NCBI RefSeq assembly: GCF_009831575.1
Contig: NZ_WUUT01000003.1
Span: 432,748 to 496,747, forward strand
DNA: 64,000 nt
DNA from: Halovenus carboxidivorans
GTDB taxonomy: Archaea; Halobacteriota; Halobacteria; Halobacteriales; Haloarculaceae
Direction of reading: 5' to 3'
Positions 1 through 64,000 of this stretch are shown here, one piece after another. The position numbers and the translations under genes are program-made. Position 1 is the stretch's first letter, and each line of letters opens with the position of its first letter. The notes beneath the pieces were generated by a model. That model was given only the letters and a program-made list of their open reading frames with translations. It searched no databases and was not told the DNA's origin.

Positions 1-389
1 AGGTCCCGCTCCGTCTCGAACGCCGCGCGGCGCTCGATAACCTCCTCCGGATGCGCCCCCGCGAGCAGTGCCTCGCCGGCATCGCGGACCGGGCCGTCGG
101 CCGCATCGACCGGCGTCATCGTCCCGAAGGCGATGCTCGCCTGGGTTGTTCCGCCGTCGTTTCGGAACGCGAGCTGTTTCGTCCCGATCCGGGCCTGGTC
201 GGCGTCGACCTCGTGGCTGACGCTGGTCCCGCGCTCGCTCGCCGCAACACGGTCGACCGTGTTGGCAGCGCCGCTCGCGTCCGGTGGCGGTTCAGCCGGG
301 AGGCCGGCCACGACTCCGGCGACGGCGACGCTCACCAGTACGACACCGACCCAGGTGTACCACGAGTCCGCCGGGGCTTCGACGGTCAT
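1..389 (-). CDS. Pilin-like single-pass surface protein, 3' end outside window
   Basis: The first 129 residues are visible and the C-terminus lies beyond the left edge. Residues about 12-30 form one hydrophobic segment (VGVVLVSVAVAGVVAG) behind a short acidic N-terminus, and the rest looks like an extracytoplasmic domain. The ATG overlaps the TGA of the large upstream gene as ATGA, which fixes the start and indicates translational coupling. It is the last gene seen in a minus-strand run in which every protein has this architecture. I believe it belongs to the haloarchaeal DUF728x-type families that sit with type IV pilus-like machinery, but the family number cannot be verified here. No enzymatic motif is visible. 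Confidence 0.75.
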   Translation of the reverse strand, partial: MTVEAPADSWYTWVGVVLVSVAVAGVVAGLPAEPPPDASGAANTVDRVAASERGTSVSHEVDADQARIGTKQLAFRNDGGTTQASIAFGTMTPVDAADGPVRDAGEALLAGAHPEEVIERRAAFETERD

Positions 390-3300
390 CGTCCCCTCCT
401 AGAGCCGGTGGTGGCCGTCCCGCTATCACTGAACTCCCCGTCACAGTGGATCGCCTCCTCAGAAACGTCCCCGACGACGGGCCAGGTCGGGGAACACTCC
501 GGGTCTCTGTCGTCCCGGTCACCGACACCGATCCCGCCCGGCGGGACGACGACGATCAACACCGATTTACCGGAAACCGAGATCGGTTCCACCGAACCGA
601 GCCGTCGGTTCTTCCCGGCAACCTCCCGCTTGACGGTCCGATCCTCCCTGACGTACGTCGTCCCCGTCGCCGTCGCTGGCGTTCCCACGTTTGCCGACAC
701 CTCGAATCGCGCGTACTCCGCTTCGACATCGATATTCCACGCGTTGACGGTCGCGAACCAGTGGCCCGGGACCGGGAGTACCGGCATCCCGGCGGGAACA
801 CGAACTGGCGTCCTCGTCCCCGCGACCCAGTTGTCGTAGTTCCCGATGTCGAAGGAGTTGTTGTTCACGGCGGCGTCGAATCGCTTCGCGACGATCTCTT
901 TCGAGACCGACTCCAGGGTCTGTCTGATCTCCGTGTCGAGTTTCTCGACCGTCTTCGTGTCCGACAGCGTCACGGCGTGTTCTGCGGCGGCGTCTCGGAC
1001 GACCTGCTGTGCGGAGGAGTTTACGATTGCCCGCCACTGCTGGTAGTCCAACCCCGTCGCGGCGTTTGGCCGGGAGTCCTCTCCGACCGCTGCTGCGACC
1101 CGCCGGACGATTGCCGGCTTGATCTCACCGCTCGCGATGGCGTCGGCGGTCTCTACAGTTCCGCCGTACCCGTCCACTGCTGCGGTGACCGCCGTCTGAA
1201 TCTCCTCACTGGCCCTGTCTCCCTCCGTGTCTGCCTCCATCTCACACGTCTCTCGGGTGCAGTCTCTCGGCACGACGACACAGGAGTCGCTCTCGCAGTC
1301 GTCCGCTGATCGCACGAGTTCGGTATCGCTGTCCGCGGCCGTAACGTCCTCCGGGTACAGGTGGAAGGTCATCTGTGCCCCGACAGCCTCGCTGTACTCC
1401 TGTATGGAGGACCGGACCGCTGACGACAGCTCCCCGTTGAGCCGCGACAGTTTCTTCGGGTTCCCGTGGTCGGGATCGGCGTTCGCCGCGTCTGTCGCTT
1501 TGTCGCCGGCGACGAGGGCTTCGCTCGCCGTCTGGAACGTCAGTTCCGCGTCTGGGTTGCTCACCCCGAGAACGTTTCCGATCTTCCCCAGCAGGCCGTT
1601 CACGACGGAATCGTACGGCAGTTTGAGATAGTTCTTGTTTCTCGCCGCCATCGGTGCGAACTGCTCGCCGCTGTCGACGGCCGGAACCGTCTCGCTTGTG
1701 ACGTTCTCGGTGACGAGATACGTCGGTGATCCGGATACCTCGTAGGTGACGTTCTCGGTCAGCGACGACGATTCGAGTGGAACCGGCTCGGGCGGCGTCG
1801 CCGTGACGCCCTCCTGGAGATACCGGATCGCGTTGGCGATTCCCATGTCTGGGAGTTGGTTGTCGATTTCGTCCATCGCCGACCCGTGTGCGGACTCGAT
1901 CCGTCCGAGATAGCGTTCGAGAGCGGCGAAGTAGGCGTACCGCGCCTCGTAGACCGCTTTCTGTCCGATGCTCTCGAACGGCTCTGTTCGGTGGAGATAC
2001 CGCTCCTTCCGTTCCTGGACTTTCTCCTCGAGTTCTCCGTACGGCCCGGTTTCGCTCCCGTCGTGGACGAGTTCCTTTCGCTTGAAGGTGTGTGTGATGT
2101 TACTCACCTGTTGCCGGATCTGTCTGAGGTCGGCGAGGACAGTTGCTACGAGGACCTTGCGTGAGGAATGGGGCACGTCGACTGTCTCCCGTCTGTTGAA
2201 CTCGAGATCCGCCTCCGACTCGGCGTTCGACCACTTCGACGCGAGCGTCGACTCGACGTGCTCCTCGACGGTGGCTCGGGTTCGGTCACCGCGTCGCTCC
2301 CCGTGGCCCCGTCCGGCTGTCCGTGTTGTCCCCTTCGGCAGATCGAACACGCCCTCGATTGCCCGAGGGCCGGGATCGCCGTAGTTCTCGAACCTTCCGC
2401 CGTCAGCACCCAGCGGTACCGTTCGATCTGTTCCCGCCCGCGCGATTCCCGGTCCTGAATCGTAGACGTACCTCTCGGTAACCGGAACATCCTCGCCGTT
2501 GTACTCGTCGACTCTGGCCCTCGGGTGTAGTTCGCCCTCCTCGACCGTGATCTCGAACGCGATCCGCTCGGTCCCGCTCGCCGTCGTCACCACCGTCTTC
2601 TGTCCGTCGGTCGTCTCCCGCAGGTGTCGTTTCGTCTCCTCGTGTTCGATCTCGACGACCCCCTCGACGGCGCGATACTCCTCGTCGGATTCTGGTTCGG
2701 TGATCCGTTCGACGGTGACATCGACACCCTGCGGTTCCGTTTCGACGACGTAGCTGTTGATCGTCTTCGGCGGGGCGTCGTGGCGGAACACCGGCTCCCG
2801 CACCGTCTCGGTGTGCAGATCCGTCTCGACGGTCACCTCGTAGATTCGGTCGATCACCCCCTGGATAGAGGTCGACCCGGATCCCGAGGCGAGATCTCGA
2901 ATCGGGAGGAGGCTCGTCCCGTTGACTCCGATCGTGTGTGTTGTATCCATTCCGGGCGCCTCTCCGAGCAGATCCATCACGCCCGGGGAGTCCGGAACGT
3001 CGCCGGTCGCCTGGTTGCCGAACAGCCACTTGCTCGCACTGCAGAGTGTCCCCGACAGATTTGTTCCCTTGTCTGCGTGGTCGTTGTACAGTCCCTCGGC
3101 GTCGTGCATAGCCATGCACAGCCACCCTCGCCGGATCGCGTTGTTCAGCTCTGGATCGGCCGCGCCGAAAACGTCTTTCTGTGTTCGGTAGATGGCGTCG
3201 TTCGCCGCCGGGACAATATGCCGGTTCGAGATCACTTCCGTCACCGGTAAGCCGCTGTACTGTGCGTAACCGCGCGCCCAGCCGAGTGCGTAGATCCTGG

Positions 3301-3967
3301 CGTTGAATCGCTGTGTGAACCCCGGTTCGGTGAGATCGGCGTCGAGGCGCTGCTGGTAGGTCTGTGTCCGGTCGTGAAGCTCGTACAGCGGTGAGGCCAC
3401 GGCGACAGTGACCGTCTCTGTCTCCGTTTCGATTTCTCTCCCGTCGCTGGTGGCGACGGTCTCGACGCCCGAGATCTCGGCTTCGATCACTCCCGACTCG
3501 ACTCCGTCAGTCTCGGACCCGGGTCTGAGCGTCACACGGTCGACCGCGTCCGCAAAGTCCTCGCTGTCTTCGATCTCGGGCAATGTGACATCCGTCTGCA
3601 CCTCACCGACGGTCTGTCCGGCGTCGTCGAGTCGCCGCTGGGCTTCGAGATAGAACAGCGCTTTCAGATATCTGTCGAACGTATCACCCTCGGCCAACAC
3701 CTCCCCGTACGGCGTCTCCGCCGGATCAGTCACCGGCCGCGTGGCGGCCTGTTCGGTGGCGGCCGTCAGCGCGGTGGTCAGCGCCGTTTCCGTCGCAGAT
3801 TCGGTCTGTTCGAGTGCGCGGTCGGCCTCCCGCGGGGGCGTTGGCTCCGGTTGGGTCTCGACCTGGAGGACGACGGTGCCGCTGAGCAACAGCAACGCGA
3901 GTCCGATCAGCGCGAACGGGACCCGAGCGCGGCGGTCAGTCACCAGTGCGGCGACACGCCCGCTCAT
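386..3967 (-). CDS. Very large single-pass surface protein of the pilin-like cluster
   Basis: A protein of 1193 residues. After a short basic N-terminus (TDRRARVPFA) there is one membrane segment at about residues 20-38 (FALIGLALLLLSGTVVLQV), followed by about 1150 hydrophilic, Glu/Thr/Val-rich residues that should lie outside the cell. A Cys-rich patch occurs about two thirds along (DDCESDSC, then DCTRETCEMEAD), unusual for a haloarchaeal protein and possibly disulphide-bonded. No second membrane segment is evident. The start MSGRV is chosen because its ATG overlaps the preceding TGA as ATGA; a codon 9 nt further upstream would add three residues. It sits between other one-pass proteins and is probably the main exposed component of the cluster. 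Function unknown; family probably DUF7286-like (from memory). Confidence 0.85.
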   Translation of the reverse strand: MSGRVAALVTDRRARVPFALIGLALLLLSGTVVLQVETQPEPTPPREADRALEQTESATETALTTALTAATEQAATRPVTDPAETPYGEVLAEGDTFDRYLKALFYLEAQRRLDDAGQTVGEVQTDVTLPEIEDSEDFADAVDRVTLRPGSETDGVESGVIEAEISGVETVATSDGREIETETETVTVAVASPLYELHDRTQTYQQRLDADLTEPGFTQRFNARIYALGWARGYAQYSGLPVTEVISNRHIVPAANDAIYRTQKDVFGAADPELNNAIRRGWLCMAMHDAEGLYNDHADKGTNLSGTLCSASKWLFGNQATGDVPDSPGVMDLLGEAPGMDTTHTIGVNGTSLLPIRDLASGSGSTSIQGVIDRIYEVTVETDLHTETVREPVFRHDAPPKTINSYVVETEPQGVDVTVERITEPESDEEYRAVEGVVEIEHEETKRHLRETTDGQKTVVTTASGTERIAFEITVEEGELHPRARVDEYNGEDVPVTERYVYDSGPGIARAGTDRTVPLGADGGRFENYGDPGPRAIEGVFDLPKGTTRTAGRGHGERRGDRTRATVEEHVESTLASKWSNAESEADLEFNRRETVDVPHSSRKVLVATVLADLRQIRQQVSNITHTFKRKELVHDGSETGPYGELEEKVQERKERYLHRTEPFESIGQKAVYEARYAYFAALERYLGRIESAHGSAMDEIDNQLPDMGIANAIRYLQEGVTATPPEPVPLESSSLTENVTYEVSGSPTYLVTENVTSETVPAVDSGEQFAPMAARNKNYLKLPYDSVVNGLLGKIGNVLGVSNPDAELTFQTASEALVAGDKATDAANADPDHGNPKKLSRLNGELSSAVRSSIQEYSEAVGAQMTFHLYPEDVTAADSDTELVRSADDCESDSCVVVPRDCTRETCEMEADTEGDRASEEIQTAVTAAVDGYGGTVETADAIASGEIKPAIVRRVAAAVGEDSRPNAATGLDYQQWRAIVNSSAQQVVRDAAAEHAVTLSDTKTVEKLDTEIRQTLESVSKEIVAKRFDAAVNNNSFDIGNYDNWVAGTRTPVRVPAGMPVLPVPGHWFATVNAWNIDVEAEYARFEVSANVGTPATATGTTYVREDRTVKREVAGKNRRLGSVEPISVSGKSVLIVVVPPGGIGVGDRDDRDPECSPTWPVVGDVSEEAIHCDGEFSDSGTATTGSRRGR

Positions 3968-4875
3968 GGCTCCCACGTCCGAACTGTGATCGTAACCGTC
4001 CCGACCGTGAGCGAGCGAGCGGCGGCCCGTGGAGTCTCGAATCGCTGGCGGAGTTCCGGTTTCATCTCGGCCGCCAGCGCCGCGGCCAACTGCTCGTTTG
4101 CGTCGGCTGGTTCCGCGTCGGCCTGTTCGATCTCGTCACGAATGGCCTCGGTGGTGCTGTCTTCGAGCAGCTCTGACAGCCGCTCGTACCGGTATCGGGT
4201 GAGTACCGACGACGACCGATCCGCTTCGAGGGCGTGTTTCGACTCGACAGCGGGGAGATACCCCTCGATCGTCGCTCGGGCGATCAGGTCCGCGACTGCG
4301 CCGTAGCCGCCCCCGTCGTCGACGGCTTCGAGTGCCTCCGCACGGACGGGGTCGAATCCGCTGGAGACCGTCAGTTCGCTGGTTCGGATATCCCTGTCCG
4401 GCGGCGGGTCGGCACCCACCGTGGCAGTCCCGCCGACGACAGCCTCCGGGTACGGCTCCCAGTGGGCGGCGACGCTCGTCTCGAACTGTGTCCCGGCGAG
4501 GTGATTTCGTAACTGGTTGTCGACGGCATCTCGGTACTGTCGACCGGTAGCAGTCACCCGTTCGGAACGGATCGTTAGATTCGCGACCGCCGCGGCGGCG
4601 ACGTGTGCGGCCACGGTACCGTGGCTGATCCGCTGGCTCCGCAGGTCTTCGTCGAGTTCCTCGGCGGCTCTGGCTTCCTCCAGGACCGGCTCGACCGAGT
4701 ACGAGACGTTGAACGTCGACGTGGCCAGGACGGCCGCAGTCCGGTCGGCGTCGAACTGCTGTGGCTCCGGTTGTTCCGGGAACGTCACTGTCGAGAGCAC
4801 CAGCACGGCAATTCCGAGAAACGACAGCGCGAGCGCCACGTCCACGACCGTATTGATCGCCCGGTCCCGGGTCAT
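3964..4875 (-). CDS. Pilin-like single-pass surface protein
   Basis: A protein of 303 residues. The N-terminus MTRDRAINTVVDVALALS leads directly into a membrane helix (about residues 9-31), the pattern of pseudopilin-like proteins, followed by an Ala/Glu-rich exported domain with predicted long helices. Its ATG overlaps the upstream TGA as ATGA and its own TGA overlaps the next ATG, so it is coupled on both sides. A GTG 6 nt upstream is an alternative start. No catalytic motif is seen. Context suggests a structural subunit of a haloarchaeal pilus-like or secretion complex. Confidence 0.8.
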   Translation of the reverse strand: MTRDRAINTVVDVALALSFLGIAVLVLSTVTFPEQPEPQQFDADRTAAVLATSTFNVSYSVEPVLEEARAAEELDEDLRSQRISHGTVAAHVAAAAVANLTIRSERVTATGRQYRDAVDNQLRNHLAGTQFETSVAAHWEPYPEAVVGGTATVGADPPPDRDIRTSELTVSSGFDPVRAEALEAVDDGGGYGAVADLIARATIEGYLPAVESKHALEADRSSSVLTRYRYERLSELLEDSTTEAIRDEIEQADAEPADANEQLAAALAAEMKPELRQRFETPRAAARSLTVGTVTITVRTWEP

Positions 4876-5348
4876 CGCCACACCTCGACTGTGAACGTCC
4901 CGGGTCGTTTGTCACCGGGGCCGACCCGAACTGTCACCGTCCGACGCACCGTTTCGGCGTCGTCCGGGACCGCTTTCGTCGTCGGCTCTCCGGACGCACC
5001 GAATATCGCCCGTCCGGCGCGCTTCGTGGTTCCGCTGGCGTCGATGTACGTGACTGTGACTGCGACGTTGTACCCTTCGGGAAGCGTCTCCGGGGGCACG
5101 TCGTTCCGAACCGGTGTCTCGGCGTCGAACGTGCCGTCTTCGCTCACTTCCTCCCAGAGCGCGTCTGCCGTCGGTTCACCGGGCGAGCGCTCTGTTCCTG
5201 TCGTCCCGATGATGTCGGTCACCAGGACGACGTATGTGCTGATGACGAGACAGACCAGCGAGACGGCGACGAGTGCGGCCAGCGGCTCGCTCTGTCCCCG
5301 CCGTCTCTGCCGGCTCCATCTGGTACGATCGCTCCGTGACGGTGCCAT
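4872..5348 (-). CDS. Prepilin-like protein with RGQSEPL processing-type motif
   Basis: A protein of 158 residues. A basic N-terminus (about residues 1-17) ends in RRRGQSEPLAALVAV and is followed by a hydrophobic helix to about residue 45. Archaeal prepilins and archaellins are cut by PibD/FlaK-type peptidases after a similar basic-Gly context at the edge of such a helix, so cleavage after RRRG is an inference. The C-terminal 110 residues look like a small beta-rich exported domain. A TATA-like element lies about 33 nt upstream, making this the first gene of the ATGA-coupled run toward position 1. Confidence 0.8.
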   Translation of the reverse strand: MAPSRSDRTRWSRQRRRGQSEPLAALVAVSLVCLVISTYVVLVTDIIGTTGTERSPGEPTADALWEEVSEDGTFDAETPVRNDVPPETLPEGYNVAVTVTYIDASGTTKRAGRAIFGASGEPTTKAVPDDAETVRRTVTVRVGPGDKRPGTFTVEVWR

Positions 5349-5369
5349 GTGTCGCGGGCTCTGGTCCGA

Positions 5370-5392
5370 CTTTCGTACTTAATTGTACGGCC
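5370..5392 (-). promoter_or_regulatory. Promoter of the pilin-like operon with dyad arms around the TATA box
   Basis: Read on the minus strand, an AT-rich element (ACAATTAAGTAC) lies about 33 nt before the ATG at 5348, the usual place for an archaeal TATA box of a short-leader transcript. It is framed by the inverted arms CGTAC (5374-5378) and GTACG (5385-5389), separated by six bases, so a dimeric regulator could cover the TATA box. The motif AAGTAC recurs in the intergenic region about 600 nt away. Confidence 0.5.
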
Positions 5393-5456
5393 GCCGGCCG
5401 ATCGAGTCCCCCACCTCCCCGGCCACCGCGTGCTGGAGACCGTGGCCTTCTGCCGG

Positions 5457-5915
5457 CTAATCGACCGTGTCGACGACTACAATCGGATCGCCGGATTCTC
5501 TGGCGACGAGTCGCAACACGAGTGTCTGTTCTCCGCGCCAGCGTGTCAGGTCGACGGGGCCGCCGTCCGCGTGACGGATCGGTACGTCGAGGGTGCGCTC
5601 CCGGGTCGGGCCGCCTCGAACTCGGTAGACGACCCGCGTCGCCTCCGCCCCTGTGATCCGCTCGAACCTGATCTGCTCCGGTTCGGCCCGGATCGGTCGT
5701 TGATCGTGCACCTCGACAGTCACGATCCGTTGCGGTGCCGGTCCGGCGGGCGGCACTGTCTCCTCGTCGTACAGTTCAGACGCGGCGGATTCGACCGTCT
5801 GAATCTCCGCCCGCACGGCCTGCTCGCCTCTGGTGGTCGCCACCTGATCGACGGCAGTGGCGGTCATCCCGAGCACCGTCGCCGCGAGCGCGAACGCGAG
5901 CACGTATCTGATCAC
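5457..5915 (-). CDS. Small single-pass exported protein of the pilin-like cluster
   Basis: A protein of 152 residues reading IRYVLAFALAATVLGMTA after a GTG start, so a membrane helix begins almost at the N-terminus (about residues 5-22). The rest (about 130 residues) is a hydrophilic domain with a beta-strand pattern. The GTG is preceded by a GGAGGGGAG ribosome-binding site at good spacing. The open frame extends upstream of this, but that part runs through the promoter region and has no membrane-protein character. About 110 nt separate it from the next operon. Pilin-like by architecture; function unknown. Confidence 0.75.
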   Translation of the reverse strand: MIRYVLAFALAATVLGMTATAVDQVATTRGEQAVRAEIQTVESAASELYDEETVPPAGPAPQRIVTVEVHDQRPIRAEPEQIRFERITGAEATRVVYRVRGGPTRERTLDVPIRHADGGPVDLTRWRGEQTLVLRLVARESGDPIVVVDTVD

Positions 5916-5959
5916 GACAGCTCCCCTCCGGCTGACATTGCCCGCTCTGGTTCCGTGCT

Positions 5960-6007
5960 GGTACTTGAACCTCCGGCCGCCCGGAGCGCTCCGTACATTC
6001 AAGTACC
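5960..6007. promoter_or_regulatory. Perfect 10-bp inverted repeat in the divergent intergenic region
   Basis: GGTACTTGAA at 5960-5969 is the exact reverse complement of TTCAAGTACC at 5998-6007, with 28 bp between. The pair lies between the minus-strand gene starting at 5915 and the plus-strand gene starting at 6070, each arm facing one gene. Each arm contains AAGTAC in the orientation of the gene it faces and may double as that gene's TATA region or as a regulator site. Confidence 0.55.
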
Positions 6008-6069
6008 GGAACGGGGCCACTTCGGGTGTGCCGAGTGGATTCAGGTCCGACGAACGAGCGGTGGAAGGG

Positions 6070-6510
6070 ATGCCGATCAGGCTTCTGGTCGCCGTCACCG
6101 TCGGCGTGGCAGCGTTCGGACTGCTGGTGCCGATGGCAGACCAAGTTGAGCAGGCCGACCGCACCGAACTCACGGTCGAACCGGAGCCTCGACAGGTCAC
6201 CGTCGAACCCGGCGATACCGCGACAGTTCGCCTCGACGTCGCTACGAGCGACGGTCAGCCTGTTCGGGCAGCGACGCTGGTCGTCACGGGTCGTTCGGTC
6301 TCCGTGGAGAACGGCCCACTAATCTTCGAGACGGGCGCAAATAGCACCGTCTCCTTCGATATTGGAGCGAGTCCGACCGCCGACGTTCGACTCTCGTTTC
6401 GCCCTCAACAGAGCCACGGGACTGTCCAGCTACGGATCGTCCCGCCGTCGAACTCCGAGTACGTGGACGACCTCTCGAACCCGGATCTCACCGTCCGCCG
6501 GACCGGCTGA
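6070..6510 (+). CDS. Exported single-pass protein with Ig-like domain
   Basis: A protein of 146 residues. MPIRLLVAVTVGVAAFGLLVP is a signal peptide or N-terminal anchor, followed by a beta-rich domain with the alternation typical of Ig/CARDB-like folds (TVEPGDTATVRLDV, then TVSFDI and GTVQLRIV). The open frame begins further upstream, but the ATG at 6070 is the first that places the hydrophobic segment at the N-terminus. It is transcribed away from the pilin-like cluster through the shared inverted-repeat region, so it is probably a co-regulated surface component. No specific family recognised. Confidence 0.75.
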   Translation: MPIRLLVAVTVGVAAFGLLVPMADQVEQADRTELTVEPEPRQVTVEPGDTATVRLDVATSDGQPVRAATLVVTGRSVSVENGPLIFETGANSTVSFDIGASPTADVRLSFRPQQSHGTVQLRIVPPSNSEYVDDLSNPDLTVRRTG

Positions 6511-6521
6511 CAGCCCCGCAC

Positions 6522-8195
6522 TCACTCGGTTTCCCGGGGGAGCCGTACCCGGACAGTACAGCCCTCGTCGTTCCGGAAGGAGACGGTCCCGCCGGCGGCC
6601 TCGACCACCCAGTTGACGAACCACAGCCCGACGCCGCTCGAGTGCCGCAGGGCGGTCTCTTCTCCGGAGCGGATCGTCTCGAACTCCTGTGGTTCGATTC
6701 CGGGGCCGTTGTCGCTGACCTCGATCACGGCGTGGCTCTCGGTCGTCTCGTCGTCGACCCGGAGTTCGACCCGGGGGTTCGGGCTGTCGTTGTGTTCGAT
6801 CCCGTTGCTGAGCAGTTCCTCGAAGGCGGCGACGACGGCGTTCCCACCGGAGACGACGAGCGACTCCGGGAGATCGAGATCGACGGTGCCGCCCTCGAAG
6901 TCGAGGTTGCCGGCTTCGTCCTCGCCGCGCAGTTCGGCCGCGATGTCGATCCGCTTGCGCTGATCGGTATCGAGCATCCTCGAGAGGCGCCCGAGTTTGT
7001 TCGAGCGGGCGACGATTCCGTCGACGGCTGCGATGGCGTCGTCGAGGTGGTCGTGGGCGTCCTGGCTCTCGATGGTCGTCCCCGCGAGCTCGATCTTTCC
7101 CCGAACGAGGTTCAACTCGTTGCGGATGTTGTGCCGGAGGAGGCGGTTGAGCACGTCGAGACGCTGTTCGCGCTGGCGACGCTCGGTGATATCACGGAGA
7201 CTCAACACGTGCCCGGAGACCGCCCCGTAGCCCCTCGTCAGCGCCGACACGCGAACGTCGTAGTATCGTCGCTTCCCGTCGCGTTCGAGATCGATCTGCG
7301 CTTGTCCCTGCTCGTCGAGTAACGCACCGAGTGTGGGTGCGAGTGCCGAGATGTCTCGGCCGAGACCCTCCTCGACGGTCGTTCCGAGCAGCCGTTCGCC
7401 GGCGGGATTCGCGTCCACGAGCCGCCCGTCGTCGCTCAGAATGAGCACCGCGTCTTCGAGTTCAGTCAGCGCGGCCTCGCGGCCGAGTTCCCGAGTTGCC
7501 GGCGCGACGCCTTCAAGTTCCGCCTCGAAGACGGCCACGGCCAAGACGAGCGCGGCGAGGACGTAGCCGACACCGCTGGGGTCGATTCCCGGCGGCACCA
7601 GCCCGAAACTGTACAGCGCGTTTAGGGTCAGCGGGACCGTCACCCCGACGAGCAGCACCGTCCCCTGCCACCGGTACAGCTGATTCGAGCGCAGCACCAT
7701 CCGCACTAACACGGCCGCTCCGACGGCGAGCAGAAGATACGAGTAGACCTGGTGTCCCCAGAACGCGAGGCCGAACGCCGCGTCGAGCGCCTCGAAAGTT
7801 CCGTAGGAGACGCGTTCGACGCCGCTCCAGACGAGCCGGTGGTCGCCGTTCGTCCAGACGAGCCACCCGAAAGCCGCGGGTTCGACCAGCAGCGCCGGAA
7901 AGAGCCGGGCCGGGACTCTGCGGTCGTTGCCGGTGTATTCGAGTACGAAAACGAGCCAGGCCGGTGGAAGCACCGCAGACACCGTGAGCGCGACCCCCAT
8001 CCAGAGCTCCATCGTTTCGATCCCCGCCTGTGCGATCTTGAGTCCCTCGACGACGGTCCAGAGGCTCGCCGCTGTCGCGAAGGCCGCGAGCGGCTTCGCT
8101 CCGGCCCGGGCCCGGTATGCGACCGCGACGGCAGCGATACAGAGGCCGACGACGGCAGCGAGAAATACCAGCGGGAAGTACAACGAGTCGATCAT
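6522..8195 (-). CDS. Membrane sensor histidine kinase (7TM-PAS-kinase)
   Basis: A protein of 557 residues. About residues 1-220 hold seven membrane helices typical of the histidine-kinase N-terminal 7TM sensor domain. A PAS domain follows (about 235-345; DAVLILSDDGRLVDANPAGE). The dimerisation/phosphoacceptor helix carries RLLRHNIRNELN at about 350-375, with the accepting His in HNIRNE. The C-terminal HATPase shows the N box (ELLSNGIEHND), G1 box (VSDNGPGIE) and G2-like SSGVGLWFVNW. It would sense a ligand in or at the membrane and pass phosphate to an unlinked regulator; no receiver gene is adjacent. It converges with the Ig-like gene, leaving 11 nt. Confidence 0.93.
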   Translation of the reverse strand: MIDSLYFPLVFLAAVVGLCIAAVAVAYRARAGAKPLAAFATAASLWTVVEGLKIAQAGIETMELWMGVALTVSAVLPPAWLVFVLEYTGNDRRVPARLFPALLVEPAAFGWLVWTNGDHRLVWSGVERVSYGTFEALDAAFGLAFWGHQVYSYLLLAVGAAVLVRMVLRSNQLYRWQGTVLLVGVTVPLTLNALYSFGLVPPGIDPSGVGYVLAALVLAVAVFEAELEGVAPATRELGREAALTELEDAVLILSDDGRLVDANPAGERLLGTTVEEGLGRDISALAPTLGALLDEQGQAQIDLERDGKRRYYDVRVSALTRGYGAVSGHVLSLRDITERRQREQRLDVLNRLLRHNIRNELNLVRGKIELAGTTIESQDAHDHLDDAIAAVDGIVARSNKLGRLSRMLDTDQRKRIDIAAELRGEDEAGNLDFEGGTVDLDLPESLVVSGGNAVVAAFEELLSNGIEHNDSPNPRVELRVDDETTESHAVIEVSDNGPGIEPQEFETIRSGEETALRHSSGVGLWFVNWVVEAAGGTVSFRNDEGCTVRVRLPRETE

Positions 8196-8261
8196 CGGGG
8201 GCGCTCGCCACTTTGTCGGTTCGGCGTATAAGTGTACACGTCTGCGTCCGGTCGGCTGTAC

Positions 8262-8600
8262 TCACTCCCCCGCCTGTGTCCGCACGGCGGCCCAGACAGC
8301 GATGATCCCGAGGGTGATCGCCGGAACCATCGGCAACGCGAGATACGCCTGCCGCCGGGTGAGGCCCAGCGAGGCGAGCAGCGACTGCGCCTGTGGAATA
8401 AACAGGATCAGCACCGGGATGACGAAAAAACAGATCAGCACTGCACCGACCAGCAGCCAGCCTCGCCAGTCCATCTCCTCGGCCGGTTCGACCGATTTCG
8501 GCCGGCCGGTCTGCTGGCTTCCGCGTGGCTCGGAGGAACCGGACGACTCCGCCCGCCCGTCGGATGACTCTTCAGTTCCCTGTTCGGGATCAGCTGTCAT
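8262..8600 (-). CDS. Small two-helix membrane protein
   Basis: A protein of 112 residues. About 45 polar Ser/Glu-rich residues come first, then two membrane helices (LLVGAVLICFFVIPVLILFI and MVPAITLGIIAVWAAV). Its ATG lies 11 nt inside the end of the upstream oxidoreductase gene, so the two are probably co-transcribed. No family recognised; conserved haloarchaeal membrane proteins of this form are common. Confidence 0.7.
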   Translation of the reverse strand: MTADPEQGTEESSDGRAESSGSSEPRGSQQTGRPKSVEPAEEMDWRGWLLVGAVLICFFVIPVLILFIPQAQSLLASLGLTRRQAYLALPMVPAITLGIIAVWAAVRTQAGE

Positions 8601-9636
8601 ACACGCTGTCTGGCTTTACGACCACCTTCCCAAAGCCTTCACGCTCCTCGATGATCTCGTGTGCGCGGCTCGTCTCGCTCATCGGCAGCACTTCCCGGAT
8701 CCGGGGTTCGAGTTCGCCCTCCCAGACCAGATCGAGCACCTCGTTCGCCTCGCTCGGGGTCGCCATCGTCGAGCCGATGATCTCGAGTTGGTTCCAGAAG
8801 ATGCGGTTGATATCCGTCTCGGGGCGGCCGCCGGTCGTCGCCCCGCAGGTGACCAGTCGACCACCCTTGGTGAGGCTTTTCAGCGAGTTCTGCCACGTCT
8901 GGGCGCCGATGTGATCGACGACCATGTCGACGCCGCGACCGCCAGTCATCTCTCTGATCTCGTCCGCGAAGTCGTCTTCCTCGTAGTTGATGGTGTGGTC
9001 GGCACCGACCTCGCGGGCGTACTCCAGTTTCTCCTCGCTGCTGGCCGTCGCGTAGACCTCCGCGCCGGTGTAGTCGGCGATCTGGACCGCGGCGTGGCCG
9101 ACCCCACCGCTGGCACCCAGCACGAGTACGTCCTCGCCGGCCTGCAGTTCACCGCGCTCGATGAGCATCCGCCAGGCCGTCTGGAAGACCAGCGGCGAGG
9201 CGGCGGCGGTCACCCAGTCGACGCCCTCCGGCACCTCGACCAGGTTCGATTCCGGCAGGGCGGCGTACTCGGCGTGGACGCCGCGGACGTGTTCGCCGAT
9301 GATGTGGAACCCGGGCGACAGCGTCTCGTCGCCGTCGTGGTCGAACTCGTAACCGTCGCTCGGCACGCCGGCGAGCAGCGCCACTCTGTCTCCCTCCTCG
9401 AAGCGTGTCACTCCCGGCCCCGTTTCGGCGACGATGCCGGCGCAGTCACTGCCCGGGATGTGGGGCATATCCAGATCCAGCCCCGGCATCCCTTTGCGGG
9501 TCCAGATGTCGAGGTGGTTCAGCGCGCCGGCCTTGACCTCGACGAGAACCTCTCCTCGGCCGGGTTCTGGATCCTCGAACTCCCCGTACTCGATTACCTC
9601 CCGATCACCGTGCTCGCTGAACTGGACAGCCTTCAT
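8590..9636 (-). CDS. Zinc-type alcohol dehydrogenase / quinone oxidoreductase family protein
   Basis: A protein of 348 residues of the medium-chain dehydrogenase/reductase family. The GroES-like domain occupies about 1-130 (PHIPGSDCAGIV, GDRVAL) and the Rossmann domain about 150-290 with the nucleotide motif GASGGVGHAAVQ. At the position of the catalytic zinc cysteine the sequence is NHLDIW, as in quinone-oxidoreductase-like members that lack catalytic zinc, so NAD(P)H-dependent reduction of a quinone or enone is likelier than alcohol oxidation. The start MKAVQF is the conserved family start; the open frame reaches nine codons further. Confidence 0.9.
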   Translation of the reverse strand: MKAVQFSEHGDREVIEYGEFEDPEPGRGEVLVEVKAGALNHLDIWTRKGMPGLDLDMPHIPGSDCAGIVAETGPGVTRFEEGDRVALLAGVPSDGYEFDHDGDETLSPGFHIIGEHVRGVHAEYAALPESNLVEVPEGVDWVTAAASPLVFQTAWRMLIERGELQAGEDVLVLGASGGVGHAAVQIADYTGAEVYATASSEEKLEYAREVGADHTINYEEDDFADEIREMTGGRGVDMVVDHIGAQTWQNSLKSLTKGGRLVTCGATTGGRPETDINRIFWNQLEIIGSTMATPSEANEVLDLVWEGELEPRIREVLPMSETSRAHEIIEEREGFGKVVVKPDSVYDS

Positions 9637-9671
9637 ATCCGGGTACACGTGGAGTGTCCCCAAAATGGTAC

Positions 9672-9681
9672 TGGTCGACCA
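9672..9681. promoter_or_regulatory. 10-bp palindrome between divergent genes
   Basis: TGGTCGACCA is a perfect palindrome 36 bp upstream of the oxidoreductase start and 73 bp upstream of the moaB-like start. It could be an operator for either gene, but a 10-bp palindrome in a GC-rich genome can occur by chance. Confidence 0.3.
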
Positions 9682-9753
9682 CTCTGATATTGGCAGTATG
9701 ATATCTCTGGTTCCGCCGTGGGACTTTTTTGTCGGCCGGGTGTCGACACATAT

Positions 9754-10380
9754 ATGGTCGATTTTCAGTCCCGTGAACCCCGGACCCGGACCGAGGACGA
9801 GGACTCCGACTCGGAGTCCGCAGACGCCGACGGCGAGACGGCAGAGGAGGAGACCGAGCAGGCGGCCTCAGAGGCGCAACCGGACGAACAGGTCGCATAT
9901 GCCGTCGTCACCGTGACTGACGACCGCTCGCTCGGGGAGGACACTCAGGGGGACACAGTCGTCGAAGTGATCGAACAGTCGGGCGCGACGGTCGTGACCC
10001 GTGATCTCATTCAGCCGTCCTACGACGGGATCCAGAACACGCTCGCGACACTCGCCGAGCGCCGGGACGTCGATATCGTCGTGACAATCGGCGGAACAGG
10101 GGTCGAACCCGACGACGTGACCGTCGACGCGCTCGACCGGCTCTTCGAGAAACGGCTGCCCGGATTCGGCGAACTGTTCCGCCGACTCGCCTACGACCAG
10201 CACGGCACCGGCGTTGTGGGGACTCGTACCACGGCGGGCGTGATCGACGGTGCCCCGGTGTTCGCGGTTCCCGGTACCATCGACGGTGCGGTCCTCGCCA
10301 CCGAAGAGATCATCATTCCGGAGGCGCCGGCGCTCGCCGAGGATGCCTCGATGCAGTCGTCCGACACGGCCGTTCGCTAA
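9754..10380 (+). CDS. Molybdenum cofactor biosynthesis protein (MoaB/MogA family) with acidic N-terminal extension
   Basis: A protein of 208 residues. About residues 46-195 form the MogA/MoaB fold: VTVTDDRSLGEDTQGD, the central TIGGTGVEPDDVT motif and the closing AVPGTIDGAVLATEEII. The family adenylylates molybdopterin before molybdate insertion. The first 45 residues are an Asp/Glu/Ser-rich extension not needed for the fold. A T-rich promoter element (9724-9731) lies 27 nt before the ATG at 9754, supporting this leaderless start over an upstream in-frame GTG at 9718. A molybdopterin-binding protein is encoded far away at 52.6 kb. Confidence 0.92.
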   Translation: MVDFQSREPRTRTEDEDSDSESADADGETAEEETEQAASEAQPDEQVAYAVVTVTDDRSLGEDTQGDTVVEVIEQSGATVVTRDLIQPSYDGIQNTLATLAERRDVDIVVTIGGTGVEPDDVTVDALDRLFEKRLPGFGELFRRLAYDQHGTGVVGTRTTAGVIDGAPVFAVPGTIDGAVLATEEIIIPEAPALAEDASMQSSDTAVR

Positions 10381-10586
10381 TCCAGATTGGGTTTATATTC
10401 TACAATTAAACGGGAGAATAAAATATACAAACGGTCTTTTTACGCTGTTTAATGGATCGAATTGGGCCTCGATCAAATTGCGCGACTGTTTGCGATAATT
10501 TATCCGCCGTTCGACCCCCTCTCACGACAAATATCCGAATAGTCGGGATTTCCCGGCTGAGACGGTTTGTACGGTCGGATAAACGC

Positions 10587-10594
10587 TTTTAATC
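10587..10594 (+). promoter_or_regulatory. TATA-like element for the Tat-exported propeller gene
   Basis: TTTTAATC lies about 63-70 nt before the ATG at 10657 and would give a leader of roughly 40 nt. The intergenic stretch 10381-10656 is markedly AT-richer than its surroundings and has no convincing coding frame. Confidence 0.4.
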
Positions 10595-10656
10595 GTCTGA
10601 AGACAGCCGAACGGAATTCCCCTACTAAGTGGGTATAGCCCCCAGCACCAACTGCG

Positions 10657-11610
10657 ATGTTCGAGCACGAATCCGCTACGCGACGCACAGTACTCAAGGG
10701 AGCAGGCGCGGCCGCTGCCGCGACGCTCGTCCCGATGGGGGTCTCAGCCGCCGAGTCGGAGTGGACTGCGGTCGAGTCCCCGACCGGAAACACGCTTCAC
10801 GATGTCGCGGACACGGCCGCGGGAGCGTACGCGGTCGGTGGTGGTGGCGTCGCGCTGCGCCGCACTGCGACCGGCTGGGAGAAGGTCTTCGACGGCGGGC
10901 CGACCGGCAACGGAAACAACCTCTACGGCGCAGACGTGACCGACGACGGCAAGCGACTGTGGGTCGTCGGCTCCAGCGGCGCGATCGGCGAGTACGACGT
11001 GGAGACGGGCGTGCTGGTCGACCGCTCCGCGCCGAACGACGTGACGAACAACTTCAACGACGTCTCGGTCACGGGTGAGGCCGGCAGCGCGAACGTCTAC
11101 ATCGCGGGCGACTCCGGAAAGATCTACTCCAGTTTCGAGAACGGCGTCGAAGGCTCGTGGGACGCGACCACTCCCGGCTCCGGATCTGCCATCCAGGCGA
11201 TCGACTTCTTCGGGCCGCGAAGCGGTCACGCTATCGACGGCAACCAGTCCGTCTTCGTCACCGACGACGGCGGCACGTACGACAAGATCGGCATCGCGGA
11301 CGCCGACGTGAGTCTGTACGGTCTGGACTCCGACGCCTTCGACGACATCTGGATCGCAGGCGGCAACGGTACCGTCTTCGAGTACGTCGATACGCAGTGG
11401 GTCTCCGCGAGCACGAACGACACCCAACTGCAGGACATCGTCGTCTCCAACGGCTCTGGCATCACCGTCGGCGGCGGTGGCGGGGTCTACGTCTACGACG
11501 GCGAGAGCTGGGAACCCAGCGCGACGCCGGTCGGGGACAACCTCAAGGCTGTCATCCAGGGCTCGGTCGACATCGCCGTCGGTGCCGGCGGGACGATTCT
11601 CGAACGGTAA
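10657..11610 (+). CDS. Tat-exported beta-propeller (BNR/Kelch-like) protein
   Basis: A protein of 317 residues. The N-terminus has a twin-arginine signal (ATRRTVLKGAGAAAAATLVP), so the protein should be exported folded. The mature part is built of about six repeats of roughly 40 residues, each with a Gly-rich turn: VVGSSGAIGEYD, IAGDSGKIYSSF, IAGGNGTVFEYV, VGGGGGVYVYD and the closing AVGAGGTILER. This matches WD40/YVTN/BNR-like propellers related to the Ycf48 photosystem II stability factor. Ligand or partner unknown. It is a single-gene unit flanked by intergenic DNA. Confidence 0.88.
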   Translation: MFEHESATRRTVLKGAGAAAAATLVPMGVSAAESEWTAVESPTGNTLHDVADTAAGAYAVGGGGVALRRTATGWEKVFDGGPTGNGNNLYGADVTDDGKRLWVVGSSGAIGEYDVETGVLVDRSAPNDVTNNFNDVSVTGEAGSANVYIAGDSGKIYSSFENGVEGSWDATTPGSGSAIQAIDFFGPRSGHAIDGNQSVFVTDDGGTYDKIGIADADVSLYGLDSDAFDDIWIAGGNGTVFEYVDTQWVSASTNDTQLQDIVVSNGSGITVGGGGGVYVYDGESWEPSATPVGDNLKAVIQGSVDIAVGAGGTILER

Positions 11611-11752
11611 CCGCCCTCCAGAGCTGCCGCCCTCCCGCTGACACCTCCCGGCCCTCCGGCCTGTTCCCTATCTACCGAGGTCCGGCTCGTTTCGACTTTC
11701 CGGACGAGCAATCCGTAACCGCTTTTCGGCTCCCCGACAGAGAGACGGATGC

Positions 11753-11837
11753 GCGAGGGTGGCTGAGCTAGGCCAAAGGCGGCGGGCTTAAGACCCGCTC
11801 CCGTAGGGGTTCCTGGGTTCGAATCCCAGCCCTCGCA
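11753..11837 (+). tRNA. tRNA-Leu (UAA)
   Basis: An 85-nt gene. The acceptor arms GCGAGGG and CCCTCGC pair perfectly and are followed by discriminator A. The anticodon stem-loop reads CGGGCTTAAGACCCG, giving anticodon TAA. A long variable arm (CTCCCGTAGGGGTT region) marks a class II tRNA, as expected for leucine. The T arm carries GGTTCGAATC. No CCA is encoded and no intron is visible. Confidence 0.96.
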
Positions 11838-12040
11838 CTCCTTGAGAGAGTTCGCACTCGACCGCCACATCTCTGGTTCCGACCCCGCCAAGAATCAACT
11901 CTGCAAACCAGAGAGTGCGCCAGCAAACCCGATATCGGTCGGTACGGCCCCAGCATTACCAGTCTCGGTTTAGCGTGCTCGCTGTTGTTCAATCCGTGAA
12001 AACCGAACACGATATATTCCAGAAGACGCAATATCGAAGC

Positions 12041-12199
12041 ATGGAGTTAGAACGGGACTGTCCAGAATGTGGGGCATCGGAGTTCTACCGGGCTGCAAGC
12101 ACGGAGATGCACCTCGGTGAGAAAGTCAAGTGGCACTGCACAGAGTGCGACTACGGGTTCGTTCAGATCAACGACACAGTCGACAGCGCAACCGCCTAA
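12041..12199 (+). CDS. Small haloarchaeal zinc-ribbon protein
   Basis: A protein of 52 residues with two Cys pairs, CPECG near residue 7 and CTECDYGF near residue 33, forming a zinc beta-ribbon. The ATG is 26 nt downstream of an ATATATT element (12012-12018), a leaderless promoter arrangement, so the longer upstream frame is not used. It ends 1 nt before the response-regulator ATG, so the pair is an operon. It resembles a small conserved haloarchaeal family (probably DUF7838, from memory). Likely nucleic-acid or protein binding; no enzymatic motif. Confidence 0.8.
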   Translation: MELERDCPECGASEFYRAASTEMHLGEKVKWHCTECDYGFVQINDTVDSATA

Positions 12200-12200
12200 G

Positions 12201-12581
12201 ATGGCCGCCGAGATCGACGTGCTCGTTGTCGACGAAGACGACGATATGCTCGAACTGACGGAGACCTTTCTGGAACGCGAGAGCGACGCGATCAGCGTGA
12301 CGACCGAGAAACACCCGCCGACTGCCGCCGAGCGACTCGAAGACGGCGAGTTCGACTGCGTGGTCAGCGACCTGCGCATGCCCGAGATGGACGGGATCGA
12401 ACTCTGTCAGGCGGTCAGAGAGAAGCGGCCGGAGCTGCCGTTTTTCCTCTTTACCGCCGCCAGTCCCTCGGACATCGAGTCACAGGAGGGCAGCGACCAA
12501 CTGAGCGGGACCGTCCAGAAGGGGACCGGAACGGACCACTACACCGACCTCGCGAACCGGATCGAAGCGGCCAGCGAGTGA
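12201..12581 (+). CDS. Stand-alone response regulator receiver domain
   Basis: A protein of 126 residues forming one CheY-like receiver. The acidic pair VDEDDD is near residue 10-14, the phosphoacceptor Asp is in VVSDLRMPEMDGIEL (about residue 58), the conserved Thr is in LFTAA and the Lys in VQKG. There is no output domain, so it acts by phosphorelay or protein contact. It starts 1 nt after the zinc-ribbon gene. No kinase is adjacent; two orphan kinases lie elsewhere in the window. Confidence 0.9.
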   Translation: MAAEIDVLVVDEDDDMLELTETFLERESDAISVTTEKHPPTAAERLEDGEFDCVVSDLRMPEMDGIELCQAVREKRPELPFFLFTAASPSDIESQEGSDQLSGTVQKGTGTDHYTDLANRIEAASE

Positions 12582-12594
12582 GCGTCGGGGTCGC

Positions 12595-14031
12595 TCACTC
12601 CGAGTTCTCAAGCGCCTGCCAACTGAGCTGGGGTGAACGCGCGGCGCTCACCTGATCGATCCGCCGGGCGCTGGTCCGCTCCGGCGCGGCCTCGATCGTC
12701 TCCCGATCCTCGTCGGCCACGGCGTCGAACGCGGCGGCGAGTTGATCGAGCGTCCGCTTGTTTTCGATCTCTGTCGGCTCCGTCATCAGCGCCTCGTCGA
12801 CGATTTCGGGCCATTTCGTCGTCGGCGGGTGGACGCCGTAATCGAGCATCCGTTTTGCCACGTCTGCGGCGTCCTGATCGCCGGCGCTCGCGACGAACTC
12901 GTGGTGGAACGGGCCGAACGGCACTTCGTAGTCGATCTGTTCGGCCAGGTAGTTGGCGTTCAACACGGCCTTCGCGCTCGCATCGCGCAGCCCCTCGTCA
13001 CCGAGGCGGGCGATGTACGCACAGGTCTTGATCAGCACGAGCCAGTTGCCCTGGAAGCCGTGCACTTTGCCGATGGAGCGCTCGGGCTCGAACAGTTCGT
13101 AGCCGCCACCTCGCTTTCGGACGTGTGGCTCCGGCAGGAAGTCCGTTAGCTCTTCGACGACGCCGACTGGGCCGGCGCCGGGTCCGCCGCCGCCGTGGGG
13201 CGTGGCGAAGGTCTTGTGCACGTTGTAGTGCATGATGTCAAAGCCCATGTCTCCCGGCCGCGCCCGGCCGAGCAGGGCGTTCAGGTTCGCGCCGTCGTAG
13301 TACAGCAGTCCGCCGGCATCGTGCACCATCTCCGCAATCTCCTCGATATCGCGCTCGAACAGTCCGAGGGTGTTCGGGTTCGTCAGCATCAGCAGTGCGG
13401 TCTCGTCGCTGATCGCCTCTTCGAGGGCGTCGAGATCGACGCGCCCGTCCTCGCCGCTGGGTAGTTCGACGACATCGAAGCCGGCGAGCGCCGCGCTGGC
13501 GAAGTTCGTCCCGTGTGCGCTGTCCGGGACGATGATCTCCGAGCGGTCGTCGCCGTTGTGCTCGTGGTAGGCCTTGGCGATCAGCACGCCGGTGTACTCG
13601 CCGGCCGCGCCCGCCGGCGGCTGGAGAGTTACGTCGTCCATGCCACCGATCTCCGCCAGGTACTCCGCGGTCCGACCGAGCAGTGCGAGCGTTCCCTGAA
13701 CGGTCTCCTCGGGTCGGTCCGGGTGGACGGCGGCACTGGGATGGGCCGCCAGATCCTCCGTGAACTTCGGATTGTATTTCATCGTACAGGACCCGAGCGG
13801 GAACGGCCCGCTCTCGACCCCGTAGTTCATCTGCGAGAGCCGGGTGTAGTGGCGGGCGAGCTCCGGCTCGGAGAGGTCCGGAAGCTCCAGTGAGTCCCGC
13901 GTGAGGTCGTCCGGCAGCGGCGTCTCGATGTCGACCTCGCGGCTGTTTTTCTCCGAGAGCAACGGCTCGTAGCCGTCCTCGTCGCTCCACCGGGCCTGGT
14001 CGTACCGGATCTCCGGCGAGTCGTCGCTCAT
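12595..14031 (-). CDS. gcvPB: Glycine dehydrogenase (decarboxylating) subunit 2
   Basis: A protein of 478 residues, the PLP-binding C-terminal half of the split P-protein of the glycine cleavage system. The PLP lysine is K273 in MHYNVHKTFATPHGGGGPG, the canonical context. With GcvPA it decarboxylates glycine and loads the aminomethyl group on the H-protein lipoyl arm. It lies 55 nt downstream of gcvPA on the same strand. The H- and T-proteins are not in this window. The ATG at 14031 is the first start of the frame. Confidence 0.97.
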   Translation of the reverse strand: MSDDSPEIRYDQARWSDEDGYEPLLSEKNSREVDIETPLPDDLTRDSLELPDLSEPELARHYTRLSQMNYGVESGPFPLGSCTMKYNPKFTEDLAAHPSAAVHPDRPEETVQGTLALLGRTAEYLAEIGGMDDVTLQPPAGAAGEYTGVLIAKAYHEHNGDDRSEIIVPDSAHGTNFASAALAGFDVVELPSGEDGRVDLDALEEAISDETALLMLTNPNTLGLFERDIEEIAEMVHDAGGLLYYDGANLNALLGRARPGDMGFDIMHYNVHKTFATPHGGGGPGAGPVGVVEELTDFLPEPHVRKRGGGYELFEPERSIGKVHGFQGNWLVLIKTCAYIARLGDEGLRDASAKAVLNANYLAEQIDYEVPFGPFHHEFVASAGDQDAADVAKRMLDYGVHPPTTKWPEIVDEALMTEPTEIENKRTLDQLAAAFDAVADEDRETIEAAPERTSARRIDQVSAARSPQLSWQALENSE

Positions 14032-14086
14032 GCGACCACCCCCGGATCGACGGTCCGGCGCCGTTGCGTTCGCTCACCGCGTCCGC

Positions 14087-15421
14087 TCATGCAACCACCT
14101 CCGTCACCGCCTCGACCAGTCCGTCGATCTGTTCGACGTTCGTATCCGTGACACAGCACTGTATGAGGTGATCGTCGACCGCGTGCACCGCGTACCCCTC
14201 CTCGGTCAGTTCCGAGGCGATTGCGGGGGCGGGCTGGTCGGTCCGGGCGAGGAACTCCCGGAAGTGATGGCGGTCGTGGACCGGCGCGGAGATGCCCGTG
14301 ACGTCGTCGAGTCCGTCGGCCAACCGATCCGCTCCGGTGATACAGGTCCGAGCCAGGTCGATCAGTCCTTCCGGGCCGAGATACGCGGCGTGGATCGCCG
14401 TCCGCAGGGCGACCCAGGCCTGGTTCGTGCAGATGTTGCTCGTCGCCCGCTCGCGGCGAATGTGCTGTTCGCGGGTCTGCAGCGTCAGGGTGAACGCCCG
14501 CCGGCCGGTGCTGTCCTCGCTCGCACCGACGAGACGGCCCGGCACCTGCCGGAGGAACTCCTTCCGCGTCGCGAACATCCCGAGACCCATGCCGTAGCTG
14601 GTTCCCATCCCGAGCGTCGCCGCGTCACCGATCACCACGTCGGCGCCGGCGGCGGCCGGTTCTTCGAGCACCGACAGCGCGACGGGATCGGAGCCGAGCG
14701 CGAACAGCGCCTCGTGTTCGTCGGCAATCGCCCCGAGGTCGTCCAGCGACTCCTCGATCACGCCCCGGACGGTCGGACTCTCGGCGTACAGCAGGAGCAG
14801 GTCGTCGTCGACGAGGTCGCGGATCGCCTCGACGTCGGCGACGCCGTCGTCCATCGGGTAGCTCTCGACGGCCAGGTCGGCGCCGTCGGCGTAGTTTTCG
14901 AGCACGCCGCGGGTGCCGTCCGGGAGGTGTCCGGGGACGAGCACGCGGTCGCCGGTCGTCGCCCGGACTCGCGAGGCGAGCGTCGCCGTCTCGCCGAGCG
15001 CCGTCGCGGCGTCGTACAGCGAGCAGTTCGCCACCTCCAGTCCGGTCAACTCGACGAGCATCGACTGGTACTCGAACAGCGCCTGCAGAAAGCCCTGTGC
15101 GATCTCGGGCTGGTACTGCGTGTACGAACTCAGAAACTCCTGGCGGTCGGAGAGGTGATCGACCAGCGAGGGGACGTAGTGGTCGTAGTGGCCGCGGCCG
15201 AGAAACTCCGTCAGGTCGTCGTTCCGACCCAGAATCGCTCCGAGTTCCTGCCGGACCGCCTGTTCGCTCCGCGGTTCGATTCCCAACTCGCCGTCGAACC
15301 GAACCGGCTCAGGGATATCGAAGAGGTCGGCCTCCGTCGCGACGCCGACCGCGTCGAGCATCTGTTCCGTTTCGGTGGGGGTGTGTGGTGCGTAGGGACT
15401 ACCGGTATCGTGTCCGCCCAT
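14087..15421 (-). CDS. gcvPA: Glycine dehydrogenase (decarboxylating) subunit 1
   Basis: A protein of 444 residues, the N-terminal half of the split glycine decarboxylase. It begins [22 protein letters not shown], matching the family start (SPYxPHTxxExxxML); the open frame runs about 40 codons further upstream without family similarity. Other family stretches are [24 protein letters not shown] and a C-terminal domain of the aminotransferase fold. It forms a heterodimeric pair with GcvPB just downstream. A 20-codon mini-ORF sits between the two genes. Confidence 0.96.
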
Positions 15422-15512
15422 CGTACCTGTACTTGGGCTGGACGTATGGAATGGTTTCGGTTCGTTGCCTCGAGCCAGTCCCCCGACGCCGATCGGAGTC
15501 GGAGTCCCGTGA

Positions 15513-15520
15513 CTTATTAT
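15513..15520 (+). promoter_or_regulatory. TATA-like element for the XapX gene
   Basis: CTTATTAT lies 23-30 nt before the ATG at 15543, the spacing of a leaderless archaeal promoter. Confidence 0.5.
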
Positions 15521-15542
15521 CGCGACCGGCATCCTGGTACGC

Positions 15543-15740
15543 ATGGTCTCACAGGTCGCTCTCGCCCTGCTGACTGGACTGTTCGCCGGTGCCCTGTTCG
15601 GCCTCGTTCAGACGCCGATTCCGGCACCGCCGAATCTTCCCGGAATCCTCGGTATCGTCGGCATCTTCCTCGGCTACCGCGCCGTCGAGTATCTCGACAT
15701 CCAGATCGACGTGCTCGGCGCGCTCTCGGGGCTGTTCTGA
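15543..15740 (+). CDS. XapX-domain membrane protein
   Basis: A protein of 65 residues. Two membrane helices (about 4-22 and 32-48) surround the motif [20 protein letters not shown], the hallmark of the small XapX family whose function is unknown. The ATG is placed 27 nt after a TATA-like element. It converges with the 123-residue membrane protein, leaving 8 nt. Confidence 0.85.
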
Positions 15741-15748
15741 GTGGGCTC

Positions 15749-16120
15749 TCACTCCCCGGTGCCACCTGCCCCCTCTCGGTAGCCCCGCACGAACGCCGAC
15801 CCGACGAGCGCGCCGATCGCGACGGCGACGATTCCCCAGATCCCGAGTAGCTCGCGGCCGCTCGCGAGCGGTGAGAGCGTGATCGCGATCGCGAGGAAAA
15901 AGAGAATGACGGGAATCAGTCGGACCCGAAGCGTCGAGAGTCCGTCACCGCTCGTCGTGGCCAGCGCTAACTGCGGGAGCGCGTACCAGAAGCCGCCGAG
16001 ATAGATGAACGCGAGCAGTCCGGTCCAGCCGCCGAGCAGACCAGCGGACTCGATACCGACGGCCAGCGCAGTTCCGACCCCGCCCGAAACCAGGACGACA
16101 ATCGTCTCACGGGAGACCAT
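15749..16120 (-). CDS. Four-helix membrane protein of unknown function
   Basis: A protein of 123 residues with four predicted membrane helices (about 8-28, 33-50, 68-85 and 92-112) and short Gly-rich loops. A TAAAAC element about 27 nt upstream (16144-16150 on the plus strand) suggests its own leaderless promoter, so although it follows dapD on the same strand it may be a separate unit. No family recognised. It occupies the place where lysA follows dapD in other haloarchaea. Confidence 0.75.
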   Translation of the reverse strand: MVSRETIVVLVSGGVGTALAVGIESAGLLGGWTGLLAFIYLGGFWYALPQLALATTSGDGLSTLRVRLIPVILFFLAIAITLSPLASGRELLGIWGIVAVAIGALVGSAFVRGYREGAGGTGE

Positions 16121-16183
16121 GCTCCGTCTCTCGGCTCTCGGCAGTAAAACAGTTCCTCTCGATGGTCGCCGGTTACCAGCGGC

Positions 16184-17014
16184 TTACTCCCGCAGTGCGT
16201 CCTCACGCTCGGTTCCTTCGAGGGTCTCCTCTTCGATGTGCGTGGCGACGACCGCGGGCTTGTACGCGCCGCCGTCGAACAGGTCGTGGTCACCGACGGA
16301 GGATTCGACGTAGCGGATGAACGCTCGCCGTTCCGGGGGCAGTTCGCCGTAGCGGATTTCCCCCTCGACGAGGTCGTAAACCGGAATCCGAGGGGTCAAC
16401 AGCGTGTTCTCCCCGACGACGCTGTTCTCGCCGACGATGAACCCGGAGGTCACCCGGCAGCCGGCGCCCAGCGAGACGCCGTCCTCGATGATGACCGGCG
16501 CGTCCTCGACGGGTTCGAGGACGCCGCCGATCAGCGTGTTCGCGCCGAGTTTCACGTCGTCACCGATCTGCGCGCAGGAGCCGACCGTATCGCAGGAGTC
16601 GACGAGCGTGCCGTCCCCGACGCGGGCGCCGATGTTGACGAAGGATGGGCTCATCATGATCACGTCCGAGCCGATGTTCGCCCCCCGGCGAACGACCGTC
16701 CCGTTCGGCGTGTTTCGGGAACCGCGGTCGCCGTACTCGTCGGAGTCCGCAAGCGGCAACACGTCGTTGTAGGTCACGTCGCCGTACTCGTACTTCGAAA
16801 TCTGACGGAGCCCGAAGTTGAGGAGAACGCCCTGTTTGACCCACTCGTTGACCTCCCACTCGCCGCCGGATTTCTCCGCCGCACGGATCTCGTCGTCTTC
16901 GAGCGCGTCGAGAAAGTCACCGAGGACGGTCAGGTCCTCCATGCTCGTCTCCGCGTCGATTTCGTCGTTTTGGTACTGACTCCAGAGGTCTTCGATCTCC
17001 GATTGGAGGCTCAT
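16184..17014 (-). CDS. dapD: 2,3,4,5-tetrahydropyridine-2,6-dicarboxylate N-succinyltransferase
   Basis: A protein of 276 residues. It has an N-terminal helical domain (1-90) and then a left-handed beta-helix of hexapeptide repeats (for example IGDDVKLGANTLIGG and VIIEDGVSLGAGCRV). It succinylates tetrahydrodipicolinate in the succinylase branch of diaminopimelate/lysine synthesis. Two ATGs lie 6 nt apart; the downstream one (17014) is chosen because GAGGT precedes it with 6-nt spacing. It follows dapB by 157 nt. Confidence 0.95.
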   Translation of the reverse strand: MSLQSEIEDLWSQYQNDEIDAETSMEDLTVLGDFLDALEDDEIRAAEKSGGEWEVNEWVKQGVLLNFGLRQISKYEYGDVTYNDVLPLADSDEYGDRGSRNTPNGTVVRRGANIGSDVIMMSPSFVNIGARVGDGTLVDSCDTVGSCAQIGDDVKLGANTLIGGVLEPVEDAPVIIEDGVSLGAGCRVTSGFIVGENSVVGENTLLTPRIPVYDLVEGEIRYGELPPERRAFIRYVESSVGDHDLFDGGAYKPAVVATHIEEETLEGTEREDALRE

Positions 17015-17171
17015 ACTCATACCTCGGCGCGTCCGGACTTGGCGGTAACGGTCTGCTCCGGCCCGGCGGTTCCGGATCGCCTCGCGGCGCGAGACTATTC
17101 GATGATCGGAGCTACGCACTCGGCGCGCTCGGCGGCGTCAGTTACGTACCCAAGCGGCGAGGAGCGAGCGC

Positions 17172-17924
17172 TCAGGCGTCGATCACGTCGCCGAACTCGT
17201 AGCGGCCGGGTCCCTGATCGACCAGCCAGACCGCCGCATCGAGTGCGCCGGCCGCGAACACGCCGCGGTCCTCCGCGCGGTGTGACAGCGAGAGCACTTC
17301 GTCGTTGCCGGCGAGGATGATCTCGTGTTCGCCGCGGATGTCTCCGGCCCGGCGGACGAGCATGCCGACCTCGTCGTCCTCGCGGGGCTGGATTCCCTCG
17401 CGTCCGGGGACGGTGTCGAACTCCCGGTACTCGCTGATCTCTTCGAGAATCGTCTTCGCCGTGCCGCTCGGCGCGTCGCGTTTGCCGTTGTGATGGGTCT
17501 CCATCACCTCGACGTCGTACTCTTCGAGCGCGCCGAGCGCCGGCCCGAGCGTCCGCAGCAGGGCGTGGATCCCGCGTGCGAAGTTCGTCGCCTTCAACAC
17601 CGGGACGGCGTTGCTCGTCTCGTCGAGTACTGCGCTCCCGGCGTCGTCGAAGCCCGTCGTTCCGACGACGAGCGCGACGCCGGCCTCGGCACACGCCTCG
17701 GCGACGTTGATCGTTCCCTCGGGGACGGCGAAATCGATCACCGCGTCCGGAGCGTGTTCCGCAATCGCTTCGGCGGCCTCGCCCGGTTCGTAGACCGGCA
17801 CGTCGAGGTCGGCTTCGCTCGGGGCGATCCCGAAGGTCACGGACACGTCAGCGCGCTCGCTCGCACGCTCGCGGATCGCTTCGCCCATCCGGCCCGTGAT
17901 GCCGTTGATTCCGACCGTCGTCAT
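17172..17924 (-). CDS. dapB: 4-hydroxy-tetrahydrodipicolinate reductase
   Basis: A protein of 250 residues. The N-terminal Rossmann motif is VGINGITGRMGEAI (residues 4-17). The catalytic region EVMETHHNGKRDAPSGTA (about 140-157) carries the conserved HH and K-x-D-x-PSGTA. It reduces the DapA product with NAD(P)H. Its ATG overlaps the dapA TGA as ATGA, so translation is coupled. Confidence 0.97.
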   Translation of the reverse strand: MTTVGINGITGRMGEAIRERASERADVSVTFGIAPSEADLDVPVYEPGEAAEAIAEHAPDAVIDFAVPEGTINVAEACAEAGVALVVGTTGFDDAGSAVLDETSNAVPVLKATNFARGIHALLRTLGPALGALEEYDVEVMETHHNGKRDAPSGTAKTILEEISEYREFDTVPGREGIQPREDDEVGMLVRRAGDIRGEHEIILAGNDEVLSLSHRAEDRGVFAAGALDAAVWLVDQGPGRYEFGDVIDA

Positions 17925-18841
17925 GCGTCGTAGCGCTCGAAAGAGGTTTCGTACTCCGCGAGCAGCGATTCGAGCCGATCACGGTTCTCGGGCGTGATCT
18001 CGGTCAGCGGCGACCGGAGGTTTCCGGCGCCGTACCCGCGGATCTCCATCGCGGCCTTGACCGGGATCGGGTTGGTCTCCCAGAACATCCCGCGGAACAG
18101 CGGCCCGAGGTCGTGATTCCGCTCGCGCGCGTGCTCGAAGTCGCCATCGAGCGCCGACCAGACGAGGTCGCTCATCCGCTCGGGTTCGATGTTCGCGGCG
18201 ACGCTGATACAGCCGGTGCCGCCGACCGAGAGGATCGGCAGCGTCTCGCCGTCGTTGCCCGAGAGCACGTCGAACTCCTCGTCACGTGTCTTCTCGACGA
18301 TTTCGCTGACCTGATTGAGGTCGCCGCCGGCCGCTTTGAACCCCCGGATGTTCTCGTGGGTCGCGAGTTCTGCGACGGTCTCCGGTTCGATGTTTCGGCC
18401 CGTCCGCGAGGGGACGTTGTAGACGATCTGTGGGAGATCAACCGCGTCGGCGATTGTCTCGTAGTGTGTGATCAGTCCGCGCTGTTCGGGTTTGTTGTAG
18501 TACGGCGAGATCAAAAGCAGCGCGTCGGCGCCGGCCTCCGCGGCCCGCTGTGAGAGGTCGAGAGCCTCGTCGGTGTTGTTCGAGCCACTTCCCCCGATGA
18601 CCGGGACATCGACCGCGTCGACGACGGCCTCGATCACTTCGATGTGTTCGTCGTGCGAAACTGTCGCGGACTCGCCGGTCGACCCCATCGGAACGAGGCC
18701 GTCGACACCGGCTGATTCGAGCCGTTGGGCGTCCTCGCGGAGTGTCTCGTAGTCGATGCTTCCGTCGTCGTTGAACGGGGTACACATCGCCGGGTAGACG
18801 CCGGCGAAGGTGTCCGCGCTCGGTGGCAGATCGCGTGTCAT
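17921..18841 (-). CDS. dapA: 4-hydroxy-tetrahydrodipicolinate synthase
   Basis: A protein of 306 residues with the TIM-barrel aldolase fold. Recognisable are GSTGESATVSHDEH (substrate-binding TGE loop), PYYNKPEQRGL with the conserved Tyr pair, YNVPSRTGRNIEPET, and the Schiff-base Lys in GFKAAGGDL. It condenses pyruvate with aspartate semialdehyde, the first committed step to diaminopimelate and lysine. It heads dapA-dapB-dapD. A long upstream region with a strong dyad precedes it. Confidence 0.97.
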   Translation of the reverse strand: MTRDLPPSADTFAGVYPAMCTPFNDDGSIDYETLREDAQRLESAGVDGLVPMGSTGESATVSHDEHIEVIEAVVDAVDVPVIGGSGSNNTDEALDLSQRAAEAGADALLLISPYYNKPEQRGLITHYETIADAVDLPQIVYNVPSRTGRNIEPETVAELATHENIRGFKAAGGDLNQVSEIVEKTRDEEFDVLSGNDGETLPILSVGGTGCISVAANIEPERMSDLVWSALDGDFEHARERNHDLGPLFRGMFWETNPIPVKAAMEIRGYGAGNLRSPLTEITPENRDRLESLLAEYETSFERYDA

Positions 18842-18914
18842 AGCTGGTGTGGGTGGTCGTCGCTGATACTGACTGTTGGTCGTGAACTGTCCTGTACTCG
18901 TCGGTTCACGGTCG

Positions 18915-18966
18915 AGCGATGACCCGGGACGGAGTCGCCACCTCCGCCGCGAGTCGGGTCATCGCT
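18915..18966 (-). promoter_or_regulatory. Nested inverted repeat in the dapA upstream region (candidate leader RNA)
   Basis: AGCGATGACCCG (18915-18926) is the exact reverse complement of CGGGTCATCGCT (18955-18966), a 12-bp stem. Between them CGGAG and CTCCG form an inner 5-bp hairpin with a 7-nt loop. A TATA-like ATATAT lies further upstream (about 19063-19070), so the structure would lie in a roughly 200-nt dapA leader. Such a stable fold 74-126 nt before the first lysine-pathway gene suggests cis-regulation; no known riboswitch class is recognised. Confidence 0.5.
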
Positions 18967-19090
18967 TACGCTTCGAGAAACCCACCACACCAGCCGCTCG
19001 GCGGCCGCGCGCGCCGATTGCGGTCGTGGTGTGTCGCATGTACGATACTGGTCGGATCAGGAATATATGCGTTTTGGTCCCGCGCGGGGT

Positions 19091-19540
19091 TCAGAACAGT
19101 CCGATATTGACCGCGTAGGGCCACTCGAGGAGGCCGAGAACGACGAAGGAGAGCGCGCCGCCGGCCAGTCCGATGTTCTTCAGGAACTGTGTCATCTCCG
19201 TCTGCTGGTCCTCTTCGTCGACGGCCCAGAAGTCGTGCATCGTCACCGCGGCGATCAGCAGGAATCCGGCCAGCGCGGCCCCCGCGAGGACAGGCGCTAC
19301 GCCGAGTACGATGCCAAGCCCGCCACCGACGAGCACGAGTCCCGAGACGATCACCGAGAGCTTCGGCGCCGGGAGGCCCTTGAACGAGGCGTACTGCGCC
19401 ATCTGGTCGACCTGCATGAAGTGATTCAGTCCCATGAACGCGAGCACTGCACCGAACAGCACGCGTGTCACGAGAAACAGTTCGTCTCCGCCTGCCTGCT
19501 CAGCTAGCTGTAACGGAACGAGATCGATTTGCGGTATCAT
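19091..19540 (-). CDS. DoxX family membrane protein
   Basis: A protein of 149 residues with four membrane helices. The family motif region QYASFKGLPAPKLSVIVSGL follows the first helix (RVLFGAVLAFMGLNHF). DoxX proteins include the small subunit of thiosulfate:quinone oxidoreductase and many uncharacterised members; the partner cannot be inferred. The start at 19540 is chosen because a TATATAT element (19569-19576, minus strand) lies about 30 nt upstream; the frame extends 34 codons further without membrane-protein character. Confidence 0.85.
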   Translation of the reverse strand: MIPQIDLVPLQLAEQAGGDELFLVTRVLFGAVLAFMGLNHFMQVDQMAQYASFKGLPAPKLSVIVSGLVLVGGGLGIVLGVAPVLAGAALAGFLLIAAVTMHDFWAVDEEDQQTEMTQFLKNIGLAGGALSFVVLGLLEWPYAVNIGLF

Positions 19541-20343
19541 TTTGCAACTTACTATAACCGCGATACCGATATATACGTTTGCTATCACAAACTTCAGTAC
19601 GTGACACGGATGATACCGTGCTCGTTGCACAGTTCCGGGCACAGCGCTCGCGAACGTATCTGCCCAGTCATACGATGGATAGTCCTCTTCCGAGTACTCG
19701 GGTGACCGGGGGTTAGAAATGTCCTAACTCCCGGGTAAGCCCGGATTCATCGACGACGCCGAGCCCTCGAACAGCGAACGAATCCCTCTCAAAAGCGTGG
19801 TTGCTGTCGGGTCACACCGCTCGCTGTCGTCTCGCGGCGGTCCTCTCCGAGAGCACTCCGGTCTAACCCGATGTCGACGAGCCCGCCGAGCACGGTGTCG
19901 AGTGGGGCGAACCCCCGACGCGCGGGCGACCGACGAACACACGCAAGTCCGTCGCTCCCGGGGACTCCTCGACGCTCTCGGTCCACGGGGTCACGCCGCA
20001 GTTCGCGGGTCCGAGATGCGCGCGAGGCGGAGGGGACCGACGGACTCCCCCGACGGTCGGGAGAGGTCGTCGCAGTCGTCGGAATCTCACATCTCGACTC
20101 GCTTGGGGACCGTCTCCGTGAGAGCGGCCAGTCTCACCGTTGACTGCTTTGATTCACGCGAATGAATCGGACGCCGTCGTTTCCGGTTCCCGATCATTAC
20201 CCGAAACAACGACACGTTACCGCACGACGGGACCGACCTCGCTCGGCGGCGTCTCTGACCCCGCGAACTGGTAGGTAACGTCACCGAACTGAGGCGGGCT
20301 GGCGCTGTGCCGATACATAACAAAATGAGATCCGTCCGGTGGA
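19541..20343. other. 803-bp stretch without a recognisable gene
   Basis: Apart from the DoxX promoter (19569-19576) no convincing gene is seen. The open frames here are short and Arg/Ser-rich on both strands. One minus-strand frame (19789-19986) contains PLDTVLGGLVDIGLD and could be the remnant of a gene. A hairpin with 11-bp arms lies at 19706-19734 (CCGGGGGTTAG and CTAACTCCCGG, one G-T pair, 7-nt loop), and GATTCA/TGAATC arms lie at 20151-20168. I did not recognise RNase P RNA or SRP RNA motifs. An ATACATAAC element near 20313-20321 is the likely promoter of the ferritin-like gene. Confidence 0.5.
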
Positions 20344-21303
20344 GTGAACGTGGTTCAAAACGACAGCGACGACCGAGACCAGACGAATCGTACACCCAAC
20401 AACACACGCCGACAGTTCGTCGCCGGAACGGCCGGTGCGCTCGGCGGACTCGCGGCCGGCGCTGGATTTGTCGCTCCGACGCTCGCACAGGAGGGGGACG
20501 ACGGAACGGGTCAGGACGGGGAGGACGGCCAGGGCGGAGACCAGCCGATCCAAAACGAGTTCGAGGACGACGTTGCCATCCTGAACTACGCCCTGACCCT
20601 CGAGTACCTCGAGGCGGCCTTCTACCAGCGAGGGCTCCAGAACCTCGCAGAGGAAGACTTCTGTAACTGTGGGGTCCTCGGCGAGGACAGCGCCCTCGGC
20701 CAGCGCGTCTATCAGGAACTGCAGACAGTTCGGGACCACGAACAGGCCCACGTGGAGACGCTCAGCCAGACGATCGAGTCGCTGGACGGAGAGGTGACAG
20801 AATCGCCGTCGTTCGACTTCGGCGTCCGCGTCGAATACGCGGATGTCTTCCTCGCGACGGCCGCGCAGTTCGAGGATATCGGCGTCTCGGCGTACGCGGG
20901 TGCCGCTCCGTTCATCCAGAACGCCGACCTCGTTCCGCCCGCGCTCGGCATCCACAGCGTCGAAGCCCGCCACGCCTCGTTCCTGCGGACGGTCACGGGG
21001 CGCTCGGGCTTTCCCAACGTGGTCGACGAAGCCCGCTCCCGTTCCGAGGTGCTGTCACTGGCCGGCGAGTTCATCTCTGAAGAGAGTGGCACACCGTACG
21101 AACCGATGGACGGGGGCGAGAACGGTGGCGACATGCCCACCGATCCCGGCACCGGAAACGAGACGGATCCCGGTACTGGCAACGAAACGGATCCCGGCAC
21201 CGGAAACGAGACGGAGCCGGAACCCGGTACTGGTAACGAGACGGAGCCGGAACCCGGTACTGGTAACGAGACGGAGCCCGGCACCGGAAACGAAACCGGA
21301 TAA
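20344..21303 (+). CDS. Tat-exported ferritin-like protein with PGTGNET repeat tail
   Basis: A protein of 319 residues. The signal NTRRQFVAGTAGALGGLAAG (about 20-40) is a twin-arginine export signal. About residues 70-235 form a ferritin-like four-helix bundle (LNYALTLEYLEAAFY, then DHEQAHVETL with the ExxH-type metal ligands, and HSVEARHASF), as in desiccation-related ferritin-like proteins. The last 55 residues are a low-complexity tail of six PGTGNET units. The start is GTG; an alternative GTG at 20350 has a better spaced GGAG. Metal binding or oxidative-stress protection at the surface is inferred. Confidence 0.85.
   Translation: MNVVQNDSDDRDQTNRTPNNTRRQFVAGTAGALGGLAAGAGFVAPTLAQEGDDGTGQDGEDGQGGDQPIQNEFEDDVAILNYALTLEYLEAAFYQRGLQNLAEEDFCNCGVLGEDSALGQRVYQELQTVRDHEQAHVETLSQTIESLDGEVTESPSFDFGVRVEYADVFLATAAQFEDIGVSAYAGAAPFIQNADLVPPALGIHSVEARHASFLRTVTGRSGFPNVVDEARSRSEVLSLAGEFISEESGTPYEPMDGGENGGDMPTDPGTGNETDPGTGNETDPGTGNETEPEPGTGNETEPEPGTGNETEPGTGNETG
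21142..21300 (+). repeat. Coding tandem repeat, six PGTGNET units
   Basis: Six units of [DE]PGTGNET, with EP inserted in units four and five, come from 24- or 30-nt DNA units such as GATCCCGGCACCGGAAACGA. Units differ mainly at synonymous sites (GGC ACC versus GGT ACT). It is in frame at the end of the ferritin-like gene and is not a CRISPR array. Each unit contains NET, a possible N-glycosylation sequon. Confidence 0.85.
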
Positions 21304-21319
21304 CACGCCGCCAGCCCTG

Positions 21320-21330
21320 CGTTCTTTTTT
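21320..21330 (+). terminator. Poly-T terminator of the ferritin-like gene
   Basis: GTTCTTTTTT lies 17-27 nt after the TAA of the ferritin-like gene, the usual oligo-T archaeal termination signal. A separate hairpin (21359-21387: GGGAA CCGTA ... TACGG CCG TTCCC) follows. The rest of 21304-21600 has no gene. Confidence 0.5.
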
Positions 21331-21600
21331 GCGATACGTCCAGCCAACCGCAGAGGGCGGGAACCGTACGTCGATACGGCCGTTCCCAGCGAGTCACATC
21401 TGAGCGGACCGATCGGTCAAGTCGACGAGTCCTCGCTCGGACTTCACGCCGACGGTCTCTTCTCTGTGCGGACCTGGGTTTTTCTCTCGATGAGCACACG
21501 CCGTGGAGTAGTGGGGTTCCGATCTCGCTTCGTCGTACGACGGTTTCAGTCGTCGTTCCGACACGCAAAGCGGTCGCTCACCGGGTTGAATTTCAGGAAG

Positions 21601-21673
21601 CGCCCGAGGCGGGATTTGAACCCGCGTCACGACCGTGACAGGGTCGTATGATGGGCCACTACACCACCCGGGC
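21601..21673 (-). tRNA. tRNA-Asp (GUC)
   Basis: A 73-nt gene on the minus strand. The acceptor arms GCCCGGG and CTCGGGC pair with one G-T, and the discriminator is G, as in tRNA-Asp. The anticodon loop CTGTCAC gives GTC. The T loop reads GGTTCAAATCC. A minus-strand TATA element (CCTTAATACC, 21703-21712) lies 30-39 nt upstream. Confidence 0.96.
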
Positions 21674-21844
21674 TTGCTCGCATTACTCCGTATCCCGGTT
21701 ATGGTATTAAGGCTTTCCAAACGCGACCGGTGCGCGGACCGGGTATTTATATACTCCCCTGTTGTACTGTGAACTGCGAACACGGTTCATCACCCCGACC
21801 TCGTTGGCGGGTCCGGTAGCGTGTGCCAGCCTATTCAAAAAGAG

Positions 21845-21852
21845 TTATATAT
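21845..21852 (+). promoter_or_regulatory. Promoter of the RNA polymerase operon
   Basis: TTATATAT preceded by the purine-rich BRE-like AAAAAGAG lies 60-67 nt before the rpoH ATG, giving a leader of about 35-40 nt. A second AT-rich element, TATTTATATACT (21744-21755), could be an upstream promoter. Confidence 0.6.
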
Positions 21853-21911
21853 GCTCCGACTATAGTGGGCTGTAGTATCTCGAATAGCTTCTTAGCCGAT
21901 AAGCCACACTC

Positions 21912-22139
21912 ATGGTAGATGTAAGCAACCACACACTCGTACCGGACCACACCCTCCTCGACGACGGCGAACTCGAGGAGGTTCTCGAGGAGTACAACAT
22001 CGAAAAGACAGACCTGCCGAAGATCAAACGTACAGACCCGGCACTGCCGAAGGAGGCAGACACCGGCGACGTGGTCAAGATCACACGGGACTCACGAACC
22101 ACGGACCAGGCCGTGGTCTATCGACTGGTGGTGGAATAA
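21912..22139 (+). CDS. rpoH: DNA-directed RNA polymerase subunit H (Rpb5-like)
   Basis: A protein of 75 residues, the usual archaeal length, equivalent to the C-terminal assembly domain of eukaryotic Rpb5. Family features are [22 protein letters not shown] and [10 protein letters not shown], ending YRLVVE. It opens the RNA polymerase operon; its TAA shares one base with the rpoB'' ATG (TAATG). Confidence 0.97.
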
Positions 22140-23701
22140 TGAATATCGAGGACAAACGCAACATTTCACGGGAGTATTTTTCACGAGAACGGCTCGCAGA
22201 ACACCACTTCCGGTCGTTTAACGCCTTTCTCGACCGGGGGATGCAGGAGGTCGTCGACGAGAAGGCGACCATCGAGACGGACATCGGCGACAAGGAGGGC
22301 GAAGAGCCGGTGTACGTCGAACTCGGGGACGTTCGGATCGTTACCCCGCGCGTCCGGGAGGCAGACGGCAGCGAGGAGTTGCTCTACCCGCAGGAGGCGC
22401 GGCTGCGCAACATCACCTACTCCGCGCCGGTGTTCATGGAGATGGCCGTCATCAAGGGCGGCGACGAAGAGGAGGAGGTCGTCGTCGACCAGACCGAGAC
22501 GAAGATCGGTCGGATGCCGATCATGGTCGGCTCGAACAAGTGCAACATCGCCGATTTCACCCGCGAGGAGCTGATCGACATCGGCGAGGACCCCGCCGAC
22601 CCCGGCGGCTACTTCATCGTCAACGGCTCCGAACGCGTGCTGATGACCAGCGAGGACCTCGCGCCGAACAAGATCCTCGCCGAGACCGACACCAAGTACG
22701 GCGACACCATCGAAGTCGCGAAGACGTTCAGCCAGCGCCGGGGCTACCGCGCGCTGGTGCTCTGTGAGCGGACGCGGGACGGGCTGCTCGAAGTCTCGTT
22801 CCCGTCGGTCTCGGGCAGCGTCAACTTCGTGACGCTCGTGCGCGCGCTCGGCCTCGAATCCGACGAGGAGATCGTCCACCGCGTCAGCGACGACCCCGAG
22901 ATTGTGAAGTTCATGCTGGAGAACCTGGAGGCCGCAGACGTGCAGACGACCGAGGAAGCCATCGAGTCCCTCGGGAAACGCGTCGCCTCCGGACAGGGCA
23001 AAAACTACCAGCTCAAGCGCGCGAACTACGTCATCGACCGGTATCTCCTCCCGCACCTCCACGAAGAGGGCGTCGACGAGGAGGACGTCCGGATCAACAA
23101 GGCGTACTATCTCTGCCGGATGGCCGAGGCCTGTTTCGAGCTCGCACTCGGCCGCCGAGAGCCGGACGACAAGGACCACTACGCCAACAAGCGCCTGAAA
23201 GTCTCCGGCGACCTGATGCGAGACCTGTTCCGGACGGCGCTGAACAAGCTCGCACGGGACGTGAAATACCAGCTCGAACGGGCGAACATGCGAAACCGAC
23301 AGCTCTCGGTCTCGACGGTCGTTCGCTCGGACGTGCTGACCGAACGGCTGGAGCACCCGATCGCGACGGGCAACTGGGTCGGCGGCCGCTCGGGCGTGAG
23401 CCAACTGGTCGACCGGACGGACTACATGGGCGTTCTCTCCCACCTGCGGCGGCTTCGCTCGCCGCTTTCCCGCTCGCAGCCACACTTCGAGGCACGGGAC
23501 CTGCACGCGACCCAGTGGGGTCGGATCTGTCCGTCCGAGACGCCGGAGGGGCCGAACTGTGGGCTCGTGAAGAACTTCGCGCAGGCGATGGAGCTGTCAC
23601 AGAACGTCGAGGACGAACAGGAGCTAAAACAGGAACTCGCACAGATGGGAGTCGAGGGCATCCCAGGCATCGAAAGCGTCGAACAGCCCGCGGACGACTA
23701 A
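22139..23701 (+). CDS. rpoB2: DNA-directed RNA polymerase subunit B'' (N-terminal half of beta)
   Basis: A protein of 520 residues, the N-terminal part of the second largest subunit (protrusion, lobe and first part of the fork), split from rpoB' as in other haloarchaea. Clear motifs include [22 protein letters not shown] and the fork-2 region ending [19 protein letters not shown] and [19 protein letters not shown]. The B'/B'' junction is 1 nt long, so the two parts are made in equal amount and assemble. Confidence 0.98.
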
Positions 23702-23702
23702 C

Positions 23703-25532
23703 ATGAGCCAGCAACAACGAGAAGCCAAAGTCTACGTCAACGGATCGCTGGTGGGGACACACCCCCAGCCAAAGCAACTCGCGGAGCAGATCCGCCAGGC
23801 CCGCCGCCGCGGCGATATCAGCCAGATGGTCAACGTCTCGGTCGACGAGAGCACCGACGAGGTCATCGTCAACGCCGACGCCGGCCGCGCCCGCCGACCG
23901 CTTCTGGTCGTCGAGGACGGTGAACCGCTGATCTCCGACGAGGAGATCGAAGCCTTGGAGGCCGGGAACATCGAGTTCCAGGATCTGGTCGACCGCGGTC
24001 TGGTCGACTTCATCGACGCCGAGGAGGAGGGAGATATCCTCGTCGCCGTCGACGAGGAGGAGTTGACCGAGAAGCACACCCACCTCGAAATCGACCCACA
24101 GCTGATGTTCGGGATCGGTGCGGGGATGATCCCCTACCCCGAGCACAACGCCAGCCCCCGAATTACGATGGGATCGGGGATGATCAAGCAGTCGCTGGGG
24201 CTGCCGTCGGCGAACTACCGGATCCGCCCGGACACGCGCCAGCACCTGCTGCACTACCCACAGCTGTCGATGGTCAAGACACAGACCACAGAACAGATCG
24301 GATACGACGACCGCCCCGCGGCGCAGAACTTCGTCGTGGCCGTGATGAGCTACGAGGGGTTCAACATCGAGGACGCCCTCGTCATGAACCAGGGATCGGT
24401 CGAGCGCGCGCTCGCCCGCTCGCACTTCTTCCGGACCTACGAGGGCGAGGAGCGGCGCTACCCCGGCGGTCAGGAGGACCGCTTCGAGATTCCCGACGAG
24501 GAGGTTCGGGGCGCGCGCGGCGAGGAAGCGTACACCCACCTCGACGAGGACGGCCTCGTCAACCCCGAGACGGAGGTCGACGAGAACGCCGTCCTGCTCG
24601 GGAAGACCTCCCCGCCCCGGTTCCTCGAAGAGCCGGACGACATGGGCGGGCTCTCCCCGCAGAAGCGCCGAGAGACCAGCGTCACGATGCGCTCCGGCGA
24701 GTCCGGGGTCGTCGACACGGTGACGCTGATGGAAAACGAGGACGGCTCGAAGCTCTCGAAGGTGTCCGTCCGAGACGAGCGGATCCCGGAACTGGGCGAC
24801 AAGTTCGCCAGCCGACACGGGCAGAAGGGTGTCGTCGGCCACATCGCTCCGCAGGAGGACATGCCCTTCACAGAGCAGGGCGTCGTTCCGGACCTGATTC
24901 TCAACCCGCACGCGCTGCCGTCCCGGATGACCGTCGGTCACATCCTGGAGATGATCGGCGGCAAGGTCGGTTCGCTGGAAGGCCGCCGCGTCGACGGGAC
25001 CGCATTCACCGGCGAGGACGAGGAAGATCTCCGTGGCTCGCTGGAGGAGCACGGTTTCAAATCCAGCGGGAAGGAGATCATGTACTCCGGTATCACCGGC
25101 GAGAAGATCGAGGCCGAGATCTTCGTCGGGACGATCTTCTACCAGAAACTGTACCACATGGTCTCGAACAAGATCCACGCGCGCTCGCGTGGCCCGGTGC
25201 AGGTGCTGACCCGCCAGCCCACGGAGGGTCGTGCCCGCGAGGGCGGCCTGCGTATCGGGGAGATGGAGCGGGACGTGTTCATCGGCCACGGCGCGGCGAT
25301 GACGCTCAAGGAACGGCTGCTCGACGAGTCCGACCGCGAGTGGATCAACGTCTGCGGCGAGTGTGGGATGGCGGCCGTCGAGAACGTCGAACAGCGCCGC
25401 GTCTACTGTCCGAACTGCGACGAGGAGACCAACGTCCACGAGGTGGAGATGTCCTACGCGTTCAAGCTCCTGCTCGACGAGATGAAAGCACTCGGAATCG
25501 CACCGCGGATCGAACTGGAGGAGGCAGTATAA
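23703..25532 (+). CDS. rpoB1: DNA-directed RNA polymerase subunit B' (C-terminal half of beta)
   Basis: A protein of 609 residues, holding the hybrid-binding, wall and anchor domains. Family motifs include [17 protein letters not shown]-type residues ([10 protein letters not shown]), [11 protein letters not shown] (active-centre region), [20 protein letters not shown], and a C-terminal zinc site CGECG (Cys 551 and 554) with CPNCDEETN. It starts 1 nt after rpoB'' and abuts rpoA' directly. Confidence 0.98.
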
Positions 25533-28442
25533 ATGAGTCAGCAAGCACCACAGGAGATCGGTCAGCTCAGTTTCGGGCTGATGGACCCCGAGGAGTACCG
25601 CGAGATGAGTGCCACCAAGATCATCACGGCCGACACGTACGACGACGACGGCTTCCCCATCGACATGGGGCTGATGGACCCGCGGCTGGGCGTGATCGAT
25701 CCGGGCCTCGAATGCAAGACCTGCGGCAAACACTCCGGGTCGTGTAACGGCCACTTCGGTCACATCGAACTGGCCGCGCCGGTCATCCACGTCGGTTTCG
25801 CCAAACTCATCCGGCGACTGCTCCGTGGCACCTGTCGCGAGTGTGCGCGGCTCTGTCTCACCGAAGACGAGAAACGCGAGTTCTCAGAGAACCTCGACCG
25901 GACGCGCGCGCTGGGACAGGACCTCAACGACGTGACGAAGGCCGCGATCCGTCAGGCCCGGAAGAAAGACCGGTGTCCGCACTGCGGCGAACCGCAGTAC
26001 GACATCCAGCACGAGAAGCCGACGACCTACTACGAGGTCCAGCAGGTGCTGTCCTCGGAGTACTCCGACCGCATCGCCGCCGCGATGGAACCGGACGAGG
26101 ACTCCGAACGGGTGACGCCGACGGAACTGGCCGAGGAGACGGATATCGATCCCGGCCGGATCCAGGAGATTCTCTCCGGGGACTTCCGACCCCGCGAAGA
26201 GGACCGGAAAGCGATCGAGTCCGCGCTGGACGTCGATCTGACCGAGGAGGACATGAACAAACTGATGCCTTCGGACATCCGGGACTGGTTCGAGGCCATT
26301 CCGGACGAGGACATCGAGGTGCTCGGGATCAACTCCGACCGGTCGCGGCCGGAGTGGATGATCCTCACCGTCCTCCCGGTGCCGCCGGTGACGGCGCGGC
26401 CGTCGATCACGCTGGATAACGGCCAGCGCAGCGAGGACGACCTGACCCACAAACTGGTCGACATCATCCGGATCAATCAGCGGTTCATGGAGAACCGCGA
26501 GGCCGGTGCGCCCCAGTTGATTATCGAAGACCTCTGGGAACTGCTGCAGTACCACGTCACCACGTTCATGGACAACGAGATCTCGGGGACGCCGCCCGCA
26601 CGACACCGCTCGGGTCGGCCGCTGAAGACCCTCTCCCAGCGCCTGAAAGGCAAGGAGGGGCGGTTCCGCGGCTCGCTGTCCGGGAAACGCGTCAACTTCT
26701 CCGCTCGAACGGTCATCTCGCCGGACCCCACCCTCAGCCTCAACGAGGTCGGCGTTCCCGACCGGGTCGCGAAGGAGATGACACAGACGATGAACGTCAA
26801 CGAGCGGAACCTGGAGGAGGCACGCCGCTACGTCAGCAACGGGCCGGAGTCCCACCCGGGCGCGAACTACGTCCGGCGTGAGGACGGCCGTCGGCTCAAG
26901 GTGACCGAGAAGAACTGCGAGGAACTCGCGGAGAAGGTCGAGCCGGGCTGGGAGGTCTCTCGCCATCTCATCGACGGCGACATCGTGATCTTCAACCGCC
27001 AGCCGTCGCTGCACCGGATGTCGATCATGGCCCACGAGGTCGTCGTGATGCCGTACAAGACGTTCCGACTCAACACCGTCGTCTGCCCGCCGTACAACGC
27101 GGACTTCGACGGCGACGAGATGAACATGCACGCCCTCCAGAACGAGGAGGCCCGCGCGGAGGCCCGCGTGTTGATGCGCGTACAAGAGCAGATGCTCAGC
27201 CCGCGGTTCGGTGAGAACATCCTCGGTGCGATCCAGGATCACGTCACCGCGACCTACCTGCTCACCAACCAGAACCCACACTTCAACGAGACGCAGGCGC
27301 TGGATCTGCTCCGGGCGACTCGCATCGACGAACTGCCCGAACCCGACGGCGTCGAGGACGGCGAGGAGTACTGGACCGGTCGGACGGTCTTCTCCGAACT
27401 CCTGCCGGACTCGCTGGATCTGGAGTTCACCTCCTCGGCCGGCGATACCGTCGTCATCGAGGACGGCGAACTCATCGAGGGTACCATCGACGAGGACGCG
27501 GTCGGTGCCTTCGGCGGCGAAGTCGTCGACACCATCGCCAAGCAGTACTCCCGGACCCGGGGCCGGATCTTCATCAACGAGGTCTCCTCGGTCGCGGTCC
27601 GGACGATCATGCACTTCGGGTTCTCGATCAGTATCGACGACGAGTCGATCCCACCGGAGGCACAGGCACAGGTCGACGAGGCGATCGAGGAAGCCAACGA
27701 GCGCGTCGAGGAACTGATCGAGACCTACGAGCGCGGCGAACTCGAATCGCTCCCGGGCCGAACGATCGACGAGACCCTGGAGATGAAGATCATGCAGACG
27801 CTCGGGCAGGCCCGTGACAGCGCGGGCGACATCGCCGAGGACCACTTCGACGACGACAACCCCGCCGTTGTGATGGCCGAGTCCGGGGCGCGTGGGTCGA
27901 TGCTGAACCTCACCCAGATGGCCGGCTGTGTCGGCCAGCAGGCGGTCCGTGGCGAGCGGATCAACCGCGGCTACGAGAACCGGACGCTCAGCCACTTCGA
28001 GGAGAACGACCTCTCGGCGGACGCCCACGGCTTCGTGGAGCACTCCTACCGCGAGGGGCTCAACCCCAAGGAGTTCTTCTTCCACGCGATGGGCGGCCGC
28101 GAGGGGCTGGTCGACACCGCGGTCCGAACGTCGAAGTCGGGCTATCTCCAGCGCCGGCTGATCAACGCGCTCTCTGAGCTCGAAACGCAGTACGACGGGA
28201 CCGTCCGAGACACCTCGGATACCATCGTTCAGTTCGAGTTCGGTGAGGACGGCACCTCGCCGGTCGAGGTCTCCAGTTCCGAGGAGGAGGACGCGGTCGA
28301 TGTCGACCAGATCGCGGACCGCGTGCTCGAAAGCGAGTTCCAAGACGAGCGAGAGAAAGAACAGTTCCTCGGGGAGACCCGCGAGCCGACGAACCTCTCC
28401 GAGCACGCCGACGACTGGTGGCTCGCACAGAGTGACGACTGA
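25533..28442 (+). CDS. rpoA1: DNA-directed RNA polymerase subunit A' (N-terminal part of beta')
   Basis: A protein of 969 residues. The catalytic magnesium loop is NADFDGDEMNMH (Asp 524, 526 and 528). The zinc/clamp Cys clusters are at the N-terminus (CKTCGKHSGSCNGHFGHI, then CRECARLC and CPHCGE). The bridge-helix region is FFHAMGGREGLVDTAV. The subunit forms the clamp and active site and is completed by A''. The ATG follows the rpoB' TAA with no gap. Confidence 0.98.
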   Translation: MSQQAPQEIGQLSFGLMDPEEYREMSATKIITADTYDDDGFPIDMGLMDPRLGVIDPGLECKTCGKHSGSCNGHFGHIELAAPVIHVGFAKLIRRLLRGTCRECARLCLTEDEKREFSENLDRTRALGQDLNDVTKAAIRQARKKDRCPHCGEPQYDIQHEKPTTYYEVQQVLSSEYSDRIAAAMEPDEDSERVTPTELAEETDIDPGRIQEILSGDFRPREEDRKAIESALDVDLTEEDMNKLMPSDIRDWFEAIPDEDIEVLGINSDRSRPEWMILTVLPVPPVTARPSITLDNGQRSEDDLTHKLVDIIRINQRFMENREAGAPQLIIEDLWELLQYHVTTFMDNEISGTPPARHRSGRPLKTLSQRLKGKEGRFRGSLSGKRVNFSARTVISPDPTLSLNEVGVPDRVAKEMTQTMNVNERNLEEARRYVSNGPESHPGANYVRREDGRRLKVTEKNCEELAEKVEPGWEVSRHLIDGDIVIFNRQPSLHRMSIMAHEVVVMPYKTFRLNTVVCPPYNADFDGDEMNMHALQNEEARAEARVLMRVQEQMLSPRFGENILGAIQDHVTATYLLTNQNPHFNETQALDLLRATRIDELPEPDGVEDGEEYWTGRTVFSELLPDSLDLEFTSSAGDTVVIEDGELIEGTIDEDAVGAFGGEVVDTIAKQYSRTRGRIFINEVSSVAVRTIMHFGFSISIDDESIPPEAQAQVDEAIEEANERVEELIETYERGELESLPGRTIDETLEMKIMQTLGQARDSAGDIAEDHFDDDNPAVVMAESGARGSMLNLTQMAGCVGQQAVRGERINRGYENRTLSHFEENDLSADAHGFVEHSYREGLNPKEFFFHAMGGREGLVDTAVRTSKSGYLQRRLINALSELETQYDGTVRDTSDTIVQFEFGEDGTSPVEVSSSEEEDAVDVDQIADRVLESEFQDEREKEQFLGETREPTNLSEHADDWWLAQSDD

Positions 28443-28454
28443 CCAGGTGATACA

Positions 28455-29654
28455 ATGACAGAGTACGACGTATCCAACGATATCGAGGCGATAGTCGAGG
28501 ACGCAGACCTCCCGCGGCGGCTCAAAGACGAGGTCTACGAGACCCTCGCAGACCGCGACGTAACGACCGAGCAGGCCGACGAAATCGTCCAGGCGACGGT
28601 CGCGGAGTACTACAACTCCCGGGTCGACCCGCTGGACCCGGTCGGGACCGTCTCCGCACAGTCCATCGGGGAGCCGGGGACGCAGATGACGATGAACACC
28701 TTCCACTACGCGGGGGTCGCGGAGATCGACGTGACGCAGGGACTGCCGCGGCTGATCGAACTCGTCGACGCCCGGAAGGAGCCGGACACGCCGATGATGA
28801 CGGTCTATCTCGAAGACGAGTTCGCGCAGAACCGCGAGCGCGCACACGAGGTCGTCTGGAAGATCGAGGCGACGAAGATCCTCCAGTTGGGCGACGTTTC
28901 GACGAACGTCGCGGACATGCTCGTCCAGGTCGCCCTGAACGAGGACACGCTCCGCGAGCGGTGGCCGACCGTCGAGGATCCCGTCGAGGTGGCCGAGGAG
29001 ATCGCAGCGACCATCGAGTCCAAACTCGGCGTCGAGACCCGCCAGCGCGGGCTCGTCATCGAGTTCGGTCCCGAGCAGCCCTCGTACCGGGATCTGCTCC
29101 AACTCGTTGAGGAACTGCGCGAAATCGTCTTCAAGGGGATCGAGGAGATCTCACGAGTGGTGATCCGCAAGGAGGAGACCGACCAGGGCGAGGAGTTCAT
29201 CCTCTACACCGAGGGATCGGCCTTCGGCGACGTGCTCGACATCGAGGGCGTCGACGCCTCCAGGACGACGTGTAACAACATCCACGAGATCCACCGCAAC
29301 CTCGGAATCGAGGCCGCCCGCGAGGCGATCATCGAGGAGACGATGAACACCCTCGAAGAGCAGGGGCTTGACGACGTGAACATCCGTCACCTGATGCTGG
29401 TCGCCGACATCATGACCAACGAGGGGACCATCGAATCCATCGGTCGGCACGGCATCTCGGGGTCGAAAGACTCCGTGCTCGCCCGGGCGGCGTTCGAGGT
29501 GACGGTCAGTCACCTGCTCGACGCCGCGATCCACGGCGAGATCGACGAACTCGACGGCGTGACCGAGAACGTCATCGTCGGCAAGCCGATCAAGCTCGGC
29601 ACCGGCGACGTGAACCTGCGGATGACAAGCGGCAGCGGCGAACAGGCCGACTAG
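28455..29654 (+). CDS. rpoA2: DNA-directed RNA polymerase subunit A'' (C-terminal part of beta')
   Basis: A protein of 399 residues, the jaw and trigger-loop end of the largest subunit. The trigger loop is [29 protein letters not shown]-like (residues about 70-98; key stretch [12 protein letters not shown]). The C-terminal region has [14 protein letters not shown] and [16 protein letters not shown]. It lies 12 nt after rpoA', the longest gap in the operon before nusA. Confidence 0.98.
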
Positions 29655-29655
29655 G

Positions 29656-30081
29656 ATGACGATCACACTCTCGGACGAAGCGCGCCAGCTCGCCGGCCTC
29701 TTCGAGACCGAAACCGAGGCCACGGTCAAAGACTGCCTCCTCGACGAGGAGTTCGACCGGGTGATCTTCCTTATCAAGACCGGGGAGATGGGCAAGGCCA
29801 TCGGTGCCGGCGGCGAGCACGTCTCCCGCGTCGAGCAGCGCATCGGCAAATCGATCAAGCTCGTCGAAGACGCCCCGACCGCGGAGGATTTCGTCGCGAA
29901 CACGCTAGCTCCCGCGGCCGTCTACAACGTCACGATCAGCGAAAACGACGACCGTCTCGCCTACGTCGAGGTGGCCGAAGAGGACCGCGGCGCCGCCATC
30001 GGCGCCGACGGCCGCAACATCGACGCGGCCCGCCGACTCGCGGAGCGACACTACGACATCGACGATATCGAGTTAACGTAG
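29656..30081 (+). CDS. nusA: NusA family KH-domain protein
   Basis: A protein of 141 residues. Archaeal NusA has only the two KH RNA-binding domains. Here the GxxG-type loops are GKAIGAGGEHV (about 48-58) and GAAIGADGRNI (about 114-124). It is proposed to act in elongation or termination. It begins 1 nt after rpoA'' and its TAG overlaps the first base of a terminator-like hairpin. Confidence 0.95.
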   Translation: MTITLSDEARQLAGLFETETEATVKDCLLDEEFDRVIFLIKTGEMGKAIGAGGEHVSRVEQRIGKSIKLVEDAPTAEDFVANTLAPAAVYNVTISENDDRLAYVEVAEEDRGAAIGADGRNIDAARRLAERHYDIDDIELT

Positions 30082-30102
30082 GCTCAGATCGTCCTCTGAG
30101 CC
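30081..30102 (+). terminator. Hairpin at the end of the rpo operon
   Basis: GGCTCAGA (30081-30088) and TCTGAGCC (30095-30102) form a perfect 8-bp stem with a 6-nt loop immediately at the nusA stop codon, followed about 10 nt later by TCTTATTCG. It is the likely 3' end of the operon mRNA or a processing signal. Confidence 0.55.
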
Positions 30103-30139
30103 GGCCACGGTCTTATTCGTTCGGCACCGAATAGTCGGT

Positions 30140-30358
30140 ACGTCACCCGCTGACCGGCAGCCGGAGACTCCCACGTGGGCCGCGGTTCTGCTGGCCGTCC
30201 TCGTCGGCGTCACCTTCGCCTTCGGGATCGTGGTTCCCCAGAGCATCGCCGAACCGATCGCGTGCTGGCTCAGTATCGGGCGAGTCGTCCTGAGCCTGTT
30301 CGTCGTCTACCTGTTCTACCGGTTCGCCGTCGCCGTCGAGAAAATCGCCGACGAGATG
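30140..30358 (+). pseudogene. Remnant of a two-helix membrane protein lacking a start codon
   Basis: The frame reads SPADRQPETPTWAAVLLAVL, then VGVTFAFGIVVPQ, a membrane helix, and a second helix SIGRVVLSLFVVYLFYRF followed by AVAVEKIADEM. Third codon positions are almost all G or C, as in real genes here. No ATG or GTG precedes the first helix; an ACG stands where the start would be expected, and the only in-frame GTG (30230) lies after the first helix. Past ADEM the frame stays open to 30664, losing coding character and overlapping the kinase gene. It is probably a decayed or frameshifted gene, or one using an unusual start. Confidence 0.45.
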
Positions 30359-30434
30359 CGACCGTCTCGGAACTTGAGTGTGCGGTCCTGGGTTCTGTTC
30401 GATCGGTTCCTATCACGGGCAAACCTAGCAGATG

Positions 30435-30445
30435 TTTTTAATAAG
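30435..30445 (+). promoter_or_regulatory. TATA element of the PAS kinase gene
   Basis: TTTTTAATAAG is a strong AT-rich element in GC-rich surroundings. Initiation would be near 30467, giving a leader of about 40 nt to the ATG at 30510. Confidence 0.5.
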
Positions 30446-30509
30446 TACGTAACCAGTATCTGTACTAGACGGGCGGCCCGTGGCGCGGTACATACCGAAC
30501 GTGCAAACG

Positions 30510-31541
30510 ATGGTTGCCGATCACACCCCAGAGCCAGCGTACCGAGCACTACTCGACACAGCGACAGATCCGTTGTGGGTCGCCTCCGGCGACGGGGAGT
30601 TCGTCGTCGTGAACGAAGCCGTCTCCGAACTCACGGGGTACGAGAGCGCGGAACTCCGGGGTAACTCACTGACAGTGGTGTTCGGGGAGGGAAACGAACA
30701 GTGGCGACACCACCACCAGTTTCTCCGTGATCGCGGGCCGCCGGAGACCGCGGGGTGGGTCGATAAGATCACCACAAAACGCGGCGTGACGATTCCAGTC
30801 GAGGTCCACTGTCGCGCGCTCGCGGTCGAGGCCGGGACGCTCGTACTCGGTCGCATGCAGGATCGTCGGGGAGCCAGACAGCAACAGCAGAAACTTTCAA
30901 TTCTCAACCGCGTGCTCCGGCACAACATCCGCAACGAAATGAACATCATCCTCGGCAAGGCGTCACTGCTGCAGGAGATCGACGACGAAGGCTACCGGAC
31001 CGCGGCCGAGAAAATCGAACACCGGAGCAACAGAATCATCGACATCAGCGACAAGGTGCGCCGGGCGCAGGAGCATCTCACGGTCCCCGACGACGAAGAG
31101 TGTGCGCTCGATCTCGTCGACGAGACCGAACAGGCGGTCCGCGCGCTCTCGATTGCACGGCCGGCGTCCACGATCCGGACTTCTCTGCCATCGAGTGCAC
31201 TCGCTCTCGCGCCCCCCTCAGTCGACATCGCCCTGCGGGAACTGATAGAGAATGCGATCGTCCACGCCGAGGCGACCGACCCGGTCGTCGAAGTCGACAT
31301 GGAAACCGGCGACCAACGCGTGTCCGTCCACGTCAGAGATCACTGTCCACCGATCCCGGAGGGCGTCACGGAGACGATCCGTCACGGTTCGGAACATCCA
31401 CTCCGTCACAACGACGGGATCGGTCTGTGGATCGCAAAGTGGATCGCCAACTCCGTCGGAGGGGAACTCTCGTTTTGCCGCCGCTCCGACGACAGTGGCA
31501 ACGACGTGGTTCTCTCGTTCGACGCTCTCGATCGGGTGTGA
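30510..31541 (+). CDS. Cytosolic PAS-domain histidine kinase
   Basis: A protein of 343 residues without membrane helices. A PAS domain lies at about 10-125 (DPLWVASGDGEFVVVNEAVSEL, limited here to DPLWVASGDGEFVVVNEA). The H-box is RVLRHNIRNEMN, close to that of the 7TM kinase at 6.5 kb. The HATPase has ELIENAIVHAE (N box) and a degenerate G1 region (VRDHCPPIPEG, where DNGPGI is expected), then NDGIGLWIAKW. The changed G1 box may lower ATP affinity. The ATG at 30510 is preferred to a GTG ten codons upstream. No cognate regulator is adjacent. Confidence 0.88.
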   Translation: MVADHTPEPAYRALLDTATDPLWVASGDGEFVVVNEAVSELTGYESAELRGNSLTVVFGEGNEQWRHHHQFLRDRGPPETAGWVDKITTKRGVTIPVEVHCRALAVEAGTLVLGRMQDRRGARQQQQKLSILNRVLRHNIRNEMNIILGKASLLQEIDDEGYRTAAEKIEHRSNRIIDISDKVRRAQEHLTVPDDEECALDLVDETEQAVRALSIARPASTIRTSLPSSALALAPPSVDIALRELIENAIVHAEATDPVVEVDMETGDQRVSVHVRDHCPPIPEGVTETIRHGSEHPLRHNDGIGLWIAKWIANSVGGELSFCRRSDDSGNDVVLSFDALDRV

Positions 31542-31630
31542 CTCCGATCGCTCGCTGACGAACCCCGCCGTGCGCCCTTCTCTTCCGAAGTCGTCGAGTC
31601 CGCGGCTCCTACGGAGGGTCGCGACCCCGA

Positions 31631-32854
31631 TTACCGAACAGATCCCGATTCGCGCAGTGTCTCGATATCCTCCTGTGAGTAGCCGAACTCCCGGAGAATC
31701 TCCGTCGTCTGTTCGCCCAGCAACGGCGGGTGCGCGTCGAAGGCCGTCGTCCCGTTCTGGAAGTTCATCGGGCTGTCCGGCATCTCCACCTCGCCCACGG
31801 TCGGGTGGTCGATCGTCCGCCGCATGTTTCTGGCCTCGATCTGCGGATGCGAGAACACGTCGGCCATGTCGTTGACCGCCCGGGCGGGTACGTCGTGGTC
31901 CTGGAGTTGCTCGACAATCTCTGCGGTCGTGTAGCTCTCTATCTCCTCGGTCAGGATGGCTTCGAGTTCCTCGCGGTTGTCGACCCGCTGTTCGTTGGTC
32001 GCGAAGCGGTCGTCGTCGATCAACTCCTCGCGGCCGAGCGCCCGACAGAACCGCGGCCAGATGTTCTCCGACGCGCAGGCGACGACCACGTAGTCGTCTT
32101 TCGTCGGGAACGCCTGGTACGGGACGATCGTCGGGTGGCGACTGCCCATCCGTCCCGGCGGGTCACCGGTGCCGAAGTAATAGGAGGCCATGTAGGTCTG
32201 CCAGGCGACGACGCTGTCGAAGAGACTGATGTCGATCTTGTCGCCGCCGCTGTCGGCGAACTCCCGTCGGAAGAGGCGGGCGAGAATCGCCTGCGTCGCG
32301 TACATCCCCGCCGCGATGTCGACGATAGCGATCCCGACCCTGGCCGGTTCGCGGCCGCTCTCGCCGGTGATCGACATCAGCCCGCCCTCGGCCTGCATGA
32401 TGAGATCGTATGCCGGTCGGTGTCTGTACGGCCCCGTCTCGCCGTAGCCCGTGATGTGACAGTAGACGAGATCCGGATTCTCCTCGCGCAGATCGTCGTA
32501 CCCGAGCCCCCAGTCGTCCATCTGCCCGACGCGGAAGTTCTCGACGAGCACGTCCGCCTCGCTCGCGAGGTCGCGAAACACCTCTCGCCCCTCTTCGCTG
32601 GCGAGATTCAGCGAGACCGAGCGTTTGTTCCGATTGATGCTCAGGTAGTACGCCGATTCCTCGGAAGCGCCGTAGGTCGGCGGTTTCCAGCCCCGGGTCT
32701 GGTCGCCGCCGTCGGGTCGCTCGACTTTAATCACGTCCGCCCCCAGATCGCCCAACTGCATCGTACAGAACGGTCCCGAGAGTACCCGCGACGCGTCGAG
32801 AACCGTGAGCCCCGAAAGCGGCGCGACATCCTCACTCTGCTCGTTGCCGGTCAT
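31631..32854 (-). CDS. CaiB/BaiF family CoA transferase
   Basis: A protein of 407 residues of class III CoA transferases. Typical features are LTVLDASRVLSGPFCTMQLGDLGADVIKVE (key stretch GDLGADVIKVE) at the N-terminus, SVSLNLASEEGREVF, and the catalytic Asp in YDLIMQAEGGLMSITGE. It moves CoA from a donor acyl-CoA to a carboxylic acid. It stands alone, so the substrate cannot be inferred; formyl-CoA, succinyl-CoA and racemase-type members all share these motifs. Confidence 0.93.
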   Translation of the reverse strand: MTGNEQSEDVAPLSGLTVLDASRVLSGPFCTMQLGDLGADVIKVERPDGGDQTRGWKPPTYGASEESAYYLSINRNKRSVSLNLASEEGREVFRDLASEADVLVENFRVGQMDDWGLGYDDLREENPDLVYCHITGYGETGPYRHRPAYDLIMQAEGGLMSITGESGREPARVGIAIVDIAAGMYATQAILARLFRREFADSGGDKIDISLFDSVVAWQTYMASYYFGTGDPPGRMGSRHPTIVPYQAFPTKDDYVVVACASENIWPRFCRALGREELIDDDRFATNEQRVDNREELEAILTEEIESYTTAEIVEQLQDHDVPARAVNDMADVFSHPQIEARNMRRTIDHPTVGEVEMPDSPMNFQNGTTAFDAHPPLLGEQTTEILREFGYSQEDIETLRESGSVR

Positions 32855-32951
32855 GGCTACCCAATCGGGTGGCTGGTACTAGTCGGTTGTCCCTCGTTCC
32901 GGGTGTGTGGTAGCTCGAACAGCTATTACGCTGGCGGGAGTACGTCGATCC

Positions 32952-33395
32952 ATGGCTTCGGAGAGGCCCACGCTCCAGCGCGCGACCCCTGCCGATCACC
33001 CGTATGTCGTCTCGCTTCTCAGGGACAACGACCTGCCGGCCGAGGATGTCCCCGGGGCGCTCGATACGCTGTACGTCGCCTACGACGGAGACGAGCGCGT
33101 CGGCGTCGGCGGATTCGAGCGCCACGGCAGTGCCGGACTGCTCCGCTCGCTCGCGGTCGAGGAGTCGGCCCGTGACGCGGGAGTCGGAACGGCGCTGTGC
33201 ACCCGACTGGAAGCGACGGCCCGAGAACGGGGAATCGACGCGCTGTACCTGCTCACGACGACGGCCGCCGAGTTCTTCCTCGCTCGCGGGTACACCCGGA
33301 TCGGCCGCTCCGACGCCCCCGACCCGATCCGAGAGACACGGGAGTTCGAGGATCTCTGTCCGGCGACGGCGGCCTGTCTGCGGCGATCTCTGTGA
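32952..33395 (+). CDS. ArsN2-like GNAT N-acetyltransferase
   Basis: A protein of 147 residues with the GNAT fold. The acetyl-CoA loop region is SLAVEESARDAGVGTALCTRLE. The C-terminal signature LYLLTTTAAEFFLARGYTRI, DPIRETREF and LCPATAACLRRSL matches the ArsN2 subfamily often found with arsenic-resistance genes. No ars gene is nearby, so arsenic detoxification is only a suggestion. The ATG lies 26 nt after a CTATTAC element. The longer frame begins in the promoter. Confidence 0.85.
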   Translation: MASERPTLQRATPADHPYVVSLLRDNDLPAEDVPGALDTLYVAYDGDERVGVGGFERHGSAGLLRSLAVEESARDAGVGTALCTRLEATARERGIDALYLLTTTAAEFFLARGYTRIGRSDAPDPIRETREFEDLCPATAACLRRSL

Positions 33396-33405
33396 TCGTC
33401 GGATC

Positions 33406-33427
33406 GGTGAGTAACACTCGTCTCACC
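33406..33427 (+). terminator. Small hairpin after the GNAT gene
   Basis: GGTGAG (33406-33411) and CTCACC (33422-33427) pair across a 10-nt loop, 11 nt past the stop codon; it may end the mRNA. Confidence 0.35.
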
Positions 33428-33431
33428 ACCT

Positions 33432-33443
33432 GACACCGGTGTC
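33432..33443 (+). promoter_or_regulatory. Perfect 12-bp palindrome upstream of the LUD gene
   Basis: GACACCGGTGTC lies just upstream of a TATA-like CACTTATG (33449-33456) that precedes the LUD-domain start at 33497. Its place next to the BRE/TATA is right for an operator of a dimeric regulator. Confidence 0.45.
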
Positions 33444-33496
33444 CGCGAGCACTTATGCGGCTTCTCCACTTAGGTCTCGGTGTAGATTACTTCAGC

Positions 33497-34150
33497 ATGT
33501 CAGAAAAAGCAACATACGCAGCCGAGACTACGATCGAGGAGTCGTTGGACGACGTTCCGGACGAGGAGACGATCGAGGAGACGGTCGAAAACCTCGAAGA
33601 CAACGGCTTTAACGTCGTCGTCGTCGACTCGGGCGAGGAGGCGCTCGCGGAGATCAAGTCAGCGATCCCCGCCGGCGCGTCGGTGATGAACGGCCACTCG
33701 ACGACGCTCGAAGAGATCGGTTTCGCGGAGTATCTGAGCGAGGGCGACCACGAGTGGGAGAGCCTCGCCGACGAGATCTGGAGCATCGACGACGACGCCG
33801 AGCGACAGGCCGCCCGCCGCGAGTCCCAGACCGCCGAGTACTTCCTCGGTGGCATCAACGCTATCTCCGCGACCGGCGAACTCGTCGCGGCCGACCGCTC
33901 GGGTAGCCGGATCGGTGCCTACCCCTTCGCCGCCGAGAACGTCCTCATCGTCAGCGGCGTGAACAAGATCGTCCCGACGCTCGAAGACGCGCTCGACCGT
34001 CTCGAATCCGTCGCCTACCCCCTCGAAAACGAGCGCGCACAGGAGGCCTACGGCGTCGAATCCGAAATCGCGAAACAGCTCATCTTCCGACAGGAACTCG
34101 AAGAGGACCGGACGACGGTCCTGCTGATCCGCGACAACTTCGGCTACTGA
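33497..34150 (+). CDS. LUD-domain (LutC/LutB-like) lactate-utilisation family protein
   Basis: A protein of 217 residues. The LUD domain spans nearly the whole length: VVVVDSGEEALAEIKSAI, ASVMNGHSTTLEEIGF, then ATGELVAADRSGSRIGAYPF and VLIVSGVNKIVPTLEDAL. The family includes LutB/LutC, but single-domain members like this are of uncertain function and no iron-sulphur motif or lutA is nearby. The start MSEKAT is chosen because the frame upstream runs through the promoter. It probably senses or handles a 2-hydroxyacid; this is inference. Confidence 0.85.
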   Translation: MSEKATYAAETTIEESLDDVPDEETIEETVENLEDNGFNVVVVDSGEEALAEIKSAIPAGASVMNGHSTTLEEIGFAEYLSEGDHEWESLADEIWSIDDDAERQAARRESQTAEYFLGGINAISATGELVAADRSGSRIGAYPFAAENVLIVSGVNKIVPTLEDALDRLESVAYPLENERAQEAYGVESEIAKQLIFRQELEEDRTTVLLIRDNFGY

Positions 34151-34158
34151 TCCCAGTT

Positions 34159-34189
34159 CCAACGGCACTGTTGGCATCACCGCCGTTGG
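34159..34189 (+). terminator. Hairpin after the LUD gene
   Basis: CCAACGGC (34159-34166) pairs perfectly with GCCGTTGG (34182-34189), 9 nt past the stop codon. A terminator or mRNA 3'-end structure. Confidence 0.45.
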
Positions 34190-34258
34190 CGTCGACAACG
34201 CCGTCGCAGTTTCTCTCTTTTGGGTGCACTTTTTGATCGTCTCCCCCGAAACGGCCGT

Positions 34259-35914
34259 ATGCGCGTCAGCCGCGGGGTCGTCGAACGACTCGCCGCCAGT
34301 GGGATCGACACCGTCTTCGGGATTCCGGGCAAGCAGACACTTCCGTTGAACGAGGCAATCGACCGGCGCGAGGACCTCCGCTTCGTCGGTGCCCGCCACG
34401 AGACGGCGGTCTCTCACGCCGCGTGGGGCTACGCCGAGACCAGCGGCCGCCCCGCCGCGACGCTGGTCGTTCCCGGCCCGGGAGATATGAACGCCCTGAA
34501 CGGCCTCAAAAACGCGTACAACGACTGCACGCCGCTCGTGCATCTCGCCGTCGAGACCGAACCCGACGTCCGCGGCGGCGACGGCATCCACGAGACGCCT
34601 CCCGAAGTCTACGACCCGGTCGTCAAATCGAACACGGTAATCGAGCGGCCCTCGGCGGTCGCCGTCGAACTCCAGCGGGCTATCGACACCGCGCTCCGCC
34701 CGCCGACCGGTCCCGTCAGGGTCGGCATCCCGAAGAACTTCCTCACCGAGGATCGTCCGCTCGCAACAGCCTCACGGACCGACGACGCCTCCTCGACTCC
34801 CGTCCCGCAGGCGGATATCGAAGACGCGGCGACCTGTCTCGCGGGCGCGAACCGCCCGGCGATACTTGTCGGGGGCGGCGTCAGGACCGCGGAGGCGGAC
34901 TCGGAACTCCTCGCGGTCGCCGACCGACTCGACGCGCCCGTCGTCACGACTTACAAGGGCAAAGGCGTGATTCCGGACTCGAACGACCGCGTCGCCGGCA
35001 CGCTCTCCGGGAGCGCGCCCCCGGAACTCCTCGACTGCCTGGCGAGCAGCGACGCGTTGCTGGCAGTCGGCACCGACTTCGACGCCGTGGCGACCCGAGG
35101 TTGGTCCGTCGAGACGCCCGACGAAATTGTCCACATCACGCTTTCGCCCGGTGACCTCGGGACCGGATACGATCTCAGCGTGGGTATCGTCGCCGACGCC
35201 GCAGACGCCCTCGACGCGCTCGATGAGGTGCTCGAATCGCACGCCGTCGGTGACGGCGGGGGTCGCGAGCGAGCGACCGCCGTCCGGGAGGCGATGGACG
35301 ACCGGGTCGAATCGCTGCTGGCGGAGACGACACCGCTGAGTTCGGTCCGGGCGTTGCGGGCCGTCCGCGAGGCCGTCCCCGAGGAGACGGTCGTCTCCGT
35401 CGACGCCGGCGGCTTTCGGGTCTGGGCGCTGAACACCTTCGACGCGAGCGGGCCGCGCCGGTACGTCAACCCCGGTTCGTGGGCGACGATGGGAACCGGT
35501 CTCCCCGCGGCGCTCGGCGCACAGATCGCCAACCCGGACCGCGACGTGCTCGCACTCGCCGGTGACGGCGGCTTGCTGATGTCGATTCACGAACTGCACA
35601 CCGCCGCCAGCGAGGGCATTCCGGTGACTGTCGTCGTGTTCAGAAACGACGATTACGCGATCATCACCGAGGAGGCGGGTCGCTCGTTCGGAATTCAGGA
35701 CGGCTACGATTGGTCGGAGACGCCGCTGGATTTCGTGACGATTGCCGCGGGGATGGGTGTCGAGGCGACACGTGCAGAGACGCCAGCAGAGATCGATACG
35801 GCACTCTCGGCGGCGCTGGACAGCGACGAACCCCGGTTGGTCGAGGTTCCGACCGACCCCGACGAACCACAGGCGAGCGAGTGGCTCTCCCCCGACGACG
35901 AGTCCCCGGAGTGA
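34259..35914 (+). CDS. Thiamine-diphosphate-dependent enzyme of the acetolactate synthase family
   Basis: A protein of 551 residues with three domains. The Pyr domain (1-165) has the activating Glu in GARHETAVSHAAWGYA. The central domain (185-320) has AILVGGGVRTAEAD. The PP domain (355-530) has the ThDP motif GDGGLLMSIHEL ... FRNDDYAIITEE (GDG-N type). Substrate-specific residues cannot be read safely: acetolactate synthase, a 2-oxoacid decarboxylase or oxalyl/sulfoacetaldehyde-type enzymes are possible. No ilvN or ilvC is adjacent, so housekeeping AHAS is unlikely. A TATA-like CTTTTTGA element (34229-34236) lies 23-30 nt upstream, indicating a leaderless start. Confidence 0.9.
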   Translation: MRVSRGVVERLAASGIDTVFGIPGKQTLPLNEAIDRREDLRFVGARHETAVSHAAWGYAETSGRPAATLVVPGPGDMNALNGLKNAYNDCTPLVHLAVETEPDVRGGDGIHETPPEVYDPVVKSNTVIERPSAVAVELQRAIDTALRPPTGPVRVGIPKNFLTEDRPLATASRTDDASSTPVPQADIEDAATCLAGANRPAILVGGGVRTAEADSELLAVADRLDAPVVTTYKGKGVIPDSNDRVAGTLSGSAPPELLDCLASSDALLAVGTDFDAVATRGWSVETPDEIVHITLSPGDLGTGYDLSVGIVADAADALDALDEVLESHAVGDGGGRERATAVREAMDDRVESLLAETTPLSSVRALRAVREAVPEETVVSVDAGGFRVWALNTFDASGPRRYVNPGSWATMGTGLPAALGAQIANPDRDVLALAGDGGLLMSIHELHTAASEGIPVTVVVFRNDDYAIITEEAGRSFGIQDGYDWSETPLDFVTIAAGMGVEATRAETPAEIDTALSAALDSDEPRLVEVPTDPDEPQASEWLSPDDESPE

Positions 35915-36017
35915 CCGGCCGATCCGACCTCGACACAGTTGGCTCCGTCAGTAGGGGCGCGGTGTCGTCCGGCGGAGACAGGCTGATATATGCCCGGACA
36001 CTACCACCGCCATCCAC

Positions 36018-37445
36018 ATGTCCGGTCAGATCGGACTGACTGTCTACTCGGCCGATGCGGTCTCCCGGATGACGACCGCACAGCTCCGGGATTCGCTTTC
36101 GTACTTCTCACCCGATGTCGTCGCGGTCGCCCGGCCCCAACACGAACGACAACTCCGACAGGCGCTCTCGTCGGAGACGCCGACCGTCGTCACCGAGCGG
36201 ACTCAGCGGACGGTACAGCGACTCTACAGCTCTGCGTCGGTCGATCTCGTTCGAGTTGCCGGCGTCGACTCATTAGGAGAACTCGTGGCTCTCGAAGGCG
36301 ATGGGGTCTCGGTGTCGGGCGAGACCTACGTGCTCTCGGATCTGCTCAGCGTCGATCTCGATCTGGTCAACCTCGAAACCCGTCTCGACGGACGCGAGGC
36401 GTACGAAGCGGCCGTTCCGGACGACCTCTCCGGGAGCTACACCCACCTCACGACCGAGGCGAACCCGGGCTACCGCAACGACTGGGGGTCGCTCGCGGTC
36501 CAGGGAGCCATGCCCGGTGCGAACGAACGACAGGGACAGACCGCTCCCGGCATCGCCCACCTCCGGTTGCGGGCCGACGGCGTCGTCTGTACCCGCACCC
36601 GCTCGCCCGAGCAGTTCGGCCTGCGCGCGCTGGAGCAGGTCGGGGAGACCCGTGCGCAGACGTTGCGAGAGGCCGGCTTTCGCTCGCGGGAGGCCGTCGC
36701 AGCGGCCGATCTCACCGACCTTCGGGAACTGACGGGGTTCGGCCGCGAGACGGCCCGGACCGTCATCGAAAGCGCGACTGCGACGGTCGAGGGCACCGTC
36801 CGACGGTACGGCGACGAGGGCTTCCCCGGGGCCGATCCCGTGTTCATCGATATCGAGACCGACGGACTCAACCCGACGATGATCTGGCTGATCGGGGCGC
36901 TGGACGCCAGCACCGACGAGTACCGGTCGTTTCTCGCGCGGGAGGAACCCGCCGCGGCGCTTGAAGCCTTTCTCTCCTGGCTCCAGCACACCGTCGGCAG
37001 CCGGCCCGTCGTCGCCTACAACGGTCGCTCGTTCGATTTCCCGGTTATCGAGGAACAACTCGCCGAACACTGTCCCCAGTATCTCGACGTGTGGGACGAC
37101 ATCTGGACCTTCGATCCGTACTACTGGGCGACGACGAGAGACCAGGCGCTGTTGCCCGGCCGGACGAACAAACTGGGTGACGTCGCGGCCGCGCTGGGCT
37201 GGGACGACGCCGGGACGGGGCTGACGGGTGCGGCCGTCGCCCGTCTGTTTCAGCGCTGGCAGGCCAATCCCTGCGAAGCGACCGAACTCGACTGGGAGCG
37301 TCACGAACGGTACTGCGAAGACGACGTGCGTGCGCTCGCGTACGTCTACGACGCGCTGGCGGAGGCGAGTCGGACTCACCGTGCGGGCACTGACACCTCC
37401 GCGACGGGGAGCGACACCACCCAGGGACAACTGAGTGATTTCTGA
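36018..37445 (+). CDS. MrfB/YprB-like 3'-5' exonuclease with HhH region
   Basis: A protein of 475 residues. A DEDDy exonuclease (RNase_H_2/YprB type) spans about 270-450: Exo I VFIDIETDGLNP (Asp 278, Glu 280), Exo II AYNGRSFDFPVI (Asp 340), and Exo III RYCEDDVRALAY (Tyr 432, Asp 436). Before it, about 200-252, a helix-hairpin-helix region (ALEQVGETRAQTLREAGF, ELTGFGRETARTVI) should bind DNA. Residues 1-195 form an unrecognised domain. The helicase gene begins 1 nt after the stop, so the two are one operon. In Bacillus, MrfB is the metal-dependent exonuclease partner of the MrfA helicase in mitomycin C lesion repair; a similar role here is inferred. Confidence 0.9.
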   Translation: MSGQIGLTVYSADAVSRMTTAQLRDSLSYFSPDVVAVARPQHERQLRQALSSETPTVVTERTQRTVQRLYSSASVDLVRVAGVDSLGELVALEGDGVSVSGETYVLSDLLSVDLDLVNLETRLDGREAYEAAVPDDLSGSYTHLTTEANPGYRNDWGSLAVQGAMPGANERQGQTAPGIAHLRLRADGVVCTRTRSPEQFGLRALEQVGETRAQTLREAGFRSREAVAAADLTDLRELTGFGRETARTVIESATATVEGTVRRYGDEGFPGADPVFIDIETDGLNPTMIWLIGALDASTDEYRSFLAREEPAAALEAFLSWLQHTVGSRPVVAYNGRSFDFPVIEEQLAEHCPQYLDVWDDIWTFDPYYWATTRDQALLPGRTNKLGDVAAALGWDDAGTGLTGAAVARLFQRWQANPCEATELDWERHERYCEDDVRALAYVYDALAEASRTHRAGTDTSATGSDTTQGQLSDF

Positions 37446-37446
37446 G

Positions 37447-39849
37447 ATGAGCGAGTACACCCCGACCACCGACGAGGTGCTGGACCCCGGGACGCTCCGG
37501 GAGAGCTATCCCGACTACGAGGGGCAACTGCAACACACCCAGACGCTGCCCGCCCGCGAGGCCGACCACGTCCCGGCGAGCAGCGTCCTCCCGGCGCGGT
37601 TGGCCGACGCCCTCGGCGCCGACCTGTACTCCCACCAGGGGGAGGCGCTGGAACTGCTGACAGACGGGGACGACGTCACCGTCGCCACGTCGACGGCCTC
37701 CGGCAAGACCTGGATCTACACGCTGTACTTCGCGCTGTTGAAACAGCGCAACCCGGACGCCCGCGGCATCTTCCTCTACCCGACGAAGGCGCTGAGCGCC
37801 GACCAGGAGGCGGCGATCAACGACCTCTTCGAGCGGTTGGGCGTCGACGCGACGGCGGAGACTTACGACGGCGACACCCCGAGCGACCGCCGACCGCTGA
37901 TCCGCGACCGGGCGGATGTCGTCATCTCGAACTTCGCGGGAATCAACGTCTATCTGAACAGCCACGCGAAGTGGCGGTCGCTGTTCCGGGACTGCGAACT
38001 GCTCGTCCTCGACGAGAGCCACACCTACACCGGCATTCACGGGATGCACGTCGCGTGGACGCTGCGCCGGCTCAGACGACTGCTCGATTACTACGGCGCC
38101 GACCCGCAGGTGGTCTGCTCGACGGCCACCATCGGCAACCCCGCCGACCACTCGCGACAGATCACGGGGAGCGAGTCCGCCGTCGTCGACGAGGACGGCA
38201 GCCCGCGGGGCCGCAGAGAGATCGCCTTCTGGCAGCCACGCGTCACCGACGAGGAGGCCGGCGCCCTCACCGACGACGGCCTCCTGCCAGCGATGCGGCA
38301 GGGAGCCAACGGCGAGACAGCCGAACTCGCCGCGCACCTCGGCCTCCACGGCGTGCAGACGCTGGCGTTTACGCGGTCCCGACAGGGAACCGAGATCGCG
38401 GCCAAACAGGCGGTCAACGCCGCCCGTGAGCATCCCGACGGCGGCTATCTCGATGTCGACCCCTACCACGCCGGGCTGAGCAAGGAGAAACGCCGATCGA
38501 TCGAGTACGCGCTCAAACAGGGCGACACCGACATCGTCTTCACGACCAACGCCCTCGAACTCGGCATCGACATCGGCTCGGTCGACGCGACGGTGCTGTC
38601 GGGCTATCCGGGAACGCGACAGTCCTTCTGGCAGCAGGTCGGCCGGGCGGGTCGCGGTACCTCGACGGCGCTCTCGGCGCTGGTTCCCCGCGGGGACGCA
38701 ATCGATCAGTACATCCTCGACAACCCGGAGTACCTGCTCGCTGACGACGTCGAGGACGCGGTCGTCGACCTGGACAACGACGCCGTCTACGCCCGACACG
38801 TGCTCTGTGCCAGCGCGGAGCGACCGCTGACGCGGGCCGACGCGGAGTGGTTCGGCCCCGAGGACCGACTCCGACGCGCCGTCGAGATGTGGCGTGATGC
38901 CGGCCAGATGACCGGCGACCTGGATCGCGGGGCGCAGTACGACGGCCCGCCGCGCCCGCAGGCCGACATTTCGATGTACGCGAGCACGGACGAGCAGTAC
39001 AGCGTCAGGTGTACGAACGGCGACATCGACATGGAGCCGCTCGGCCGCGACCGGGTGTACCGGGAGTACCACCCCGGCGCGCTGACGCTGTACGACGGCC
39101 AGCAGTACGAGGTCCAGGAGGTCGTCGAGGACGTGCCCCGGCCGTACGTCGAACTCCGGGCGGTCTCGACGCGGGAGTACACGCGCACGCTGAGCGACAA
39201 GCAGATCCGGGATATCGAGAGCCAGCGGCGGATCGACCTCGGCGGCGGGTTCGTCCTCCACGCCGGAATGGGGACCGTCGACGTGCACTACCACTCCTTC
39301 AAACGGATCGATATCGACACCGGCCAGCCCGTCGGTCCCCCGCAGGCGACCGGGTTAGAACCGCTCTCGCTGCGCACGCAACTCACCTGGATCCGACTCC
39401 CCGAACGCCTCCTCGACCGCGTTCTCGGAGAGATCCCCGACGACTCGATGCTCGATCCCCCGGAGGAGAGTCCGCTGGGCGACCAGGAGTGGACGCTGGC
39501 GGGAGGGCTGCACGGCGCAGAGCACGGGATGATCAAACTCGCACCGCTCACGCTACGTCTCGACAACTCCGACATGGGTGGACTGAGTACGCTCGCCCAC
39601 CCCGAGACCCACTCGCCGGTCTGGTTCATCCACGACGCCGTCGAGGGCGGAGTCGGGTTCGCTCACAGCATCTACGACAACTTCGAGGCGGTCGCCGCGA
39701 AGACCCGCGAGCGGGTCGACTCCTGTGACTGCGGCCGCGACGAGGGCTGTCCGGCCTGTCTGATGAGTTCGCAGTGTGGCAACGAGAACGAACCGCTGCA
39801 CCGGCCGGCCACCACCGCGATCCTGGACGCGGTGCTCGACCGGCTGTAA
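37447..39849 (+). CDS. MrfA/YprA-like DExH helicase with C-terminal Cys cluster
   Basis: A protein of 800 residues, superfamily 2. The Q/I region is SHQGEALELL, Walker A TASGKT (83-88), motif II VLDESH (DESH 189-192), motif III STAT-type CSTATIGNP, and motif VI QQVGRAGRG in the second RecA domain. The C-terminal DUF1998-like region ends with five Cys (760, 762, 768, 771, 777; pattern CDCGRDEGCPACLMSSQC), as in MrfA and the related Hrq1/RecQ4 helicases. The start MSEYTP is 1 nt after the exonuclease stop. Unwinding damaged DNA for the upstream nuclease is the likely role. Confidence 0.93.
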   Translation: MSEYTPTTDEVLDPGTLRESYPDYEGQLQHTQTLPAREADHVPASSVLPARLADALGADLYSHQGEALELLTDGDDVTVATSTASGKTWIYTLYFALLKQRNPDARGIFLYPTKALSADQEAAINDLFERLGVDATAETYDGDTPSDRRPLIRDRADVVISNFAGINVYLNSHAKWRSLFRDCELLVLDESHTYTGIHGMHVAWTLRRLRRLLDYYGADPQVVCSTATIGNPADHSRQITGSESAVVDEDGSPRGRREIAFWQPRVTDEEAGALTDDGLLPAMRQGANGETAELAAHLGLHGVQTLAFTRSRQGTEIAAKQAVNAAREHPDGGYLDVDPYHAGLSKEKRRSIEYALKQGDTDIVFTTNALELGIDIGSVDATVLSGYPGTRQSFWQQVGRAGRGTSTALSALVPRGDAIDQYILDNPEYLLADDVEDAVVDLDNDAVYARHVLCASAERPLTRADAEWFGPEDRLRRAVEMWRDAGQMTGDLDRGAQYDGPPRPQADISMYASTDEQYSVRCTNGDIDMEPLGRDRVYREYHPGALTLYDGQQYEVQEVVEDVPRPYVELRAVSTREYTRTLSDKQIRDIESQRRIDLGGGFVLHAGMGTVDVHYHSFKRIDIDTGQPVGPPQATGLEPLSLRTQLTWIRLPERLLDRVLGEIPDDSMLDPPEESPLGDQEWTLAGGLHGAEHGMIKLAPLTLRLDNSDMGGLSTLAHPETHSPVWFIHDAVEGGVGFAHSIYDNFEAVAAKTRERVDSCDCGRDEGCPACLMSSQCGNENEPLHRPATTAILDAVLDRL

Positions 39850-39860
39850 CGCCGCGGTCG

Positions 39861-41330
39861 TCAGTTCCGGTCGACGATTGCCACGTCGACGTCCAGTTCG
39901 TCGACCCGCTGGAACGTCGGCGGGGTGAGCAGCCGCGAGGCGAGACTGCGGTCCCGGCTGGCGCCCATGATGACCAGATCGTACTCCGGGGCGTTCCGTT
40001 CGAGGAAGGTATCGACCTCCATCTCGACGACTCTCGTCTCGATCGGGGCGGAAAACGGTTCGACGAGATCCGCCAGCATCGACTCCGCCTGTCGGTGTTC
40101 GCGTTCGCTACAGGAGCCGAGACAGGTCGCGACGCTGACGAAGCCGGTCGTGCCCGCCAGCCGCGTCGCGAACTCGACCATCCCGTGGGCAACGTCGCTG
40201 GTGCCCCGGACGGGGACGAGAATCCGGTTCCACTCTGTCAGGTCTCCGTCGGTTCGATGGGTGAGCACGTCGGTGTCGCCCCGGAACAGCGTCCGGACGA
40301 ACGGTGAGAGCCGCTCGTCTTCGACCTCGTACGGCGTCGCGATCAGATCGCAGTTGACCCGCCGAGCGGCCCGCAGCGCGGTCTGTCCGGACTCCGGCCC
40401 GCCGGTCGCGACGACGACCTCGCAGGGGACTCCCGTTGCCGTCTCGATTTCGTGCGCCTGGCGTTCGAGGCGGTCGACGGAGTTCGCGACAGCCTCGTTG
40501 TCGGGCGGTTCGTCGAGCACGTCGGGGCTGTCGGTCGCCTCGGGGCGGTGCGTGCCGTCGCGCTGTTCGAGCAAGTCGCGCTCGGCCTCTGCGATCCACT
40601 CCTCGGCGACGAGATCCAGCAGGACGACCTTTCCGGCGCGGTGTGCCGCGGCGAGGCGGGCGGCGAGCATCGCCGTGCACTCCGCGTGGGGACCGCGCAT
40701 CGGGACGAGGATGTGATCGTCGCCCCGGGAGGCTTCGTAGAGAAACTGATCGCGTCGCTCGTAGACCACTTCCCGCCAGACGGCGAATCCACCGGCGACG
40801 ATGGCGCTGGAGGCGGCGACGCTCAGGACGTATATCTCGGGCCGTTCGACCTGCGCCTGGACGAACAGCGTCAGCAGCGCGGTCGAAAACGCCGCCGGCT
40901 CCTCGGTGTCGAGGAGCCAGGTCGTGATCCCCGTCAAGAATACGGCGAGCGACGCCGCGACGGGATTTACGCTGTTGGCCGCGGGCTGGTAGATCAGCGT
41001 CGAGGCGGCGACGACGGCGACCCAGCCACAGACCGCCCCGAGGGTCAGCCCGCCGACGAACCGCGAAATCGAGGCGTACCGCCCCTCGGGATCGGCAAAG
41101 AGGGTGAACGCCCCGGCGGCAAGCGGGGGATACAACAGAAAGGAGAGGCCAGGGACGGTGTTCGACAGCGCGGTCACGAAGCCGATAAGCAGCGGAACGA
41201 GCAGCAGAATCGAGAGGTGGACGAAGTTCTGCGTCGACTCGACCCACCGGCGCAGGTCCCGCCACCGGTACCGGACGGTCCGGCGGATCCGGACGGCGAC
41301 CGACTGCACGCTGTCGCGAGGGCCGTTCAT
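39861..41330 (-). CDS. HPP-family membrane protein fused to two universal stress domains
   Basis: A protein of 489 residues. About 35-195 hold five to six membrane helices of the HPP family (NTVPGLSFLLYPPLAAGAF, limited key PGLSFLLYPPLAAG; GGLTLGAVCGW). About 200-350 form one UspA-like domain beginning HILVPMRGPHAEC, and about 355-489 a second one beginning RILVPVRGTSDVAHG and ending VIMGASRDRSLASRL and VDVAIVDRN. A transporter or sensor whose USP domains bind nucleotide is a reasonable inference; HPP proteins have been linked to nitrite transport in plants and cyanobacteria. It converges with the helicase gene, 11 nt apart. Confidence 0.88.
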   Translation of the reverse strand: MNGPRDSVQSVAVRIRRTVRYRWRDLRRWVESTQNFVHLSILLLVPLLIGFVTALSNTVPGLSFLLYPPLAAGAFTLFADPEGRYASISRFVGGLTLGAVCGWVAVVAASTLIYQPAANSVNPVAASLAVFLTGITTWLLDTEEPAAFSTALLTLFVQAQVERPEIYVLSVAASSAIVAGGFAVWREVVYERRDQFLYEASRGDDHILVPMRGPHAECTAMLAARLAAAHRAGKVVLLDLVAEEWIAEAERDLLEQRDGTHRPEATDSPDVLDEPPDNEAVANSVDRLERQAHEIETATGVPCEVVVATGGPESGQTALRAARRVNCDLIATPYEVEDERLSPFVRTLFRGDTDVLTHRTDGDLTEWNRILVPVRGTSDVAHGMVEFATRLAGTTGFVSVATCLGSCSEREHRQAESMLADLVEPFSAPIETRVVEMEVDTFLERNAPEYDLVIMGASRDRSLASRLLTPPTFQRVDELDVDVAIVDRN

Positions 41331-41421
41331 ACCAGCGATTTGCGTGGAACCGTGTTAAGCCACTCGCCCGGCGTGGCCGACGCGTCGGGCGATCCAGCTA
41401 CCGCGCCGTCAGGTCGTCCGC

Positions 41422-42123
41422 TCACCGAAGCCGATCCAGAACCGGAATCTCCTCGATTCGCTCCTCGCTCAGGTCGTCCCAGATGATCGCCTCGGGTTTC
41501 GGTCGGGCCGTCTCGACGGCCCGGACCTGCTCGGGCGTGACGATCAGATCCATCGGAACGTCGTGCGCGCCGGTTGGAATCTCCTCGTCGACGACCTGCA
41601 GTTCGTGGACGCTCGTCGCAGTCGTCGTCGAGTCGTCGACCAGTCCGAACTCCCGCAGGAGCGCGAACTCCAGATCGCTGTAGCCCTCGCCCTTTCCGAC
41701 CCGCACGCCGTCCGGAGTGACGGCGACGCTGCCGGAGACGATCAGATCGATCGGCGGCATCTCGTCGGGACCGACCTGTACGCCCGCCTCCGAGGAGCCA
41801 CCGACCGTCGTCGCCTGGTCGATGTCGTCGACTTCGGCCGGGTCGAGCCTGAGAAAGCAGCGCCCGTCGCGCAGCCGCGGCACGGCCATGTAGACGGTCT
41901 TTCCCTGTCTGAGCGCCGCGCGCCGGACCGGTAACTGCGGCGAATCGGGATTGGCCTTGATCGCGTCGGCCGCCTGCCACGCGTCGCGTTCGACCAGTCG
42001 GTCGGCGGCCTCCGCCGCGCCCGCGAAGTTGGGGATTCGACCGTGTGGCGGATACGGAAACCGCGCCGCCCCGCTCGCTTCGAGTTCGTCCCAGATCCGC
42101 TCGCGTACCTCCTGTTTGTCCAT
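41422..42123 (-). CDS. 5-formyltetrahydrofolate cyclo-ligase family protein
   Basis: A protein of 233 residues. It begins MDKQEVRERIWDELE, with the ATP/folate region RIPNFAGAAEAADRL and the signature GVRVGKGEGYSDLEFALLREFG. The family converts 5-formyl-THF to 5,10-methenyl-THF with ATP; haloarchaea use folates, so this is plausible, but archaeal paralogues are biochemically little studied. The upstream frame before the ATG at 42123 has no family similarity. Confidence 0.85.
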   Translation of the reverse strand: MDKQEVRERIWDELEASGAARFPYPPHGRIPNFAGAAEAADRLVERDAWQAADAIKANPDSPQLPVRRAALRQGKTVYMAVPRLRDGRCFLRLDPAEVDDIDQATTVGGSSEAGVQVGPDEMPPIDLIVSGSVAVTPDGVRVGKGEGYSDLEFALLREFGLVDDSTTTATSVHELQVVDEEIPTGAHDVPMDLIVTPEQVRAVETARPKPEAIIWDDLSEERIEEIPVLDRLR

Positions 42124-42196
42124 GTGTCCCCCTCGTGGTTCCTCCCAGTAGTAACCCGGTCTCTGGAACCGACACGCCACCGACTCTCACTGTCCG

Positions 42197-42226
42197 CGAG
42201 TTTTGCCGTAACTCGTGGTTATAGAT
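42197..42226 (+). promoter_or_regulatory. metYX promoter with adjoining dyad
   Basis: CGAGTT (42197-42202) and AACTCG (42210-42215) form a perfect 6-bp dyad with a 7-bp centre, directly before the TATA-like TTATAGA (42219-42225). That element is 27-33 nt before the metY ATG, so the mRNA is probably leaderless and the dyad is well placed for an operator. Confidence 0.5.
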
Positions 42227-42251
42227 ACTTGGGGATATATGAGTCACGTAC

Positions 42252-43559
42252 ATGACTAAACGATCAGAGCAACCGCTGGGGTTCGGTACTCGCTGTGTCC
42301 ACGCCGGGCAGCGAGAGCCGGACCCGGCGACAGGGGCGCGCGCCCCGCCGATCTACCAGACGACTTCTTACGTGTTCGACGACGCGGACAACGCCGCGAA
42401 GCGATACGCGCTCGAAGCGGACGGTAACGTCTACTCCCGGTTCGACAACCCCACCGTCTCGATGCTGGAGCAGCGACTCGCCAGCCTGGAGGGCGCTACC
42501 GCGGCCGTCGCCACCGGCTCCGGTATGGCCGCGCTCGACGCCGCCACGTCTGTTCTCGCCGCCGCCGGAGATAACGTCGTCACGGCATCGTCTATCTACG
42601 GCGGCACCCACTCCTACTACTCGAACACCGCGACCCGTCGCGGCATCGAACCCCGGTTCGTCGATACGCTCGACCCGGACGCGTACGCGGACGCCATCGA
42701 CGAGCACACCGCGTACGTCCACTTCGAGACCATCGGCAACCCCTCGCTGGTGACGCCGGATTTCGAGGCTATCGCGGAAGTCGCTCACGACCACGGCGTC
42801 CCGGTCTTCGTCGACAACACCTTCGGGACGCCCGCTCTGTGTCGCCCGCTGGAACACGGCGCGGATCTGGTCTGGGAATCGACGACGAAGTGGATCCACG
42901 GCTCCGGGACCACCGTCGGCGGCGTCCTCGTCGAGGACGGCGGGTTCCCGTGGACGGAGTACCCGGATCGCTTCCCGGAAATCGGCGGCGAGAACCCCGC
43001 GTTCGACGGGACGGTCTTCGCGGAGGAGTTTCCGGACAGCCCGGTGACGACCGCGGCCCGCCAGCGCGCGGTCCGAAGCACCGGCAACGGACAGAAGCCC
43101 TTCGACGCGTGGGTGACGATGCAGGGCGCGGAGACGCTCTCGCTCCGGATGGAGCGACACTGCGAGAACGCCATGGCCGTCTCGGAGTTCCTCGACGACC
43201 ACCCGGACGTGGCCTGGGTGGAGTACCCGGGTCTGGAGGACCACGAAACGCACGACAACGCCGCCGAGTATCTCGACGGCGGGTTCGGCGGCATGGTCAC
43301 CTTCGGCCTGGAGGGCGGCTACGACTCGGCGGTGACGCTGTGTGAGGAGACCGACCTCGCGCAGTTTCTCGCCAACATCGGTGACGCCAAGACGCTGATC
43401 ATCCACCCGGCGAGCACGACCCACGCCCAACTCAGCGAGGCGGAACAGCGCGCCTCCGGCGTCACGCCCGACTTGCTCCGGCTCTCGGTCGGTATCGAGG
43501 ACGTAGCGGATATCATCGCCGACCTCGATCAGGCAATCGAGCGCGCGGAGTCAGCATGA
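42252..43559 (+). CDS. metY: O-acetylhomoserine sulfhydrylase
   Basis: A protein of 435 residues of the Cys/Met metabolism PLP family. It has [10 protein letters not shown] at the N-terminus, [53 protein letters not shown] and the PLP lysine K213 in [13 protein letters not shown]. With MetX encoded next to it, the enzyme most likely makes homocysteine from O-acetylhomoserine and sulphide. The metX ATG overlaps its TGA (ATGA), so they are coupled. Confidence 0.95.
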
Positions 43560-44761
43560 ACGTCGAACACGACACTCTCTCGCTGGGGAAGTTCGAGTTC
43601 GAGTGCGGCGAAACGATTCCGGATCTCGAACTCGCCTACGAGACCTACGGCGAGTTCACCGGCGAGAACGCGGTGTTAGTCTGTCACGCCCTGACCGGCA
43701 GCGCACACGTCGCGGGACACAGCCGCGCGTCCGGGACGGCCGGCCAGGCCCGCGCGTGGTGGGACGACATCGTCGGCCCGGGCAAGGCCATCGACACGAC
43801 CGAGTACTACGTCATCTGCGCGAACGTGCCGGGGTCGTGTTACGGTTCGACCGGCCCGCCGTCGACGAACCCCGAGACCGGTGAGCCCTACGGCACCGAC
43901 TTCCCGGCCGTGACAGTCACCGACTGGACGGAGGCACAGCGCCGCCTGCTCGACGAACTCGGCGTCCCGCACCTCCACGCCGTCGTCGGCGGCAGCGTCG
44001 GCGGCATGAACGTCCTCGAATGGGCGAAACGCCACCCGGATCACGTCGAGCGGATCGTTCCCATCGCCGCCGCTGCCCGCCTCGATCCGCAGTGTCTCGC
44101 TCTGGACGCGATTGCCCGGCGCGCGATCACGACCGACGACAACTGGAACGGCGGGGACTACTACGACGACGACCCGCCCTCGGACGGGCTGGCTATCGCC
44201 CGCCAGATCGGTCACGTGATGTATCTCTCGAAGTCCTCGATGGACCGCAAGTTCGGCCGTCGGGCCGCCGGTCGGGACGCGGTCCGGACGTTCCCGACGG
44301 ACCCGGCGGCGGGCTTTTTCCCGTACCGAGACGTGGAGTCGTATCTCGACTACCAGGCCGAACAGTTCGTCGAGCGATTCGACGCGAACTCCTATCTCTA
44401 TCTGACCCGGGCGATGGACAACTACGACCTCTCGCAGGGGTTCGAGGACGACGTGGACGCGCTGGCGGCGTTCGAGGGCGAGGCCCTCGTCATCTCGTTC
44501 ACCGAAGACTGGCATTTCACCGTCCAGCAGGCGGAGGCGTTGGCCGACGCGATGCGAGAGGCCTCGCTCGACGTCGCACATCACGTCATCGAATCGGACC
44601 ACGGCCACGACGCCTTCCTCGTCGAACCGGACAACGTCGGGCCCCCGGTGGCGGATTTCCTCGACGAGGGGCTCTCCGGGAGCGCGATCACGGATACCGA
44701 CGAGGAGTTCGAGCCAGAAGACGAGTTCGCGCCCGTGCACACGAGTCTGTTCTCGCAGTGA
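43556..44761 (+). CDS. metX: Homoserine O-acetyltransferase
   Basis: A protein of 401 residues, alpha/beta hydrolase fold. The nucleophile Ser 147 is in [12 protein letters not shown], the acid Asp in [11 protein letters not shown] (about 319-322) and the His in SDHGHDAFL. Also visible are [24 protein letters not shown] (key stretch [12 protein letters not shown]) and LGSCYG-type [11 protein letters not shown]. It activates homoserine with acetyl-CoA (succinyl-CoA cannot be excluded) for MetY. A C-terminal tail of about 20 acidic residues extends past the catalytic domain. Confidence 0.95.
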
Positions 44762-44793
44762 TAGTCTCTAAGTCGGCGCTCTCACGGTGACGA

Positions 44794-45342
44794 TCACTCC
44801 ATGTCAGCGCGCAGCTGTTCGGCCCGGTCGAGAAACTGCTCCCGGACCCGTTCGGGCGAACAGGCGGAGAGTTCGTAGGGGAGATCCGGAACCGACGGCG
44901 GCTCGAACTCCGCGAGCAGTGTGTCCGCCTCGTAGTGAAAGAGTCGGTCGTCGGCGTCCATCACCACCTCCCACTCCGACTCCGTCGGCGGATCGACGCC
45001 GAGCCGGTCCCAGACGGCCGCCAGAATCCGCTGTTCGATGCGCTCGAAGGTCTCGATCTCCCGTTTGACCGGGCGCGGCACGTCGGAGATATACGCCTCT
45101 GCGGCGTCGTGAAAGAGCCCGTACAGCTGTATCGTCGGTCCGTGCTCCGATAGCTCCTCGCTGACGTAGATCGAGTGCGTCCCGACGGAGTAGTAGAACT
45201 GACACTGCCCGGCGTAGCGGCAGGTGTTCGCAAGCCCGTTCGCGATATCCGGCAGTTCGATCCGCTCCGGATCGGGGTCGAGGGGGTGGAACTCCCCACC
45301 CGTGTAGGTTCCGATCGGATCACCGCGGCGCTGCTCGCTCAT
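44794..45342 (-). CDS. HD-domain phosphohydrolase (YfdR/YfbR-like)
   Basis: A protein of 182 residues. The first His is in SVGTHSIYVSEEL, the HD pair in LYGLFHDAAEAYISDVPRPVK, and the distal Asp in VMDADDRLFHYEAD. This arrangement is that of YfdR/YfbR-like 5'-nucleotidases acting on deoxynucleoside monophosphates. A minus-strand TTTCAAT element about 25 nt upstream marks its own promoter. It converges with metX. Confidence 0.88.
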   Translation of the reverse strand: MSEQRRGDPIGTYTGGEFHPLDPDPERIELPDIANGLANTCRYAGQCQFYYSVGTHSIYVSEELSEHGPTIQLYGLFHDAAEAYISDVPRPVKREIETFERIEQRILAAVWDRLGVDPPTESEWEVVMDADDRLFHYEADTLLAEFEPPSVPDLPYELSACSPERVREQFLDRAEQLRADME

Positions 45343-45385
45343 ATTTCGACATATTGCGGCGGATTGAAAGCTCTGTCCGCTCCGG

Positions 45386-46564
45386 CTACCTGTTCCCAGT
45401 CCCGGGCTTCAGGCCGAGCACGGCAGTCGCCGCCTCCCCGACCGCCGACGCGTGTTCCTCAGGACAGTAGACCCCGAGTCGCCAGCGGGCACGCTCGGTC
45501 GCTCGCAGGCCGCTGACCAGTTCGGACGCGTCCTCTAGCTGCTGGACGACGCCGTCGACGACGACGTTCGTCCCCGACTCTTTCAGCCCCGGTCGGTCGG
45601 GGATGTCGACGATCACCTCGGTCGGATCGACCCCAGCGTGGTCGGCAATCTCCCGCTCGGCCGTCCGTTCCTCCTCGTGCCCCGCGTCCATCGTCCCGCG
45701 CGGCACGTCTCCGGGCTCCGCCCAGACCGCCCGCTTGTACAGTTGGCGGCGCTCGATCCGCCGGCCCAGTTCCGGCACCTCCGCCGACAGTTCGACCAGC
45801 AGTTCGTGGTCGGGCATCCGCCGGAACTGCTCGATGCCCGTTTCGGTCCGGTCGAGATACCGCTCGCAGGCGCGTTCGAGCATCGCTCCGGCGATCCGCG
45901 AGACGTGGTGACGGTAGACGACGCCGTTCATCAGCGAGCGCGCGACCAGAAGCGACTCGGCTGTCGCGACGTTTCCCTCCCCGAGAACGAGCCGTCCGCC
46001 TTCCAGCCGAAGCGCCCGGACGAGCCGACCGTGATCGATCGTCCCGTACGGGACGCCCGTGTGGTGGGCGTCGCGGATGAGGTAGTCCATCCGGTCGACA
46101 TCGAGTTCGCCGGAGACCAGTTCGCCGATGCCGTCCTCGCCCGCCACCAGCGCCGCCACCCGCACCGGATCGAGGTCGTGTGATTCGAGAGTCTGGCAGA
46201 GTTCCCGCTCGGGGTCGGTGAGCAGCCACGCGATGTCGTCGTGGTCCTTCCCGGTTCGACGCTCGATCAGCTCCTCGGTCTGGTGGCCGTACGGACCGTG
46301 ACCGACGTCGTGGACGAGCGCCGCCGCTCGGACGAGCGCCGCCGTCTCCTCGTCGACATCGAGGTGCGAAAGCGCGGTCCTCGCGAGATGATAGACCCCG
46401 AGGCTGTGCTCGAACCGCGTGTGGTTGGCCGAGGGATAGACGAGCCGCACCGTCGAGAGCTGTTTGACGTGTCGCAGCCGCTGCATCGCCGGCGTGTCGA
46501 TCAACTCCGAGGCGACCGGCCCCAGCGTGATGTAATCGTGAATGCTGTCCTTGATCGGATTCAT
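45386..46564 (-). CDS. HD superfamily phosphohydrolase (COG1078-like, dGTPase-related)
   Basis: A protein of 392 residues. It begins MNPIKDSIHDYITLGPVA and has the HD metal site: THFEHSLGVYHLA-type NHTRFEHSLGVYHLA, LVHDVGHGPYGH, and SGELDVDRMDYLIRDAHHTG. Such proteins hydrolyse (d)NTPs or are related to SAMHD1; the substrate is not decided. The frame extends upstream but only from this ATG does family similarity begin. Divergent from the phosphodiesterase gene. Confidence 0.92.
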   Translation of the reverse strand: MNPIKDSIHDYITLGPVASELIDTPAMQRLRHVKQLSTVRLVYPSANHTRFEHSLGVYHLARTALSHLDVDEETAALVRAAALVHDVGHGPYGHQTEELIERRTGKDHDDIAWLLTDPERELCQTLESHDLDPVRVAALVAGEDGIGELVSGELDVDRMDYLIRDAHHTGVPYGTIDHGRLVRALRLEGGRLVLGEGNVATAESLLVARSLMNGVVYRHHVSRIAGAMLERACERYLDRTETGIEQFRRMPDHELLVELSAEVPELGRRIERRQLYKRAVWAEPGDVPRGTMDAGHEEERTAEREIADHAGVDPTEVIVDIPDRPGLKESGTNVVVDGVVQQLEDASELVSGLRATERARWRLGVYCPEEHASAVGEAATAVLGLKPGTGNR

Positions 46565-46652
46565 GGGTTCACTGCGGCGGCTGTCCCCAACGGGGTTTCG
46601 GATCGCCGCGGTGACGCCCCAGTTTCTTGTCGCTCGTGACCAACGTCTACAC

Positions 46653-47144
46653 ATGGAGATCGCAATCGTCAGCGACACCCACATCCCCTCGCGTGAACAG
46701 ACCATTCCCGAGCAGTTCCGCGAGCGCATCGCGGACGCCGATCACGTGATCCACGCCGGCGATTTCGACTCGAAAGGGGCGCTCGCGGAGATCCAGGATC
46801 TCGCCCCGGCGCTCACTGCCGTCGCCGGCAACATGGATCCACAGATCGGACTCCCGGAGGTCGCGACGGTCGAACTCGGCGGCGTCGAGTTCGTCGTCAC
46901 CCACGGCACCGGCTCGCCCAGGGGGTACGAGCGCCGCGTCGCGAACGCGGTCCGGAAACACGCGGACAGCGAGCAGGCGGTCGGGGTCGCCGGCCACACC
47001 CACGAGCTGTTGGATACGACTCACGACGGGATTCGCCTGCTCAACCCGGGCAGTCTCACGGGTGCGCGGCCGGCCAGCGAGGCGACGATGCTGGCTGCCG
47101 CCGCCGAGGACGGCTCGCTGTCCGTGACGGTACGGGAGGCGTAA
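46653..47144 (+). CDS. YfcE/MJ0936-type metallophosphoesterase
   Basis: A protein of 163 residues with all calcineurin-like metal motifs: VSDTHIPS, HAGDFDS, GNMD, THGTG (His ligand) and GHTHE, closing with LLNPGSLTGAR. This small class hydrolyses phosphodiesters in vitro; the natural substrate is unknown. A T-rich element (46623-46629) lies about 27 nt upstream of the ATG. Confidence 0.93.
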   Translation: MEIAIVSDTHIPSREQTIPEQFRERIADADHVIHAGDFDSKGALAEIQDLAPALTAVAGNMDPQIGLPEVATVELGGVEFVVTHGTGSPRGYERRVANAVRKHADSEQAVGVAGHTHELLDTTHDGIRLLNPGSLTGARPASEATMLAAAAEDGSLSVTVREA

Positions 47145-47211
47145 GATCACAGACGCCGTCCAGATTCGCCAGTTCCGGGCTCCTTTTCACGCGGTACGCC
47201 CGAATAGCCGT

Positions 47212-47967
47212 ATGAACGTCTTCGCCGTCGAGGGGTTACCCGAGATCGAACCCGGCGACGACATCGCGTCGCTGATCGCCGAGCGGGTCGATCTCACCCC
47301 GACCGATATCGTCTGCGTTGCCAGCACCATCGTCTCGAAAGCAGAGGGTCGGCAGGCGGATCTCTCGGAGTTCGAACCCGGCGAGCAGGCCGAGCGCATC
47401 GCCGAGCAGGTCGGCGACCTCGCGGACGAGGAGAAAGATCCCCGCTTCGCACAGGCGGTCATCGAGGAGAGCGAGGAACTGCTCATGGAGTTTCCGATCA
47501 TGCTCGCGGTCACGACGTTCGGCCACATCACGATCAACGCCGGGATCGACCGCTCGAACGTTCCCGACGCCGATCTGTTGCTTCTCCCGGAGGATCCGAC
47601 CGCGAGCGCACAGCGCCTCCACGAGGCACTCGGGGTCCCGGTCATCGTCACCGACACGTCCGGGCGGCCGTTCCGTCACGGCCAGCGCGGCGTCGCAATC
47701 GGCTGGGCGGGGATGCCCGCCGCACGGGACTGGCGGGGCACGTACGACCGCGACGGTAAAGAACTCGAAGCGACCGTCCAGGCCGTGGTCGACGAACTCG
47801 CGGCGGCCGCCAACCTCGTCACCGGCGAGGGCGCAGGCGGCAAGCCGGTGGCGGTCGTCCGGGACTGGGAGTTCGGTGAGTTCGACGGCAGCGACGACCT
47901 GTTCCGCGACGAAGACGAAGACCTGATCCGGCCGGCACTCAAGGAGTACTCCCATGCTGGGGATTGA
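47212..47967 (+). CDS. cofE: Coenzyme F420-0:L-glutamate ligase
   Basis: A protein of 251 residues. Family motifs include LPEIEPGDDIASLI, DIVCVASTIVSKAEGR, TFGHITINAGIDRSNV and VPVIVTDTSGRPFRHGQRGVAIG. It adds glutamate residues to F420-0 using GTP. It overlaps the following F420-dependent oxidoreductase by 14 nt, coupling a cofactor-maturation step to a cofactor user. A TTTTCA element lies about 26 nt upstream of the ATG. Confidence 0.95.
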   Translation: MNVFAVEGLPEIEPGDDIASLIAERVDLTPTDIVCVASTIVSKAEGRQADLSEFEPGEQAERIAEQVGDLADEEKDPRFAQAVIEESEELLMEFPIMLAVTTFGHITINAGIDRSNVPDADLLLLPEDPTASAQRLHEALGVPVIVTDTSGRPFRHGQRGVAIGWAGMPAARDWRGTYDRDGKELEATVQAVVDELAAAANLVTGEGAGGKPVAVVRDWEFGEFDGSDDLFRDEDEDLIRPALKEYSHAGD

Positions 47968-48970
47968 ACTCACGCCGGAGCACCCGGTCGCGCGGGTCGG
48001 CGGCCTCGCGGCGAGCGCCGAAGACGCCGGCTTCGATACGGTCTTTGTCAGCCACCACTACAACAACCGCGACGAGTTCGTCGCGCTGGCAGATATCGCC
48101 CGCCGCACCGACAGCGTCCGCCTCGGCCCCGGGATCACCAATCCCTACGAGAGCCATCCGGTGACACTGGCCTCCCGGGCGGCGACTATCGACGAGTACG
48201 CCGACGGTCGGGGCGTCTACGGGATCGGCCCCGGCGACCGGTCGACGCTCGGGAATCTCGGCTACGATCACGACGACGCGCTCCGTCGGGTGCTGGAGAC
48301 GATGCAGGTGAGCCGACGGCTCTGGGACGGCGACCGCGTCGACCACGACGGCACCTTCGAGGCCGCCGACGCGGGCCTGAACTACGAGGCGCGCCGCCTC
48401 CCGATCTACGTCGGCGCGCAGGGGCCACACATGACCCGGATGGCCGCGAAACACGCCGACGGCGTGCTCTACAACGGTGCCCATCCCCGCGACATCGAGT
48501 GGGCGGGTGATCGGGTCCGGGAGGGTCTCGCTGAGCGCCCCGACGACAGCGTGGTGTCCAACTCCCCCTCTCACCAGACCGGGATCGACGGCGAGTTCGA
48601 TTTCGCGGCGTACGCCAGCGTCAGCCTCGCCACGACGGAGGAGGCCGCCCGGGAGGCCGCCCGGCCGCCGGTCGCCTTCATCGCCAGCGGCGCGCCGGCA
48701 CCGGTGCTGGATCGACACGGCCTCGACGAGGACCTCACAGCGGAGATCGGTGCGGCCATCGCCGCCGGCGAGTTCGAGTCGGCTTTCGGACTCGTCACTG
48801 AGGAGATGATCGACGCGTTCTGTCTCGCGGGCACGCCCGAGAGCACCCGCGACCAGTTCGAGGCGATTCTCTCGGAGGCGGACAGCCTGGTGATGGGGTC
48901 GCCGCTCGGGCCGGATCTCGACGAGGCAATCGAGCTAATGGGCGAGTTGGCGACCGGTCTCGACCTCTGA
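47954..48970 (+). CDS. LLM-class F420-dependent oxidoreductase, Mer-like
   Basis: A protein of 338 residues, luciferase-like TIM barrel. It has EDAGFDTVFVSHHYNNRDEF, RLGPGITNPYESHPVTLASR, GRGVYGIGPGDRSTLGNLGY and PIYVGAQGPHMTRMAAKHADG. It resembles methylenetetrahydromethanopterin reductase (Mer). In a folate-using, non-methanogenic haloarchaeon the substrate might be methylene-THF or something else, so it is not named mer here. Overlap with cofE shows co-translation. Confidence 0.9.
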   Translation: MLGIELTPEHPVARVGGLAASAEDAGFDTVFVSHHYNNRDEFVALADIARRTDSVRLGPGITNPYESHPVTLASRAATIDEYADGRGVYGIGPGDRSTLGNLGYDHDDALRRVLETMQVSRRLWDGDRVDHDGTFEAADAGLNYEARRLPIYVGAQGPHMTRMAAKHADGVLYNGAHPRDIEWAGDRVREGLAERPDDSVVSNSPSHQTGIDGEFDFAAYASVSLATTEEAAREAARPPVAFIASGAPAPVLDRHGLDEDLTAEIGAAIAAGEFESAFGLVTEEMIDAFCLAGTPESTRDQFEAILSEADSLVMGSPLGPDLDEAIELMGELATGLDL

Positions 48971-48984
48971 CCGGCGATCCGGTC

Positions 48985-49257
48985 TCAGCCGCCCTCACCG
49001 CTTTGCTCTGCTTCGAGTTCCTCGAGTCGGTCCTGTAACTCCTCGACGGCCTGCTCGTCGACCGTCCCCCAGTACGCGACGATGACGAGCGTCAGGACGA
49101 AGACGATTCCCCAGCCGAGCGTCGCGTACTCGTCCGGGACGTACAGCCCGAAGATGCCGTCGATGACGCCTTCGAGCGAAAAGACGATAATTACCGGCCC
49201 GACGACCTCACGCGGCAGAAAGTGATTCAGATACGCCTTGAAAACACTCGTATCCAT
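48985..49257 (-). CDS. Small two-helix membrane protein
   Basis: A protein of 90 residues. Two helices (VVGPVIIVFSLEGVIDGIF and LGWGIVFVLTLVIVAYWG) are followed by a coiled-coil-like, Glu-rich tail (VDEQAVEELQDRLEELEAEQ). The ATG MDTSVF at 49257 is preferred to a start nine codons upstream. Converges with the F420 enzyme. No family recognised. Confidence 0.7.
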   Translation of the reverse strand: MDTSVFKAYLNHFLPREVVGPVIIVFSLEGVIDGIFGLYVPDEYATLGWGIVFVLTLVIVAYWGTVDEQAVEELQDRLEELEAEQSGEGG

Positions 49258-49368
49258 ACCCCGATACTCTCCGTCGACCGACAAAGTACTGTCCCCGTTT
49301 CGCGCGCAGTGGCCCGGTCCTCTCTACCTGATACTCCCCGAGCGATCCCCGGGTCCTGCGAGACCACC

Positions 49369-49581
49369 TCAGTTCTCGGGGTGTTCGGCGCCGAACGACT
49401 CCGGCAGGAAGAGACTGAGAATCGCGCCGGTGGCGAGATAGCCGAAGTAGGCGGTCGGTGCGATCACGAAAATCGCCCCGAAGAGCACGAGCAGCGCCTC
49501 GGCCGGCCCCTGTGCGGCCACGTCGGCGAACTCCCCGGGCATGTCGATGATGCTTTCGAGCAGTCGGGATGGTAGGCTCAT
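49369..49581 (-). CDS. Small membrane protein
   Basis: A protein of 70 residues with one long or two short hydrophobic segments (EALLVLFGAIFVIAPTAYFG, YLATGAILSLFL). A minus-strand CAAGTACA element about 25 nt upstream suggests a leaderless transcript. Same strand as the 90-residue membrane protein, 111 nt apart. Function unknown. Confidence 0.65.
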   Translation of the reverse strand: MSLPSRLLESIIDMPGEFADVAAQGPAEALLVLFGAIFVIAPTAYFGYLATGAILSLFLPESFGAEHPEN

Positions 49582-49662
49582 ACCTGAGTGTTAGCCGGGG
49601 TGTACTTGTGTGTGTCCCTCTCGACCGACGGGCTGAGATAGCTCCGGTCCGTAGGGCGACCG

Positions 49663-49890
49663 ATGACCGACCGTTCGCTCGACGAGTTCGTCCCCGGATC
49701 GGACCAGGAGGCCGACGACGAACCCGCAGATGCGGCTACGGAGCAGTCCGTCGACACGACACCCGATCCGACGACTGCGACCGCCACCGTCTCGCCGGGG
49801 GGCGCGTCCTGTGAGGACTGCGGTGAGACGGTCACGCGCCGCTGGCGGGACGACGGTGCCTACGTCTGCGGGGACTGCAAGGAGTGGTGA
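49663..49890 (+). CDS. Small zinc-finger protein with acidic N-terminus
   Basis: A protein of 75 residues. About 48 acidic and Thr-rich residues precede a zinc ribbon, CEDCGET ... YVCGDCKEW, ending at the C-terminus. It matches a small haloarchaeal family (DUF7573, from memory). It lies 41 nt before the macro-domain gene on the same strand. Role unknown. Confidence 0.8.
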   Translation: MTDRSLDEFVPGSDQEADDEPADAATEQSVDTTPDPTTATATVSPGGASCEDCGETVTRRWRDDGAYVCGDCKEW

Positions 49891-49931
49891 CCCGATCAAC
49901 GCTTTTTGAGGATGCCTGCCAACGAGTACAC

Positions 49932-50441
49932 ATGAACTTCGAGGTAATCCAGGGCGACATCGCGCAACAATCGGCGGACGTGCTGGTCAACGCCGCGGGG
50001 ACGAGTCTCCAGATGGGCTCCGGCGTCGCAGGGGCCCTGCGCCGCGCCGCCGGCCAACAGATCAACGAGGAGGCGGTCTCGAAGGGACCGATCGATCTCG
50101 GGGAGGTCGCCGTCACCGACGCCTACGCGCTCGACGCCGAGTACGTCGTCCACGCCGCCGCGATGCCCCATTACGGCGACGGGAAGGCGACCGCCGAGAG
50201 CATCGCTGACGCGACCCGCAACACGCTGGAGACGGCCGAGGAACTCGGCGCCGAGTCGCTGGTCATCCCCGCTCTGGGATGCGGCGTCGCGGGCTTCGCT
50301 CTCGACGAGGGCGCGCGGATCATCGCCGAACAGATCGACGCACACGAGCCGTCTTCGCTGTCGGACGTTCGGTTCATCGGCTACTCCGACGAGGAGTACG
50401 AGACGATCGAGCGCGCCGCCGACAGCGTCCGCGGCGAGTGA
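49932..50441 (+). CDS. Macro-domain protein
   Basis: A protein of 169 residues. The ADP-ribose-binding motifs are IQGDIAQQSADVLVNAAGTSLQMGSGVAGALRRAAG (key parts VNAAG and GSGVAGAL) and PALGCGVAGFALDEGARI. The usual NAAN is NAAG here, so the catalytic Asn of deacetylating macro domains may be absent while binding is kept. A TTTTT element (49903-49907), near the end of the preceding zinc-finger gene, lies 25-29 nt upstream of the ATG. Confidence 0.92.
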   Translation: MNFEVIQGDIAQQSADVLVNAAGTSLQMGSGVAGALRRAAGQQINEEAVSKGPIDLGEVAVTDAYALDAEYVVHAAAMPHYGDGKATAESIADATRNTLETAEELGAESLVIPALGCGVAGFALDEGARIIAEQIDAHEPSSLSDVRFIGYSDEEYETIERAADSVRGE

Positions 50442-50509
50442 CTGACCGCTGTCTCGACGCGTGAGACTCCGACCGAAGGATTTTGTCGCAGACAGGTACA
50501 CGTAGTTAC

Positions 50510-51565
50510 ATGCAGTCGTTCGTCACGCCGCCGCCGCTGGAACCGGGCGATCAGGTGGCCGTCGTCGCGCCGTCGAGCGGCGGTGCCCGGGAGGCACCGC
50601 ACGTCTTCGAACTCGGCCTGCGACGGCTCCGTGAGGTGTTCGAGTTGGAGCCAGTCGTCTACCCGACCGCCCGCCAGGGCAACGAGTTTCTCTCGGCGAA
50701 CCCCCGGGCCAGGGCCGCCGATATCCACGCCGCCTGCCGTGACCCCGACATCGGCGCCATCGTCGCCACAATCGGCGGCAGCGACCAGCTACGGGTGCTC
50801 GAACACCTCGACTCCGACGTGTTGCGGGCGCATCCGACCCGCTTCTACGGGATGAGCGACAACACCAACCTCGAACTGTTCCTCTGGCGGGCCGGCGTCG
50901 TCTCGTACAACGGCGCGCAACTGATGAACGAACTCGCGATTCCGGGCGAACTCCCCGAGTACACCGAGCGGTACTGCCGGCGAGCCTTCTTCGAGGACTC
51001 GCTGGGCGTGCTCGACCCGGCACGGGAGTGGACCGACGAACCCTCGACGTGGTGGACCGACCCCGCCGAGATGGGGGCGCCGCCGACGTACGACCAGAAC
51101 CCCGGCCGGGAGTGGGCCGGCGGCGACGAGGCCGTCTCGGGGCGACTGTGGGGCGGCAACCGCGCAGTCGTCGAGTGGCAACTGGCGACCGACCGGTATC
51201 TCCCGGATCCGGACCGTCTCGACGGTGCGGTACTGTGTCTGGAGACGGCCGAATCGATTCCGGAACCCGAGGAGGTCGGTGGGACGCTGATGTGTCTGGG
51301 CGAGCGCGGCCTGCTCGAGCGGTTCGACGGCGTCGTCGTCGGCCGCGCCCCGACGCGGAGTTTCCTCACCGAACCCCCGCGCGACCGCCGGGAGGCGTAT
51401 CGGGAGCGACTGCGGGCGACAATCGTCGAGCAAATCGACCGGTACAACCCCGACGCCCCGGTCGTCCTCGGCGTCGACTGGGGACACACGACGCCGATTG
51501 CACCGCTGCCGCTGGGCGGAACAGTCCATCTCGACCCCGAACAGGGGACGATCCGCTGTGAGTAG
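50510..51565 (+). CDS. S66 family LD-carboxypeptidase / MccF-like peptidase
   Basis: A protein of 351 residues. It starts PPLEPGDQVAVVAPSSGG, has the nucleophile Ser in FYGMSDNTNLELFLW, the region GRLWGGNRAVVEWQ, LCLETAESIPEPEEV (catalytic Glu), and a C-terminal catalytic-His region VDWGHTTPIAPLPLGG. Bacterial members cut the murein tetrapeptide; archaea have no murein, so an MccF-like role against peptidyl-nucleotides or other LD substrates is more likely. A TTTTGTC element (50481-50487) lies 23-29 nt upstream. Confidence 0.92.
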   Translation: MQSFVTPPPLEPGDQVAVVAPSSGGAREAPHVFELGLRRLREVFELEPVVYPTARQGNEFLSANPRARAADIHAACRDPDIGAIVATIGGSDQLRVLEHLDSDVLRAHPTRFYGMSDNTNLELFLWRAGVVSYNGAQLMNELAIPGELPEYTERYCRRAFFEDSLGVLDPAREWTDEPSTWWTDPAEMGAPPTYDQNPGREWAGGDEAVSGRLWGGNRAVVEWQLATDRYLPDPDRLDGAVLCLETAESIPEPEEVGGTLMCLGERGLLERFDGVVVGRAPTRSFLTEPPRDRREAYRERLRATIVEQIDRYNPDAPVVLGVDWGHTTPIAPLPLGGTVHLDPEQGTIRCE

Positions 51566-51585
51566 TCGTCGTCGTCGGCCGGCGC

Positions 51586-52560
51586 TTATTCGTGGCCGCT
51601 GACCGACACCGGCTCGTAGGGCTCTTCGAGCCACTCGATGTCGCTGTCCGACAGCGAGATATCGAGCGCCTCGACGGCCTCCTCTAGGTGTTCGATACTC
51701 GTCGTGCCGACGATTGGCGCGTCCACCACGTCCTTGTGCAGCACCCACGACAGCGCAATCTGGGCCATCGAGGCGTCTTTCTCCTCGGCTATCTCCTGGA
51801 CGCGCTCGTTGATCTCCTGGCCGTTGCCCTCGAAGTAGGGGTGTTCCTTGGCGTAGTCGTCGGACTGCCCCCGGGTCGTCGCGTCGAACTCCTCGTGCGG
51901 TCGGGCGAGATAGCCACGTGCCAGCGGACTCCACGGGATGACCCCGATGTTGTTCTTCTCACAGTAGGGGAGCATCTCCCGCTCCTCCTCGCGATAGAGC
52001 AGGTTGTAGTGGTTCTGCATCGTCCGGAACTGATCGAGTCCCTGCCGCTCGGCGGTGTGTTGTGCCTCCGCGAACTGGTGGGTCCACATCGAACTCGCGC
52101 CGAGATACCGGACCTTCTCGCGGCGCACCGCGTCGTCTAACGCCTGCATCGTCACGTCGATGGGCGTGTCGTAGTCCCAGCGGTGGATCTGGTAGAGGTC
52201 GATGGTGTCCATCCCGAGCCGCTCGCGGCTGGCGTCTAACTCCTGTTCGATGGCCTTCCGCGAGAGACCGCCAGAGTTGGGGTCCTCGTCGTCCATCTGG
52301 AAGAAACACTTCGTCGCGACGACCATCTCGTCGCGTCTGCCTTCGAGGGCATTCCCCAGGATGCGTTCGGACTCACCGACCGAGTACATGTTGGCGGTGT
52401 CGAAGAAGTTGATGCCGAGGTCGATCGCCCGGTCGATGATCGGGTGGCTGTCCTCCTCGTCGAGCACCCACTCGCGCCACTCCGGGGTTCCGAAGCTCAT
52501 GCAACCGAGACAGATGCGACTGACTTCCAGTCCCGTATCGCCCAGTGTCGTGTACTCCAT
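51586..52560 (-). CDS. Aldo/keto reductase
   Basis: A protein of 324 residues, (beta/alpha)8 barrel. The start MEYTTLGDTGLEVSRICLG is the family pattern. The catalytic Asp and Tyr are in FFDTANMYSVGESE, the Lys in VVATKCFF and the His in LYQIHRWD. Gain of NADPH-dependent carbonyl reduction is expected; substrate unknown. It resembles YajO/AKR11-13-type subgroups. Confidence 0.94.
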   Translation of the reverse strand: MEYTTLGDTGLEVSRICLGCMSFGTPEWREWVLDEEDSHPIIDRAIDLGINFFDTANMYSVGESERILGNALEGRRDEMVVATKCFFQMDDEDPNSGGLSRKAIEQELDASRERLGMDTIDLYQIHRWDYDTPIDVTMQALDDAVRREKVRYLGASSMWTHQFAEAQHTAERQGLDQFRTMQNHYNLLYREEEREMLPYCEKNNIGVIPWSPLARGYLARPHEEFDATTRGQSDDYAKEHPYFEGNGQEINERVQEIAEEKDASMAQIALSWVLHKDVVDAPIVGTTSIEHLEEAVEALDISLSDSDIEWLEEPYEPVSVSGHE

Positions 52561-52622
52561 ATCCCCGCTGTCGAACGGGACCGCTGAAAACCTTCCGGGC
52601 GCTCACCCGTCGCTCTGAACTC

Positions 52623-53066
52623 CTACGCTGAGGGCTCTCCCTCGCTCTCGCCCGTCGTCTCCAACTCCGAGGGGTGCTCGTCGCTGTCGAGGTGGATCCC
52701 CTCGATTCGCTGCACGCCCTTCACGCTGTGTGTCGAGTCGATCGCCGGGCCGACCAGCCGCGTCGCCACGTCGCCCCCGACCGGTTCGCCGTTGCACTCG
52801 TAGGCAAGAAGGCAGTCGAAGGCGTCGCGGATCTCGACGCACATCCGGTATCCCCCCGCGCCGTGGACCAGCAGGTGAGTCGTCTCCTCGGGCATCTCCG
52901 CGGCGAACACGAGTTCGTCGACGGGGACACCTCGCCACTGCTCACCGATCGTCCGCCCGCTGTGACACTGTAACGGGATCCGGCGCTGTTCGACCGGAAA
53001 CTCCTCGCACTCGTCGAGCGTCGCGGGAAGCGTGAGTTCCTCCGTTCCGATGATCGTCGGCGCCAC
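52623..53066 (-). CDS. Minimal molybdopterin-binding (sulfite-oxidase-type) domain protein
   Basis: A protein of 147 residues, one SUOX/YedY-type oxidoreductase domain. The likely Mo-ligating Cys is in RIPLQCHSGRTIGEQWRGVPV, and TRLVGPAIDSTHSVKGVQRIEGI matches the end of the fold. There is no signal peptide and no dimerisation domain, so it is short for the family. Start is GTG, 26-30 nt from a TATA-like CTATCAAG that it shares with the divergent yigZ gene. Confidence 0.8.
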   Translation of the reverse strand: MAPTIIGTEELTLPATLDECEEFPVEQRRIPLQCHSGRTIGEQWRGVPVDELVFAAEMPEETTHLLVHGAGGYRMCVEIRDAFDCLLAYECNGEPVGGDVATRLVGPAIDSTHSVKGVQRIEGIHLDSDEHPSELETTGESEGEPSA

Positions 53067-53082
53067 GGGAGTAGTTCGTCTG

Positions 53083-53105
53083 GGCGACACTTGATAGCTG
53101 TCGCC
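53083..53105. promoter_or_regulatory. Shared divergent promoter with 7-bp dyad
   Basis: GGCGACA (53083-53089) and TGTCGCC (53099-53105) are perfect inverted repeats around CTTGATAGC. The central AT-rich core is about 26-30 nt from the GTG at 53066 on the minus strand and about 22-26 nt from the GTG at 53117 on the plus strand, so one core could serve both leaderless genes. Confidence 0.5.
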
Positions 53106-53116
53106 GTTCCCAGCCA

Positions 53117-53770
53117 GTGAGAGCCGGCGCCGTCGAAAGCGACAAGCCGGCAAGCACCGAATCTGCGAGCGTGAACGAGTCGTACCGGACCGTCGCCGGC
53201 CGCGAGCGAGCGCGTTTCGAGATCAGCGGCTCCGAGTTCATCGGTCACGTCGCGCCCGTCGAGACCGTCGAGGCCGCCGAACAGTTCGTCGACGCGATCA
53301 GCACGGAGTACGCGGACGCGACCCACAACGTCCCGGCCTATCGGGTTCGGGCGGAGCCGTTGCGGGAGTGGGCCAGCGACGACGGCGAACCCAGCGGCAG
53401 TGCCGGCGACCCCGCGCTGAACGTCCTCGAACAGGAGGAACTGGAGAACGTCGCCGCGGTCGTCACCCGATACTACGGCGGGACGAAACTCGGCGTCGGC
53501 GGACTCGCACGCGCGTACTCGCGAGGTGTCAAAGAGGCAATCGAGGAGACGGAGATCATCGAGGAGCGCCCGCACGAGCGCTTTTCCATCACCGTCGAAT
53601 ACGACGACTCCGGCAGCGTCCGCGGGATCCTCGAAAGCGAAGGCGTCGAGTTCGAGGCCAGCTACGAGGCCGATGTCGAGTTCGCGGTCAGAGTCCCGAA
53701 ACCGGACGGGAGCGAACTGAGAGACCGTATTCGGAGCGCAACCAGCGGCCGCGCGACCTTTTCGGAGTGA
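53117..53770 (+). CDS. YigZ/IMPACT family protein
   Basis: A protein of 217 residues. Family features are YRTVAGRERARFEISGSEFIGHV, ATHNVPAYRVR, SDDGEPSGSAGDPALNVLE and YYGGTKLGVGGLARAYS. Members are related to the translation regulator IMPACT/YIH1; the bacterial function is uncertain. GTG at 53117 is chosen because of the TATA spacing; another GTG at 53171 would start at VNESYRT, nearer the usual family N-terminus. Confidence 0.88.
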   Translation: MRAGAVESDKPASTESASVNESYRTVAGRERARFEISGSEFIGHVAPVETVEAAEQFVDAISTEYADATHNVPAYRVRAEPLREWASDDGEPSGSAGDPALNVLEQEELENVAAVVTRYYGGTKLGVGGLARAYSRGVKEAIEETEIIEERPHERFSITVEYDDSGSVRGILESEGVEFEASYEADVEFAVRVPKPDGSELRDRIRSATSGRATFSE

Positions 53771-53771
53771 C

Positions 53772-54449
53772 TTACTCCGTTCTGAACGCCCGGTCGCCCG
53801 CGTCCCCGAGTCCGGGAACGATGAACCCCTCGTCGTTGAGGTGGTCGTCGACCGCGACGGTCACCAGTTCCGCCTCGTCGAACTCCTCGTCGATCCGTTC
53901 GAGACCGGTCGGTGCGCTGACCGCAGAGAGGACGAGCAACTGCTCCGGGTCGGCCTCGCCGCCGAGCAGGTGGCCGAGCACCGCCGAGAGGGTGCTCCCG
54001 GTCGCGAGCATCGGGTCGGCGACGATCACGGTGTCCTCGGGGCGGATCTCCGGCAGTTTGACGTACTCGACGGAGATGGGGAACGAGCCGTCCTCGTCCA
54101 TGCCGGCGCTCTCGTCGCGGCTGGCCGAGATGACGCCCTGTCGGGCCGCCGGAAACGCCTTCAGGAGCCCCTCGACGAACGGCGTCGCCGCCCGGAGGAC
54201 GTTGACGATCACGACGTCGTCCAGCCCCTGGATCTCCGGACCGGTCGTCTCCGTCAGCGGCGTCTGGACCGGCACCTCCTCGGTCTCGAGCCAGGTGTCG
54301 ATGATCTCGTATCCGCAGATCCGGCCGAGTCGGACCAGCCCCTTCCGGAACGCGATCTGTTCGGTTTCGACGCTACGCAGCTCCGTGAGCGTGTGCTGTG
54401 CGAGCGCGTGTGTGATCACGGCGGCGTGCTCGCGGTGTTCGACGGACAT
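53772..54449 (-). CDS. upp: Uracil phosphoribosyltransferase
   Basis: A protein of 225 residues. It has [39 protein letters not shown], the PRPP loop [18 protein letters not shown], and the C-terminal uracil site [16 protein letters not shown]. It salvages uracil to UMP with PRPP. It converges with yigZ, 1 nt apart. Confidence 0.96.
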
Positions 54450-54595
54450 ACCTGTCTGTGGGCCTGGCGGCCCTATGACTGTGGTGTTCTCCGTCCGTGT
54501 CGGCTCGGGGCCGATCGGCTCCGACAGCCTCGCCGGGAACGGGTCCGGACTGCCGGTTGTCCCGGATTCAAACCGGCTCGGGCCGAAGACGACAC

Positions 54596-55339
54596 ATGAT
54601 CGAGCCCGATTTGTCCGGACAGACCGCGCTCGTGACCGGGAGCGCGAAAGGCGTCGGCCGCGAGTTCCTGCTCGCGCTGGCGGACTGCGGCGCGGACGTG
54701 GCCGTCCACTACCGATCCAGCGCCGAGGAGGCCGAGGCGGTTCGCGAGACGATCGAGGCCCGCGACGACGCTGGCGCGGTGACGACGGTCCAGGCCGACG
54801 TGACCGAACCCGAGGCGGTCGACCGGCTGTTCGACGAGGTGGAGGCCGCTCTCGGGACCGTCGACGTGCTCGTCAACAACGTCGGCGCGTTCGCGCCTCG
54901 CCACTGGGAGGAGTTAGACCACGAGACCTGGGAGACGGTCATCGAGACGAACCTCTACGGGACGTATCTCTGCTCGAAACGCGCCCTCCCGGGGATGCGC
55001 GAACAGGAGTACGGCCGGATCGTCAACGTCGGCTACGCCTCCAGCGAGAAGGGGCTGGTCAGCCCGAAGAACTTCCCGTATTTCGTGGCGAAATCCGGCG
55101 TGTTGATGTTCACGCGGATGCTCGCCGCCGACACGCAGACCGACGGGATCACCGTCAACGCCGTCTCGCCGTACACCGTCGAGAACTCCGCGGAGTTCCC
55201 CGACGAACTCCCCCGGGGTCGGCCCGCCCGGTTCGAGGACATGAACCAGGCGCTTCTGTTTTTCCTCGATCCGGACAGCGGGTACATCAGCGGCCAGAAC
55301 GTCGAGGTCAGCGGCGGCTGGCTCCCGGAGTCGGTCTGA
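54596..55339 (+). CDS. Short-chain dehydrogenase/reductase
   Basis: A protein of 247 residues. The cofactor motif [11 protein letters not shown] is at about 14-24, NNVGAF at about 87, and the catalytic Tyr-x3-Lys is in FPYFVAKSG. The C-terminus [19 protein letters not shown] is typical of FabG-like SDRs. Substrate not inferable. An ATTCAAA element (54566-54572) lies 24-30 nt upstream of the ATG. Confidence 0.93.
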
Positions 55340-55408
55340 CCGGATCCGGCCCGAGTCGGGCGGATCGAACCCCGAGACCTATGGTCACCGAGCAAGAAGA
55401 CCGCACGT

Positions 55409-56002
55409 ATGCCGAACTATCCGACACACGCACGGTGGGGCCGAATTGGTGCGGCGGCGATGGGTTCCGCCGTCGCCGCGGCGGTGTATTTCCTCTTCCT
55501 CTCGGCGGCTCTCGCCTTCGCGGCCGGACTCGGGGCCGCTGCGGCGACGTTCGTCGGCTCGATCTATCCCGACATCGACCACCACACCTCCAAGCCCCGG
55601 CAGAAGGCCGTTCGGTGGTTTCAGGGGCTGGTGGTGCTCGGTATCGCCTCGCTGGCCGGGCTGAGTTGGCCACAACTCGTCGACGGGATCGAGACCGCGA
55701 GCACGACCGCCGGCCTCGACCTTCCCGTCCCGCCGGAGGTCGTCGGGGCCGTGTCGGTCGTGCTCGTCGCCGCCGTCGCGACCAGCCTCGTCGATCCGGT
55801 GATCGGACTCGTCACGAACCGACACCGCGGCTGGACGCACAGCGTCCCGATCAACGCCGTGTTGATGGCGCTGTTGCTCGGCGGCCTCTGGCTGCTGCTC
55901 GGCGGACTGAGCTTCGAGCGCCGCGTGACCGCGCTGGTCGTCACTGGCACCTTCTACGTCGGGACGCTCATCCACCTCGGACTCGACGGCGAGATTCCGT
56001 AG
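55409..56002 (+). CDS. YdjM-family metal-dependent membrane hydrolase
   Basis: A protein of 197 residues. It begins MPNYPTHARWGRIG with the conserved His, has SIYPDIDHHTSKPR after the first helices and NRHRGWTHSVPINAVLM, and ends HLGLDGEIP. These His/Asp motifs between four to five membrane helices define the LexA-regulated, membrane-bound YdjM-like hydrolases of unknown substrate. Confidence 0.9.
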   Translation: MPNYPTHARWGRIGAAAMGSAVAAAVYFLFLSAALAFAAGLGAAAATFVGSIYPDIDHHTSKPRQKAVRWFQGLVVLGIASLAGLSWPQLVDGIETASTTAGLDLPVPPEVVGAVSVVLVAAVATSLVDPVIGLVTNRHRGWTHSVPINAVLMALLLGGLWLLLGGLSFERRVTALVVTGTFYVGTLIHLGLDGEIP

Positions 56003-56004
56003 CG

Positions 56005-56595
56005 CTACCGCCGCCCGACGACCCGCGACTGCGTGTGCTCGGGAAAGATCTCCGCGACCGTCCCCCCGCCGTGTTCCTCGGCGATCACCGCCCGCAACTC
56101 AGATTCGTAATCGCCTTTTTCGATCTCCTCGCTCGGTCCCGTCTCGACGACCAGGTGTTCCTCGGCAAGTTGGTCGATTGCCCCTCGACCGATGCCGGCC
56201 AGCGGCGCGAGATGGTCGACGCCGTACCGGTCTTCGATGCTCTGTGCGAGCGACCGGGGCACCGTCGGCACGCGGTCGTCGCGGCGGGTGCCGTCAGCGA
56301 TCCCGTCGAAATCGAGCGCGGCGGCCCGTTCGAGGGCGTGTTCGTGGACGCGTTGGATCCCGTTGCGCGGGTAGCCGTCGTCGACCATCTCCGCGACTGC
56401 CTCCCGGGCAACGTCGGGATCGAGATCGACGCGCCGGGCCTCGAACCCGGCGGCTTCGGCGGCGGCTATCGCGTGCTCGTAGTCGTCTGTGATTCCGAAC
56501 GAACAGCAGAGCAATGTGAGATCGCAGCGGCCGTCCAACAACAGCGCAGCGAGCGTGGAGTCTTTCCCCCCACTCGACAGCAGGCCGACCTCCAT
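56005..56595 (-). CDS. PP-loop ATP pyrophosphatase family protein
   Basis: A protein of 196 residues. The PP-loop SSGGKDSTLAALLL is at residues 7-20, preceded by the N-terminal strand. The remaining sequence (LTLLCCSFGITDDYEHA, ADGTRRDDRVPTVPRSLAQ) fits adenylating enzymes such as tRNA-thiolation or diphthamide-type members, but the target is unknown. It starts 1 nt after the PDCD5-like gene, so the two are co-transcribed. Confidence 0.88.
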   Translation of the reverse strand: MEVGLLSSGGKDSTLAALLLDGRCDLTLLCCSFGITDDYEHAIAAAEAAGFEARRVDLDPDVAREAVAEMVDDGYPRNGIQRVHEHALERAAALDFDGIADGTRRDDRVPTVPRSLAQSIEDRYGVDHLAPLAGIGRGAIDQLAEEHLVVETGPSEEIEKGDYESELRAVIAEEHGGGTVAEIFPEHTQSRVVGRR

Positions 56596-56596
56596 C

Positions 56597-56944
56597 TCAC
56601 CGGCGTTTGATGTCGAAGCTCTTCGAGTCGGGGGTCAGCTCCTTCAGTAGCTGTTTCATCTTCTCCTCGTCGATCTGGCCCTGAATGCGGCCGCTCTGGG
56701 CCAGCGCGATGATCTGCTGTTCGACCTTCTCCCCGACATCCGGCTTGGACATCTTGACGGTGTTCAGTCGCTTGCGCGCGCCGTCAGTGAGATGCTGGCG
56801 GAGAATCGCTTTCTTCTGGGCCTCGGCCTCCTGTCGCTGGGCCTCCATCGCTTCTTCCTGGCCCTCTCCCTGCTGTTCCTGCAGCTGTTTTCGCTTCTGT
56901 TCGCGAATCCGTTCGAGTTCTTCGTCACTTGGCTCGCCGCTCAT
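56597..56944 (-). CDS. PDCD5-family DNA-binding protein
   Basis: A protein of 115 residues, almost wholly helical and highly charged. It has [16 protein letters not shown], a Gln/Glu-rich linker, [21 protein letters not shown] and the conserved C-terminal domain ending [13 protein letters not shown]. The family (TFAR19/PDCD5) is widespread in archaea and eukaryotes. In other haloarchaea it often follows rps19e, which is not here. The PP-loop gene follows. Confidence 0.93.
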
Positions 56945-57024
56945 ACAGTACCATTGTCGAGTACGAGGCAAAATCATTACGGAAGGCGGGCCCTGGAACC
57001 GCGCGCAGCGACCTGCTGGCCCGA

Positions 57025-57753
57025 TCAGACGAGGCGGTCGGCGTTCTCTCTGGCGATCAGGTACAGCGGCACGGCCAGGACGTTCAGCCCCGGGACCGCG
57101 GCCATCACAGCCCAGTTGCGCGGCCCGCCGGTCCAGTTGGTCGTCGTCCGTAGATACAGCGCGTCGACGTACAGCGACACCGGAAGCAGGAGAAAGGTCG
57201 CGACGAGCCAGCCGGCGACGAAGGGCCTCGTTCCGATGAACGCCGCCCCCGGGGCGAAGACTCCGACCAGCCCGATCACTGCCGACGGTGCCAGCCCCGC
57301 GAAGATCCCGAGGACGGCCTTCGGGGTGCCTCGCGGGCGGTCGTCGGGGACGACGGGGACGTAGTACCCCTCCGAGATCGTCAGCAGTAGCTCCCTGCCG
57401 ACGAGCGTCTCGGGGTCGTCGTCCGCCCCGATCACCCCGAGCAGCCGGCTGAGCCGGTCGTCGGGACCTCGGTCCGCCGGCTCAAAGTAACAGACGAACA
57501 CCGGTTCGTCGGTGCCCTCGACCGTCAACTCGACGGCCAGTGCCTGGGCTGTCTCGATGGCGACCGGATACCCTGTCGGGACTTCAGAGGCGGAGATGCG
57601 TTCGATTTCGCGGACGACCGCCGTGAACTGCTCGCCCTCGTCTTCCCCGTCGGTATCCGGCGGACGAGCGATCGGCTCCGGAGTGTCCCGGGGCTCTGTC
57701 TCCGGATCCTCGGCCTCCGGCGGGGCTGATTCTGTCCCGTCCTTGCCTGTCAC
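57025..57753 (-). CDS. Membrane protein with acidic cytosolic N-domain
   Basis: A protein of 242 residues. About 40 acidic/Pro-rich residues come first, then a soluble region (about 40-135) and four membrane helices (about 138-240; [41 protein letters not shown]). No family recognised. Start is GTG, 23-31 nt downstream of a minus-strand CGTTTTGAC element (57776-57784 on the plus strand), consistent with a leaderless mRNA. Confidence 0.7.
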
Positions 57754-57863
57754 ACTTCTCTCTCGGCGCGCGGCCGTCAAAACGATGCTGTTTGACGAGC
57801 GCGTCCCCGTCGACTCGACGGCCCGACAGCGCCGTTGGCCTCCGCTGCGCGGCGGTTCGACGG

Positions 57864-57870
57864 TTTTAAG
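57864..57870 (+). promoter_or_regulatory. TATA element of the rpl1-rpl10-rpl12 operon
   Basis: TTTTAAG is the only AT-rich element before rpl1; initiation about 25 nt later (near 57893) would start the transcript just at the first leader hairpin. Confidence 0.55.
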
Positions 57871-57894
57871 TGTCGCATCGGCTTCTTCCCAATC

Positions 57895-57955
57895 GAGACA
57901 GGCTTTCGCCTGTTTCACTGACCCGTAGAAGCCATCTGGCGTACTACGGAGGTGA
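57895..57955 (+). promoter_or_regulatory. Structured mRNA leader of rpl1 (candidate L1 autoregulatory site)
   Basis: Hairpin 1 pairs GAGACAGGC (57895-57903) with GCCTGTTTC (57908-57916). Hairpin 2 pairs CCGTAG (57923-57928) with CTACGG (57944-57949) and contains an inner GCC/GGC stem and an asymmetric loop. The Shine-Dalgarno GGAGGTGA (57948-57955) begins inside the last two bases of hairpin 2, so folding or protein binding would block translation. In Halobacterium a leader of similar length was reported to mimic the 23S rRNA L1-binding site; that this one does so is inferred. Confidence 0.6.
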
Positions 57956-57958
57956 ACA

Positions 57959-58597
57959 ATGGCAGATCAGGAAATAGAGGAGGCAGTCTCTCGCGCGCTT
58001 GACGAGTCACCGCCTCGGAACTTCACCGAGACGGTCGACATCGCAGTCAATCTGCGCGACATTGACCTCAACGATCCATCGAACCGAGTCGACGAGAGCG
58101 TCGTCCTGCCGGAAGGCACAGGACAGGAAACCAGTATTGTCGTGTTCGCGGAGGGCGAGACCGCCGTCCGCGCCGAGGAGGTCGCCGAAGACGTCCTCGA
58201 TGCCGACGAACTGGCAGACCTGGGCGACGATGACGACGCGGCGAAAGACCTCGCCGAAGACACCGACTTCTTCCTCGCGGAGGAGCGGCTCATGCAGGAT
58301 ATCGGGCGCTATCTGGGGACCGTTCTCGGTCCGCGGGGGAAGATGCCCGAACCTGTCAGCCCCGACGACGACATCGTCGAGGTAATCGAGCGGATGAAAA
58401 ACTCCGTTCAGATCCGCAGCGGCGACCGGCGGACCTTCCACACGCGCGTCGGCGCGGAGGACATGTCCGCCGAGGAGATCGCGGACAACATCGACGTGAT
58501 CATCCGCCGCCTGGAGGCGAGCCTCGAGAAGGGTCCGCTCAACATCGATTCGGTCTACGTCAAGACGACGATGGGCCCAGCCACGGAGGTGGTCTGA
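57959..58597 (+). CDS. rpl1: Ribosomal protein L1
   Basis: A protein of 212 residues. It begins [20 protein letters not shown], with [22 protein letters not shown] and the L1 signature region [18 protein letters not shown]. It ends [15 protein letters not shown]1 binds 23S rRNA at the stalk and in archaea and bacteria represses its own mRNA. A strong GGAGGTGA site is 3 nt before the ATG. First gene of the rpl1-rpl10-rpl12 operon. Confidence 0.97.
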
Positions 58598-58598
58598 G

Positions 58599-59642
58599 AT
58601 GAGCACACAGGAACGCAAAACCGAGACGATTCCGGAGTGGAAACAGCAGGAAGTCGACGAGATTGGCGACTTCCTCGACCGCTACGACAGTGTCGGCGTC
58701 GTCGACATCACGGGCATTCCGAGCCGCCAGCTCCAGGACATGCGTCGTGATCTCCACGGCAGCGCCGAACTCCGCGTCTCGCGGAACACGCTGCTCGCCC
58801 GCTCGCTCGAAGAGGCCGGCTCCGGCCGCGAGGAGCTGACCGAGTTCGTGAGCGGACAGGTCGGACTGATCGGGACCAACGAGAACCCGTTCAGTCTCTT
58901 CCAGCAGCTGGAAGCCTCGAAGACCTCGGCGCCGATCAACGCCGGCGAGGTCGCCCCCAACGACATCGTCATTCCGGAGGGCGACACGGGGATCGACCCC
59001 GGTCCGTTCGTCGGTGAACTCCAGAGTATCGGTGCGAACGCCCGAATCGAGGAGGGATCGATTCAGGTGCTCGAGGATTCGACCGTCCTCGAAGCGGGCG
59101 AGGAGGTCTCCGCGGACCTCTCGAACGTGCTCTCGGAACTCGGGATCGAACCCAAAGAGGTCGGTCTCGACCTGCGCGCCGTCTACGCCGACGGCGTCCT
59201 GTTCGAGCCCGAGGATCTGGAACTCGACGTCGAGCAGTACCGCGCGGACATCTCCGCCGCGGCTGGTCGCGCCCAGAACCTCGCGCTCAACGCCGAGATC
59301 GCAACGAGCGACACGGCTCCGTCGCTTCTGGCCAAAGCCAGCGGCGAAGCCAAGAACCTCGCCCTGTACGCGGGGATCGAAAACGAGGAAGTCATGCCCG
59401 ATCTGATCAGCAAGGCAGACGGGCAGGTCCGCGCGCTCGCCGCGCAGATCGACGACGAGGAGGCCCTGCCGGAGGAACTGCAGGACCTCGACGAGCCGGC
59501 AGCCGATGCACAGACTGACGACCAACCTGACGACTCCGAAGACGCCGACGAGGAAGACGCCGACGCCGAGGAGGCCGAGGCGGACGACGAGGAAGACGAC
59601 GACGGCGACGATGTCGGCGACGCACTCGGAGACATGTTCTAA
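58599..59642 (+). CDS. rpl10: Ribosomal protein L10 (P0)
   Basis: A protein of 347 residues. The rRNA-binding N-domain (1-110) has [21 protein letters not shown], followed by the archaeal insertion and the L12-binding helices (about 220-290). A very acidic linker of about 45 residues ends in the conserved DALGDMF tail that recruits elongation GTPases. It starts 1 nt after the rpl1 stop. Confidence 0.97.
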
Positions 59643-59651
59643 CACACAACA

Positions 59652-60008
59652 ATGGAATACGTATACGCAGCACTCATCCTGAACGAATCGGGCGAAGAGA
59701 TCAACGAAGAAAACCTCACCAGCGTCCTCGAATCCGCTGGCGTCGACGTCGAGCAGTCCCGTGTCAAGGCGCTCGTCGCCGCACTGGAGGACGTCGACAT
59801 CGAGGAAGCCGTCGAGGAAGCCACCGCAGTGCCCGCCGCAGGCGGCGCGGGTGGCGCAGGCGGCGCAGCCCCGGCCGACACCGGTGGCGAAGAGGAAGCG
59901 GCCGACGACGGCGACGACGACGAAGCAGAAGAAGCGGCCGACGAGGGCGGCGACGACGACGAAGACGACGGCGACGCAGGCGAAGGACTCGGCGAACTCT
60001 TCGGCTAA
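59652..60008 (+). CDS. rpl12: Ribosomal protein L12 (P1-type stalk protein)
   Basis: A protein of 118 residues. The dimerising N-domain ([22 protein letters not shown]) is followed by an Ala/Gly hinge and a long acidic stretch, closing with EGLGELFG, the archaeal stalk tail. Several dimers bind L10. It lies 9 nt after rpl10. Confidence 0.97.
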
Positions 60009-60118
60009 TCCGCTCGTCTCTTTTCACCGTTCGTGGCGACGTTCTCGACAGCTACGGCTATCGGCCCCACCGTGCAGCAACCAAGCAGACTATACCGGCA
60101 TCGGCCGTATACTGACAT

Positions 60119-60424
60119 ATGACAGAACACGAAGAGCAGACTCCTGTCGAGGCAGAGGCGAACCCGAAGAAACTCTCCGCGGTCGGCGGCTTCGTCGGGA
60201 CCGTCCTCGGTTCGCGGCTGAGTCGTGGCGGCGCTATCATCGGCGGGGTCGTCGGCGGAACGCTCGGCTACCTGGCGGGCGCAGTCGGCCGGTCGCCGCC
60301 GGGCACCGCCGGAACCGACCCCGATCCAGTGGCGATCGACGTCGCTGACACGGACGAGGACTCGGCCGACGACGCCCCGTCGGAGGCGGACGACGGGGAC
60401 GAACCGACGGCAGACGAAAAGTAA
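60119..60424 (+). CDS. Small glycine-zipper protein
   Basis: A protein of 101 residues. The centre (about 22-56) is Gly-rich and hydrophobic (GGAIIGGVVGGTLGYLAGAVG), as in glycine-zipper membrane helices, flanked by an acidic N-terminus and a strongly acidic C-terminal 40 residues. No signal peptide or known domain. Convergent with the chaperone-like gene. Confidence 0.65.
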   Translation: MTEHEEQTPVEAEANPKKLSAVGGFVGTVLGSRLSRGGAIIGGVVGGTLGYLAGAVGRSPPGTAGTDPDPVAIDVADTDEDSADDAPSEADDGDEPTADEK

Positions 60425-60450
60425 GCGATTCTGGCGGCCGGCGTTTTCAG

Positions 60451-61188
60451 CTACTGATACATCCCGAGCGGCCTGGCCTGGGAACTCTCCTGTTGGTTGG
60501 CCTCCTGCATGCGCTGTGCGAGTTTCTCGCGGGCCTCGGCAATCTCCTCGGCCTGATCGACCAGTTTCTCGGTCTCGATTTCGGTCGACAGGAACGGCTC
60601 GATCCCGTCGACGAGCAGGACCCGGGCCGCTTCGGGGTCGGGAAACTGCGCGTTGGCCTCGACGACCAGTCCGATCGCCTCCAGCTCCTGTTCGCTGGCC
60701 TCGGCAAGTAACGCGCCGGTCGGCCCGCTGATCATGCCGCTCTCGGAGGGTGCGTCGACGCCGTGTTCGGCCAGTCGGTCCTGCGCCGCGCCGACACCGA
60801 CGCCGTACATCTCCGGCACGTCCTCCTTCTCCGACGGCAACCCGCTCAGATAGACCGGCAGTACGCCCTGTTCCGCCAGCCAGCCGGTTACGCAGGTCGC
60901 AAACTCCGGGGCTGACTCCGGCGAAACCGGGACGTCGCTTTGCAGGACGAGCAGATCCTGGTCCTCGTCGGCGTAAATGCGGACCGGTGGACGGACCGCC
61001 CGGTCGCCCTCCTCGTAGGTCGCCGCTCGCGGAAGCCCGTCGCAGTGACAGGAGGCGTAGTGGTCCATCTCGAACGTCTCGACGAGGTGATTCGCCGCAA
61101 TCTTTCCGACGAGGCCGACGCCCGGCAACCCTTCTACGAGGATCGGCGAGTCGAGATCGAGATCAACGTGTTCCGTGATGTGTGCCAT
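60451..61188 (-). CDS. Proteasome assembly chaperone family (PAC2-like) protein
   Basis: A protein of 245 residues. The family start is DLDSPILVEGLPGVGLVGKIAANHL (key part LVEGLPGVGLVGKIA). Further features are RIYADEDQDLLVLQSDVP and SGMISGPTGALLAEA. The last 35 residues form a coiled coil rich in Glu/Gln. Archaeal members (PbaA/PbaB-like) bind or help assemble proteasome-related complexes; the exact role here is inferred. The ATG at 61188 begins the similarity; the frame extends upstream without it. Confidence 0.9.
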   Translation of the reverse strand: MAHITEHVDLDLDSPILVEGLPGVGLVGKIAANHLVETFEMDHYASCHCDGLPRAATYEEGDRAVRPPVRIYADEDQDLLVLQSDVPVSPESAPEFATCVTGWLAEQGVLPVYLSGLPSEKEDVPEMYGVGVGAAQDRLAEHGVDAPSESGMISGPTGALLAEASEQELEAIGLVVEANAQFPDPEAARVLLVDGIEPFLSTEIETEKLVDQAEEIAEAREKLAQRMQEANQQESSQARPLGMYQ

Positions 61189-61269
61189 ACTCGAACCCAC
61201 GCGTCGGGCCAACTTAAGATTCGGTGACGGCGGAGCCGTTGGTCGACTCTCTCGACACTGATATCCGTT

Positions 61270-61339
61270 AACAAGGGTGTGTGGGGAGATAACAGGACCA
61301 ACTAATACCGACACCCGTGTTAGCAGGTGCATTTATACA
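61270..61339 (+). promoter_or_regulatory. Promoter of the formaldehyde-dehydrogenase-like gene with imperfect dyad
   Basis: AACAAGGGTGT (61270-61280) and ACACCCGTGTT (61311-61321) are inverted repeats with one mismatch, 30 bp apart, and lie just upstream of the TATA-like TTTATACA (61332-61339). Initiation would be about 11 nt before the ATG at 61373. Confidence 0.45.
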
Positions 61340-61372
61340 TTGTTCCTCCGTAACAAATTGTGGTGGTAACAC

Positions 61373-62554
61373 ATGACAATGAAGGCCGTGGTCTACAAGG
61401 GGCCACGCGAGGTTGCGGTGGAGGAAGTACCAGAACCGGAGATCGAACACCCGAACGACATCGTCATCGACATCACGACGACGTGCATCTGCGGGTCGGA
61501 CCTCCACATGTACGAGGGCCGGACCGCCGCCGAGGAGGGGCTGGTGTTCGGTCACGAGAACATGGGGATCGTCTCGGAGGTCGGAGACGCCGTCTCGACG
61601 CTCGAAGAGGGGGATCGAGTCGTCCTGCCGTTCAACGTCTCCTGTGGCTTCTGCCAGAACTGTGAGAACGGCTACACCGGCTTCTGTACGAACGTCAATC
61701 CCGGCTTCGCCGGCGGCGCGTACGGCTACGTCGCGATGGGCCCGTATCAGGGGGGACAGGCCGAGAAACTCCGGGTCCCGTACGCCGATCACAACGCGCT
61801 GAAACTGCCGCCGGGCGACGAACACGAGGACTCGTTCTCGCTGCTCGCCGATATCTTCCCGACGGGCTGGCACGGGACTCGCCTGGCGAACCTCCGGCCC
61901 GGCGAGTCGATTGTCGTCTTCGGGGCCGGGCCGGTCGGACTGATGTCCGCTTACAGCGCCAAGCTACAGGGGGCCTCCGAGATCTACGTCGTCGACCGGG
62001 TTCCGAGCCGACTCGAACTCGCCGAGGACCACTGTGACGCGACGCCGATCAACTTCGACGAGGGCGACCCCGTCGAACAGGTGATCGACGAACACGGCGG
62101 CGAAGTCGACAAGGGCGTCGACGCCGTGGGCTATCAGGCCCTCGATCCCGAGGAGACCGACAAGGGCGACGACTACGCCTACGATCCCGCCAAGGAGAAC
62201 CCCGCGGTCGTCATCAACAGCCTGATCCGGGCGGTCCGGCCGACGGGCGAACTCGGCATCCCTGGGCTGTACGTCCCGGAAGATCCCGGCGCGCCCGACG
62301 ACATGGCCGCGCAGGGACGGCTCGGAATCGACTTCGGGAAACTCTTCGAGAAGGGCCAGGCGCTCGGCACCGGCCAGTGTAACGTCAAATCGTACAACCG
62401 CGAGCTACGGGACATGATCATCGAGGGACGGGCCGACCCGAGTTGGGTCGTCTCTCACCGCGTCAGCCTCGACGAGGCACCCGAGATGTACGAGCGCTTC
62501 GACAACCGCGAGGACGAAGACGAGGCGATCACGAAGGTGCTGCTCGAGCCCTGA
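61373..62554 (+). CDS. Zinc-dependent dehydrogenase, glutathione-independent formaldehyde dehydrogenase type
   Basis: A protein of 393 residues, medium-chain dehydrogenase. The catalytic zinc ligands are Cys 40 (CICGSDLHMYEGR) with His 61 and Glu 62 (GHENMG). The structural zinc has four Cys in CGFCQNCENGYTGFC. The NAD motif is VVFGAGPVGLMSAYSAK. The insertion DKGDDYAYDPAKENPAVVIN is typical of formaldehyde-dismutase/dehydrogenase-like members. NAD-dependent oxidation of formaldehyde or another aldehyde is expected. The CobW gene follows 33 nt later. Confidence 0.93.
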   Translation: MTMKAVVYKGPREVAVEEVPEPEIEHPNDIVIDITTTCICGSDLHMYEGRTAAEEGLVFGHENMGIVSEVGDAVSTLEEGDRVVLPFNVSCGFCQNCENGYTGFCTNVNPGFAGGAYGYVAMGPYQGGQAEKLRVPYADHNALKLPPGDEHEDSFSLLADIFPTGWHGTRLANLRPGESIVVFGAGPVGLMSAYSAKLQGASEIYVVDRVPSRLELAEDHCDATPINFDEGDPVEQVIDEHGGEVDKGVDAVGYQALDPEETDKGDDYAYDPAKENPAVVINSLIRAVRPTGELGIPGLYVPEDPGAPDDMAAQGRLGIDFGKLFEKGQALGTGQCNVKSYNRELRDMIIEGRADPSWVVSHRVSLDEAPEMYERFDNREDEDEAITKVLLEP

Positions 62555-62587
62555 TCTCCTCCGGCCGGACTCACGACTCACATATTT

Positions 62588-63676
62588 ATGACCAACACAC
62601 CATCCGAACAGGTTCCAGTAACGGTTATCACCGGCCCGCTCGGGGCCGGCAAGACGACGCTCGTCAACAGACTGCTCTCGAACCCCGGGGGCCGGCGGCT
62701 CGCGGTCATCGTCAACGACATGGGCGAGGTGAACATCGACGCCGAGTTGATCGAATCGGAAGCCGACGACGACGGGATCGTCGACCTCTCGAACGGCTGT
62801 ATCTGCTGTCGGCTACAGGGCGATCTCCTCGAACAGTCCCGACGGCTCGCGACCGAACGCGAGTTCGACTACCTCGTCGTCGAGGCGTCGGGCATCTCCG
62901 AACCGCTGCCGATCGCCCGCACGCTCACCACCGGAACCGACGACGACCCGCCCGAGGCGTACACGCTCGATGCGGTGGTCTCCGTCGTCGACGCCTACGG
63001 GTTCTGGAAGGCCTTCGACCCGGAGGAATCGCTCCCCGAGGCCGCGCCCGATCCCGAACGCCCGCTGACCGACGTGCTCGTCGATCAGGTCGAGTTCTGT
63101 AACGTTCTCCTGCTGAACAAGTGCGACATGGTTCCCGACGACGCTCTCGAAGAGATCGAGGCGACGATCAGGGAACTCCAACCCGAGGCCGCGCTCTACC
63201 GGACGACCTACAGCGATGTCGACCCGGACGACGTGCTCGGGACCGGACTGTTCGACCTCGACCGGGCGAAACGTGCCCCGGGCTGGAAACAACACCTCGC
63301 GGGGGACGGACACGACCACGAGTCCGCCGCGGCGGCCCACGGCGTCGACTCCTTCGTCTACCGCGCGGACCGACCCTTCGAGTCCCGGGCCTTCGACGAG
63401 TGGCTCGACGACTGGGACGGTGATATCGTCCGCGCGAAGGGGTTTTGCTGGGTGGACACGCGACCGGAACAGGTGCTCGGCATGAGCCAGGCGGGTCCGT
63501 CGGTACAGGCCGGCCCCATCGGCGAGTGGGGCGAGGACGCGCCGATGACGAAACTCGTCTTCATCGGCCGGGAGTTCGACGAACGACGGATTCGCAGCGA
63601 ACTCGACGACTGTCTCGCACCGGCCGACTGGGAGGCGGGGAGTCCGGACGCTGATCCGTTTCCCCGCGGTCAGTAG
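62588..63676 (+). CDS. CobW/COG0523 family metallochaperone GTPase
   Basis: A protein of 362 residues. Walker A is GPLGAGKTT (16-24), the metal-binding CxCC is Cys 71, 73 and 74 (GCICC), Walker B-like EASGISEP and the GTP-specific NKCD. The C-terminal CobW domain has a short HDHE stretch. COG0523 GTPases deliver zinc, cobalt or iron to target enzymes. The zinc dehydrogenase just upstream is a possible client, which is inference. It overlaps the end of a convergent small gene by 7 nt. Confidence 0.94.
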   Translation: MTNTPSEQVPVTVITGPLGAGKTTLVNRLLSNPGGRRLAVIVNDMGEVNIDAELIESEADDDGIVDLSNGCICCRLQGDLLEQSRRLATEREFDYLVVEASGISEPLPIARTLTTGTDDDPPEAYTLDAVVSVVDAYGFWKAFDPEESLPEAAPDPERPLTDVLVDQVEFCNVLLLNKCDMVPDDALEEIEATIRELQPEAALYRTTYSDVDPDDVLGTGLFDLDRAKRAPGWKQHLAGDGHDHESAAAAHGVDSFVYRADRPFESRAFDEWLDDWDGDIVRAKGFCWVDTRPEQVLGMSQAGPSVQAGPIGEWGEDAPMTKLVFIGREFDERRIRSELDDCLAPADWEAGSPDADPFPRGQ

Positions 63677-63819
63677 ACCTCTTCGCTCAGTTCGTCCCAG
63701 GACTCGTGAAAGCCGTACTCGGCCTCCGTCGTCGCCGCCATCGCCTGCTGGTAGACCTCGTCGTACTCTACCAGCCGTTCCCAGCCGTCGTCGAAGCCGT
63801 AGTTACAGTACTGACACAT
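63670..63819 (-). CDS. Very small Cys-containing protein
   Basis: A protein of 49 residues, MCQYCNYGFDDGWERL and an acidic, aromatic-rich remainder (AATTEAEYGFHESWDEL). One CxxC pair could bind metal as a dimer. A TTG start at 63927 would add 36 residues but would run through the promoter of the divergent gene, so the ATG at 63819 is preferred. Function unknown. Confidence 0.55.
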   Translation of the reverse strand: MCQYCNYGFDDGWERLVEYDEVYQQAMAATTEAEYGFHESWDELSEEVY

Positions 63820-63896
63820 ACCCACGCCTTCGACCAGAGCCTGCTTAGCGGTTTCGGCGAGCCGGTTCGTTCGATCCGTGGCCCGTCGCAGCAACC

Positions 63897-63903
63897 TTTT
63901 TAT
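63897..63903 (+). promoter_or_regulatory. TATA-like element between two small divergent genes
   Basis: TTTTTAT lies 24-30 nt before the ATG at 63927, indicating a leaderless transcript. Read on the other strand (ACATAAAAAGG) it may also drive the 49-residue gene. Confidence 0.5.
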
Positions 63904-63926
63904 GTGATCCTCACTGAACGGAGCCA

Positions 63927-64000
63927 ATGGTCACGTACCGAAGCGGGAGTCACGTCCGGAGCGCGACGGATCTCGTCGAACGGGAGTGTGAACACTGCGA
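63927..64000 (+). CDS. Start of a small zinc-ribbon-like gene, cut by the window end
   Basis: The 24 visible codons read MVTYRSGSHVRSATDLVERE and then CEHC, the first half of a possible zinc ribbon. The ATG is placed about 27 nt after the TATA element. The rest is outside the window. Confidence 0.5.
   Translation, partial: MVTYRSGSHVRSATDLVERECEHC

Follow-up and report, generated by a model that had tools for sequence, protein, structure and literature searches.

A conserved exonuclease-helicase gene pair of Halobacteria as a candidate PCNA-tethered excision machine

In Bacillus subtilis, a YprA-family helicase with an MZB domain and an adjacent RNase_H_2-fold 3'-5' exonuclease form the two-gene unit MrfAB (YprAB). 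Is a similar gene pair found in Halovenus carboxidivorans the archaeal version of this unit, or a machine of a different make? The pair lies within a 64,000-nucleotide stretch of the genome (the window), where a single base separates the TGA of the exonuclease gene from the ATG of the helicase gene, as had been predicted; this ATG, at 37447, is the best start of the helicase ORF, which ends with the stop codon at 39847-39849 (Table 1). A TATA-like box, at a position usual for haloarchaeal promoters, suggests that a putative leaderless promoter serves both genes. The genes neighbouring the window copy are metabolic.

Table 1 Features of the exonuclease-helicase locus, in window positions.
Feature	Position	Strand	Details
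TATA-like box gatatatg	35985..35992	+	~30 nt 5' of exonuclease ATG; direct sequence reading
Exonuclease gene	36018..37445	+	475 aa; MPE-like N-domain, HhH, RNase_H_2 (DEDDy), C-terminal PIP box
Predicted metallophosphoesterase (MPE)-like fold	36018..36602	+	residues 1-195; no invariant metal-ligand residue
Helix-hairpin-helix (HhH) domain	36627..36776	+	residues 204-253; Pfam HHH_5 1.4e-10
RNase_H_2 3'-5' exonuclease domain	36840..37358	+	residues 275-447; Pfam 1.9e-27
Ser/Thr/Asp-rich linker, variable, predicted disordered	37383..37421	+	residues 456-468
PCNA-interacting (PIP) box QGQLSDF	37422..37442	+	residues 469-475, C-terminal
YprA/MrfA-family SF2 DExH helicase gene	37447..39849	+	800 aa
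RecA1 (DEAD)	37630..38136	+	residues 62-230; Walker A, DESH
RecA2 (Helicase_C)	38347..38655	+	residues 301-403; motif VI QQVGRAGR
MZB (MrfA Zn-binding)	39517..39762	+	residues 691-772; Pfam 1.4e-18
Cys cluster CxCx6CPxC	39724-39759	+	CDCGRDEGCPAC, helicase residues 760-771

The pairing of helicase and exonuclease genes that characterizes MrfAB is found throughout the haloarchaeal homologues. A survey of 145 Halobacteria genomes gave 60 full exonuclease matches, each of them immediately 5' of a YprA helicase gene, and the same holds for 80 of 80 further named loci, with the two ORFs abutting or overlapping at most of them. This adjacency is far above chance, and the haloarchaeal operon proposed in the original prediction is a strictly conserved two-gene unit, whose genes were always adjacent rather than rarely so. 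A conserved third gene in the unit was ruled out, as no neighbour recurs near the pair in 102 loci.

Judged by its sequence, the helicase is a member of the YprA/MrfA family. All four of its Pfam matches exceed the cut-off (DEAD, 1.8e-22; Helicase_C, 4.4e-15; WHD_HRQ1, 1.1e-6; and MZB, annotated as MrfA Zn-binding), and B. subtilis YprA/MrfA is its closest solved relative (6znp, E = 2e-99 over almost the whole length). Walker A, DExH and motif VI are intact in the window copy, no nuclease is fused to it, and the conserved four-Cys Zn cluster of the family is present, in agreement with the predicted DExH helicase carrying the C-terminal multi-Cys cluster of MrfA/Hrq1. The cluster has a spacing of its own: CxCx6CPxC occurs in 21 of 21 paired haloarchaeal helicases versus none of 25 others, MrfA and 24 further proteins (solo YprA and helicases of other Halobacteriota) having CxCx4CPxC, two residues shorter. 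In the helicase tree, the paired haloarchaeal clade is separate from MrfA and the other paired helicases.

The exonuclease partner carries the RNase_H_2 fold common to MrfB, and its catalytic residues D278, E280, D340, Y432 and D436 are invariant in 34 of 34 paired homologues, so the predicted DEDDy assignment is right. B. subtilis MrfB has His258 at the general-base position of Exo III and also a TPR (PMC11194089). The haloarchaeal protein differs on both counts, with Tyr432 at this position in 34/34 homologues and no C-terminal TPR, its chain stopping 28 residues beyond the nuclease domain in a predicted disordered tail; it has in addition the HhH, the MPE-like N-domain and the C-terminal PIP box. 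The gene order differs as well, the exonuclease gene coming first in the haloarchaeal pair and the helicase gene first in Bacillus yprA-yprB. In a tree of nuclease domains, the haloarchaeal exonuclease groups with MPE-HhH-RNase_H_2 proteins (support 98/96), on another branch than MrfB, while the rival topology uniting it with MrfB is marginally disfavoured (AU p = 0.062), with long branches present. TIGR03491 (TM0106 family) matches the HhH and nuclease parts at E = 5.6e-11, far below the family cut-off. From these comparisons, the exonuclease is a relative of MrfB, though probably not its orthologue. The Bacillus partner set named in the original prediction holds for the YprA/MrfA helicase and the nuclease fold, but probably not for an MrfB orthologue.

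A second set of pairs, in other Halobacteriota (loci L199, L200, L202, L204-L208 and L211), carries exonucleases that closely resemble MrfB of B. subtilis (8un9, E = 4e-25), likewise have an HhH-like stretch and RNase_H_2, and are encoded directly 5' of YprA helicases; the idea that the HhH replaces the MrfB arrangement therefore fails. These proteins are 330-380 aa long and DEDDh (HNxxD), with His at the Exo III position in all 14, and have neither the N-terminal domain nor the PIP box. Profile comparison matched them to the haloarchaeal exonuclease over HhH and nuclease (probability 99.2, E = 1.2e-19). This match and the common gene order would fit a vertical archaeal counterpart of MrfAB with a fast-evolving exonuclease, acting on mitomycin C (MMC)-type adducts as in Bacillus, the PIP box and N-domain being lineage additions; the AU value likewise falls short of formal rejection of a clade with MrfB. 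Yet Tyr in 34/34 homologues versus His in MrfB and all 14 MrfB-like relatives, the 98/96 grouping with MPE-HhH proteins, the separate helicase clade with its own Cys spacing, the TPR of Bacillus MrfB (PMC11194089) and the Bacillus gene order all speak against such descent, which we consider possible but doubtful.

The N-terminal domain was called unrecognised in the original prediction, and a search with all 33 N-terminal domains indeed found no Pfam family; structure prediction, however, gave an MPE-like fold. The AF2 model of residues 1-195 has a pLDDT of 90.9, and its top 34 Foldseek matches in the PDB all belong to the MPE superfamily, seven of them with E<=1e-3 (best E = 2.4e-5, best TM about 0.57). 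G163 and G188 are the only invariant residues in 33 sequences, and none of the invariant Asp, His or Asn that catalytic motifs would require is present. The domain has probably lost catalysis and become a scaffold. The nearest relatives of the nuclease domain, the MPE-HhH-RNase_H_2 proteins of haloarchaeal plasmids (loci L101-L104, and L230 in H. hubeiense), are also DEDDy and have the same domain order. Unlike the paired exonuclease, they have a recognisable calcineurin-like phosphoesterase (Pfam 5.6e-9), no helicase partner and no PIP box. As the N-domain profile did not match the active MPE domain of loci L101-L104, the MPE assignment derives from the predicted fold and the sister-group architecture.

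The strongest mechanistic clue, absent from the first reading, is the PIP box at the C-terminus of the exonuclease. All paired exonucleases examined end in QxxLx[DE][FWY] (34/34 and 80/80), a C-terminal pattern found in 2 of 1097 background ORFs. Exonucleases in the collection were picked out by their Exo I and Exo III patterns rather than by the C-terminus, and the scan thus did not favour proteins with this tail. The preceding linker varies in the homologue alignment and AF2 pLDDT is <50 over residues 456-475, giving the conserved terminal motif on a flexible tail that is typical of archaeal PIP clients. Genome-wide, the ending QxxLxDF is confined to four ORFs, namely the exonuclease, Nre, RNase HII and Hel308, the last of which is a PCNA client. 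The exonuclease tails fit the archaeal PIP consensus QxxLxxFx (PMC7776575), in most cases with a single aromatic. RNase HII is among the listed clients of PCNA, and MMC repair by NreA of H. volcanii, for which PCNA is also needed, requires the PIP motif (PMC4929162; PMC7776575). The C-terminal QxxLxDF box of the exonuclease recurs in NreA and in further archaeal repair factors with a PIP box, although NreA is unrelated to the exonuclease and has no nuclease or helicase domains. Judging from this conservation, the exonuclease C-terminus appears to be an archaeal PCNA-binding box, and the protein would bind the clamp through it.

The box is common to RNase HII and Hel308, and the top Foldseek matches of the full exonuclease model include DNA polymerase proofreading exonucleases. 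Both observations could also point to a factor of replication forks, Okazaki fragments or 3'-end maturation, in which a PCNA-bound 3'->5' exonuclease and a helicase would trim stalled 3' ends, 3' flaps or strands associated with R-loops and take no part in adduct excision. The proofreading match is not specific, however, as the fold is common to all DEDD exonucleases, and the patchy presence of the pair (55 of the 145 Halobacteria genomes) is unlike that of a core replication factor, making this role unlikely.

The pair, in 55 genomes, and solo YprA, in 81, come close to excluding each other, with eight genomes having both (Fisher p = 1e-15, which is not independent evidence because the distribution of the pair and solo YprA tracks families closely). 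In most genomes that lack the pair, a diverged YprA stands alone, and the function of the pair is therefore not universal. A 255-aa RNase_H_2 protein of the same genome was ruled out as a partner of solo YprA, the two not being adjacent in loci L088-L100. Many copies of the pair are plasmid-borne (46 plasmid records), including that of H. salinarum R1 on PHS3 (OE_RS12870/OE_RS12865). In one plasmid subtype, the pair lies beside a PLD-family protein, a second YprA helicase and Mre11/Rad50-like genes.

Plasmid-borne copies also fit a plasmid-maintenance or anti-mobile-element role, in which the helicase and nuclease would degrade or control foreign or replicating plasmid or viral DNA at PCNA-loaded forks; helicases of the YprA family are the hallmark of several defence systems (PMC12458937), and the company kept in that plasmid subtype points the same way. 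Those systems (DISARM, Druantia, Dpd, ARMADA, BRIGADE) nevertheless use other branches of the helicase family, fused or downstream nucleases and different partners, none of which is at this locus, while the helicase described here has no fused nuclease and MrfA as its closest solved relative. No defence gene, including the partners from DISARM, ARMADA, Druantia and Dpd, recurs beside the pair in 102 loci, padloc gave generic helicase matches only, the window copy sits among metabolic genes, and the preprint PMC12458937 assigns the MrfB-associated YprA to the repair branch. Nor was the exonuclease matched in any of 50,697 phage records, which also rules out a viral origin for it. We therefore hold a defence role to be improbable.

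The reading that we prefer, with a probability of roughly 0.6, is that the two proteins form a PCNA-tethered excision or resection machine of Halobacteria working beside UvrABC. By analogy with MrfA and SftH, the helicase would translocate on single-stranded DNA and open the duplex or reach the blocked site. The fold and invariant residues suggest that the exonuclease grips DNA by means of the HhH while a two-metal DEDDy site digests one strand 3'->5', and its flexible tail would tie it to the PCNA sliding clamp. Such tethering would restrict resection of the damaged strand to clamp-marked DNA and allow direct handover to PCNA-bound polymerase and ligase. The MPE-like domain, a probably dead scaffold, may serve as a docking surface for the helicase. 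Bulky adducts or crosslinks are the most likely substrates by likeness to MrfAB, an MMC function being carried over by analogy since the exonuclease is probably not an MrfB orthologue. UvrB is present in 144 of the 145 Halobacteria genomes; judged by this marker, the pair does not stand in for UvrABC but is an addition to it.

More tentatively, and at somewhat less than even odds, Halobacteria may have built this machine independently of bacterial MrfAB, by joining a YprA helicase to an MPE-HhH-RNase_H_2 nuclease in which the phosphoesterase became a dead scaffold and a PIP box provided the wiring to the clamp. We found no description of a clamp-guided MrfAB-like machine in the literature searched, nor any link to a sliding clamp in the MrfAB literature searched. 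In haloarchaeal repair, a UvrD-redundant helicase and a UvrA-independent step of transcription-coupled repair are both without assignment (PMC7776575). If independent assembly is true, Halobacteria would have a pathway in which PCNA directs strand excision alongside UvrABC, possibly linked with NreA. A clamp-bound exonuclease would give haloarchaeal repair a PCNA-dependent nuclease. A clamp-tagged pair in a genetically tractable archaeon makes the question of lesion targeting directly testable, and the findings suggest that pairs of a helicase and an RNase_H_2 exonuclease may have arisen more than once.

In the window, one base separates the exonuclease gene from the helicase gene, and a TATA-like box 30 nt 5′ of the exonuclease ATG fits a leaderless transcript covering both. 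Among 145 Halobacteria genomes, the helicase adjoins 60/60 full exonuclease matches, on the same strand and with the exonuclease first. A scan of GTDB genome contigs yielded 80 named exonuclease loci, all from Halobacteria and 80/80 with the helicase downstream, where the two ORFs mostly abut or overlap. When all ORFs of 102 loci were clustered, only these two families recurred around the pair (the next reached 13 loci). The pair, originally predicted to form one operon, is thus a genuine two-gene unit. It occurs in 55 of the 145 genomes, a diverged solo YprA helicase in 81 and both in 8; since the distribution tracks families, it offers no independent evidence. This near mutual exclusion of paired and solo helicases may reflect functional replacement or family history alone.

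Coordinates of the pair and of related genes (MPE, metallophosphoesterase)
Locus	Feature	Position	Strand	Size	Domains
Window	Exonuclease gene	36018-37445		475 aa	RNase_H_2 + HHH_5 (Pfam)
Window	Helicase gene	37447-39849		800 aa	DEAD, Helicase_C, WHD_HRQ1, MZB (Pfam)
L065, own genome (C3)	Second RNase_H_2 protein of the genome	1438-2205	−	255 aa	HhH-like, YNQED
L101	Unpaired plasmid protein	4326-5765	−		Calcineurin-like phosphoesterase + HhH + RNase_H_2
L102	Unpaired plasmid protein	5564-7006	−		Same as L101
L103	Unpaired plasmid protein	5741-7183	−		Same as L101
L104	Unpaired plasmid protein	4573-6015	+		Same as L101
L197, another Halobacteriota genome	Frame, possibly a disrupted MPE-HhH-RNase_H_2 gene	5948-7201	−		MPE-like C-terminal remnant + phage-integrase-like stretch + RNase_H_2
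L228, Halobacterium salinarum R1 PHS3	Third gene behind the pair	11945-12589		214 aa	Diverged RNase_H_2
NZ_CP101159.1	Example of plasmid subtype L081, L082, L229	83046-97595			

The predicted active-site class was confirmed, D278, E280, D340, Y432 and D436 being invariant in 34 paired exonuclease sequences, a DEDDy signature. The proposed likeness to MrfAB held for the helicase, whose closest solved structure is B. subtilis YprA/MrfA, aligned across almost its full length, but only in part for the nuclease, which has Tyr432; MrfB carries a His there and also has a C-terminal TPR (PMC11194089). In the nuclease-domain tree, the haloarchaeal exonuclease groups with MPE-HhH-RNase_H_2 proteins (support 98/96), apart from MrfB; constraining it to MrfB was 11 log units worse (AU p=0.062). 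In a quick tree, the paired haloarchaeal helicases form a clade apart from MrfA, other paired helicases and solo YprA, and their Cys cluster is two residues longer (21/21 vs 0/25 others). Over an orthodox MrfAB, these observations favour, without proving, independent assembly of the haloarchaeal pair.

Short exonucleases (330-380 aa) of other Halobacteriota are genuine MrfB relatives, since one matches MrfB structure 8un9 at E=4e-25, HNxxD is found in 14/14 and in ten cases the next gene downstream encodes a YprA helicase. An hhalign comparison (E=1e-19) shows homology between them and the haloarchaeal exonuclease. Such DEDDh pairs, exonuclease first, were seen at non-haloarchaeal loci L199, L200, L201, L202, L204-L208 and L211, and the archaeal range of the MrfAB pair extends beyond the haloarchaeal version.

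The original prediction lacked a C-terminal PCNA-clamp (PIP) box. Behind a variable disordered linker, all paired exonucleases carry QxxLx[DE][FWY] ≤3 residues from the C-terminus (34/34, and 80/80 with a slightly looser pattern); this ending occurs in 76/76 paired exonucleases vs 2/1097 other ORFs. As the GTDB scan patterns were taken from nuclease motifs, the search did not select for the tail. Only four ORFs of the 3.2-Mb genome end in QxxLxDF: the paired exonuclease, an Nre protein, RNase HII and Hel308. RNase HII is among the listed PIP clients, and H. volcanii NreA, jointly with UvrABC, requires its PIP motif for mitomycin C damage repair (PMC4929162; PMC7776575). We therefore regard the exonuclease as very likely to be a client of PCNA. 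The tail is absent from the MrfB-like exonucleases of the other Halobacteriota. The L065 protein has no PIP box and adjoins no YprA helicase. Among the open-access papers searched, none describes a PIP box in an MrfAB-like pair of haloarchaea; a YprA preprint handles the repair branch in general terms only (PMC12458937).

Residues 1-195 of the exonuclease had no Pfam match, and a profile comparison with the active MPE domain gave none. AF2 models them with confidence (pLDDT 90.9), and each of the top 34 Foldseek hits to that model is a metallophosphoesterase, the set including 5′-nucleotidase, Mre11/SbcD, GpdQ and YfcE (E down to 2.4e-5, with modest TM-scores up to about 0.57). A predicted MPE-like fold is supported by sister proteins L101-L104, in which Pfam recognises an MPE domain at the equivalent place (5.6e-9). 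Catalysis is unlikely, as none of the Asp, His or Asn positions is fully conserved among homologues. H. hubeiense plasmid pSTJ002 carries a further unpaired protein of the L101 type (L230), with an RNase_H_2 gene (214 aa) ~1.5 kb downstream.

The pair might alternatively be a defence or plasmid module: it or a distant relative lies on 46 plasmid records, and one subtype, possibly a DNA-processing or defence island, reads PLD-family protein, second YprA helicase, exonuclease, YprA helicase, Mre11-like, SMC/Rad50-like. A fork-maturation factor and an orthodox MrfAB are further candidates. Gene pairing and conservation of both active sites, the Zn cluster and the PIP box were demonstrated; in the repair mechanism that we propose, the helicase would open DNA or translocate along it, the HhH region would grip DNA, with the N-terminal domain as a scaffold, the DEDDy site would degrade 3′→5′, and PCNA would confine the reaction and couple it to resynthesis. 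By analogy with MrfAB, the substrates may be bulky adducts or crosslinks. Because UvrB is present in 144/145 Halobacteria, the pair would be an addition to UvrABC.
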